From Nitrososphaerota archaeon (GTDB lineage Archaea; Thermoproteota; Nitrososphaeria; Nitrososphaerales; Nitrososphaeraceae), in contig VBPX01000023.1 of assembly GCA_005877075.1 (NCBI GenBank), forward strand, positions 1 through 39,373: a stretch of 39,373 bases of DNA, written 5' to 3'. Within the stretch, counting starts at the first letter, position 1; each line of letters starts with the position of its first letter. The notes under the pieces were generated by a model, which saw only the letters and a program-made list of their open reading frames with translations, did no database searches and was not told where the DNA came from. Below, piece by piece: positions 1 to 39,373 of this stretch. The translations under genes and the position numbers were made by a program.

Positions 1-342
1 TAAGTTAATTTTTCTTTGAAAATAATTTCTGACTGTGCCACCAGATATTTCCTTTTTATCAACTCGTTCTCTTTGGTAATACACAAACTTCACGATGTTA
101 CTTAGCGCCCAGTCGACATCATTTTTTCCTTTCTTGGCAAACGTCCTAGCCTTTTCTTCTAAAGTGTTTCCTGGTATCCCAATGGAATCAAAAAATTTCG
201 CGAGCCTCGTCTGATATCTATCCCTTGTCATTGGCGTTCTCATTGCATTGAGAAATAATATCCAAGGGTCTAATTCTGATACTTTTATTATATTCGTTTT
301 TTCCAATATATCTATTCGCCATACTAATAGTGAAACCCACAT
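1..342 (-). CDS. Tyrosine recombinase/integrase, N-terminal part (runs off window)
   Basis: The minus strand is open from an ATG at 342-340 to the window edge (114 codons, no stop), so only the N-terminus is visible. The translation contains DPWILFLNAMRTPMTRDRYQ, then a long helical stretch with VYYQRERVDKKEISGGTVRNY. This resembles the SAM-like core-binding domain of thaumarchaeal tyrosine recombinases, which precedes the catalytic R-H-R-Y domain; the catalytic residues would lie outside the window. The start codon is 20 bases from the 3' end of a tRNA-Arg on the same strand, the usual arrangement of an integrase at the edge of an element inserted at a tRNA 3' end. It could instead be a chromosomal Xer-like protein; the tRNA contact favours a mobile element. 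Family recognition is from the N-terminal domain only. Confidence 0.65.
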   Translation of the reverse strand, partial: MWVSLLVWRIDILEKTNIIKVSELDPWILFLNAMRTPMTRDRYQTRLAKFFDSIGIPGNTLEEKARTFAKKGKNDVDWALSNIVKFVYYQRERVDKKEISGGTVRNYFQRKINL

Positions 343-361
343 AAAAGCACCAATAAAGGAA

Positions 362-436
362 CGGGTCCAGAGGGATTTGAACCCTCGACCAACTGCTCCG
401 CAGGCAGCCATTCTATCCAAACTGAACTATGGGCCC
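362..436 (-). tRNA. tRNA-Arg(GCG)
   Basis: The reverse complement folds as a 75-nt cloverleaf without an intron. The acceptor is GGGCCCA with TGGACCC. The D stem is GTTC/GAAT, and the anticodon stem GCTGC/GCAGT encloses loop CTGCGGA (anticodon GCG, reading CGC). The T arm GAGGG-TTCAAAT-CCCTC is perfect. The discriminator is G and CCA is not encoded. One odd point is a C4-A69 mismatch in the acceptor stem; the 3' half of the stem is the part a tRNA-targeting integrase would replace. The tRNA lies immediately upstream of the integrase start, so its 3' end is a probable attachment site. Confidence 0.9.
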
Positions 437-460
437 TATTTTTCTTGTAATAGTATTTCC

Positions 461-469
461 TTATATGAA
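461..469 (-). promoter_or_regulatory. Candidate TATA box for tRNA-Arg
   Basis: On the minus strand the sequence TTCATATAA lies about 29 bases upstream of the first tRNA base (436), the distance expected for an archaeal TATA box. Position and composition are the only evidence. Confidence 0.4.
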
Positions 470-594
470 CTAGTTGTGAAAATTTTGATCAATTAGATTG
501 ATATTCATTATTTTGAAGCAAAAAATGAATACCTAGTTTATAAATTTTGTAAACAATATAAGTGGATAAAATCGACTGTTTTAAGTGACGTAAC

Positions 595-1539
595 ATGGCA
601 AAGTCCTTTCTTGAAGCAATTGAAGAACGAATATTACTTTTTGATGGTGCTATGGGAACTGAAATACAAAAGCTCAAACCAGAACCACAAGATTTTCCAG
701 ACAACAAAGATGGTTTCAATGATGGGCTTACTTTAACAAAACCAGAATGGATTGAAAATATACATAGGAGTTATTTGGAGGCTGGATCAGACTGTATCGA
801 AACTAATACCTTTGGCAGTAACCAAATAAAACTTCAGGAATATGGATTCGGTGAAAAAACTGTCTCAATTAATACATTAGCCGCAGAGCTTGCAAATAGA
901 GTGGTAAAGAAATTTTCAAATGAAAAAAAATATGTAATTGGGTCGATGGGTCCTACAGGATATTTACCAAGCTCAAATGATCCTGATTTAGGTAATATTA
1001 ACCTAAATACAATTGTACATGCGTTTGATTTGCAGGCAGAGGGACTAATATCAGGAGCTGTTGATGCTTTACTTATTGAAACAAGTCAAGACATACTAGA
1101 AGTCAAACTTGCCATAGAAGGATCGTTTAACGCAATGAAAAGGATTGGGAGAAAAATCCCAATAATATCTAATGTAACTTTGGATAGATACGGCAAGATG
1201 TTACTTGGTACGAACATCCAATCGGCATATACAACTGTTAGTGATATGGGAATTTCTGTCTTTGGATTGAACTGTTCAACTGGGCCCACTGAAATGGAAC
1301 CAAGCATAAGATGGCTTGATGAACAAGAAGAGCTACCCATCGTTGTTATGCCAAATGCTGGTATGCCAATCAATGAAGGTGGAACTGCCGTTTACAAGAT
1401 GGGTTCAAAAGAAATGTCACATCAGCTCGGAGAGTTTTTGCGAAAGTACAAAAGAGTAAGAATGATTGGTGGTTGTTGTGGAACTACACCTGAACATATT
1501 AGAGAACTTAGAAAAACCCTAAAATCGTATAACTTATAA
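595..1539 (+). CDS. Homocysteine S-methyltransferase module of methionine synthase
   Basis: This 314-aa protein corresponds to the first (Hcy-binding) module of cobalamin-dependent methionine synthase, encoded as a separate gene. The N-terminal motif FDGAMGTE (residues 16-23) is typical of the family. The zinc site is complete: Cys227 in FGLNCSTGP and Cys294-Cys295 in GGCCGTTPEH activate the homocysteine thiol. It should take the methyl group from methyl-B12 carried by the protein of the next gene, 34 bases downstream. No damage is seen in this module, although its partner is interrupted by a stop codon. A stand-alone homocysteine methyltransferase using S-methylmethionine is a less likely alternative given the neighbour. 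A possible TATA element, TTTATAAATTT, lies at 537-547. Confidence 0.9.
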   Translation: MAKSFLEAIEERILLFDGAMGTEIQKLKPEPQDFPDNKDGFNDGLTLTKPEWIENIHRSYLEAGSDCIETNTFGSNQIKLQEYGFGEKTVSINTLAAELANRVVKKFSNEKKYVIGSMGPTGYLPSSNDPDLGNINLNTIVHAFDLQAEGLISGAVDALLIETSQDILEVKLAIEGSFNAMKRIGRKIPIISNVTLDRYGKMLLGTNIQSAYTTVSDMGISVFGLNCSTGPTEMEPSIRWLDEQEELPIVVMPNAGMPINEGGTAVYKMGSKEMSHQLGEFLRKYKRVRMIGGCCGTTPEHIRELRKTLKSYNL

Positions 1540-1573
1540 TTCACAGTTTAGTAATTTACAATATTACAATTAA

Positions 1574-4096
1574 ATGGAATTAAAACATGTGCCCCGCGTT
1601 AGCTCAGCGTTAAAGGCCGTAGATTTAGTACAAATTCCTCCGCCATTAATAATAGGAGAGCGCTTAAACACACAAGGCTCAAAAAAAGCAAAAAAACTAG
1701 TTTTAGCGGATGATTTTGATGGTCTAATAGATCTTGGTAGAGGGCAAGTACAAGATGGAGCACATTGTATTGATGTCTGTGTAGCAACAACGGAAAGATC
1801 AGATGAACTTGAATTTATGAAAAAGCTGGTCAAAAGACTAAGTCTTGAAATTGATGCGCCGTTGGTGATTGATTCAACTGATCCCAAAATAATTACTGAA
1901 GCAATTAATCTTATTCCAGGTAGACCCATCATAAACTCAATTAACCTTGAAGGAGATGGCTCACGATTTCATTCACTTGCCCCAATTATGGCAAAATTTG
2001 GAATTCCATCAATTTCAATGTGTATTGGACCAAAAGGAATGGCAAAGACAGCAGAAGACAAATTAAATGTTGCAAAGCTACTTTTTGAAACGGGAAAATA
2101 ATATGGATTAAAATCGTGGCAATACATATTTGATGTACTTACCTTCACATTAGCGACTGGCGAATCAGAATATGCTAACTCTGCAGTTGAAACTCTTAAA
2201 GGGATTTCTTTGGTCAAAAAACAGATTAAAGGCTGTTTTACCACTCTAGGACTGAGTAATATCAGTTTTGGTCTTCCCACAAATGCCAGAAAAATTATTA
2301 ATTCCGTATTTTTACATCATGCCCTGAGGGCAGGACTTGATACTGTAATTATAAATGCCAAAGACATAATACCGATAGGAGAAATTCAAACAGAACAAAT
2401 TAAACTTGCAGAAGACCTTATATTCAATAGACATCCAAATGCACTTTCTGAGTTAATTTATTATTTTGATAAAACAAATGTTACTATAACTAAAAACACA
2501 AGTAAATTAGAAGAAATGAACAAAGATTGGGATTTTGATACTCGATGCTACTATCGTATAGTAAATCGTATCAAAGATGGAATTGAAGAAGATGTCGTAG
2601 GATCAATTGCCAATAAACTGGAAAAAAAATTAATGAACAGCTCGGAAAATAATGAAAACAAAACATTGCTGAAGCAATATCCGGAGCTATCTCATGAAGC
2701 GGCAGTTGAAACCTTAAACGAAGTATTGCTTCCAGCAATGAAGGAGGTTGGTGATAAATTCGGAGCCGGGGAGCTGATTTTACCATTTGTATTAAAATCA
2801 GCTGAATGTATGAAATCAGCTGTATCCGAATTGGAGAAATATCTAATCAAAAAACAAGGGGTAAGCAAAGGGAAATTAGTTTTATGTACTGTATATGGCG
2901 ACGTGCATGATATAGGTAAGAATCTTGTGAAGACAATTTTTTCAAACAATGGCTATACTGTTTATGATCTTGGTAAACAAGTCCCAATTCAACAAATTGT
3001 AGATAAAATTAAAGAAGTCAAAGCAGATGCCGTGGGATTGTCAGCATTATTAGTTTCAACTTCAAAACAAATGCAATATTTTGTAGAAAAGGCCAAGGAA
3101 CTAAATCTCAATATTCCGACACTATGTGGTGGTGCAGCCATAAATAGTAATTACATAAATAGAATGGCAAAGGCCGATTACGTGTATAGGGCAGGAGTGT
3201 TCTATTGTAAAACAGCCTTTGATGGACTAAATATAATGAATAAATTGAGATCTCCACAAAGAGATAAATTCATACAGGAATGGAATAACAAGATTAACCA
3301 ATTTGAAGAAAAGAAGATAGTAGAAATAAAGACTAATATAGATACCATAGTTAGTAAAGTAAAGCCTATAAATCCGCCAATGGTACCACATGTAGATACC
3401 ACAGTAAAACTAACGCCGTCAGAAATTAACCTTGATGAAGTTTGGAAGTATCTGAATAAAAAATCTCTTTTTGTTCTCTCATGGGGTATAAGAGGAAAAA
3501 CTGCATCTAAAATGATTAGTGAATCTGAACAATTACTAGAAAAATGGAAAAGAAAGGTAATCGATGAGGGACTATTCTCATCAAGTATTGTTTATTCTTA
3601 CTTCAAATGTCACAAGCAAGATAACAAACTTGTTGTGGAATCGGAAAAACGTGGTGATGTGGTTTTTGAATTTCCAAGATCGACTAAATCAAAACACTTG
3701 TGTATTACAGACTACTTTGGAAAACAAGACATTGTTGCCTTTCAGGTGGTCACGGTCGGTGAAAAAACAGCTTCAAAGATTGAAGAACTAAATTCAAATA
3801 ATGATTATACGGACGCCTATTATCTCCATGGGCTGGCGGTGGAAACAGCCGAAGCTCTCGCCGAATGGGTTCATAATAGAATAAGAAGTGAATTGAAGAT
3901 AGAAAACAATAGAGGGCTTAGGTATAGTTGGGGTTATCCTAGTTGCCCTGATATTATGCAACACTTCTTGGTCTGGAAACTAATTGATACAACGGGAGCT
4001 GGTATGAGTCTTACTTCTGCAGGCCAAATTATTCCTGAATACTCTACTGCAGCTATAGTAGTACATCATCCGGATGCGGAATATTTTTTACTTTAG
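1574..4096 (+). pseudogene. metH: metH folate/B12/AdoMet modules, interrupted by an in-frame TAA
   Basis: One reading frame from ATG 1574 to 4096 encodes the pterin-binding barrel, cobalamin cap and B12 domains, and the AdoMet-binding reactivation domain of methionine synthase. It is broken only by TAA at 2099-2101. The first part (175 aa) starts the folate barrel with PPPLIIGERLNTQGSKKAKK. After the stop, the same frame continues with YGLKSWQYIFDVLTFTLATG and TTLGLSNISFGL, both conserved barrel segments. Later come the B12 motif DVHDIGKNLV (His is the lower cobalt ligand) and the reactivation motif SWGYPSCPDIMQH. No ATG, GTG or TTG between the stop and the distal barrel would restore the missing strands; the first, TTG 2210, is already mid-barrel. 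A single change such as CAA to TAA explains everything. A base-calling error or stop readthrough are alternatives; TAA is not a pyrrolysine or selenocysteine codon. Confidence 0.85.
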
Positions 4097-4123
4097 ATAG
4101 AATAATAGATTTGAAAAAGACAA

Positions 4124-4447
4124 ATGACAATTAACGATTTTGTTTTTTCATGTGCAACAGATAACGTGCCTGCTTATTTTACATATGAAGGGCAAAACAT
4201 GCTCATAGTGCAATCAAAAGATGGTGCAAAAAATAAGGAAAATGATTTCGAAAAAATTGAACCGTTTATGAGTGCGTTAATATCCCATGAATCCGTCCAC
4301 GTAGTAATAACTAAATTAGTAAATAGTCAGATTTCTGATTCGTTAGATGATGTTGAGATTATTGTAGATAGATATGGTAAGAAGTTTCAAGTAAGTTTAA
4401 ACAATATGTTTTTTTCAACAGATTTTACTGGAATTATAACGTCTTGA
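4124..4447 (+). CDS. Small HExxH-motif protein of unknown function
   Basis: I do not recognise a named family for this 107-aa protein. It contains LISHESVHVVITKL (residues 52-65), an HExxH motif (His55, Glu56, His59) of the zinc metallopeptidase type, followed by SDSLDDVE (71-78) with acidic residues that could supply a third ligand. There is no signal peptide or membrane helix, so it is probably cytoplasmic. It starts with ATG 27 bases after the metH frame and is followed convergently by trpA. Such a short protein would be a minimal metallopeptidase fold or a non-catalytic metal-binding domain. The reading frame is convincing, the function is not. Confidence 0.65.
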   Translation: MTINDFVFSCATDNVPAYFTYEGQNMLIVQSKDGAKNKENDFEKIEPFMSALISHESVHVVITKLVNSQISDSLDDVEIIVDRYGKKFQVSLNNMFFSTDFTGIITS

Positions 4448-4463
4448 TGATTGCTCAGGATTA

Positions 4464-5306
4464 CTATTTACTTTTGCATGCATCTTTTAATGACGAAACA
4501 TAATTTTTCAATTTATTTCCCAATATATGGATATTATCATCTTTATGCCTATTAATCATTTCAATGATAGCACTTCCAACTATAACAGCATCAGCTCCAT
4601 ATTTCGACATAATTTTTATCTGATGCGGAGTACTTATTCCAAAACCCACTGAAATATTATTTCGGTTTGCACTTATTCTTTTTATGTTCCTAATAGCAGT
4701 AAGTGTATAATTACTAAAAGAATTTCTGATTCCCGTGGTTCCATATACGGAAACTACGTATACAAAACCTGTAGAAACTTCAAGCGTTTTTCTAATTCTA
4801 AAGTCGGAGGTATTTGGTGCAACAAGAAAAACAGTTGCCAATTCAAGTTTTTTTGAATATTCTAAATATTCCGCCGATTCTTCAATAGTCATATCAGGTA
4901 AGATAAAACCGTCTATTCCTGCACCCTTTGCCATTCTCATGAATTTTTCAAATCCCTTTTTTTGAAGAATATTAGAATATGTCATTATCAATATTGGAAG
5001 ATCTGGATATCTGTTCCTTATCTTTTTTATCAAATTCAAACAAATATCAGGGTTAACGCCTTTCTGCAGCGCTTTAAATGATGCTTCTTGAATTATTGGT
5101 CCATCTGCAATTGGATCTGAAAAGGGAATACCTATTTCTATAATATCAGCGCCTCCATCAACTATAGATGAAATTATTTTTTCACTGGTTATTGGGTCAG
5201 GATAGCCTCCCATAACGTAGCATATTAGACCTTTTTCCTTGTCTGTTCTTAATTTAGAGAATTTTTTTTTTATTCTATTATTTTGTAAATATGACACTTT
5301 CTTCAC
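4464..5306 (-). CDS. trpA: Tryptophan synthase alpha chain
   Basis: TrpA (280 aa) cleaves indole-3-glycerol phosphate to indole and glyceraldehyde-3-phosphate and passes indole to TrpB. The catalytic Glu sits in [18 protein letters not shown] (residues 53-70), which also supplies the catalytic Asp. The phosphate-binding end of the barrel is seen in VGFGIS and [10 protein letters not shown]. The gene appears full length and undamaged. Its GTG start (5306-5304) overlaps the last codons of trpB, implying translational coupling. With trpB frameshifted, coupling through the normal trpB stop would be lost and TrpA would lack its usual partner unless another TrpB is encoded elsewhere. Confidence 0.95.
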
Positions 5307-6476
5307 CTGTCTATGTATTTTTTTCTATACTTCATCACTTGATCTATATCTTTATCGCCTCTCCCTGATAAGGTAACAATAATGTTTTGATCTTTTTTCA
5401 TTTTTTTTGCCAACTTCATTGCATATGAAACGGCATGGCATGACTCTAAAGCTGGTATAATTCCTTCCAATCTTGAAAGTTTAAAGAAGGCATCCAAAGC
5501 TTCATTATCATTACAGGTAACATATTCAGCACGATCAATTTCCTTAATCCAATCCTGCTGATATGCTATGAGTGTCATTTATCTGTCCAAATTCATCTTG
5601 CAAAAGATATGTTCTCATCCCGTGAAGTATGCCCTCAGATCCTGCATTGAGTGTTGCCGAATGTTTTCCTGATCTAATCCCCAAACCGCCGGCTTCAACC
5701 CCATATAAGGACACATTTTCATTGTCTAGGAATGGATAGAAAGTTCCCATTGCGTTACTGCCACCACCTACACAGCACACAAGAGCATGTGGTGATCTTG
5801 GGGTAATATTTTTTACTTGTGATTTAATTTCCTTACCAATTACACTCTGAAAATCTCTGACAATCATAGGATAGGGATGCGGACCTACCACTGAACCAAT
5901 TAAATAGTAAGTTTCTTTGACATTTGTTATCCAATCTCGTAACGCTTCATTTATAGCATCCTTTAATGTTTTTGTTCCTGAATTTACAGGGTGTACTTTG
6001 GCGCCCAATAGCTCCATCCTAAATAAATTCAATTTTTGTCGTTCTATATCTATAGATCCCATGTAGATTTCTGCCTTTAAACCAAAAACAGCCGCTGCCA
6101 TGGCAGTTCCTACACCGTGTTGACCGGCACCAGTCTCAGCAATTATTCTTTTTTTACCCATCTTTTTAGCCAAGAGACATTGTCCCAAACAGTTATTGGT
6201 TTTGTGTGCACCACCATGTAAAAGATCTTCTCTTTTAAGGAATATCTTTGCACCTCCGACATAATCAGTCAGGTTTTTGGCAAAATAGAGCGGCGTGGGT
6301 CTTCCAGCGTAATGTTGAAGATAATAACATAATTCCTTCTTAAAATCTGAACAGTTTCTTATTTTTTTGTATGCGTTTTCAAGTTCAGTAATTGCTGGGA
6401 CCAATGTTTCTGGAATAAATTTGCCACCGTATTTACCATATTTACCTTCTATTGGAAATTCTTGTAATTTAGTCAT
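5303..6476 (-). pseudogene. trpB: Tryptophan synthase beta chain, frameshifted by a ~32-nt deletion
   Basis: The N-terminal three quarters are a normal TrpB starting at ATG 6476: [19 protein letters not shown], the PLP lysine in GGAHKTNN, the catalytic Glu in AETGAGQHG and the glycine loop [10 protein letters not shown]. The frame then reads HSISAGLD and stops at TAA (5546-5544). The C-terminus continues in another frame as KEIDRAEYV, then [13 protein letters not shown] and LSGRGDKD, to a stop at 5305-5303. In the family, Asp is followed by about 11 residues of the type YPGVGPEHSYL before this point. They are missing and one base is left over, which fits a deletion of about 32 nt. The lost segment includes counterparts of Phe306 and Ser308, part of the monovalent-cation site of Salmonella TrpB. 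A full product is not expected. Confidence 0.88.
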
Positions 6477-6514
6477 TGTAATTTCTCTCTGAAGGAACAC
6501 GTGTGTCTAAAATA

Positions 6515-7351
6515 TTAAACATGACATAACTCCTTTATTTTTTCGAAAACATTTTCGGATTCCATAATACTTGTACCCACAAGAAATGCATCAACTCCAA
6601 TAGATCTCAGTTTCTTTATTTCATCTGATTTAGAGATCCCACTCTCACTAATGATAACGTTATTATCTTTATTGAACTTCTGTAGTAGTGTGATGGTAAC
6701 ATTAATATCAACTTCAAGGGTATTCAAATTCCTGTTATTAATACCAATCAGTTGCTTTTTGTTTTTCAATGCTTCCTTAAATTCATCTTCAGAGTGGACT
6801 TCAATTATAACTTCCAAATCTTTTTTTATAGCATAATCCGAGAATTTTTCTAGGCTTCCTTCGGCAAGTCCCCTATCGAATATAGATTTAATAAGCAAGA
6901 TGCAATCTGCGCCCGTTCTCTTAGCTGAATCGATTTGAACTTCGCTAACTATGATATCTTTCATTAATAAAGGCACGTTGACACTCTTTCTTATAGATGC
7001 AAGATTGTGAATTGAACCATCAAACAGGTAGGGTTGTGTCAGTACAGAAATCCCAATTGATCCAGAATTGATCATTTGTTTTGCCAATTCCTTGGGATCT
7101 ATATTGGATGGATCTAGAATTTTACCTCTTGATGGTGATGCAAATTTTATTTCTGAAATTATGGGAGCGTGTTTGCACGTCAAAATTGTTCTTTTTAGTG
7201 AAATTACGGAATGATTGTTATGATTATACATGTCTGCATCATACGAGCCTTCGTCTATTGCTTTGTAAGAATTTTCTGCCAATCTTTTTAGGCCTATCTC
7301 TTTGGAAAAAAATTTGCTCAAGATGACATCAGACAGTAATTTTAGACTCAA
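6515..7351 (-). CDS. trpC: Indole-3-glycerol phosphate synthase
   Basis: This 278-aa barrel enzyme converts carboxyphenylamino-deoxyribulose phosphate to indole-3-glycerol phosphate, the TrpA substrate. Family motifs are present: IISEIKFASPSRG (residues 64-76, catalytic Lys region), SVLTQPYLFDGS, LLMKDIIV with the second Lys, GINNRNL and the phosphate site FLVGTSIM. The start is TTG 7351, because an in-frame TGA lies just upstream. It is the first gene of a trpC-trpB-trpA set, 38 bases before trpB. No trpE, trpG, trpD or trpF lies beside it, since the next gene upstream is orc1/cdc6 on the other strand; the early pathway must be encoded elsewhere or be absent. Confidence 0.93.
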   Translation of the reverse strand: MSLKLLSDVILSKFFSKEIGLKRLAENSYKAIDEGSYDADMYNHNNHSVISLKRTILTCKHAPIISEIKFASPSRGKILDPSNIDPKELAKQMINSGSIGISVLTQPYLFDGSIHNLASIRKSVNVPLLMKDIIVSEVQIDSAKRTGADCILLIKSIFDRGLAEGSLEKFSDYAIKKDLEVIIEVHSEDEFKEALKNKKQLIGINNRNLNTLEVDINVTITLLQKFNKDNNVIISESGISKSDEIKKLRSIGVDAFLVGTSIMESENVFEKIKELCHV

Positions 7352-7538
7352 TCATATAACTATATTACTAATATTATTTGCTGTTCCATTTAATTGAGTT
7401 TTTAAAATATGTTCTGTGCTAGAAACCATATTTTAATCAAAAATGAACAAATGAAAAAGATATTTCAGTTTAAGATAACCCTAACTAATTAATTAATTAA
7501 TAAATTTATTATGATCAAGGTATCAATCTATTTGAGAA
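7352..7538. other. AT-rich divergent intergenic region beside orc1/cdc6; possible origin
   Basis: This 187-base gap separates trpC from orc1/cdc6 and must hold both promoters. It is very AT-rich and contains a tandem TAAT run (TAATTAATTAATTAATAAAT, from 7486) continuing to about 7511, a candidate unwinding element. Archaeal origins often lie next to orc1/cdc6 genes, which motivates the suggestion. I see no clear origin-recognition-box repeat, so the origin role is only a possibility. Confidence 0.25.
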
Positions 7539-8696
7539 TTGTCAGAAAGTAGGATATTCGTTGATAGGTCCAAGTTATCGTCAAGATACATACCTAATGA
7601 GCTTCATCATAGGGAAAAAGAGATGTCGTTGCTACAAACTATGTTTAAAGACTCATATATCAAACCAGATGAATTCGTGTTTTTAACTCCGCATATAGTA
7701 GGAAGATCAGGGATTGGAAAGACTTCAACAATCTTGAAATTTTCAAGTATGCTTGAAAATGAATTTAAAAAATCAGGATTAACACTTAAAGTCGCATACA
7801 TAAATCTAAAACTTCAGGGAGGCAACAAGTACGCAGTTTACAGATTCCTTCTGGAAAAAATAGCCCCTGAACTTCCATCACAAGGCCTTAGTGCTGAGGA
7901 GATGTTAAGATACCTCCTTTCATATTTGTATGAAAATAAATTATACATTTTGATTATTTTGGATGAAATAGAGTTTTTACTGCGATCAAGCAAAGATAGT
8001 GGTATAATATATGATTTCACGCGCCTTAATGAATTTGATTTATCTAGACACTGTAATGTTATAGGGGTTATCTTCATAGCAAGAAGTACCGAATTTCATG
8101 ATAAAATTGACAGCTCAGAATTAAGTACTTTGGGAAGATTACCAATAGAATTCCAACCATATTCTATAGAGCAAATAAGCGACATCCTAGTAACAAGATC
8201 TTCAGAATCATTCAATCCCAATGTTGTTGGTACGGATATAATCGATGAAGTATCACTTTTCACAACATCGTCACAGATAGGAGGAGATGTCAGATACGCT
8301 TTGGACCTACTTCTATATGCGGGCAATCTTGCAGAGGTCAACGGAGGCGATCGTATTACGCTAGACCAAATTCGTAAGGCACATGGATACAATCACCCAT
8401 CGATTACAATCCAGGATTTAAAAGAACTTCCAAAGAACCACCTACTTACGCTTATGGCTATACTAAAAGTACAAAATAGAAGAAAAAAACAATACATTGA
8501 ACTGAAGGAAGTTCGTAACTTTGCACTCGAATTAGCAAGTGAGTATAAGATCAAAAAATTTGAATTTGAGGATTACATGAACGATCTTCTTGATAGAAAA
8601 ATAATCGAAATGAAATCATTAAAGGAAATCGGAATGAATATTACATCATTAGCTGAATTAGAACCTTTATTAGAACAACAAATAAATAAAAAATAA
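7539..8696 (+). CDS. Orc1/Cdc6 replication initiator
   Basis: This 385-aa AAA+ protein of the Orc1/Cdc6 family binds origins and helps load the MCM helicase. Visible motifs are Walker A GRSGIGKT (residues 55-62), Walker B LIILDEIEF (138-146) and sensor 2 GGDVRYALDLL (Arg252). A C-terminal winged-helix region spans about 295-385. The sensor 1 position reads GVIFIARS, without the usual Asn. The TTG start at 7539 is preferred: an in-frame stop lies six bases upstream, and the conserved N-terminal segment SSRYIPNELHHRE would be lost from the first internal ATG (7621). A winged-helix gene begins directly after its stop codon. Confidence 0.92.
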   Translation: MSESRIFVDRSKLSSRYIPNELHHREKEMSLLQTMFKDSYIKPDEFVFLTPHIVGRSGIGKTSTILKFSSMLENEFKKSGLTLKVAYINLKLQGGNKYAVYRFLLEKIAPELPSQGLSAEEMLRYLLSYLYENKLYILIILDEIEFLLRSSKDSGIIYDFTRLNEFDLSRHCNVIGVIFIARSTEFHDKIDSSELSTLGRLPIEFQPYSIEQISDILVTRSSESFNPNVVGTDIIDEVSLFTTSSQIGGDVRYALDLLLYAGNLAEVNGGDRITLDQIRKAHGYNHPSITIQDLKELPKNHLLTLMAILKVQNRRKKQYIELKEVRNFALELASEYKIKKFEFEDYMNDLLDRKIIEMKSLKEIGMNITSLAELEPLLEQQINKK

Positions 8697-8987
8697 ATGA
8701 ATTTGGATAGTAAGACCATTATAGAAAATGGTATTGGGACCATAGGCAAGATAAAGATAATCAAAGCATTGGCAGAGGAAAACAAAATGGTAACAATTTA
8801 TGTTCTCCATAAAAGAACTGGATTAAAAAGAGAAGATATCAAACGAAATCTAAAAGATCTGCTCAGTATTGATTGGATCAAGGAAAAACGCATGGCAAAT
8901 ACAATGTATCATCTTAACAGGGACAATGAATTTGTAAATGCTATTCTTAGTTTTTTTGCTAATGTAGGTTATATTGGACAAACTTGA
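8697..8987 (+). CDS. Winged-helix DNA-binding protein
   Basis: A 96-aa basic protein with a winged-helix pattern: IGTIGKIKIIKALAEEN, a recognition-helix region KRTGLKREDIKRNLKDLLSI and a beta-wing WIKEKRMANTMYHLN. It resembles small archaeal transcription regulators of the ArsR/MarR size class, but no specific family is clear. Its ATG follows the orc1/cdc6 stop with no gap, so the two genes are almost certainly co-transcribed and translationally coupled. This suggests a role tied to the initiator, such as autoregulation or origin binding (inference). There is no cysteine pair or effector domain. Confidence 0.8.
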   Translation: MNLDSKTIIENGIGTIGKIKIIKALAEENKMVTIYVLHKRTGLKREDIKRNLKDLLSIDWIKEKRMANTMYHLNRDNEFVNAILSFFANVGYIGQT

Positions 8988-9109
8988 TATTTTGAGTAGT
9001 TTTAATCATCTAAAAACTTCATTAAAGATTGAAGAAATTTTAATGGTTAATTTCCTTAAAATTGTTAGACTCCGAAAACGATTAAAAAGGTGATAATATA
9101 AAGTCTAAT

Positions 9110-10735
9110 GTGCGGTATAAACGTAGCAGATCGAGTAACAAATTTCCAAAATTCATTTTTATTACCGGAGGAGTAATGTCGGGGCTTGGAAAAGGAATTG
9201 TTGCCTCTTCGGTAGGAAAGCTGTTACAGCTAACAGGGTTAAAGGTAACCTGTACCAAAATTGATCCCTATGTGAATTACGATGCGGGGACAATGAATCC
9301 TACCGCACACGGAGAAGTCTTTGTTACTGATGATGGAGGAGAGTGTGATATGGACATGGGAAATTATGAGAGATTTCTTAACACTCCCATGACAAAATGG
9401 CATAATATTACTACTGGAAGGATTTATTCTGATGTGATTAAGGCTGAAAGAGAAGGAAAGTATCTTGGTCAGTGTGTTCAGATAATTCCACATGTAACTG
9501 ATGTAATAAAAAATAGTTTGAAAAAACTTGCAAAAAACTATGATATTCTGGTTGTAGAATGTGGTGGGACTGTTGGTGATATAGAGAGTCTACCATTTCT
9601 AGAATCGTTCAGACAAATGGAATTGGAACAGGACGATACGGAAACTCTTTTCATTCATGTTACCTTGGCGCCAATTTTGGACGTCGTAGGTGAACAAAAA
9701 ACTAAACCTACACAACACAGCGTTCAAGAACTCAGAAGAATTGGAATTCATCCCTACATTTTAGCGGTCAGATGTCAAAAACCGTTGAATCGAGAATCAA
9801 GACACAAAATTTCAATGTTTGCCAGTGTAAGGGAGCAATGTGTTATTTCATGTCATGATTCTTTTTCAATATATAATGTGCCTGAAATATTAAAAGATCA
9901 AGGAATAATTGACGTAATATCAGACAAGCTTGACCTCAAAAATCGTAACATAAAATGGATGGAATGGAAAAAAGTAACTGACTCGTTCTTTAACTCTACG
10001 GGAAATGTCAACATAGGAATTGTTGGGAAATACGTAAATCTCCCAGATAGCTATGTAAGTGTATATCAGGCACTCTTGCATTCATCCGCAAAATTAGGTA
10101 AGAAATTAAGTGTTGAATGGATAGATTCTGAAAAATTCGAGAATAGCAGTAAAGTCGATATGAAATTGTTAAACAAGTTTGATGGAATACTTGTCCCAGG
10201 TGGATTTGGGGCTAGAGGAAGCGAAGGAATAATAAATTCAATTAACTATGCAAGAATGAAAAATATACCATTTTTGGGGATCTGTTTTGGATTTCAACTG
10301 TCATTAATTGAATTCGCAAGAAATGAGTGCGGGATAAATAATGCTAGTTCCCAAGAATTTAATCCTAAAAACAATACTTCAGTGGTAAAATTCATGCCAG
10401 AGCAAGAACATACACAAAGAAACTTAGGGGGTTCAATGCGATTGGGCAAACATGATATAACCATTTTACCCAAGACATTGGCCAACAAGATATATCAAAG
10501 TAATGAAATTCAGCGACGACATAGGCACAGATATGAATTTAATCAGGACTATCGACAAATTATTGAAGAAAATGGAATGATACTATCAGGTCACTCCGAT
10601 AAGGGAAGAAGAATAGAAATTCTTGAGATACCTTCTAACAAGTTCTTTTTTGCTGTTCAGTATCATTCAGAGTTTAACAGTATACCTGGTAGACCTGAAG
10701 AAGCTTTTGGAGCCTTTATAACATCATGCGCCTAG
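9110..10735 (+). CDS. pyrG: CTP synthase
   Basis: CTP synthase (541 aa, normal length) aminates UTP with glutamine and ATP. The N-terminal synthetase domain opens with KFIFITGGVMSGLGKGIVAS, has the nucleotide-binding CTKIDPYVNYDAGTMNP, and carries the regulatory GGECDMDMGNYERFL segment. The C-terminal glutaminase domain has the cysteine nucleophile in FLGICFGFQL and the His-Glu pair in QYHSEFNS. The start is GTG 9110; the overlapping ATG one base upstream is in another frame. It converges on the NAD kinase gene with one base between the stop codons, so little room exists for separate terminators. Confidence 0.97.
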   Translation: MRYKRSRSSNKFPKFIFITGGVMSGLGKGIVASSVGKLLQLTGLKVTCTKIDPYVNYDAGTMNPTAHGEVFVTDDGGECDMDMGNYERFLNTPMTKWHNITTGRIYSDVIKAEREGKYLGQCVQIIPHVTDVIKNSLKKLAKNYDILVVECGGTVGDIESLPFLESFRQMELEQDDTETLFIHVTLAPILDVVGEQKTKPTQHSVQELRRIGIHPYILAVRCQKPLNRESRHKISMFASVREQCVISCHDSFSIYNVPEILKDQGIIDVISDKLDLKNRNIKWMEWKKVTDSFFNSTGNVNIGIVGKYVNLPDSYVSVYQALLHSSAKLGKKLSVEWIDSEKFENSSKVDMKLLNKFDGILVPGGFGARGSEGIINSINYARMKNIPFLGICFGFQLSLIEFARNECGINNASSQEFNPKNNTSVVKFMPEQEHTQRNLGGSMRLGKHDITILPKTLANKIYQSNEIQRRHRHRYEFNQDYRQIIEENGMILSGHSDKGRRIEILEIPSNKFFFAVQYHSEFNSIPGRPEEAFGAFITSCA

Positions 10736-10736
10736 A

Positions 10737-11744
10737 CTAGAGTTTTAGGTTAAGCTCATATGTTTTTTGTCTAGCATCACGTAAAGAGGTCTTTTTCCGA
10801 ACGTATCCGCGCTGGATAAGATGGCTCAACGACAATCTTATAGTCCTCTCTGGAAGCAAGGTACGCTTGCTGAGATCTTTTTGACTCAATTCTCCTTCAT
10901 ATTCAAGTGTTTTTAAAATTAATTTGGCACTGGGTGGCATATCAAGCAAATCTTCTGCCAATTTTACCTTTTTAGCGATAATATCCATGGGAGAATCCTT
11001 GATTAATCTTACAAATTTTGCTGGAAATTCATGTTTTTCACAAACTATATTTTTTCTCACAGCCACCCTTTTTCCTCCATCCAAAATTACTTCACAAAGG
11101 TACCTACAGAGTATATCTTCTATTTCCAATTTATCAGTATTAGGAACTATCAGTGGTCTACGGGTGTTATCCATAGAATTAACAGGAACAATAACAAAAA
11201 CCTGTGATCGTTGCAAAACCATTGGTCCTCCCGCCGACATACAATATGCTGTGGATCCGATGGGTGTAGAAATGATAACTCCATCGCTGTTATCATGCCA
11301 GAGATCATTTCCATTAATTTTTAATATGTATTCCATCAGTGTTGCACTTTTTCTTGGGAAGAGGGAAATATCGTTTAAGACCGGTTCAACTTCTTTACCA
11401 TCAACATTAACTGAAAGTCGGCAAACATTATCTATTTCATAATCGCCTTTTTTTATCCTTCCAATAGATTTACTTAACTCGCTCACATCAATTTGACCTA
11501 AAAACGCAGTTGAATCAGATTCATAAATGCCCAATACTGGGACAGAAAAATCTTGGACATAATGGGAATAATCAAGTATTGCTCGATCTCCACCAGCAGT
11601 AATCACAATATCCACATCCGTTGTTGTCATTTTATCCGATCTTTTTATTATATCTGAATTAATATTTTCATCATCCAAAATTTTCTTAATTTTACTTGTT
11701 AGACTATCATCTCTTGCATTTAGACTTGAGATAGCCACTTTCAT
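10737..11744 (-). CDS. NAD kinase with C-terminal winged-helix domain
   Basis: The first 265 or so residues are a poly/ATP-NAD kinase, phosphorylating NAD to NADP. Motifs are VITAGGDRAIL (GGD at 51-53), LNDISLFPRKSA at the substrate site and DGVIISTPIGSTAY with the nucleotide-binding TGSTAY-like loop. The final 65 residues form a MarR-like winged helix: LILKTLEYEGELSQKDL, then RTIRLSLSHLIQRGYV and a basic wing. Stand-alone NAD kinases lack this tail. The fusion may couple DNA binding or oligomerisation to NADP synthesis; this is inference. It lies upstream of no obvious partner and converges with pyrG. Confidence 0.88.
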   Translation of the reverse strand: MKVAISSLNARDDSLTSKIKKILDDENINSDIIKRSDKMTTTDVDIVITAGGDRAILDYSHYVQDFSVPVLGIYESDSTAFLGQIDVSELSKSIGRIKKGDYEIDNVCRLSVNVDGKEVEPVLNDISLFPRKSATLMEYILKINGNDLWHDNSDGVIISTPIGSTAYCMSAGGPMVLQRSQVFVIVPVNSMDNTRRPLIVPNTDKLEIEDILCRYLCEVILDGGKRVAVRKNIVCEKHEFPAKFVRLIKDSPMDIIAKKVKLAEDLLDMPPSAKLILKTLEYEGELSQKDLSKRTLLPERTIRLSLSHLIQRGYVRKKTSLRDARQKTYELNLKL

Positions 11745-11802
11745 TCTAATTATTAACAGTCAATAGATACTCAAATTTAAACGTGAGTTATAGCTATGCT
11801 TG

Positions 11803-12714
11803 TTAAATTTTTTCATAATTTAGTATATTATAATAATATGAAGCGTTCTCTTCTATTGCTGATTTGTGTGGTACTTTTTGAATTCCAATTTCTCTTGTTT
11901 GGAGTGCCGCAGTTAAAGCTCCTGCTGCAAAACAAATTGCCCATACAGGATCTTTTTCTTTTATAATGCTACATGCAAACGATGAAACTATGATATCACC
12001 TAATCCTGTTGAGTCAGGAGTATCAGTTCTAGGTACATTTAGCCAATAGTGTCTTTCATTCTCAAGCAGGTGAATTGTCCTATCCTCTGTATACATTACA
12101 TGATCTATTTTATACTTGGAATGAATTTTTTTCATTCCATCAATAGCTTGAAGACCCTCTGTAAAACAAGAAATTTCTAGGTTATCAAGTTTTATTCCAT
12201 CAAGATTGTTAATGGGTAAATCCATGCTCTTCCTTATTGATATTCTCCCAGTGGGATCAGCAACTCTCGTATAGCCTTGTGGGTCCAACATAATAAACTC
12301 ATTTTTTTCTCTTCTTGTAGTAAAATATTCCAAGATATCGGAAGGTACTTCATCAAAGACGGGGCTTACTATCCAACAATCAGATTTTACTTTTTTTACT
12401 TCTTCTATGTCAAAAGGACTACAATTTGACTCTAAGATCAATTCGCGATTATTTTCAAAATTCTTTAAAACAAACCTGGTTGTTGGGAGATCGGAATTGT
12501 ATGATGCATGTAAAGAAATTTCATGTTTTTCAAGGTATTCAAGATATTTAGTGTCGAGATCTTTTCCAAAATGAGTAAAGAGGGTTGTATCAAATCCAAA
12601 TTTTCTTGCTGTTATACCACAGTAAGATGCTGGTCCACCTAAACTTTGAATTGTGCTGTTGTCTCTAGATATGATCTCATCTAAAACTATATTGGACAAT
12701 ACAGTAGCCCTCAT
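11803..12714 (-). CDS. PfkB/ribokinase-family carbohydrate kinase
   Basis: A 303-aa protein with the ribokinase fold. The N-terminal glycine region is SLGGPASYCGITARKFGF, and the C-terminal signature is DTPDSTGLGDIIVSSF, where the Asp of GLGD is the catalytic base and the Gly-rich loop forms the anion hole. The substrate cannot be read from the sequence; candidates are a sugar, a nucleoside or myo-inositol-like compound. It is transcribed toward the NAD kinase gene with 58 bases between them, and divergently from rps26e. ATG at 12714 fits the conserved start of the fold. Confidence 0.85.
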   Translation of the reverse strand: MRATVLSNIVLDEIISRDNSTIQSLGGPASYCGITARKFGFDTTLFTHFGKDLDTKYLEYLEKHEISLHASYNSDLPTTRFVLKNFENNRELILESNCSPFDIEEVKKVKSDCWIVSPVFDEVPSDILEYFTTRREKNEFIMLDPQGYTRVADPTGRISIRKSMDLPINNLDGIKLDNLEISCFTEGLQAIDGMKKIHSKYKIDHVMYTEDRTIHLLENERHYWLNVPRTDTPDSTGLGDIIVSSFACSIIKEKDPVWAICFAAGALTAALQTREIGIQKVPHKSAIEENASYYYNILNYEKI

Positions 12715-12785
12715 CGTTGAATATGAGTGTTAATTATATTGCTTTGATAAATGTTGACATCTACAAAATAAGCAACATCAGAAGA

Positions 12786-12794
12786 TTTAAAATA
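12786..12794 (+). promoter_or_regulatory. TATA box of rps26e
   Basis: TTTAAAATA is centred about 27 bases upstream of the rps26e ATG (12818), with purine-rich bases before it that could act as BRE. This spacing places transcription start at or next to the ATG, so the mRNA is probably leaderless. Confidence 0.55.
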
Positions 12795-12817
12795 AAGAAG
12801 AGATAGAATTTGTTACA

Positions 12818-13105
12818 ATGCCGAAGAAGAGAACAAGCAGGGGACGAACCAAAGGTGGGAAAGGAAGTTCAGGGACAGTACATTGTAGCCAGTGCGGGGC
12901 AATGGTTCCGAGGGATAAGGCAAAGAAAGTTACTGGTAGAATAACATTGGTAGAGCCCACTTTAGCAAGGGAATTAAGAGCTCAAGGAGCTTATATTGCA
13001 CCTTCAACGGATGTTAAGTTTTATTGCGTTTCTTGCGCTGTGCACAGAGGAATTGTAAAGGTTAGATCAGAATTAGAACGCAGAAGGACAGGAAGGCTAG
13101 GATAA
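12818..13105 (+). CDS. rps26e: 30S ribosomal protein S26e
   Basis: This 95-aa basic protein is archaeal/eukaryotic S26e, a small-subunit protein near the mRNA exit channel. The N-terminus KKRTSRGRTKGGKG is strongly basic. The zinc-binding cysteines are in VHCSQCGAMVPRDKA and FYCVSCAVHRGIV, both conserved across the family. S26e is present in Thaumarchaeota, Crenarchaeota and eukaryotes but absent from most Euryarchaeota, which helps place the organism. It is monocistronic here and has a clear TATA box. Confidence 0.97.
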   Translation: MPKKRTSRGRTKGGKGSSGTVHCSQCGAMVPRDKAKKVTGRITLVEPTLARELRAQGAYIAPSTDVKFYCVSCAVHRGIVKVRSELERRRTGRLG

Positions 13106-13114
13106 AATATAGTA

Positions 13115-13714
13115 CTAAATTCTTTTCAAAACATATCTAAATCTTTGAATAAAAGAAAAACCGGAGATTAAAATAATTATAATAACTCCCCATTGAATTG
13201 AGTCTGGAATTGGGATAAGACCACATATTGCGAGAATTAACAACCGCTCAGCTCTTTCACCTATTCCAACACCCTTTAATTCTATACCCAGTGATTCTGA
13301 TCTTGCCCTTACATAGCTAACCAATATAGACGAAGACAACGCAATCATTGCCAAAATAGGATTTGATAAACCCCCAATTGCTATCCCAATGAAAATTAGA
13401 GCTTCAGAAATCTTATCAAAATTAGAATCTAGAAAAGCACCTTTGGGAGTAGTTTTTTTCATTATGCGGGCTACGCTTCCATCTACTATGTCAAAAAAAC
13501 CTGAAAGAAATAGCATGATACTTGCCAAAATTTGCGAGTGGAACTGGATTTCTTGTCCATGTAAAAAATATGTAATACCAAAAAAAATGCTTGATAGTAT
13601 GGCAAATCCAAATCCAACGATACTCCAAAAAGTTGGCGATAAATTCAGTGAACCAAAATTATTTCCCATTAGTGTTATAATGGGAATTAATTTTTCTCTA
13701 AAATTATTAAGCAA
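13115..13714 (-). CDS. CDP-alcohol phosphatidyltransferase (archaetidylinositol-phosphate-synthase-like)
   Basis: A 199-aa integral membrane enzyme with the full CDP-alcohol phosphotransferase signature DIVDGSVARIMKKTTPKGAF followed by LDSNFD: Asp75, Asp78, Asp96 and Asp100 bind two metal ions and the CDP-lipid. Roughly five or six hydrophobic helices follow the expected pattern (about 30-50, 62-78, 103-135, 155-190). The GERAERLL motif near residue 152 is common in archaeal homologues that attach inositol phosphate to CDP-archaeol. Function in ether phospholipid head-group synthesis is therefore likely, though glycerophosphate or serine cannot be excluded as acceptor. Confidence 0.87.
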   Translation of the reverse strand: MLNNFREKLIPIITLMGNNFGSLNLSPTFWSIVGFGFAILSSIFFGITYFLHGQEIQFHSQILASIMLFLSGFFDIVDGSVARIMKKTTPKGAFLDSNFDKISEALIFIGIAIGGLSNPILAMIALSSSILVSYVRARSESLGIELKGVGIGERAERLLILAICGLIPIPDSIQWGVIIIILISGFSFIQRFRYVLKRI

Positions 13715-13828
13715 GTATTATCATATTATCTGTACACCTATCAAATATTCTTATTGTTACATGTAAACTGAATTTTAAAAATTCAAGATTCTTCTTTATT
13801 GTTACTCAGGTTAAGCAAGTTTTGTTTC

Positions 13829-14473
13829 TTATTGAGCGCAATCTACAGTTTTTTCCATTGGTAACTTGGGTAATTCCGGTTCTTGTAGATTTTTTACCAG
13901 TTTCCAATTATTTGCCAGCAGAACAGCATCAATTTCACAATTAGAGATAATATTATTTTGATAATTAACAATAGGATTCATAAGATCATGAAAATTTGAA
14001 TGTCCCAATCCCAGTGCATGTCCAAGTTCGTGTTCCAAAACCAGACTCAAAGTGTCATCATTTATCCTTTTTTCATTAAAATTTATCGAAATGTATATTC
14101 TGACTTTTTTTATAAAGCCTTTGTTATCAAGAACACTTTTAGTTTGCCCAACTGTTTTTTCATTTTTGTATTCAATAAATACCAAAACATCTGCATTTGA
14201 TGCATCCTGAACTTTCATGAATTTCACATTCTCTAATTTGGAATTCCATTCGTCAAAAGATCTTTTTATAAAGTTATCTTTCTCCTTATCGGGAACATAA
14301 TATGTCAATACGCCATCATTTAGTTTCTCTCCCCAAGTACAGCATATCTGTAAGATATTCTTACTATTTTCTCTAGTTAGGTTATTGGTTTCAAGAAAGG
14401 ATCCAGGATATGACAAAATAGCTACTACTATTATTGCGTTTAATACCGCATTAAAATTACCCTTTCTATTCAA
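13829..14473 (-). CDS. Secreted matrixin-like zinc metalloprotease
   Basis: A 214-aa metzincin. It carries HELGHALGLGH (residues 148-158), giving three zinc-binding histidines and the catalytic Glu, followed by Met165 in DLMNP as the Met-turn. The N-terminus (residues 9-22) is hydrophobic after a short basic segment, so it is either exported or membrane-anchored. Two adjacent cysteines (44-45) and a C-terminal Cys213 could form disulfides outside the cell. No propeptide cysteine switch is evident. Family M10-like proteins of this size occur in soil archaea. It lies alone between S26e/phosphatidyltransferase genes and aIF2-beta. Confidence 0.85.
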   Translation of the reverse strand: MNRKGNFNAVLNAIIVVAILSYPGSFLETNNLTRENSKNILQICCTWGEKLNDGVLTYYVPDKEKDNFIKRSFDEWNSKLENVKFMKVQDASNADVLVFIEYKNEKTVGQTKSVLDNKGFIKKVRIYISINFNEKRINDDTLSLVLEHELGHALGLGHSNFHDLMNPIVNYQNNIISNCEIDAVLLANNWKLVKNLQEPELPKLPMEKTVDCAQ

Positions 14474-14631
14474 TTATATCAATACTTGTTTTACAATTCT
14501 ATATTGTATGTGTATATTTATGCACTATTAATTATATTCAAAGCAAGATCAAAGAGGCAGCCAAACAAGTAAAAATTTTGATTTGCTATTAGCTAATTAG
14601 AATTCTGCAATCGTTAAAGACCTTGAGGATG

Positions 14632-15060
14632 TTAAGCATAATTTCCTTTGATTGATGACCTTGCACCGCATGCCTCACAAATAAGAAAGCCTAGTTTTTT
14701 CGTTTTTTCTGTTCTAGTGTCTGGACTTTGACAGACAGGACATATCACATAGTCTCTTACATACCGTTCCATTAGAGCTCCAAATGATGATGGTACTTTT
14801 CGACCTAGAAAGATAACTCTCTCACCAGCTATATATCCTGCAGAAGCAAGTTCTTTATTCAAATAAAGTAAAAGTTTTTCAGGTTCTCTTCTCAACGCTT
14901 TAGGAAAATCCATGAAATTTCGAAAAATTGTACGTTGGCCAACCCAGATAATTTGAGGTTCAGGAATCTCCAGTCTTGTTGAATCTTTCTTTGAAGTATT
15001 GGAGAGATCTCCTTGAATTCTATTTAGCAAATTTTCATATGATTTATCTATTTTGTGCAT
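14632..15060 (-). CDS. Translation initiation factor aIF2 beta subunit
   Basis: This 142-aa protein is the beta subunit of archaeal IF2, which with alpha and gamma delivers Met-tRNAi to the ribosome. The N-terminal helix DKSYENLLNRIQ binds the gamma subunit. The central domain includes RTIFRNFMDFPKALRREP and ELASAGYIAGERVIF. The C-terminal zinc ribbon has CPVC (107-110) and CEAC (128-131). Length and all four cysteines match the family. No other IF2 subunit gene is adjacent. Confidence 0.95.
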   Translation of the reverse strand: MHKIDKSYENLLNRIQGDLSNTSKKDSTRLEIPEPQIIWVGQRTIFRNFMDFPKALRREPEKLLLYLNKELASAGYIAGERVIFLGRKVPSSFGALMERYVRDYVICPVCQSPDTRTEKTKKLGFLICEACGARSSIKGNYA

Positions 15061-15234
15061 ATTATAGGGTATTATGAAGGCTTTAATGTTCTTTGCTTAA
15101 AGAAAATCTTATGCTAATGTTTCAAGTTAATATGTATCATTAAATCAAGTGTTTAGATGAATTGCTATTAATTACATGGTTCCAATTTTAGTTAGAAGTA
15201 TATCCGTCATGATAATGTAATATTTAGATCATAT

Positions 15235-15840
15235 CTATAGTTTGGACACATCTTTAAGCCAATATAAAAAAGGAACAATTGGATCATCATAAGGTAATTT
15301 CATAGAATTCTTAACATTGAAACCAAGCATTAGCATCCGTCCATCTAATTTATCAGCAACATCTTGGGTTAAATCAATACCGCGAATGGGATTGAATAAC
15401 TTGAAAAAAAAATCTTGTTGATAGTTTGCAAGATGCCATGCATAACATTCTGAAAGAATCGTTGGATCCTTTGATATCGTGTTAGTTATGTCAAAATCTA
15501 ATGTCTTATTGTTATTTTTCTTACTTGAATCGATCAAGATTTGCATTGATCTTTTGTTGAAATTTTCCCTTAACAATTCTTGGTTCATCCTAATGGGATT
15601 GTTTGAATATATCCTAACTTGACTTGAGAGTTGGTCCATTGTTTTTCTTGCTATATCTTTTACGTTGGTAATTTCCAATTCTCCATTCACTTTATGATCT
15701 TTACCAAAAATGTAGAAAGAGGCTATTAACTCATCTTTTTGTGTGAGCGGTAAATTCGTTTTCCCATTAATAAAGTTTAATACCCTATACGAAAAATCTG
15801 TGGGAATAAAAATCCCCATATATGAATCTGAAATAATCAA
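15235..15840 (-). CDS. Hypothetical protein, 201 aa
   Basis: I do not recognise this protein. It has ATG and stop, neighbour-like codon use, and no overlapping better frame. It looks soluble and mixed alpha/beta, with no signal peptide, no membrane helix and no cysteine-rich motif. A basic, Asn/Lys-rich stretch (about 105-117) may be a linker. The C-terminal third, with RGIDLTQDVADKLDGRMLML and YDDPIVPFLYWLKDV, is the most globular part. It lies between aIF2-beta and the ferredoxin gene with separate gaps on both sides, so context gives no clue. Confidence 0.6.
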   Translation of the reverse strand: MIISDSYMGIFIPTDFSYRVLNFINGKTNLPLTQKDELIASFYIFGKDHKVNGELEITNVKDIARKTMDQLSSQVRIYSNNPIRMNQELLRENFNKRSMQILIDSSKKNNNKTLDFDITNTISKDPTILSECYAWHLANYQQDFFFKLFNPIRGIDLTQDVADKLDGRMLMLGFNVKNSMKLPYDDPIVPFLYWLKDVSKL

Positions 15841-15922
15841 TTTTTGTTTATAGTCTAATTAATAAAATATTAAGTTTAAAGTAACAAAAATATATTTTTT
15901 GGAAAAAATGAGGAAAGATTAC

Positions 15923-16468
15923 CTAGTGTGCATGTGGTGGAGGAGCACTACCTTTTGACAATGCTTCATTGAATGTACCAGAGGCCTTTTCATGAAATTC
16001 AAGTGAAGCTTGGTCTACCTTTACGGCTTGTGGAGGACAAACTGAAACACAGGCCATACACCAAATGCAATCATGTTCACGAATTGCATCTGCCTTATCG
16101 GTATAATCTTTACGTTCTTCTTTGACCGTACTGCCAGTACCATTCCATGTCTGATTTTTTGCCTCTGAAGCAGGAATATCATGTTCTGTTCTATACCACT
16201 GGAATACCTGTACAGGACAAGCTTCGATACAAGCTCCGTCTGCAACACATGAATCCCAATCAACAGCTACCATTGTACCGCTCACGCCAAGAGGAACTAT
16301 TTCTTCACCCCTTGCAGCATATGCAGCCTTTACTTCTTCGTTTTCTGCAGCTTCAGCAAGTTTTCCTGGTCCCCACATAAAATGGAAATGTTCACCATCT
16401 GCAAGTTGTATCTTACCAGCGACTTGATGATTTTTTGGAAAGTCCGGATCTATAGGCATATTTATCAT
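15923..16468 (-). CDS. Zinc-containing-type ferredoxin with two Fe-S clusters
   Basis: A 181-aa ferredoxin of the archaeal zinc-ferredoxin type, a low-potential electron carrier. Cluster I motif is CVADGACIEACP (Cys74, Asp77, Cys80, Cys84): Asp replaces the second cysteine, as in Sulfolobus 7Fe ferredoxins, suggesting a [3Fe-4S] or labile [4Fe-4S] cluster. Cluster II has all four cysteines in CIWCMACVSVCP (134-144). N-terminal histidines (14, 27, 29) resemble the zinc-binding extension. A long loop (about 92-128) separates the clusters, and the tail is PPPHAH. The first ATG is 16468; MPIDPDF at 16459 is an alternative start. The strong TATA element close upstream suggests high expression. Confidence 0.92.
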   Translation of the reverse strand: MINMPIDPDFPKNHQVAGKIQLADGEHFHFMWGPGKLAEAAENEEVKAAYAARGEEIVPLGVSGTMVAVDWDSCVADGACIEACPVQVFQWYRTEHDIPASEAKNQTWNGTGSTVKEERKDYTDKADAIREHDCIWCMACVSVCPPQAVKVDQASLEFHEKASGTFNEALSKGSAPPPHAH

Positions 16469-16486
16469 TTTGATCTTTGTCTGAAT

Positions 16487-16497
16487 ATTATATAAAC
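16487..16497 (-). promoter_or_regulatory. TATA box of the ferredoxin gene
   Basis: On the minus strand TTTATATAATA is centred about 24 bases upstream of the ATG at 16468, fitting a leaderless or nearly leaderless transcript. Confidence 0.55.
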
Positions 16498-16613
16498 CAT
16501 ATTGTGTAAAGTCATGAAGACGCGTCTTGCAAATCCTAATTATTGAAGATAAATGGAATAAATTTTATTTAATGTGATTTAATGTGCATTCATTCCTACT
16601 TATTGAGAGGTCG

Positions 16614-17720
16614 TTATGATTTTATTGCTTCTTCAACTTTTAAAGCTATAAAATTTAAATCATTTTCGGACAGGGATGGATGTACAGGTAATGAGAGAAC
16701 ACTCTTTGATGCCCATTCTGTCATTTTGAGATCTCCACTATCAAATTTTGAATAATATGGAGTTTGATGAACAGGCGGATCATAATAGATGGTTGCACCA
16801 ATTCCGTTGTCATTTAGCAGTTTCTTTACTCTATTCCGAAGATTATTGAACGCTACGGTATAGAGGTACCAATTATATTTCACTCTCTGATTTTCTTGGG
16901 GAAGAACAATTTCATGATTATCAATTTTATTTCTTAATAATTCTTGCAATTTTTTTGCATTAGTAGTCCTTTTGTACAGCATGGACTCTAGTTTTTTCAT
17001 TTGTGTTTTTGCAATAGCTGCAGAGATTTCCGGTAATCGCATATTGAATCCAAGTATTCTTGTATCATATCCTTCCACCATTCCATGATTTCTTATCATT
17101 CTAAGTTTTTCTGCAAACTCATCACTATTGGTTGTAATTGCACCTCCTTCTCCTGAAGTTAGAACCTTTGATGCATACATGCTAAAACAGCCCATTTCAC
17201 CAAGACTCCCTGTTTGTTTCCCATCATATGAAGATCCCAAAGATTGACAAGCATCTTCAATTACTAACAAAGAATATTTTCTTGCAAAGTCTAGTATTTC
17301 ATCCATTTTTGCCGGGTGACCGTACAAGTGGACAGGGATTATAGCTCTGGTTTTTTTGGAAACTTTGTTTTTCAGACTCTGTGGATTAATTGTATATGTG
17401 TCCTTTTCAATATCCACAAAGACTGGCTTTGCTCCCGTACATGCTACCGAATTAGCCGTTGCAACGAAAGTAAACGAAGGAATCAAAATTTCGTCTCCTT
17501 CCTTAATCCCAGCTGCAAGGATCGAAGAATGTAGAGCCGCTGTACCAGAATTTACCGCGATAGCATGTTTTACATGCAAGAAATTGGCAAGTAACCTTTC
17601 AAAATCCTGAACCCGTTTCCCACCTGAGAAAGAAGCTGAGGTTAAAATTCCTTCATCTAGAACTTTCAGTATTTCTTCCCTTTCATTCTCATCAATTTGG
17701 GGCTTGTTAATAGGTATCAT
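16614..17720 (-). CDS. DegT/DnrJ/EryC1-family PLP-dependent sugar aminotransferase
   Basis: A 368-aa fold-type I aminotransferase of the family that transaminates nucleotide-linked keto-sugars for surface glycans. The PLP pocket includes AVNSGTAALHSSI (residues 55-67), VIEDACQSLGSSYDG (PLP-binding Asp) and the Schiff-base Lys185 in FSMYASKVLTSGEGG. The loop RNHGMVEGYDTRILGFNMRL and the C-terminal SVLSLPVHPSL also match. Length is normal. No other sugar-biosynthesis gene adjoins it, so the sugar is unknown. It may serve the polysaccharide genes ten kilobases downstream or S-layer glycosylation; this is inference. Confidence 0.9.
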   Translation of the reverse strand: MIPINKPQIDENEREEILKVLDEGILTSASFSGGKRVQDFERLLANFLHVKHAIAVNSGTAALHSSILAAGIKEGDEILIPSFTFVATANSVACTGAKPVFVDIEKDTYTINPQSLKNKVSKKTRAIIPVHLYGHPAKMDEILDFARKYSLLVIEDACQSLGSSYDGKQTGSLGEMGCFSMYASKVLTSGEGGAITTNSDEFAEKLRMIRNHGMVEGYDTRILGFNMRLPEISAAIAKTQMKKLESMLYKRTTNAKKLQELLRNKIDNHEIVLPQENQRVKYNWYLYTVAFNNLRNRVKKLLNDNGIGATIYYDPPVHQTPYYSKFDSGDLKMTEWASKSVLSLPVHPSLSENDLNFIALKVEEAIKS

Positions 17721-17870
17721 TTATTTTCACTTGGCTAACGATTACTATCATACAAAATAATAATGCTCTTTGTAATTAAAACGTCTCCAAATCTATTTAA
17801 TTTTAGGGTCTTTAAACAAATAAAAATAAGAAATATTCCAACAAAATCAAGCAGATGTGGCAGAGTGGTC

Positions 17871-17891
17871 TTCTTAATCTTAAGAACACAG
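17871..17891 (+). other. Putative D-loop intron of tRNA-Ser
   Basis: A 21-22 base insertion in the D loop contains the perfect inverted repeat TTCTTAA-TC-TTAAGAA (17871-17886). Flanking GTG (17865-17867) can pair with CAC (17887-17889), leaving 3-base bulges GTC and AGT. That is the layout of a relaxed bulge-helix-bulge site for the archaeal splicing endonuclease. Cutting in the bulges would remove 17870-17891; cutting one base later removes 17871-17891. Confidence 0.75.
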
Positions 17892-17909
17892 TAATGCGTC
17901 GGCCTTGAG

Positions 17910-17923
17910 TTAGGCCGAAAGAA
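17910..17923 (+). other. Putative canonical-position intron (37/38) of tRNA-Ser
   Basis: Fourteen bases, TTAGGCCGAAAGAA, sit between G37 and A38 of the anticodon loop. Loop bases CTT can pair with AAG inside the insert, leaving an AAA bulge at the 3' splice side, a short approximation of a bulge-helix-bulge. Without removal the anticodon loop would have 21 bases. Confidence 0.75.
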
Positions 17924-18063
17924 AGCCGATTCGCCTTCGGGCGAGCAGGAGTTCAAATCTCCTCATCTGCGTCTTGCTCAATTACCTAAATATTTTGAAT
18001 TTACCCATTTTATAAAATCCAATCAAGAAACTAATTGAATAGAATTATAAAAAATCACATATA

Positions 18064-19194
18064 ATGCTGGATATGGACAGAAGTCAAATACTTCGACTTG
18101 TAATTCCTTCAATTATTGTTATCGTAGTGAGCATTTTAACTATGAAATTTTCTCCTTCCGAAACTTTAGTGCCTTTACCTACACCAGTATCGAATTCAAG
18201 TAATCTTACCAATACAAAAGGAGTAGAGATTATTGCAGAAGGATTACAGGCTCCAAGGTCAATTCAAGTAGCCGGAGACGGAAGAATCTTCTTGACAGAA
18301 CAACACGGAAGTATTAGAATCATCGATAAGAATGGGACCCTTCTGGAAGAGCCGGTTGCAGACATAAAAGTGGAAAATCTTCAAGATGCTGGCTTGTTGG
18401 GACTTGCATTACATCCAAATTTTACCCAAAATCATTTATTTTATGTATATTACACATATTCAAACAAAACCGGATTATTCAACAGAGTTTTGATGCTCGA
18501 AGAGTCCAAGAATAGAATAAATGATTCTAAGATAATTCTTGATGGCATTCCAGGAAGTGAATTTCGTGATGGTGGTCGTATTAAATTTGGTCCGGATGGA
18601 AAGTTATACGTATCAACGGGAGATGCATCGATTCCAAAATTATCTCAGGATCTGAATTCTCTGGCAGGAAAGATTCTCCGTGTTAATGAAGATGGGACAA
18701 TTCCGAAGGATAACCCATTTTCAAATTCTTTCATCTATGCATATGGATTTAGGAACGTGCTAGGATTAGCATGGGATCCAAAAAACGGACAACTATATGC
18801 TGCCGATCAGGGAGCAGCTGGCAATGATGAAATAAATTTAGTATCACCAGGGAAAAATTACGGTTGGCCAAATCATGAATGCAATGAGGGAACTGAAAGC
18901 ACGCCTTCTTTAATCTGTTTTAATCCCTCCTTGGAGCCTTCCGGAATGACCTTTGCACTGTCAAGTAAGCTTGGATATAAAAATCATCTAATCGTCGCTA
19001 CACTCAAGGGTTCACATTTGAGAGAAATTGATCTAAAAACAAACAGTCAAAATACAATCCTTGTAGGATACGGTCGCCTAGCGGATGTTTTTGAATCTAG
19101 AGATGGATCAATTTTCGTTCTTACTAGCAATACTGATGGGAGGGGTTTGCCGCAGCAAGGCGATGATAAAATATTAAGGCTCACAAAAGCATAG
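18064..19194 (+). CDS. Membrane-anchored PQQ-type sugar dehydrogenase-like protein (catalytic His replaced)
   Basis: A 376-aa beta-propeller of the glucose/sorbosone dehydrogenase family. An N-terminal hydrophobic helix (residues 10-28) anchors or exports it, with a Ser/Thr/Pro linker after it. Family signatures are DAGLLGLALHPNF, DGGRIKFGPDGKLYVSTGD, YAYGFRNVLGLAWDP (Arg-Asn pair) and DEINLVSPGKNYGWP. In active members a His precedes the GGR segment (His144 of soluble glucose dehydrogenase) as general base; here that place is Arg168, codon CGT at 18565-18567, one base from CAT. The enzyme may thus be inactive or altered. It is followed 14 bases later by HMG-CoA reductase, without obvious functional link. 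Confidence 0.85.
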   Translation: MLDMDRSQILRLVIPSIIVIVVSILTMKFSPSETLVPLPTPVSNSSNLTNTKGVEIIAEGLQAPRSIQVAGDGRIFLTEQHGSIRIIDKNGTLLEEPVADIKVENLQDAGLLGLALHPNFTQNHLFYVYYTYSNKTGLFNRVLMLEESKNRINDSKIILDGIPGSEFRDGGRIKFGPDGKLYVSTGDASIPKLSQDLNSLAGKILRVNEDGTIPKDNPFSNSFIYAYGFRNVLGLAWDPKNGQLYAADQGAAGNDEINLVSPGKNYGWPNHECNEGTESTPSLICFNPSLEPSGMTFALSSKLGYKNHLIVATLKGSHLREIDLKTNSQNTILVGYGRLADVFESRDGSIFVLTSNTDGRGLPQQGDDKILRLTKA

Positions 19195-19208
19195 TAGTTG
19201 TTGTACGA

Positions 19209-20474
19209 ATGAAGACAGAAAAGAAATTTTATGAAATGAATCATGAAGAAAGATTATCTTTTATTGTATCAAGAACCAACCTCACAAAAAAGGAAATTTC
19301 AACGATTGTTAATCAGGTCTTACCGTTTGAAAATATTGATAGAATGATTGAAAATGCAATAGGAATTTTTTCGCTACCTCTTGGTATAGCAACGAATTTT
19401 GTTGTAAATGAAAAAGAGTACCTGGTCCCTATGGCCATTGAAGAACCCTCTGTAATTGCAGCAGCCAGTCATGCGGCAAAGTTATCCAAATTTTTTGGAG
19501 GCTTCAAGGCAAATGCTAGTAGTTCTATTATGAGAGGCCAAATTCAAATAACTAATCTTTTAGATATCAAGAATTCCACCCGAATAATATCAAGGAACAA
19601 GGATGATCTACTCAGAATTGCCAATTCTCGTTCAAAGAATGTTAAAGCATTGCACCTAAAGACAAGAATTCTCAATAATGATATTGACAATAAAAAAATG
19701 CTTGTAGCAGAACTATACGTCGATTGTAAGGATTCAATGGGTGCTAATACCATAAATTCAATGTGCGAACTAGTGGGTCCTGAAATAGAAAGAATGGCAA
19801 ACTGCAAAGTTATACTAAAAGTACTTTCTAACTATTCAACAGAGAGGATTGCTATCAGTCAGGCTACTTTCAAGAAACAAGAATTAGGAGGCCCAGATAT
19901 AGTTGACAGAATACTATCTGCATTTAGTTTTGCATTTTCTGATCCCCATAGAGCAGTAACTCATAACAAAGGTATCATGAATGGAATAGATGCAGTTTCT
20001 ATTGCAACAGGTCAAGATTTTCGTGCAATTGAAGCCGCCGCACATGCCTATGCATCTAGGGATGGCAAGTATAGGACGCTTACTACTTTTTCAAAGTCAC
20101 CAAAAGGCGATCTAATTGGCAGAATAGAGATTCCCTTGTCAGTGGGTATAGTTGGAGGGATTTCTTCAGTCCATCCTACAGCAAAGATGGGTTTGAAAAT
20201 ACTAGGAGCCAAATCAGCAAGTGAGCTGGCTTGTGTTATAGCGTCAGTCGGCCTTGCCCAAAATCTTGCGGCAATCAGGGCATTGTCTACAGAAGGGATT
20301 CAGAAAGGTCATATGAAATTACACGCAAAAAATATTGCCGTCGCAGCTGGGGCCACTGGAAAACTGGTTGAAATTGTCTCTGAAACTATGTATAAACAAT
20401 CAAACATTACTTTAGATAGTGCCAGAACTATTTTGCAAGGATTATTACATAATAGAACATACAAATCAAGCTAG
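19209..20474 (+). CDS. 3-hydroxy-3-methylglutaryl-CoA reductase (class II type)
   Basis: This 421-aa enzyme reduces HMG-CoA to mevalonate for archaeal isoprenoid lipids. Motifs are VPMAIEEPSVIAAASHAAKL (catalytic Glu), DSMGANTINSM, AVTHNKGIMNGIDAV (catalytic Lys), SIATGQDFRAIEAAAHAYASR and STEGIQKGHMKLHAKNIA (catalytic His). The last two are of the class II, Pseudomonas mevalonii-like form rather than the class I form of Crenarchaeota and eukaryotes. In archaea class II enzymes act biosynthetically and were probably acquired from bacteria. No membrane domain is present. It is complete and lies between the dehydrogenase-like gene and the his operon. Confidence 0.95.
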   Translation: MKTEKKFYEMNHEERLSFIVSRTNLTKKEISTIVNQVLPFENIDRMIENAIGIFSLPLGIATNFVVNEKEYLVPMAIEEPSVIAAASHAAKLSKFFGGFKANASSSIMRGQIQITNLLDIKNSTRIISRNKDDLLRIANSRSKNVKALHLKTRILNNDIDNKKMLVAELYVDCKDSMGANTINSMCELVGPEIERMANCKVILKVLSNYSTERIAISQATFKKQELGGPDIVDRILSAFSFAFSDPHRAVTHNKGIMNGIDAVSIATGQDFRAIEAAAHAYASRDGKYRTLTTFSKSPKGDLIGRIEIPLSVGIVGGISSVHPTAKMGLKILGAKSASELACVIASVGLAQNLAAIRALSTEGIQKGHMKLHAKNIAVAAGATGKLVEIVSETMYKQSNITLDSARTILQGLLHNRTYKSS

Positions 20475-20564
20475 AATTATTTTATAAAAGATTTTGAATA
20501 ATTTTTTCCCTATTTATCATACTAAATATCAACACAAATACCCTTGAATTTGAACTTTCAATAG

Positions 20565-20572
20565 AAATATAT
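20565..20572 (+). promoter_or_regulatory. Candidate TATA box of the his operon
   Basis: AAATATAT is centred about 32 bases before the hisG ATG (20601), in the only sizable gap upstream of the operon (126 bases). It is supported by position only. Confidence 0.35.
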
Positions 20573-20600
20573 CCCATTAAAAAGATTCTTCGAATATCAA

Positions 20601-21578
20601 ATGTCAATAGTAAAATTTGCGATACCAAAAGGGAGTATCGAAGACCAAACATTCAAGATGCTTGAAGAAGCATGGCAAACTGTTAGAGGTCGTGGAAAAA
20701 CGTATAGGGTAAAGTTAAGCGATCCTGAACTAGAGGTAAAAATTTTGAGACCGCAAGAAATTCCAACATATGTTCAAGAAGGCTTTTATGATATTGGCAT
20801 CACTGGTAAAGATTGGATTGTTGAAGCAAGTGCAGATGTTAAAATTTTACTAGATCTAGAATATGGACAGGTAAACCAAGTTATTGCCATTCCAGAGAGT
20901 TTTGACTATAGCAATTTGACAGAATTAATAGAAGGTTTCGCAAAACAGAAACGAACTTTAAGGATTTCTTCTGAGTATCTTACAACTGCTTCGTCTTACG
21001 TACGTTCTAACAAAGCATATCAAAAATACTTCGGTGACATTAGCCCTATGGTTATTACACCTTGGATGAGAATTGGAGAAAATAAACTGGTTGAAATTTT
21101 TCTCTCCTTCGGTGCTACTGAAGCAAAACCGCCAGAGGATGTAGACGCGATTTGCGATATAACCGAAACTGGGACTACTCTGGTTCAAAACAATCTAAAG
21201 ATTATTGAAACAGTCACCCAATCAAGTGCACAATTGATAGCAAACAAGAATTCATTAGAAGACAAAATAAAAGCCGAGAAAATTGCAGATACACTTGCTC
21301 TACTTAAAGGAGTTGTAGAAGCCAGGAAAAAATTGCATATCTTTGTAAATGTGAAGAATGAGAACTTGCAGAAATTGCTAGAAACTCTACCTGCACTGAA
21401 AAAACCCACAATAAGTAAATTGAGTGAAGAAGGGTGGTCTGGTGTTAATACAGTCATTGACAAGATTGAGTTCATAAAGATAGTACCAAAGTTAAGAGAA
21501 ATAGCTCAGGGTCTTGTAGTGATGCAACCCAAGCAAATACTTCCATTAGAGGAATTAAAAAGGGTTATGGGTCAGTGA
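20601..21578 (+). CDS. hisG: ATP phosphoribosyltransferase (long form)
   Basis: First enzyme of histidine synthesis, joining ATP and PRPP. At 325 aa it is the long form with a C-terminal regulatory domain that in the family binds histidine for feedback inhibition. The N-terminus KFAIPKGSIEDQTFKML and FYDIGITGKDWIVE are typical, and the PRPP site lies in DAICDITETGTTLVQNNLKII. The C-terminal domain begins near residue 235 with an ACT-like fold ending HIFVNVKNENLQKL and KLSEEGWSGVNTVI. It overlaps hisD by four bases and opens the operon. Confidence 0.95.
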   Translation: MSIVKFAIPKGSIEDQTFKMLEEAWQTVRGRGKTYRVKLSDPELEVKILRPQEIPTYVQEGFYDIGITGKDWIVEASADVKILLDLEYGQVNQVIAIPESFDYSNLTELIEGFAKQKRTLRISSEYLTTASSYVRSNKAYQKYFGDISPMVITPWMRIGENKLVEIFLSFGATEAKPPEDVDAICDITETGTTLVQNNLKIIETVTQSSAQLIANKNSLEDKIKAEKIADTLALLKGVVEARKKLHIFVNVKNENLQKLLETLPALKKPTISKLSEEGWSGVNTVIDKIEFIKIVPKLREIAQGLVVMQPKQILPLEELKRVMGQ

Positions 21579-22858
21579 TAAAAAAAATAAGAGTAAAAAA
21601 TGGAAAAAAGGAAGCAATCCTCATTCGTAATTTAAGGAAGATACCTCAAAACAGTGTAATTGTTAACAGGGTAATTAAAGATGTTATTAGATTTGGAGAT
21701 AATGCAATAAGAAAGTATACAGAAAAATATGATAATGTAAAAATCGATTCTATTGTTGTAGATAAAGCGGAGTTTAAGAAGGCTTATCAAGACGTTACAA
21801 TCACTCAGGTAAATTCACTTAGAAAAACCAAGAAGCTGTTGGAAAAAAATGAAAAAATGTTGATGGGACAATTGAGCAGAATTAAGGCATCATCAGATGG
21901 AATTACGATTGAAAGAATCGTCAAACCGATTGGTAGTGTTGGATGTTACATACCTGGGGGGAGAGCGCGATATCCAAGTACATTGGTAATGTGTACAGTA
22001 CCTGCAAAGATTGCAAACGTGGAAAGAATAGTGGTAGTAAGTCCTCCAATGAAAAATGGTAATATCGATCCTCTTACACTGGTAGCAGCCGATTTATGTG
22101 GTGTAGATGAAGTCTATAAAGTCGGTGGTGCCCAAGCAGTGGCGGCTCTTGCATATGGGACCAGAACAATAAAGAAGGTAGATAAAATCGTAGGTCCTGG
22201 AGGTCTGTTTGTCAATATTGCCAAATTTCTTGTCAGCAATAAAATTGCTATTGACATGATAGCCGGTCCAACTGAACTCTTAATATATGCTGATTCCACA
22301 TCTGAGCCCGAAATAATAGTCAAGGATTTAATTTCACAGGCTGAACACAGTGATGACACAATTTGTGGTATTGTTACTAATTCAAGTGCCTTGGTAAGCA
22401 AAGTAGAAAATGAAATAGAAAAATCATTAAATAGTTCCTTACCAAGATTGGATATAATTTCAAGTAGCCTAAAGAATAATGCATTCATTGCTTTGTGCAA
22501 GGATGAGGAAAATGCAATATCGTTCATAAATGAATTAGCACCCGAACATCTTCAGGTTTTATCCACAAATCCAAAGCAAATAGCTTCAAAGGTTAAAACT
22601 GCAGGAGTTATTTTACTTGGAAAGTATAGTCCGTCCGCTGCAAGTGATTACTGCCTTGGATCAAACCATGTGTTACCAACTATGGAATTTGGCAAGTCTA
22701 AATCTTCTCTTTCCGTACTGGACTTTATGAAATTAGTGAATCATATAACAGTAACAAAAAGAGGTCTTTACACTGTTCAGGATTGTGTAAAAGAATTGGC
22801 GTTGGCAGAAGGATTACCGAACCATTATTATGCGGTGAAAGAGAGGTTCAGAGATTGA
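21575..22858 (+). CDS. hisD: Histidinol dehydrogenase
   Basis: A 427-aa zinc enzyme oxidising histidinol to histidine in two NAD-linked steps. Family segments: GCYIPGGRARYPST, VYKVGGAQAVAALAYGT, DKIVGPGG, DMIAGPTELLIYAD and SQAEHSDD with Gln and His zinc ligands. Further on, ELAPEHLQV carries the catalytic Glu-His pair, SAASDYCLGSNHVLPT the third metal residue, and AEGLPNHYYAV the final His ligand. The start is GTG 21575, overlapping the hisG stop in GTGA. Length and all recognisable catalytic residues are normal, so the final step of histidine synthesis appears intact. Confidence 0.96.
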   Translation: MIKKIRVKNGKKEAILIRNLRKIPQNSVIVNRVIKDVIRFGDNAIRKYTEKYDNVKIDSIVVDKAEFKKAYQDVTITQVNSLRKTKKLLEKNEKMLMGQLSRIKASSDGITIERIVKPIGSVGCYIPGGRARYPSTLVMCTVPAKIANVERIVVVSPPMKNGNIDPLTLVAADLCGVDEVYKVGGAQAVAALAYGTRTIKKVDKIVGPGGLFVNIAKFLVSNKIAIDMIAGPTELLIYADSTSEPEIIVKDLISQAEHSDDTICGIVTNSSALVSKVENEIEKSLNSSLPRLDIISSSLKNNAFIALCKDEENAISFINELAPEHLQVLSTNPKQIASKVKTAGVILLGKYSPSAASDYCLGSNHVLPTMEFGKSKSSLSVLDFMKLVNHITVTKRGLYTVQDCVKELALAEGLPNHYYAVKERFRD

Positions 22859-23919
22859 CTGATTGGCTTGTGAGAGAAATAAAGAAAATTTCAATGATTG
22901 AAAAATATGCAATACCTTCTAGGAATAATTATTCTAAATTGGATGCAAACGAAAATCTTGTTTTAGACAAGGATATTCTTACAAAGATTTCAATAGATAG
23001 TTTAAAAAAAATTGATCTGAGAAAATATCCCATTGAGCTGTCTGAAGAGGTATACAAAAAGATATCAAGTTATTTAATGGTAAGTAAGAAATCGTTGGTG
23101 CTAGGTAGCGGTTCGGATCAAATTATAGAATTACTTTTAACAATAATAGGTAAAGGCAGGAGATTAACTTCCATATACCCAACTTTTTCTTATTTTAAAA
23201 CAAGGTGCCAATTACATAAAGTCGGGTTTTCTGAAATATTGTTATCTACCGTTGATAATAGCATTAACATGGAAAAATTTATGGAAAAAGCAAGAAACTC
23301 TCACGCGATTTATTTATGCTCACCGAACAATCCCACAGGAAACCAGTTTGATAAATCTCAAGTTTTAGATATTTTAAATTCGCTAGAAAATAGCCTCGTA
23401 ATCATTGATGAAGCATATGTAGAATTTGCAAAATATTCGTTAACCAAGTATGTGCAAGAGTATTCAAATCTTGTAATTCTCCGTACCTTTTCAAAGGCAA
23501 TGGGTTTAGCCGGTGCAAGAATAGGTTATATGATCGCCAATGAGGAACTTGCAGATTTATTTAAAAATAAGATTCAGTTACCATATGCAGTAAATAGCAT
23601 TTCAATAGCCATCGCAATTTCAGTTCTTGCTAATCCGAAAAAAATGGAAAAAAGTATATCCCTGATAAAAGATGAAAGAGAAAGACTTTATCGCAATCTC
23701 TCAAAAATCAAAAAAATAAAGGTATACAAGTCAGATGCAAATTTTCTGTTCATAAAATGTAATGAGAAATATAAAGGAATTTTAGAAGCTTTAGAAGACT
23801 CAAAAATAATTGTAAAGGCGTTAGGTAACATTAGGAACTATGGAAATTGTATCAGATTGACGATAGGCACAAAAAGAATGAATGATAAAATTTTGTCCAT
23901 ATTTAACAATATTCAATAA
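22855..23919 (+). CDS. hisC: Histidinol-phosphate aminotransferase
   Basis: PLP enzyme converting imidazole-acetol phosphate to histidinol phosphate. Motifs are KLDANENLVL, GSGSDQIIELL, YLCSPNNPTGNQF, VIIDEAYVEFA and the PLP-lysine segment RTFSKAMGLAGARIGY, ending with CIRLTIGTKRMN. The frame is open further upstream inside hisD, but TTG 22855, overlapping the hisD stop as TTGA, gives DWLVREIKKISMIEKY, a sensible N-terminus matching the overlap style of this operon. ATG 22894 is the alternative. Length from TTG is 354 aa. Confidence 0.93.
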   Translation: MTDWLVREIKKISMIEKYAIPSRNNYSKLDANENLVLDKDILTKISIDSLKKIDLRKYPIELSEEVYKKISSYLMVSKKSLVLGSGSDQIIELLLTIIGKGRRLTSIYPTFSYFKTRCQLHKVGFSEILLSTVDNSINMEKFMEKARNSHAIYLCSPNNPTGNQFDKSQVLDILNSLENSLVIIDEAYVEFAKYSLTKYVQEYSNLVILRTFSKAMGLAGARIGYMIANEELADLFKNKIQLPYAVNSISIAIAISVLANPKKMEKSISLIKDERERLYRNLSKIKKIKVYKSDANFLFIKCNEKYKGILEALEDSKIIVKALGNIRNYGNCIRLTIGTKRMNDKILSIFNNIQ

Positions 23920-23933
23920 CCCTTAGATTCTAG

Positions 23934-24890
23934 ATGTCCAAAATGAAATCAAATGCATGTGTTATTTTTGATATAGATGGTGTATTGATTGACACTACAA
24001 AATCTTATAATAAGACAATAACAGAGACAGTCGAATATTTAGTTAAACATATAGATCCAACTATTGAAAATGCAAGAAGAGTAGCTAGCGAAGAATTAAT
24101 TTTCAATTTTCGAAAATCCGGAATGTTCAACAACGATATTGATACATGCTATGCATTTATTTTGGGTATAATGTGTGGGCCGCCAAAATTTTCTGAGTTA
24201 TATTTTTTTGTAGAAAATATAGCAAAGAAGGAAACTGCTGGTGGAATAGCCTCCGTAGAAAATTATCTCTCACATTACTCAGAAAGCCGTCTAAAGAAGA
24301 TTAAGAAGTTATTAAATTATCCAGGAGATATTCATGGTAGTCTCTTACCTCGGATTTTTGATGAATTCTTTTATGGACCACATTTGTTCAAAAGGCAGCA
24401 CAGTACTAGTCCGAAATATTATTTTAGCAAACCATTAATAGAAAATGACCAAATGTTGGTGACCAATTCAACTATGAAGAAGGTGTCGAACATATTTGAT
24501 AAAAAAATAGGTATTGTTTCGGGCAGAAGTAAATTAGCTGCAGAGTATTCTATGAAATCACTCTTCAAATTTTTTGACAATACTGCTTCGTTTTATTTGG
24601 ATGATGAAAAAAGAGAAATGAGAAAGCCCAATCCTTCAGCGTTAGTAAAAAGCATCAAAAGTTTTGGAGTCGATAATGCTCTTTATGTTGGAGACTCCAC
24701 GGAAGATCTGCTCATGGTACAAAACGCAAGGAAAGTGTCAGATATCAACATTGAATTGATAGGAATATGCGCCCCTAATACAAGATCAGATCAAGTAAGG
24801 AGTTTATTCAATAATAATGGAGTTTCTTTGATTGTCAAAGAGGTCAACGAATTACCGAACATATTAAATAAAGTTATGAACCAGTTTTAA
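23934..24890 (+). CDS. HAD-superfamily phosphatase in the his operon, candidate histidinol-phosphatase
   Basis: A 318-aa haloacid-dehalogenase-fold hydrolase. Motif I is FDIDGVLIDT (Asp13, Asp15), motif II is in GIVSGRSKLA, motif III Lys in EMRKPNPSAL, and motif IV is YVGDSTEDLLM. A large insert (about residues 30-170) between motifs I and II would form a cap. It lies between hisC and hisB, 14 and 7 bases from them. The operon has no other gene for dephosphorylating histidinol phosphate, the step between HisC and HisD, so that is the most likely role (inference from context). A phosphoglycolate-phosphatase-like role is the alternative. Confidence 0.82.
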   Translation: MSKMKSNACVIFDIDGVLIDTTKSYNKTITETVEYLVKHIDPTIENARRVASEELIFNFRKSGMFNNDIDTCYAFILGIMCGPPKFSELYFFVENIAKKETAGGIASVENYLSHYSESRLKKIKKLLNYPGDIHGSLLPRIFDEFFYGPHLFKRQHSTSPKYYFSKPLIENDQMLVTNSTMKKVSNIFDKKIGIVSGRSKLAAEYSMKSLFKFFDNTASFYLDDEKREMRKPNPSALVKSIKSFGVDNALYVGDSTEDLLMVQNARKVSDINIELIGICAPNTRSDQVRSLFNNNGVSLIVKEVNELPNILNKVMNQF

Positions 24891-24897
24891 ATACGAA

Positions 24898-25497
24898 TTG
24901 TCAGATACCGATAAGCTTAGGAGTGCAACTTTGAGCAGAAGTACTTCAGAGACCACCATAAGCTTAATTGTTAATCTTGATGGCGAGGGTAAGGGACGGA
25001 TTAACACTGGGTTGAAATTTCTAGATCATCTCATCATTACATTTTGTAAATACAGCCTGGTTGACATAGAAGCGGATGTTAAATCTCACGATTCAATCCA
25101 ACATCACTTGATTGAGGACATTGGTATTTGCATAGGGCAGGGATTGGATAAGGCGCTAGGAAATAGATCAAAAATTATGAGATTTGGATATGCAATAGTG
25201 CCCATGGATGATTCACGAAGTAACTCTGCAATTGATTTGGTTCGTAGACAATTCTCTAAATTTGAGTTAAAGCTGGAAAGAAATGAAGTGGAAGGTATGG
25301 CAAAAGAGGATATTGAACATTTCTTTAGATCTTTAATGCAAAACCTTGTGGCATGTACACACATATTAGTCGAATACGGAAAAGATGATCACCATAAACT
25401 AGAATCTGCTATGAAGAGTTTTGCTATTGCATTTAGAAATGCGGCATCTATTGACCAAAGGAGAAAAGGATTGCCAAGTACTAAAGACATGATGTAA
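24898..25497 (+). CDS. hisB: Imidazoleglycerol-phosphate dehydratase
   Basis: A 199-aa single-domain dehydratase, lacking the phosphatase domain fused in enterobacteria. Metal-binding repeats are visible: GLKFLDHLI, SIQHHLIEDIGI and later KDDHHKLESAMKSF, with MAKEDIEHFFRSL between them. The usual DDHH of the first site reads IQHH here, retaining both histidines. The start is TTG 24898 because no in-frame ATG or GTG lies nearby and SATLSRSTSETTI fits the family N-terminus. hisH begins directly after its stop. Confidence 0.93.
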   Translation: MSDTDKLRSATLSRSTSETTISLIVNLDGEGKGRINTGLKFLDHLIITFCKYSLVDIEADVKSHDSIQHHLIEDIGICIGQGLDKALGNRSKIMRFGYAIVPMDDSRSNSAIDLVRRQFSKFELKLERNEVEGMAKEDIEHFFRSLMQNLVACTHILVEYGKDDHHKLESAMKSFAIAFRNAASIDQRRKGLPSTKDMM

Positions 25498-26118
25498 ATG
25501 GCCAAGATAGCTATTTTTGATTTTGGGGCAGGAAATCTTTTCAATTTGCATCAATCGCTTCTTAGAAATGGAGCACAAAATGTGGATATTATTAGAAGTT
25601 TAAAGGACTTGAAAAAGTATAATGGCTTGGTTTTACCAGGAGTTGGTAATTTTGATAGTGCAATTAGTTCAATGAAGAAAGATGAGATTTCTCTCACTAC
25701 GGCCATAAATAATGGAATGCCGATACTCGGAATATGTTTAGGATTGGAAATGTTATTTTATAGAAGTGAAGAAGGACTTCTTGATGGTCTTAAAGTATTA
25801 GAGGGTGAGGTGTTGATGCTACCAAAAAAGAAAGTAAAAGTTCCCCACATAGGATGGAATAATTTACTGATAGTTAAAGGAGAAAGTAATCTGTTAAAGG
25901 GAATTCCGCAAGATTCCTGGGTGTACTTTGTACATTCTTATCACATTGAACCTAAGGATGAAAATCTCATAGTAGCAGTAACTGACTACGGCTCAAAATT
26001 GCCTGTTGTAATTGAACGGTTAAATTTGTTTGGCACTCAATTTCACCCTGAAAAATCAGGAAAAGTTGGAGCCCATATTATGAAAAACTTTCTCAAAATT
26101 TGTGAAAAAAACGAATGA
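25498..26118 (+). CDS. hisH: Imidazole glycerol phosphate synthase, glutaminase subunit
   Basis: A 206-aa class I glutamine amidotransferase supplying ammonia to HisF. It starts IAIFDFGAGNLFNLHQSL, has the oxyanion region LPGVGNFDSAISSM, the cysteine nucleophile in GICLGLEMLF, and the His-Glu pair in GTQFHPEKSG. The segment VPHIGWNNL and VYFVHSYH are also conserved. It abuts hisB with no gap and overlaps hisA in ATGA, keeping HisH, HisA and HisF production coupled. Confidence 0.96.
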   Translation: MAKIAIFDFGAGNLFNLHQSLLRNGAQNVDIIRSLKDLKKYNGLVLPGVGNFDSAISSMKKDEISLTTAINNGMPILGICLGLEMLFYRSEEGLLDGLKVLEGEVLMLPKKKVKVPHIGWNNLLIVKGESNLLKGIPQDSWVYFVHSYHIEPKDENLIVAVTDYGSKLPVVIERLNLFGTQFHPEKSGKVGAHIMKNFLKICEKNE

Positions 26119-26825
26119 AGGTATTAGCGGCAATAGATATAATGAAAGGGGAAGTAGTTAGGTTAACGAAAGGTGACCAGGCAACTAAGAAGATATACAG
26201 CAACGATCCTGTTGAAGTGGCAAAAAAATGGGAAAAAGACGGGGCTGATATGTTGCACATCATTGACCTTGATGCGGCACTAGGGAATGAATTGAACAAT
26301 CTATCGACAATTTCAGAGATATTGCATTCCGTTAATATTCCAGTTCAGATTGGAGGTGGTATACGTCATGTCGAAAATTTTGAAAAAATTGCTAGTATGG
26401 GCTTTTCAAAAATTGTAATTGGAACTATGGCATATCGAAATTTGGATGAAATACGTATGCTAAGTAAGAACTACAGTGATAAGATTGTGATTTCGCTTGA
26501 CGAGATAAACGGAAATGTTATGATTGATGGCTGGAGATCATCATCCAATTATAAGATTGAGGATGCGATTGACAAGTTCAATAAATTAGGAATAAACATT
26601 TTCCTTTTGACTAACATAGTTAAAGATGGAACGCTTTCAGGTCCAGATGTTGCCACTTTAAATAGTATTAACACTGATCGAACTTCTAAGATAATAGCAA
26701 GTGGAGGAATTTCAAGTTTGATAGATGTCATAAGAGTTAGATCAATTGGATGCGATAGTGTGATTCTTGGTAAAGCTCTGTATGAAGAGAGATTGGATAT
26801 AAAAAAGGTGAAAACAATAGCGTAA
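26115..26825 (+). CDS. hisA: Phosphoribosylformimino-AICAR-phosphate isomerase
   Basis: A 236-aa half-barrel-duplicated TIM barrel performing the Amadori isomerisation before HisF. The catalytic Asp is in [18 protein letters not shown] (residues 3-20), the phosphate sites are [11 protein letters not shown] and [13 protein letters not shown], and the second catalytic Asp position reads [10 protein letters not shown]. The ATG overlaps hisH, and hisF starts at its last base. Unlike many relatives it has Glu in [16 protein letters not shown] where Ala-Arg is common; the function call is unaffected. Confidence 0.95.
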
Positions 26826-27628
26826 TGCCACTATCTAAAAGGATCATTCCATGTTTGGATGTGGACAATGGAAGAGTAGTAAAGGGAATTAATTTTCTAG
26901 GGGTTAAGGACGCAGGTGACCCCGTTGAGCTAGCAAAAAAATACAGTGATCAGGGAGCTGACGAACTTGTTTTTCTGGATATTACTGCGTCAAAACAAGA
27001 CCGTGAAATCATGAAGAATATCGTTAAAAAAGTCGCCAGTGTTATCGATATACCTTTCACAGTGGGAGGAGGAATTAAGACACTTTCAGATGCAAGAGAG
27101 ATTCTACTCAATGGAGCAGACAAGGTTTCCATCAATACTGCCACAGTTAAGAATCCACAATTAGTAACGGACCTGATGAAAATTTTCGGAAGACAATGTA
27201 TTGTTGTAGCAATAGATGTCAAAAGAAATTTTATGGTTGATAAAAAACAGACATCTACGTCAAAGGTGGATAAGGATTATTTTTTTGAAGTTATGATATA
27301 TGGAGGATCCAAGGGCACCCGTATTGATGCTATCCAATGGGCAAAGAAGGTGGAGGAGCTTGGTGCAGGAGAAATACTCTTGACAAGTATAGATGCAGAT
27401 GGTACTAAAAATGGCTACGATATTGAATTGACAAATACAATATGTAATAGTGTTAGAATACCTGTAATTGCATCGGGCGGTTGCGGCTCATCTCAGCACA
27501 TGTTTGAAGTATTCAATAGAACTGACGTTGATGCCGTTCTGGCAGCGTCAATTTTTCATTATGATAAACTAACACTAGGAAAGGTTAAGAAATATTTGGC
27601 GCAAAAGGGAATCCGAACTAGACTTTAA
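26825..27628 (+). CDS. hisF: Imidazole glycerol phosphate synthase, cyclase subunit
   Basis: A 267-aa TIM barrel that uses HisH-derived ammonia to make imidazole glycerol phosphate and AICAR. Motifs are [19 protein letters not shown] with the catalytic Asp, [68 protein letters not shown] with the second catalytic Asp, and [10 protein letters not shown]. Length is slightly above the usual 255 because of a short loop around residue 145. It is the last gene of the operon; no hisI or hisE follows, and the next gene is convergent. Confidence 0.96.
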
Positions 27629-27698
27629 TAAAATTAGTTGAAATTGTAATCTGAAATTTAAACCAATGAAGCATTATAATCAAGGCAAAAAGCCCGCA

Positions 27699-29162
27699 TC
27701 ATCGCAATGTCAGTGCCAAAATAAATATGGCTGATATCACTTCAATAGTTAAAAGATAATCTCTAATTTTCTTGGCTCTGCTAGACTTTATCTTCCCATG
27801 CCCTCTTATTATATGCTGATCACGAATAGTAACAAGAGCATATAGCCTGGTTAAAGCCATCAAAAAACTCACTCCTAAATATACGGGCAAGAGAAAAAGA
27901 TGCTTTGGATTGCGCCGAAGATGTGGAAAAATTTTGATCGTCCTTCCAACCAACCATAGAATAATGATTGAAATCGCTAATCCCCATTGATTTTCGATAA
28001 TTGCGATAGAAAGGAAGATCGGGCCAAGCAACAGTGTAAAAACCGAAATAAAACGATCTATCATAGAGAATGCAAGATACGGTCGTTTCCATACCCAACC
28101 ATTCCATAAACTTTCAAAATCAGAATTATGACTATTTCTTGCCCATCTAATTCTTTGCTTGATAAATTGGCCAAACTTTGGAGCTGCAGATGAATATATT
28201 ATTGCAGAACTCTGGTAATATGTTTTCCATCCTTCTTGTTGGACAAGTCTCGTAAAGCACTTATCTTCCCCTGATTCTTTTTTTCTGCCGAGTATTATTT
28301 CATTCAAGAAGAGATTCATCTTGGGCAAAAGTATTTCCCTTCGATACAATGCAGTTTTTCCACTTAAACAGGACAGAGCCTTTCCTCCTGCAGTTTGCGC
28401 CGGCATATCATAATAATTTCTCATATCCCAAAAAATATCAGTCATTTTTTGCCAAATAGTTTTTATTTCAAGTGGATGGTATCTCGGAGTGACTCCTCCA
28501 ATATTAGTATCAACAAGGAAGGGGCCTAACGCATTTTCTAAGAAATTTGCGTCCCACATGGTATCGCTATCTGTTAAAGCAAGAATTTGGCCTTTAGATT
28601 CTAATATCCCATCAACAAGGGCTGCTCTCTTTCCGGGCTTTGAAGTTACTATCAATTTAACATTATCTTTCCCTTCCTGAAATTCTTTAAATTCAGCTAT
28701 GCAGCCAGTATCAGATTTATCAATTATTGCGATTATTTCAGCTGGTTTATTTTTCCACCATGAATCCAAAGATCGTTTAAAAATCTTCTCGTCTTCGTTA
28801 TATACAGGTATAATTACAGAAACAGAAAGATTCGCCTTGCTTTTTGAATTCACCTTATTTGGGTCCGGCAATATGGGATAATATAGCGACGCAACAACTT
28901 TTTTGATAAACCATATTGACCATCTCCAAGTTCCGATTATACCGAGTGGGATGATTAACCAATAATTGTACAAATTACTCGGTACCAAATTTCTAATTAA
29001 ATAATTTTTAAATCCATTAATTTGGTAAAGAATATCATTTATGTCAAACCATATTGGTGATGTAACCAACGAAATTGCGAACCCCATGAGCAAGATATCA
29101 AAAATTATGTTTCCAAAAATTCTAGAGCGCCTTTGAAGGTGGGGTACCTTATGAGAGTCCAC
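27699..29162 (-). CDS. Membrane GT2 glycosyltransferase, hyaluronan-synthase-like
   Basis: A 487-aa processive-type family 2 glycosyltransferase. Two N-terminal membrane helices (about 20-40, 66-88) precede the GT-A domain. That domain has SVSVIIPVYNED (113-124), the metal-binding DSD (198-200), GED (298-300) as the catalytic-base region, and QRIRW (336-340), the QxxRW signature of hyaluronan, cellulose and chitin synthases. Four C-terminal helices follow (about 373-392, 395-410, 422-445, 470-486). It should polymerise a nucleotide-activated sugar on the cytoplasmic side and export the chain. A divergent nucleotide-sugar dehydrogenase gene 167 bases away suggests a uronic acid among the substrates. 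It converges with hisF. Confidence 0.88.
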   Translation of the reverse strand: MDSHKVPHLQRRSRIFGNIIFDILLMGFAISLVTSPIWFDINDILYQINGFKNYLIRNLVPSNLYNYWLIIPLGIIGTWRWSIWFIKKVVASLYYPILPDPNKVNSKSKANLSVSVIIPVYNEDEKIFKRSLDSWWKNKPAEIIAIIDKSDTGCIAEFKEFQEGKDNVKLIVTSKPGKRAALVDGILESKGQILALTDSDTMWDANFLENALGPFLVDTNIGGVTPRYHPLEIKTIWQKMTDIFWDMRNYYDMPAQTAGGKALSCLSGKTALYRREILLPKMNLFLNEIILGRKKESGEDKCFTRLVQQEGWKTYYQSSAIIYSSAAPKFGQFIKQRIRWARNSHNSDFESLWNGWVWKRPYLAFSMIDRFISVFTLLLGPIFLSIAIIENQWGLAISIIILWLVGRTIKIFPHLRRNPKHLFLLPVYLGVSFLMALTRLYALVTIRDQHIIRGHGKIKSSRAKKIRDYLLTIEVISAIFILALTLR

Positions 29163-29329
29163 TCTTTTAGCTTTATTTGTAGATTATTTATTAGTAACTT
29201 TATTCTGAGCTATAAATTTATCAAGTAAGATGGTTCTTGTTAATTTTTACTATAATTCATTCTTGAAAATGAAAAAGAATTATATAAATATGATTAATTA
29301 TAACCCCCTATAATAAAGAGGGATTTTGA

Positions 29330-30220
29330 ACGAGTAAGATAAGTATTATTGGTTCGGGTGTCGTAGGAAGTGCAACGGGCCAAGGGTTTCATAAGCTAGG
29401 TCATGAAGTTATTTTTTACGACATTTCAAAAGAAAAAATTAGAAATCTAAAGAGTAATGGATATAATGTAGCAATTGATTTAGGCGATGCATTATCACAA
29501 ACAGACATTTCATTTGTTTGTGTGAATACTCCAACGCATAATTCTCAACAAGACCTTTCTCAGATACTTTCAGTACTCTACCAGCTTGCAAACTATCTTA
29601 ATACAGCGGAAAAACATCACTTATTGGTCTTCCGTAGCACCATGTTACCTGGAACAATGCGTAGCGTAGTTGTCAATTATCTCGAAAAAAATTGCACAAA
29701 AAAGAGAGGAGTTGATTACGATGTTGTTTACAACCCAGAATTTCTAAGACAAAATTCAGCCTTAGATGATTTCTTCAAGCCGGACAGGGTAATAATAGGT
29801 GAGGATCATAATGAATTTTCAAAATTATTCGTAGAGCTATACCAGCCTTTGACAAAAAATATAATCACCACATCATTTGAGGCTGCAGAGTTAATCAAGT
29901 ATGCATCAAATTGCTTTTTGTCATTGAAGATTTCATTCTTCAATGAAATAGGACTGATATGCAAACACCTGGGAATAGACGACAAGGTCGTAAGCACGGG
30001 CGTATCTTTAGACAAAAGAATTGGAAAGTATGGCACTGAATTTGGTAGGCCATTTGATGGTATGTGTCTTCCCAAAGATACTCAGGCATTGGCGTCATTC
30101 ATAAAACAAAACAGAATTGAACCTGACTTGCTGGAAATAGTGTTGAACATTAACAAGAAAATTGAAGATCTTACCAGTACAAGGCAACTAGTCTCTGGCG
30201 CAAGAGAATCTCATTCCTAA
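29330..30220 (+). CDS. UDP-glucose/GDP-mannose dehydrogenase, short form with disrupted start
   Basis: This frame encodes a nucleotide-sugar dehydrogenase oxidising the sugar C6 to a uronate. KISIIGSGVVGSATGQGF is the NAD-binding N-terminus, FVCVNTPT follows, then AELIKYASNCFLSLKISFFNEI with the catalytic Lys and DGMCLPKDTQAL with the catalytic Cys. The frame has no ATG, GTG or TTG between an in-frame TGA (29327-29329) and the Rossmann strand. TTG 29326 lies just behind GAGGG, but in another frame; removing one base near 29335 would join them (L-N-E-K-I-S). Either a +1 insertion or a nonstandard start (ACG 29330) must be assumed. GTG 29522 would delete the NAD site. The protein ends after the central domain, lacking the usual C-terminal UDP-binding domain of about 110 residues. 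Confidence 0.75.
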   Translation, partial: TSKISIIGSGVVGSATGQGFHKLGHEVIFYDISKEKIRNLKSNGYNVAIDLGDALSQTDISFVCVNTPTHNSQQDLSQILSVLYQLANYLNTAEKHHLLVFRSTMLPGTMRSVVVNYLEKNCTKKRGVDYDVVYNPEFLRQNSALDDFFKPDRVIIGEDHNEFSKLFVELYQPLTKNIITTSFEAAELIKYASNCFLSLKISFFNEIGLICKHLGIDDKVVSTGVSLDKRIGKYGTEFGRPFDGMCLPKDTQALASFIKQNRIEPDLLEIVLNINKKIEDLTSTRQLVSGARESHS

Positions 30221-30281
30221 AAACGAAAAGGGTTTTTCTCTTCAATAATTTATATTGGGTTGTTAGATTTTTCTTTTAACA

Positions 30282-31499
30282 ATGAATTTGTCGGCTTTTA
30301 GGGTTTCATTTATTTTTTTATTAATTGTAAATGTTTTACTAATAACTGGCCTGAGTCGCCTAAGCGATGCTCAGGGTGCAAACTCCAAGGGTTTGATAGG
30401 AGTAAATATGTTAGGCTATTATACCAGCTTACCTCAAACCCGAGACTTTAACAATCCTTTCCCTGATAACTACTACGATCAAAGTTTTAAGCTCATTAAA
30501 GACGGGGGAATGAATCATATAAGATATGTATATTATTGGGAATCTTTTGTAAAGAATCCTACAGCATTCATAAGTGAACTAAAATTTGCTGCTACTTTAG
30601 CTGATAAATATGGATTAAAAATTATATATGACAATCATCAGTTTCATACTTCATCATGGCTTAATCCTCAAAGAGGAACAGGTTTTCCGAACTTTTTATT
30701 TCAGAATAACTCAGAATATGCATATGGCAGTGGAGGAGGGCCTAAATATCCCTCAGCTGCAGCATGGTGGACTCACTGGTGGAACAGGGAAATTAGAGAT
30801 ACGAATGGTACCGACGGATGGACTCTACAAGCTGCATTCTTGAAGAAAGTAATTAGTACAGTTGATAGTCACCCTAGCACGGCTGGATATGAAATATTGA
30901 GTGAGCCTCAGGTACACAACGCGGACCAGTGGGAAAAAATCGGTAAATATAATACATTTATGACAGATGAGATGAGAAAGTTAACTAAAAAAGATATTAT
31001 TTATAGCATGACCATACCTGTTGATCTAAAAAGTATCATTGGAGTTAATGCCCAAAATCTTGCAAAGATGGCACCTATAAATAAAACAAATATTATCTTC
31101 AAATTCAGTATTTACGGACTACCGTCACCTGGTAGCTACCAAGAAGAAAGGTTGAATATGTTTGTACAGACGGGCAATTTATCTGGAGTTCCAGTCTATA
31201 TTGGAGAATGGAATAACGTTGCCAGAGACAAAGTAATAAACGAAGAAGGAGATTTTGTTTATGAAATAAATCCAAAAGCAAGTGATATTACTCCAGAAGA
31301 TACTACAGTAATATTAAAAAAATTCAATCAAATAGATCCATACGGCTGGGCTTTCTGGTATTGGAATTTTAGGCCACATAGAGTTGACAACTTTAATTTA
31401 GTGATAAGCGATAACAATGGCAATTTGGTTCCCACAAAATATTTTGATATCTTGAAAAACTCTGTTCATTCCGTTTATGGAAGTCAAGCACCTAAATAG
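30282..31499 (+). CDS. Secreted GH5-like glycoside hydrolase
   Basis: A 405-aa protein with a signal peptide (hydrophobic residues 8-24, likely cleavage after SDAQG-type sequence near 31). It has a barrel pattern typical of GH family 5 or a close clan A relative. The acid/base Glu208 is in GYEILSEPQ (the usual Asn before Glu is Ser), DNHQFH (117-122) lines the active site, and the nucleophile Glu309 is in VPVYIGEWNN. The late WAFWYWNF is a common GH5 C-terminal strand. It probably acts outside the cell on a beta-linked glucan or mannan. Its position after the polysaccharide dehydrogenase gene suggests it trims or releases the polymer made by the neighbouring synthase (inference). Confidence 0.83.
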   Translation: MNLSAFRVSFIFLLIVNVLLITGLSRLSDAQGANSKGLIGVNMLGYYTSLPQTRDFNNPFPDNYYDQSFKLIKDGGMNHIRYVYYWESFVKNPTAFISELKFAATLADKYGLKIIYDNHQFHTSSWLNPQRGTGFPNFLFQNNSEYAYGSGGGPKYPSAAAWWTHWWNREIRDTNGTDGWTLQAAFLKKVISTVDSHPSTAGYEILSEPQVHNADQWEKIGKYNTFMTDEMRKLTKKDIIYSMTIPVDLKSIIGVNAQNLAKMAPINKTNIIFKFSIYGLPSPGSYQEERLNMFVQTGNLSGVPVYIGEWNNVARDKVINEEGDFVYEINPKASDITPEDTTVILKKFNQIDPYGWAFWYWNFRPHRVDNFNLVISDNNGNLVPTKYFDILKNSVHSVYGSQAPK

Positions 31500-31647
31500 C
31501 ACATGAATCTAAATGAATGTAAGCTCTTCTTCGTGGTAACGTCAACCATATTCAGAAAATGTCGGCATGAGAGACCTCTGGTATACAAAGAGTCCATAAG
31601 GTTTAATTCTTGTTAAAATGTCATATCTTAGTGGATATAGAAGCTAA

Positions 31648-33171
31648 TTGAAGACTCAACTCAATCTAAAAGAAGGAACTAGGTTTAGATCTTTGATATT
31701 TATTCTAATTCCTATTGTTCTTTCTTCCTACACACACCTTTGGAATGCTACAGGCTTTCCATCATTGCACACAGACGAAGGACATTACCTAAGAAAAGCA
31801 ATTTCAACTGAAACTGGTCAGGGACTTCAACCGCAAGAAAGATATCGAGCCCCTTATTTTGGACAAATTTTTTTAGCGGGAATCTTTAGCATGATTGGTT
31901 ATCCTAACACAGAAAACTTGAGCGATAAAAATCCTGTTGAGCAATTGTACTTTGTTCCCCGCTTTATTATGGGAATTTTGGCTGTTATTGATACTTTTCT
32001 ATTATATAGAATCACAGAAAACAGATATGGCAGAAATGTTGCAATTATCTCTTCAATATTATTTGCAGTAATGCCATATACATGGATGACAAGGAGAATA
32101 TATCTAGAGTCAATTCAGCTTCCATTTATTTTAACATCAATACTCCTGATTCTCAATCTTGGTAGAGGTCAACAACAAAATGCTAAGTTAACTTTGATTA
32201 TATCTGGAATTTTCATGGGTCTTGCTATATTTACCAAGATACCCGCATTCACAATAATTCCCTTGGGCATGATAATGATATACATACTTACTAGAAACAA
32301 GAAATATGCGCTGCTTTGGTTAATTCCTGTTATTTTGGTTCCAGCATTGTGGCCAGTGCATGCCACATTAAACGGAGAACTTGACAATTGGATTAGTGGA
32401 GTACGTTACCAAGTCAGTAGAGATAGACCATTAATTAACACAATAAATACATTTTTTCAGATAGACCCTGTTCTGCTTATTTTGGGTTTGGGTGGCCTTA
32501 TCTTTTCAGGTATAAGAAGAGACTATTTCCCTTTGTTGTGGGCTATACCGGTTTTCATCTTCCTTCAGGCAATTGGCTATGTTTCTTCGTTTCATCTACT
32601 ATTATTACTGCCACCATTTTGCATAGCGGCAGGAAATATGATTGAAAAAATTGGAAATAATCTATACAATATCAGAATGAGAAATATCTTGCCATATCTT
32701 CGAATATCAATTATTGGTATATTTGGCATCGCTAGTATAACCATGCTAATTACAATAAACACGAATTCAAGTTATTATCATGCTCTTGGATTTGTTATTT
32801 CGAATTTACCTAATAGTAATGTCAATCCAAATTCAAATAGCTCAAAAATTGGGGACAAAGTTACATTAATTGGAAATCCACAGTATTTCTGGATTCCAGA
32901 ATTTGTATTTAAGAAATCATTTGATGCCAAAAACTATTACAGCAAAACTCCATTCAAGACCGATAGGTACATGATGATTATTGATACTCGCTTCTTGAAG
33001 ATTTTAACTGGTGATAATTCCTCCCGCTTAAATTTGGCATACAATTCTACTCACAATCTAGCAAGATTTGAGCAAAACTTTACTGGAGGCCTAGATCTCA
33101 ATAAATATCCTTATACCAATTTAAAACTGAGTCCAGAAACAGGCTTTATTGAAATAAGATCCAACTATTAG
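31648..33171 (+). CDS. GT-C membrane glycosyltransferase (PMT/GT39-like)
   Basis: A 507-aa polytopic membrane protein with about 10-11 hydrophobic helices and a C-terminal soluble domain (from about residue 385). The first extracytoplasmic loop has HTDEGHYLRKA with the Asp-Glu pair (43-44) typical of protein-mannosyltransferase/ArnT-like GT-C enzymes using polyprenyl-phosphate sugars. ENRYGRNVAIISSILFAV and GIFMGLAIFTKIPAF are also family-like. The start is TTG 31648. It may glycosylate surface proteins or finish the polysaccharide encoded nearby. Substrate and acceptor cannot be told from sequence. Confidence 0.8.
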   Translation: MKTQLNLKEGTRFRSLIFILIPIVLSSYTHLWNATGFPSLHTDEGHYLRKAISTETGQGLQPQERYRAPYFGQIFLAGIFSMIGYPNTENLSDKNPVEQLYFVPRFIMGILAVIDTFLLYRITENRYGRNVAIISSILFAVMPYTWMTRRIYLESIQLPFILTSILLILNLGRGQQQNAKLTLIISGIFMGLAIFTKIPAFTIIPLGMIMIYILTRNKKYALLWLIPVILVPALWPVHATLNGELDNWISGVRYQVSRDRPLINTINTFFQIDPVLLILGLGGLIFSGIRRDYFPLLWAIPVFIFLQAIGYVSSFHLLLLLPPFCIAAGNMIEKIGNNLYNIRMRNILPYLRISIIGIFGIASITMLITINTNSSYYHALGFVISNLPNSNVNPNSNSSKIGDKVTLIGNPQYFWIPEFVFKKSFDAKNYYSKTPFKTDRYMMIIDTRFLKILTGDNSSRLNLAYNSTHNLARFEQNFTGGLDLNKYPYTNLKLSPETGFIEIRSNY

Positions 33172-33235
33172 TATTTTTAGTGATGTATTCCCAAACCAAT
33201 TAATTTGACCTTCTAGGTTAAGTTCACGTCACTAA

Positions 33236-35113
33236 ATGCGTATACTGTTATTACATTCAGATTTTATTGAATACCAGCCTATTTCAAAAGAAATACAGAC
33301 CGCAGAAGATCTGCCTTCCAAATCCAAAAAAAAAATAGACGAAGTGATAGTGGCGTTTATTGCCGTTGAAAAAGATGATGATGAGTCCATAATTGCTGAT
33401 GTTTGCAAGGAATTAAAGACCTATTCAGAGATCATAAAATGCGATAATTTACTAATCTATCCCTATGCACACCTAAGTTCAGATTTAGCAACCCATATCA
33501 AAGCTCAAACATTACTGGTTTTAATTGAAAAGCAGACAGGAGATCTATTTAAGAACGTAAATAGGGCACCATTTGGCTGGACAAAGTCATTTAATATAAA
33601 AGTAAAAGGACATCCACTTGCAGAAAATGCAAAAACAGTCCGAAAAAAGAACGGTAACAATACTGAATCCACGTCTGAATCTATGGCATTAAAATCAGAA
33701 GACGTGCTCAAGTCAATCTGGTATGTACTTGAACCTGGAGGTAATTTGATTCCAATAAATGACTATAAGTTTGAAAAAGAAAGTTTATTCAAAAAATTAG
33801 TAGATAACGAATTATACAAGAAGAGAACAGTTGTTGAAATTCCACCTCATGTGAGATTAATGAAGAGGTTAGCAATAGCTGACTATGAACCTTCCTCAGA
33901 TGGTGGAAATATGAGGTACTATCCAAAAGGACGATTGATGAAATCACTAATAGAAACATACGTAACAAGAATGATTCATGACTATGGGGGAATTGAAGTT
34001 GAAACACCGGTAATGTATGATTCCAATCATCCATCAATACAGAGTTATTTCAATAGATTCCCGGCTAGACAATACAATATACAATCAGACAACAAGCAGC
34101 TTTTCTTAAGGTTTGCAGCCTGTTTTGGTCAATTCTTGATGGCCAAGGATTTCCAAATTTCTTATAAACAGTTGCCATTGAAGCTATATGAATTAACAAG
34201 ATATTCATTTAGAAGAGAAAAGAGTGGAGAATTGGTAGGTCTTCGAAGGCTTAGAGCATTCAGTATGCCAGACTGCCATGCCTTTTGTAAAGATATTGAT
34301 CAAGCAAAGGAAGAATTTGTTAAAAGATTTGAATTGTCACTGAATGTTATTGAAGGCCTAGGAATTTCCTCAAGTGACGACATTGATATGGTTTTTCGTT
34401 TTACTACTGATTTTTATGAAAAAAATAAAGAGTTTATTAGAACATTCGCAACGAGAATAAAAAAACCTATTCTTGTAGAAATGTGGAAAGAAAGATTCTT
34501 TTATTTTATAGTAAAATGGGAGTTTAATTTCGTAGATAACTTGGGAAAAGCTGCTGCATTGTCCACCGACCAGATCGATGTTGAAAATGGGGAAAGATAC
34601 AAAATTGAATTTGTTGATAGTGATGGTACGAAAAAGTATCCCATTATACTGCATAATTCTCCAAGCGGTGCTATAGAACGTGTGATATACGCACTACTGG
34701 AGAAGACTGCTAGAGATTCAAATATGGGCAAGATTCAAGCTTTACCATTATGGTTATCACACACGCAGATCAGGATAATACCTGTAGCATCAAAACATTT
34801 AGAGTTCAGTGAAAAAATTTTAGTTGAACTTGACAAAAACAATATTCGAACGGATATTGATGATAGAGAATTTTCTGTTGCTAAAAAGATAAGAGAAGCA
34901 GAATCTGAGTGGATTCATTTCATAATAGTCATTGGAGACAAAGAAGTTGATGATGGTAAAGAATTTGTAGTTAGAGAAAGATTAGCTAAATCCCAATACA
35001 GCACATCATTGGCTAATCTTATAAAGAGGATCAAGTCAGAAATTTCTGATAAACCATATCTTCCATTAAACCTGCCAGTCTATTTATCAAAACGCCCGAT
35101 AATAATGGTATGA
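33236..35113 (+). CDS. thrS: Threonyl-tRNA synthetase, archaeal type
   Basis: A 625-aa class II synthetase. The N-terminus MRILLLHSDFIEYQPISKE begins the archaeal-specific editing domain (about 1-145), related to D-aminoacyl-tRNA deacylases, which removes serine mischarged on tRNA-Thr. The catalytic core has RFAACFGQ (zinc Cys), RYSFRREKSGELVGLRRLRAF (motif 2, here 21 residues across 322-342 approximately) and MPDCHAFCKD (zinc His). Motif 3 appears as SPSGAIERVIYALLE. The anticodon-binding domain starts near residue 505 with WLSHTQIRIIPV. It is complete and monocistronic or co-transcribed with the next small gene. Confidence 0.96.
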   Translation: MRILLLHSDFIEYQPISKEIQTAEDLPSKSKKKIDEVIVAFIAVEKDDDESIIADVCKELKTYSEIIKCDNLLIYPYAHLSSDLATHIKAQTLLVLIEKQTGDLFKNVNRAPFGWTKSFNIKVKGHPLAENAKTVRKKNGNNTESTSESMALKSEDVLKSIWYVLEPGGNLIPINDYKFEKESLFKKLVDNELYKKRTVVEIPPHVRLMKRLAIADYEPSSDGGNMRYYPKGRLMKSLIETYVTRMIHDYGGIEVETPVMYDSNHPSIQSYFNRFPARQYNIQSDNKQLFLRFAACFGQFLMAKDFQISYKQLPLKLYELTRYSFRREKSGELVGLRRLRAFSMPDCHAFCKDIDQAKEEFVKRFELSLNVIEGLGISSSDDIDMVFRFTTDFYEKNKEFIRTFATRIKKPILVEMWKERFFYFIVKWEFNFVDNLGKAAALSTDQIDVENGERYKIEFVDSDGTKKYPIILHNSPSGAIERVIYALLEKTARDSNMGKIQALPLWLSHTQIRIIPVASKHLEFSEKILVELDKNNIRTDIDDREFSVAKKIREAESEWIHFIIVIGDKEVDDGKEFVVRERLAKSQYSTSLANLIKRIKSEISDKPYLPLNLPVYLSKRPIIMV

Positions 35114-35205
35114 CATTTTGCTAGTAATTTATGCAAACAATTCTATTTCTCAGATGATTTTTTATTTTTGAATGTTTTTATATTTCATGACTGCAATCCC
35201 ATTCA

Positions 35206-35415
35206 ATGGGAAGAATAGAAAGAGGAGTAAACTGCAGTGTAAATGGATGCACAAATACTGCAGAAAGATCAATCAGTGGAAGTAAGGCTAGCATGGCCTC
35301 GGATTTGATAGTTAATACCTCAAACAAAAGAGTATATTTATGCAAACAACACTATAAAGAATGGAAAAAAGCAACTAAAGAAGATAGAGAAAATGAGCGA
35401 GCAAGATGGGGTTAA
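35206..35415 (+). CDS. Small zinc-finger-like protein
   Basis: A 69-aa basic protein with a probable single metal site: Cys10 and Cys15 in VNCSVNGCTN, and Cys46-x2-His49 in VYLCKQHYKEWKK. The tail is charged and helical (TKEDRENERARWG). I do not know a named family; such tiny C4/C3H proteins are common in Thaumarchaeota and usually bind nucleic acid or protein. It has its own ATG 92 bases after thrS and converges with the agmatinase-like gene. The conserved metal-ligand spacing and clean frame support it being real. Confidence 0.75.
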   Translation: MGRIERGVNCSVNGCTNTAERSISGSKASMASDLIVNTSNKRVYLCKQHYKEWKKATKEDRENERARWG

Positions 35416-35437
35416 ACAAAGTTAGAAACAATCGACT

Positions 35438-36391
35438 CTAAACATATTTTCTTGGAATTATCCTTAGCAGTGTATGTGTTGCAAGTGTTCCTTCTCTGTA
35501 ATCATCGTTCTTAATAGAAACTTCTACAAGATCCATTCCGACAAGATGTGACGAATCGTTAATACTACGAATAATCTTTATTATTTCAAATGGATCTAAT
35601 CCAAATGGTTCAGGAGTTCCTGTACAAGGAACATACGGCAAATCATAAACATCTATGTCAAATGATATGTATGTGTTTCTATTACAAGTAACTTTAGAAA
35701 TATATTCACACACATTATCAATATTTTTTTTAATATTCCATGGGTCAAATGTTATTATACCATTTTTTTCTGCAATCTTATTTTCCTCCATATCTGCCTG
35801 TCTTATTCCTATTTGGATGATATTTTTACCCTGAATGTATCCTTCTTCCATCAATCTGAAGAATGGCGTAGTATGACAGAGCTTCAAACCACCATATTCA
35901 GGTTTTAAATCTCTATGGGCATCAAAGTGTATTAAGAGAGGATCATGATGAGAAAGGCCCTTAAAACAAAAATAGGATATAGTATGCTCACCACCCAAGA
36001 TAAATGGCTTCTTTTTTGCTCGAGATAATTCCTTTATTAGAGGTGGAACCTTTTGATCTAAAAATGAAAATAGGGTATCTATTTTGTTGGAATTGTTGTG
36101 ATATGGTAATTTAATATCTCCCAGATCAAAAATTTTTGCAATTTCTTTGATATCTTTTTTTTCATCGTAAACAAAGGTTTCAATTTGACGTCCTGATGTA
36201 CTTCTAATTGCTTCAGGTCCTCTGCTTGTCCCTTTCCCAAATGATGTTGTCAATTCCAACGGAATTCCAAAAAAGACGATGTTTGCATCATTGAAAGTAG
36301 TCTTCATATCGATATCACCAAAGGAACAACCAGCGTTAGTTCTTTCTGGAGGAATAAAGAAAGAGTCCAAGAGATCTAAAATTTTTGTCAA
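35438..36391 (-). CDS. Agmatinase/arginase-family ureohydrolase
   Basis: A 317-aa member of the ureohydrolase family. The binuclear manganese ligands are visible: LGGEHT (His136), HFDAHRD (Asp157, His159, Asp161) and SFDIDVYD (two Asp). CTGTPEPFGL is the typical loop after the last ligand. Archaeal members mainly hydrolyse agmatine to putrescine and urea in polyamine synthesis, which is the preferred call. Arginase, formimidoylglutamase or guanidinopropionase cannot be excluded without the substrate loop. The urea released could feed ammonia oxidation in a ureolytic strain (inference). It is separated from polB by 63 bases on the same strand. Confidence 0.87.
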   Translation of the reverse strand: MTKILDLLDSFFIPPERTNAGCSFGDIDMKTTFNDANIVFFGIPLELTTSFGKGTSRGPEAIRSTSGRQIETFVYDEKKDIKEIAKIFDLGDIKLPYHNNSNKIDTLFSFLDQKVPPLIKELSRAKKKPFILGGEHTISYFCFKGLSHHDPLLIHFDAHRDLKPEYGGLKLCHTTPFFRLMEEGYIQGKNIIQIGIRQADMEENKIAEKNGIITFDPWNIKKNIDNVCEYISKVTCNRNTYISFDIDVYDLPYVPCTGTPEPFGLDPFEIIKIIRSINDSSHLVGMDLVEVSIKNDDYREGTLATHTLLRIIPRKYV

Positions 36392-36454
36392 TGTCTATGT
36401 TGATTACTAGAATACAATTATATTTATTTTTTAAACTAATTTAAAATAAATATA

Positions 36455-39154
36455 CTAATTTGACCAAAATAATTCATCTAAATTACTCTGTCTTGGCTTG
36501 CCAATTATGGATTTGAAATTTACATCTAATGCTGTCAAAAGTTGATCGAAAGTAGATTCCATTGCTTCCAAATATTTTTCTGTATCTATTTCTTTGTGGT
36601 TTGCAAGCTCGACGGGTTTAACTCCTTCAGCTGTTTTTGTTTTTACATATGAAATAATATCTCCTGCCTTAATTTGTCTACCATTATCGGAAAATAACTT
36701 TGCGGCCTTTATATGTTGAGGGATTCCCTTTATTGAAGTGGTCGTGGAATCATGTCCGTCTATTGATGTTATCCTTATGTTTTCGGATGTTTTTTTACCA
36801 TATTTTTCTGGAGACTTATTTATCATTACGTTAAAAGAAAGTTCCTCCAGAGGATATTGATCTGATTCTAAATTTTTTGCACTTTCTTGAACAATATCTT
36901 TTATTTTCTCTCTAGCAGTATCAAAATCCTTTTCAGTATTAACTTTCCCTAATATATTCAACATACTGTAAAAGGTTTTCCTTATGAAAGTTGGAGTGTG
37001 AGATTTTTTGCCTGTTAGGCCCTTTACATCTACAGTTCCGTCCTTCAAGACACCTAGGTAATTTTTTTTCAGATTGTTAAAAACTACATATCGATATTCT
37101 TTATCTAATTCTAGATCTACACCCTGATTGGCTTTTGCCCATTTTGAAATTTCTTCTACTTTTCCTTGTGAAGGATCCCTCAAAAATAATGAATCGGTAT
37201 CGCCATATACTACTTGTATTCCTGTTTCTTTACATTTATCGATTGTTTTAGTTATAATACTTCTTCCAATCGCTGCCGTAGCATCGGCAACGGGTAGACA
37301 GTATAATGGAAATATTTCAGCTCCCATCACACCATAGCTTGCGTTGAGAATAACTTTAATTGCCTGACTTACCACTGTATAGAGTTGTCTTTCTTCATAC
37401 GAAATTGTTTTGTCTTTTGATAATTGTTTATAATAATTAACCCGAAGATCTCGAAGTGAACCTATAAGAAGAGAGGTTATTCCTTTTTTCTCCTTGCAAG
37501 TCCAGTATGTTGTTTCAGAAATCCTTTGGTTAGGATCCTGGCTACATGAGTCGTGAGGGCAGTTTACTGTTTCATAAGATAAATTATGCACTTTTATTAT
37601 ACTTGGATATAGACTAGCAAAATCTACTACCGACACATTGAAGTGAATCCCAGGTGTAGGTTCAACAACAAGACCTCCTCTGTATTTCTTTTCTTTTATA
37701 ATAGCTGAACTTGACACCTGTCCCTTGTTCCGTAACTCTTCGCTATGAGGAATTAGCGCATTTATCTTTCTATGCTCGTAAAATAACATGCCCCTAATCC
37801 ACTGGTTAACACCAACTCTGGAGAGGTCTTCTACAGATAATCTCGATATTCTCGCAATTACAAACAATAGTTTTAGAAGAAGATTATCATTGAAGCTTGT
37901 AAGCCTAAGAGTCAGTTCTGTATCTTTCAGGCAGTATTGAGCTAATTTTTGAATTGATAAATCGCTGATATTTCCTTCGAATTCAATTTTACTATCATTT
38001 AAAAGCGCCTCTGTTATTGCATTTAATCTATATTCAGAGTATTTGTGGCTAAATGCATAGATTTGAATCGATCTATTTTGAAATGTTCTAAACAGGTCAA
38101 TGTGTACGCCATGTTTGAGTTGAACTGGATCTGCCTGGATACCTTTCTTCACGAGTGAATCACGTTTGACCAGTATAGGAATTTCTTCCTTTGGGATTAT
38201 TGTATGGTTTATCGGATCAATTGCAGGATCCTGCGATCTTTCATAAATATATGGAAGATCAAAATCATCACCATTAAAGGTAACTAATACATTATACGTC
38301 CAAATTGTTTTAAATGTTTTTTCTAAGAGTTCTTTTTCAGTCTTACATATTTCAGCTTCTAGAATAAGTTCTGTTCCATCAGAGTGATTCTTATCTTGTT
38401 CAAGAAGGAACACCTTTCTTAATCCATCACTAGAAGCGATACCTATTGCAGTAATTTTTCTATCATGTTCTCGGGGTATTGGCATTCTCCCCTCCTCTGA
38501 ATCTACTTCAATATCAAGAGCTATTCTCTTCATTTCTGGAATAGGTTGATTTAATAGCTCCGCCCATTCTCTAACATATTTCCGGTATTCATCATTTCTT
38601 GCTTCCTTGCTCTCCAAAATTTTATCCCAGAGAAAATTTTTCAAGGCAGTCTGGACAATTTCGGACATTTGATACGGGTCTTCTTTTATTTCGTCGCCTA
38701 TTCTTTTGTAGTATGAGCCTGGAATCAATCTTGTATCGTACAGGTAATTTTCATGATACTTGATGTTGGCCTCCCACACATTGAGTTTTTCCCTTATGCC
38801 ACCCTTGCCACCTATTGACAAGGGATCAGGTGCAATTATTTTTATTGTTTGAATTTCTTTGTCCGATAGTAGATCCATTTTTCGTATTGTCTGCAACTCG
38901 AATTTCTTTTCAATGGCTGCAATTTCTTCTGCTCTTTTTTTATTTTCCAATTTTGTATAACAATATGGTTTGTGACCTGTCTTATCCTGCCAAAAGTATA
39001 TGGTGTGTGAATTAGGATCATAGAATTTTAATTGAATTTTCTGATTTTCACCAGAATAAATCGCTGATATTAACATGACACGAGTATTTACTGGAAGATC
39101 CCTCCAATATGTCAAATCCTGTTTTTCGTTTTGAAGAAGAGGTGATTGGTCCAA
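36455..39154 (-). CDS. Family B DNA polymerase
   Basis: An 899-aa replicative-type polymerase with 3'-5' exonuclease. Exo motifs are LDIEVD (Asp214, Glu216), FNGDDFDLPY (294-301) and YCLKDTELT (Asp411). Polymerase motifs are DFASLYPSI (Asp511), the fingers helix with KVILNASYGVMG (600-611) and YGDTDSLF (652-654 catalytic DTD). Cysteines near the palm insert (532, 537, 553) may bind metal. All catalytic residues are present, so it is an active PolB1-like enzyme rather than an inactivated paralogue. The start is TTG 39154. The N-terminal domain carries the usual uracil-reading pocket region, which I could not verify residue by residue. Confidence 0.95.
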   Translation of the reverse strand: MDQSPLLQNEKQDLTYWRDLPVNTRVMLISAIYSGENQKIQLKFYDPNSHTIYFWQDKTGHKPYCYTKLENKKRAEEIAAIEKKFELQTIRKMDLLSDKEIQTIKIIAPDPLSIGGKGGIREKLNVWEANIKYHENYLYDTRLIPGSYYKRIGDEIKEDPYQMSEIVQTALKNFLWDKILESKEARNDEYRKYVREWAELLNQPIPEMKRIALDIEVDSEEGRMPIPREHDRKITAIGIASSDGLRKVFLLEQDKNHSDGTELILEAEICKTEKELLEKTFKTIWTYNVLVTFNGDDFDLPYIYERSQDPAIDPINHTIIPKEEIPILVKRDSLVKKGIQADPVQLKHGVHIDLFRTFQNRSIQIYAFSHKYSEYRLNAITEALLNDSKIEFEGNISDLSIQKLAQYCLKDTELTLRLTSFNDNLLLKLLFVIARISRLSVEDLSRVGVNQWIRGMLFYEHRKINALIPHSEELRNKGQVSSSAIIKEKKYRGGLVVEPTPGIHFNVSVVDFASLYPSIIKVHNLSYETVNCPHDSCSQDPNQRISETTYWTCKEKKGITSLLIGSLRDLRVNYYKQLSKDKTISYEERQLYTVVSQAIKVILNASYGVMGAEIFPLYCLPVADATAAIGRSIITKTIDKCKETGIQVVYGDTDSLFLRDPSQGKVEEISKWAKANQGVDLELDKEYRYVVFNNLKKNYLGVLKDGTVDVKGLTGKKSHTPTFIRKTFYSMLNILGKVNTEKDFDTAREKIKDIVQESAKNLESDQYPLEELSFNVMINKSPEKYGKKTSENIRITSIDGHDSTTTSIKGIPQHIKAAKLFSDNGRQIKAGDIISYVKTKTAEGVKPVELANHKEIDTEKYLEAMESTFDQLLTALDVNFKSIIGKPRQSNLDELFWSN

Positions 39155-39262
39155 TTATTACTCACTGGAATTAATTTCAAGTACAGAAAAAGGATAATTA
39201 TCTTTTGCTAATGGTATTCAATTTAATTTATAATAGTAGATGTGGTTTTCGCAAGTATTAGA

Positions 39263-39373
39263 TTAAATAACCATTTCATTTTTTTCTTTTCTTCTAATCA
39301 TGACAACACCAATAGCGTAGAGTGCAATCATTGGTAGTGCAACAAACCACATGGTGACACCACTTCCATCTGG
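39263..39373 (-). CDS. C-terminal end of a membrane-anchored protein (runs off window)
   Basis: The minus strand is open from the window edge to TAA at 39265-39263, giving 36 residues. They consist of a short PDGSG spacer, one hydrophobic helix (VTMWFVALPMIALYAIGVVM) and a basic stop-transfer tail RRKEKNEMVI. This looks like a C-terminal anchor of an exported protein whose main domain lies outside the window. The family cannot be identified. A 108-base gap follows before the polB start on the same strand. Confidence 0.55.
   Translation of the reverse strand, partial: PDGSGVTMWFVALPMIALYAIGVVMIRRKEKNEMVI

Follow-up and report, generated by a model that had tools for sequence, protein, structure and literature searches.

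A serine tRNA gene with two predicted introns, one of them in the D loop, kept across a family of Nitrososphaerota

Can a tRNA gene that common callers overlook, interrupted at two places, still be the source of a working serine tRNA? The question arises in a stretch of 39,373 nucleotides (the window) from an archaeon of the ammonia-oxidizer type, in the family Nitrososphaeraceae. Archaeal markers in the window include an archaea-specific ThrRS editing domain and a family-B DNA polymerase, and the named matches to its HMG-CoA reductase, at about 50% identity, are led by records from Nitrosopumilus and other Thaumarchaeota. A first-pass annotation, made from the sequence alone, had placed at 17851-17971 a gene for tRNA-Ser(UGA) with two introns, one in the D loop. 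That proposal proves right to the base, judged by the spliced form, by conservation within the family, and by orthologues in which the D-loop site is empty.

The gene, on the forward strand and including G73, is 121 nt long before splicing. It scores 43.7 bits against RF00005 (gathering threshold 29) in a search of its own genome, and a local Rfam scan gives the same score. A default scan of the window misses it, as does ARAGORN when given the unspliced gene, in both cases because of the two inserts. Removal of 17871-17891 and 17910-17923 leaves, as the first-pass annotation had claimed, an 86-nt serine tRNA with perfect stems: the product has G73, the anticodon UGA, and a long variable arm, and Watson-Crick pairs fill the acceptor stem (7 of 7), the D stem (3 of 3), the anticodon stem (5 of 5), the variable arm (5 of 5), and the T stem (5 of 5). 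Only this doubly spliced form is called by ARAGORN, as tRNA-Ser(tga). Exon 1 (17851-17870) comprises the 5' strands of the acceptor and D stems and the D loop as far as C20a; it is nearly invariant among the family's genomes, and its D-arm sequence is the same in intronless orthologues. The D-loop intron (17871-17891, 21 nt) then interrupts the gene between positions 20a and 20b. Exon 2 (17892-17909), delimited by comparison with orthologues and with the family's genomes, runs from U20b to G37, with the anticodon at 17906-17908, and is followed by an intron of 14 nt at the canonical 37/38 position (17910-17923). Exon 3 (17924-17971), with the 3' strand of the anticodon stem, the variable arm, the T arm, the acceptor strand, and G73, is again nearly invariant in the family. 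Moving the first intron one base along, to 17872-17892, would leave the product unchanged in the window species, an option ruled out by those relatives whose intron starts with A.

The gene has a stable setting. It lies between a gene for a DegT-type aminotransferase, on the opposite strand, and a gene of the glucose/sorbosone dehydrogenase type, followed by the gene for HMG-CoA reductase, and its position beside the latter is kept in relatives. Upstream of the tRNA gene, at 17815-17840, is an A/T-rich sequence, AAATAAAAATAAGAAATA, which is conserved in the genus and is likely to be the gene's archaeal TATA box.

Within the family, the complete gene was read in 52 of the 70 genomes, and these were compared. 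In the genus, each of the 12 genomes has the Ser(UGA) gene, with a length of 120-130 nt. An insert follows GTGGTC in every one of the 52 genomes, always at the same site, with a length of 17-35 nt and 40 different sequences, and yet the same genomes yield only 21 mature Ser(UGA) sequences, which vary at few sites. Of the 52 genomes, 50 also have the 37/38 intron; the two that are without it, G027 and G033, retain the D intron, so the two introns represent separate events. The comparison of serine tRNA genes in related genomes, which the first-pass annotation had proposed as a check, thus finds both inserts in place across the family and the exons nearly identical. 

Outside the family, nine other families of the class were sampled, through 20 genomes found by similarity and 9 genomes of family f2 found with a Ser model. 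In none of these sampled genomes is the D loop interrupted. Most of the genes read GAGTGG(A/T)C|TAATGC, with small variants, together with CTTGAGAGCC, which is the predicted splice product; removal of the D intron therefore gives a normal tRNA like that of the intronless orthologues. In family f2 the D arm has diverged, yet it too is uninterrupted. A few outgroup Ser(UGA) genes retain an intron at 37/38. The confinement of the D-loop intron to the window's family in this sample suggests a single gain there, and the family thereby offers a phylogenetically bounded intron gain for which empty-site orthologues are available.

Inserts of other kinds occur in the outgroup. The Ser(UGA) gene of one genome from the same order (G163, locus L229, family f5) carries, besides a 37/38 intron, an insert whose best placement is 29/30; its D loop has no insert. 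Several Ser(UGA) genes of families f3, f9, and f18 (L231-L236, L241, L242) have an apparent insert near the boundary of the acceptor and the D arm, with a GCCGGG-like motif upstream. Probing the named loci with the Ser model added nothing concerning the D-loop intron.

What would an endonuclease recognize in the D loop? The structure sought was the bulge-helix-bulge (BHB), taken as two 3-nt bulges flanking a 4-bp helix, with the cut past the second base of each bulge. The D-loop insert has this structure in relaxed form. GUGG at 17865-17868 faces ACAC at 17886-17889, making three standard pairs and a G.A, and the bulges are U17869 C17870 | U17871 and A17890 G17891 | U17892. The first-pass annotation had proposed a foot of GTG/CAC with three-base bulges; the site is indeed plausible, with the helix now extended to four positions and the bulges read as UC|U and AG|U in place of GTC and AGT. 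Genus g5 has CCAU, CCAC, or CUAC as the 3' strand, which completes the helix to four pairs, and in six relatives the central helix is reduced to two pairs and two mismatches. The 5' strand consists of G15, U16, G18, and G19 (numbered by the established tRNA convention). It is fixed because the tRNA itself includes these nucleotides, and since it is invariant, support for the helix comes solely from the intron side.

Beyond the central helix lies an inner hairpin (17872-17885), given both by the predicted fold and by a conserved start of four pairs. It was described initially as TTCTTAA/TTAAGAA, correctly as to its existence; its extent is better given as TCTTAA/TTAAGA (17872-17877 with 17880-17885; in RNA, UCUUAA/UUAAGA). 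The first four inner pairs are fully formed in 30 of the 40 distinct D introns, as against 2.6% of shuffled introns, and in 28% when arms are swapped between D introns. The inner helix is not chance pairing. With position and splice-site structure conserved in all 52 genomes and only the intron bodies variable, the proposal of a splice site at a non-canonical position stands, and these constancies, together with the matching intronless orthologues, imply that the inserts are introns. Across an entire archaeal family the D-loop intron has stayed in place as its sequence changed, and the family may serve as a set of cases for testing which features a relaxed BHB cannot lose.

The second intron occupies the canonical position, as CTTGAG|...|AGCC, where intronless orthologues read CTTGAGAGCC. 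Like other archaeal 37/38 introns, it follows nucleotide 37 and forms a helix with the first anticodon nucleotides; it differs from the canonical form in that its central helix, CUUG (17904-17907) with AAAG (17918-17921), has three pairs and a G.A. The predicted cuts within this relaxed BHB are AG|U and AA|A. Its length of 14 nt was given correctly in the first-pass annotation and there judged to be near the lower size limit; in the genus, this gene's 37/38 intron usually has that length.

When the anticodon arm is folded computationally, the minimum-energy prediction is a competing hairpin and not the BHB, a point against the reading with two spliced introns. A stretch of the intron is complementary to the 5' strand of the anticodon stem and to the anticodon (17899-17916), and similar stretches occur in the 37/38 introns of relatives. 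Perhaps the intron has a double role, with the complementary stretch hiding the anticodon and the adjoining strand until splicing. Of the 40 distinct introns, 21 fold with the 5' exon better than 95% of shuffles; in the window, z is -3.2, and the complementarity reaches 11 bp in one genus. But the hairpin is missing from several species, G054, G001, and G021 among them, and the 37/38 introns share ancestry, so the counts are not independent. Because the hairpin is enriched without being universal, and because of this relatedness, masking is kept as a lead, and an unlikely one. One might go on to suppose that the endonuclease site forms only after refolding, perhaps once the D intron has been removed, making splicing an ordered quality check; we consider this extension less likely still.

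Are there other ways to account for the interrupted gene? It might be a decaying pseudogene, or the inserts might be errors of assembly, as one could suspect of a gene that standard callers miss. Against this, the exons are intact and nearly identical in 52 genomes, where the inserts occupy corresponding sites, and on the strength of that family-wide conservation the pseudogene reading was rejected. The first-pass annotation had held that another intact tRNA-Ser(UGA) gene would mark this one as a pseudogene; a tRNA search of the organism's own genome found no second Ser(UGA) gene. The genome is a 1.97-Mb draft in 123 contigs, estimated at 94.9% complete, and another copy could therefore be missing from it, but the single gene found makes the pseudogene alternative very unlikely, and decay or misassembly together scarcely merit belief.

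Alternatively, splicing might be confined to the 37/38 insert, and the mature tRNA might keep the other one, with a D loop larger than usual. In favor of this, several species have an imperfect BHB at the D intron. However, a retained insert would pair with G15, G18, and G19, which are needed for the tRNA elbow, and the helix at the splice sites is constrained. Furthermore, all sampled outgroup orthologues do without the insert, and similar inserts occur in tRNA-Ser(CGA) and tRNA-Arg(CCU) of the same genome, where removal also yields recognizable tRNAs. We consider retention highly improbable. As read from the sequence comparisons, the locus very probably encodes a functional, single-copy tRNA-Ser(UGA) with two BHB introns removed by protein enzymes, one at the canonical site behind G37 and the other at a non-canonical site, 20a/20b of the D loop.

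If so, the D intron would pair in the precursor with G15, U16, G18, and G19, and this pairing would keep the D loop from docking with the T loop, delaying the folding of the elbow until the intron is gone. An endonuclease of the (alpha beta)2 type would cut at UC|U...AG|U and at AG|U...AA|A, and RtcB, the ligase of which the genome encodes one, would join the exons.

The genome encodes two PF01974 proteins, as do most relatives. The first, EndA alpha, has its match in the catalytic subunit of the crenarchaeal enzyme (3p1z chain B; E-value 1.3e-44) and conserves the catalytic Tyr, His, and Lys. Its Lys54 aligns with Lys44 of the crenarchaea-specific loop (CSL) of Aeropyrum pernix, and a further Lys lies two residues on; the catalytic triad and Lys54 are invariant in the 9 genomes compared. 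The CSL and its lysine are reported to confer broad specificity on the endonuclease (PMC6379350), conservation extends to K44 and to a positively charged residue at 46 (PMC12397907), and the thaumarchaeal endonuclease is of the alpha2-beta2 type (PMC4090602). For enzymes that combine an alpha subunit bearing the CSL lysine, which relaxed sites require, with a second subunit in which the catalytic His is not conserved, acceptance of such sites has been reported (PMC4090602, PMC6379350). The resemblance to the A. pernix (alpha beta)2 enzyme (3p1z/3ajv) extends over 180 aligned residues of alpha, including the catalytic residues and the loop lysine. The second subunit departs from it: at the catalytic position the protein of the window species (L149) has His, and those of most relatives (L252-L266) have Pro, Thr, or Arg there instead. 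It had been argued initially that two introns in one tRNA imply an endonuclease of relaxed specificity. A relaxed enzyme is consistent with the encoded subunits, but the case for it comes from the enzyme type and the position of the intron and not from two introns per se.

The Ser(UGA) gene is not alone in its genome in having inserts at unusual positions. tRNA-Ser(CGA) (L206, C73:14107-14239) has a D-loop insert of 23 nt, with a TAGG/CCTA central helix, and a 37/38 intron of 26 nt, and ARAGORN calls Ser(cga) only once both are removed. tRNA-Arg(CCU) (L210, C25, about 2860-2956) has a D-arm insert of 28 nt, whose removal leads to a call of Arg(cct). There are probable inserts in the D loop of Leu(UAA) (L208, C45:68198-68313), in the T loop of Trp (L031, C70:6786-6920) and in the variable/T arm of Gly(UCC) (L036, C81:17787-17909), the last two in addition to introns at 37/38, and between the acceptor and the D arm of Gln (L034, C108) and Asp (L037, C93). 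With common callers missing a gene such as that for Ser(UGA), a tRNA essential for reading a codon can appear to be absent from such genomes.

The two-intron Ser(UGA) gene is of a kind already on record: D-arm introns have been described in archaea, as have tRNAs with several introns. Non-canonical positions in archaeal tRNAs include 20/21, and one tRNA has three introns (PMC4090602); 107 non-canonical introns are reported from thaumarchaeal genomes (PMC8450103), and Caldiarchaeum has introns in the D arm (PMC3293823). A literature search naming Nitrososphaera with tRNA introns returned nothing specific. The introns of Thermoproteales, Thaumarchaeota, and Caldiarchaeum (PMC4090602, PMC8450103, PMC3293823) share with the one considered here their BHB-type sites, their shortness, positions that take in 20/21 and the D arm, the occurrence of multiple introns per tRNA, and a two-gene endonuclease with the CSL. 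What sets the present intron apart is its place at 20a/20b of tRNA-Ser(UGA) and its conservation there across a family.
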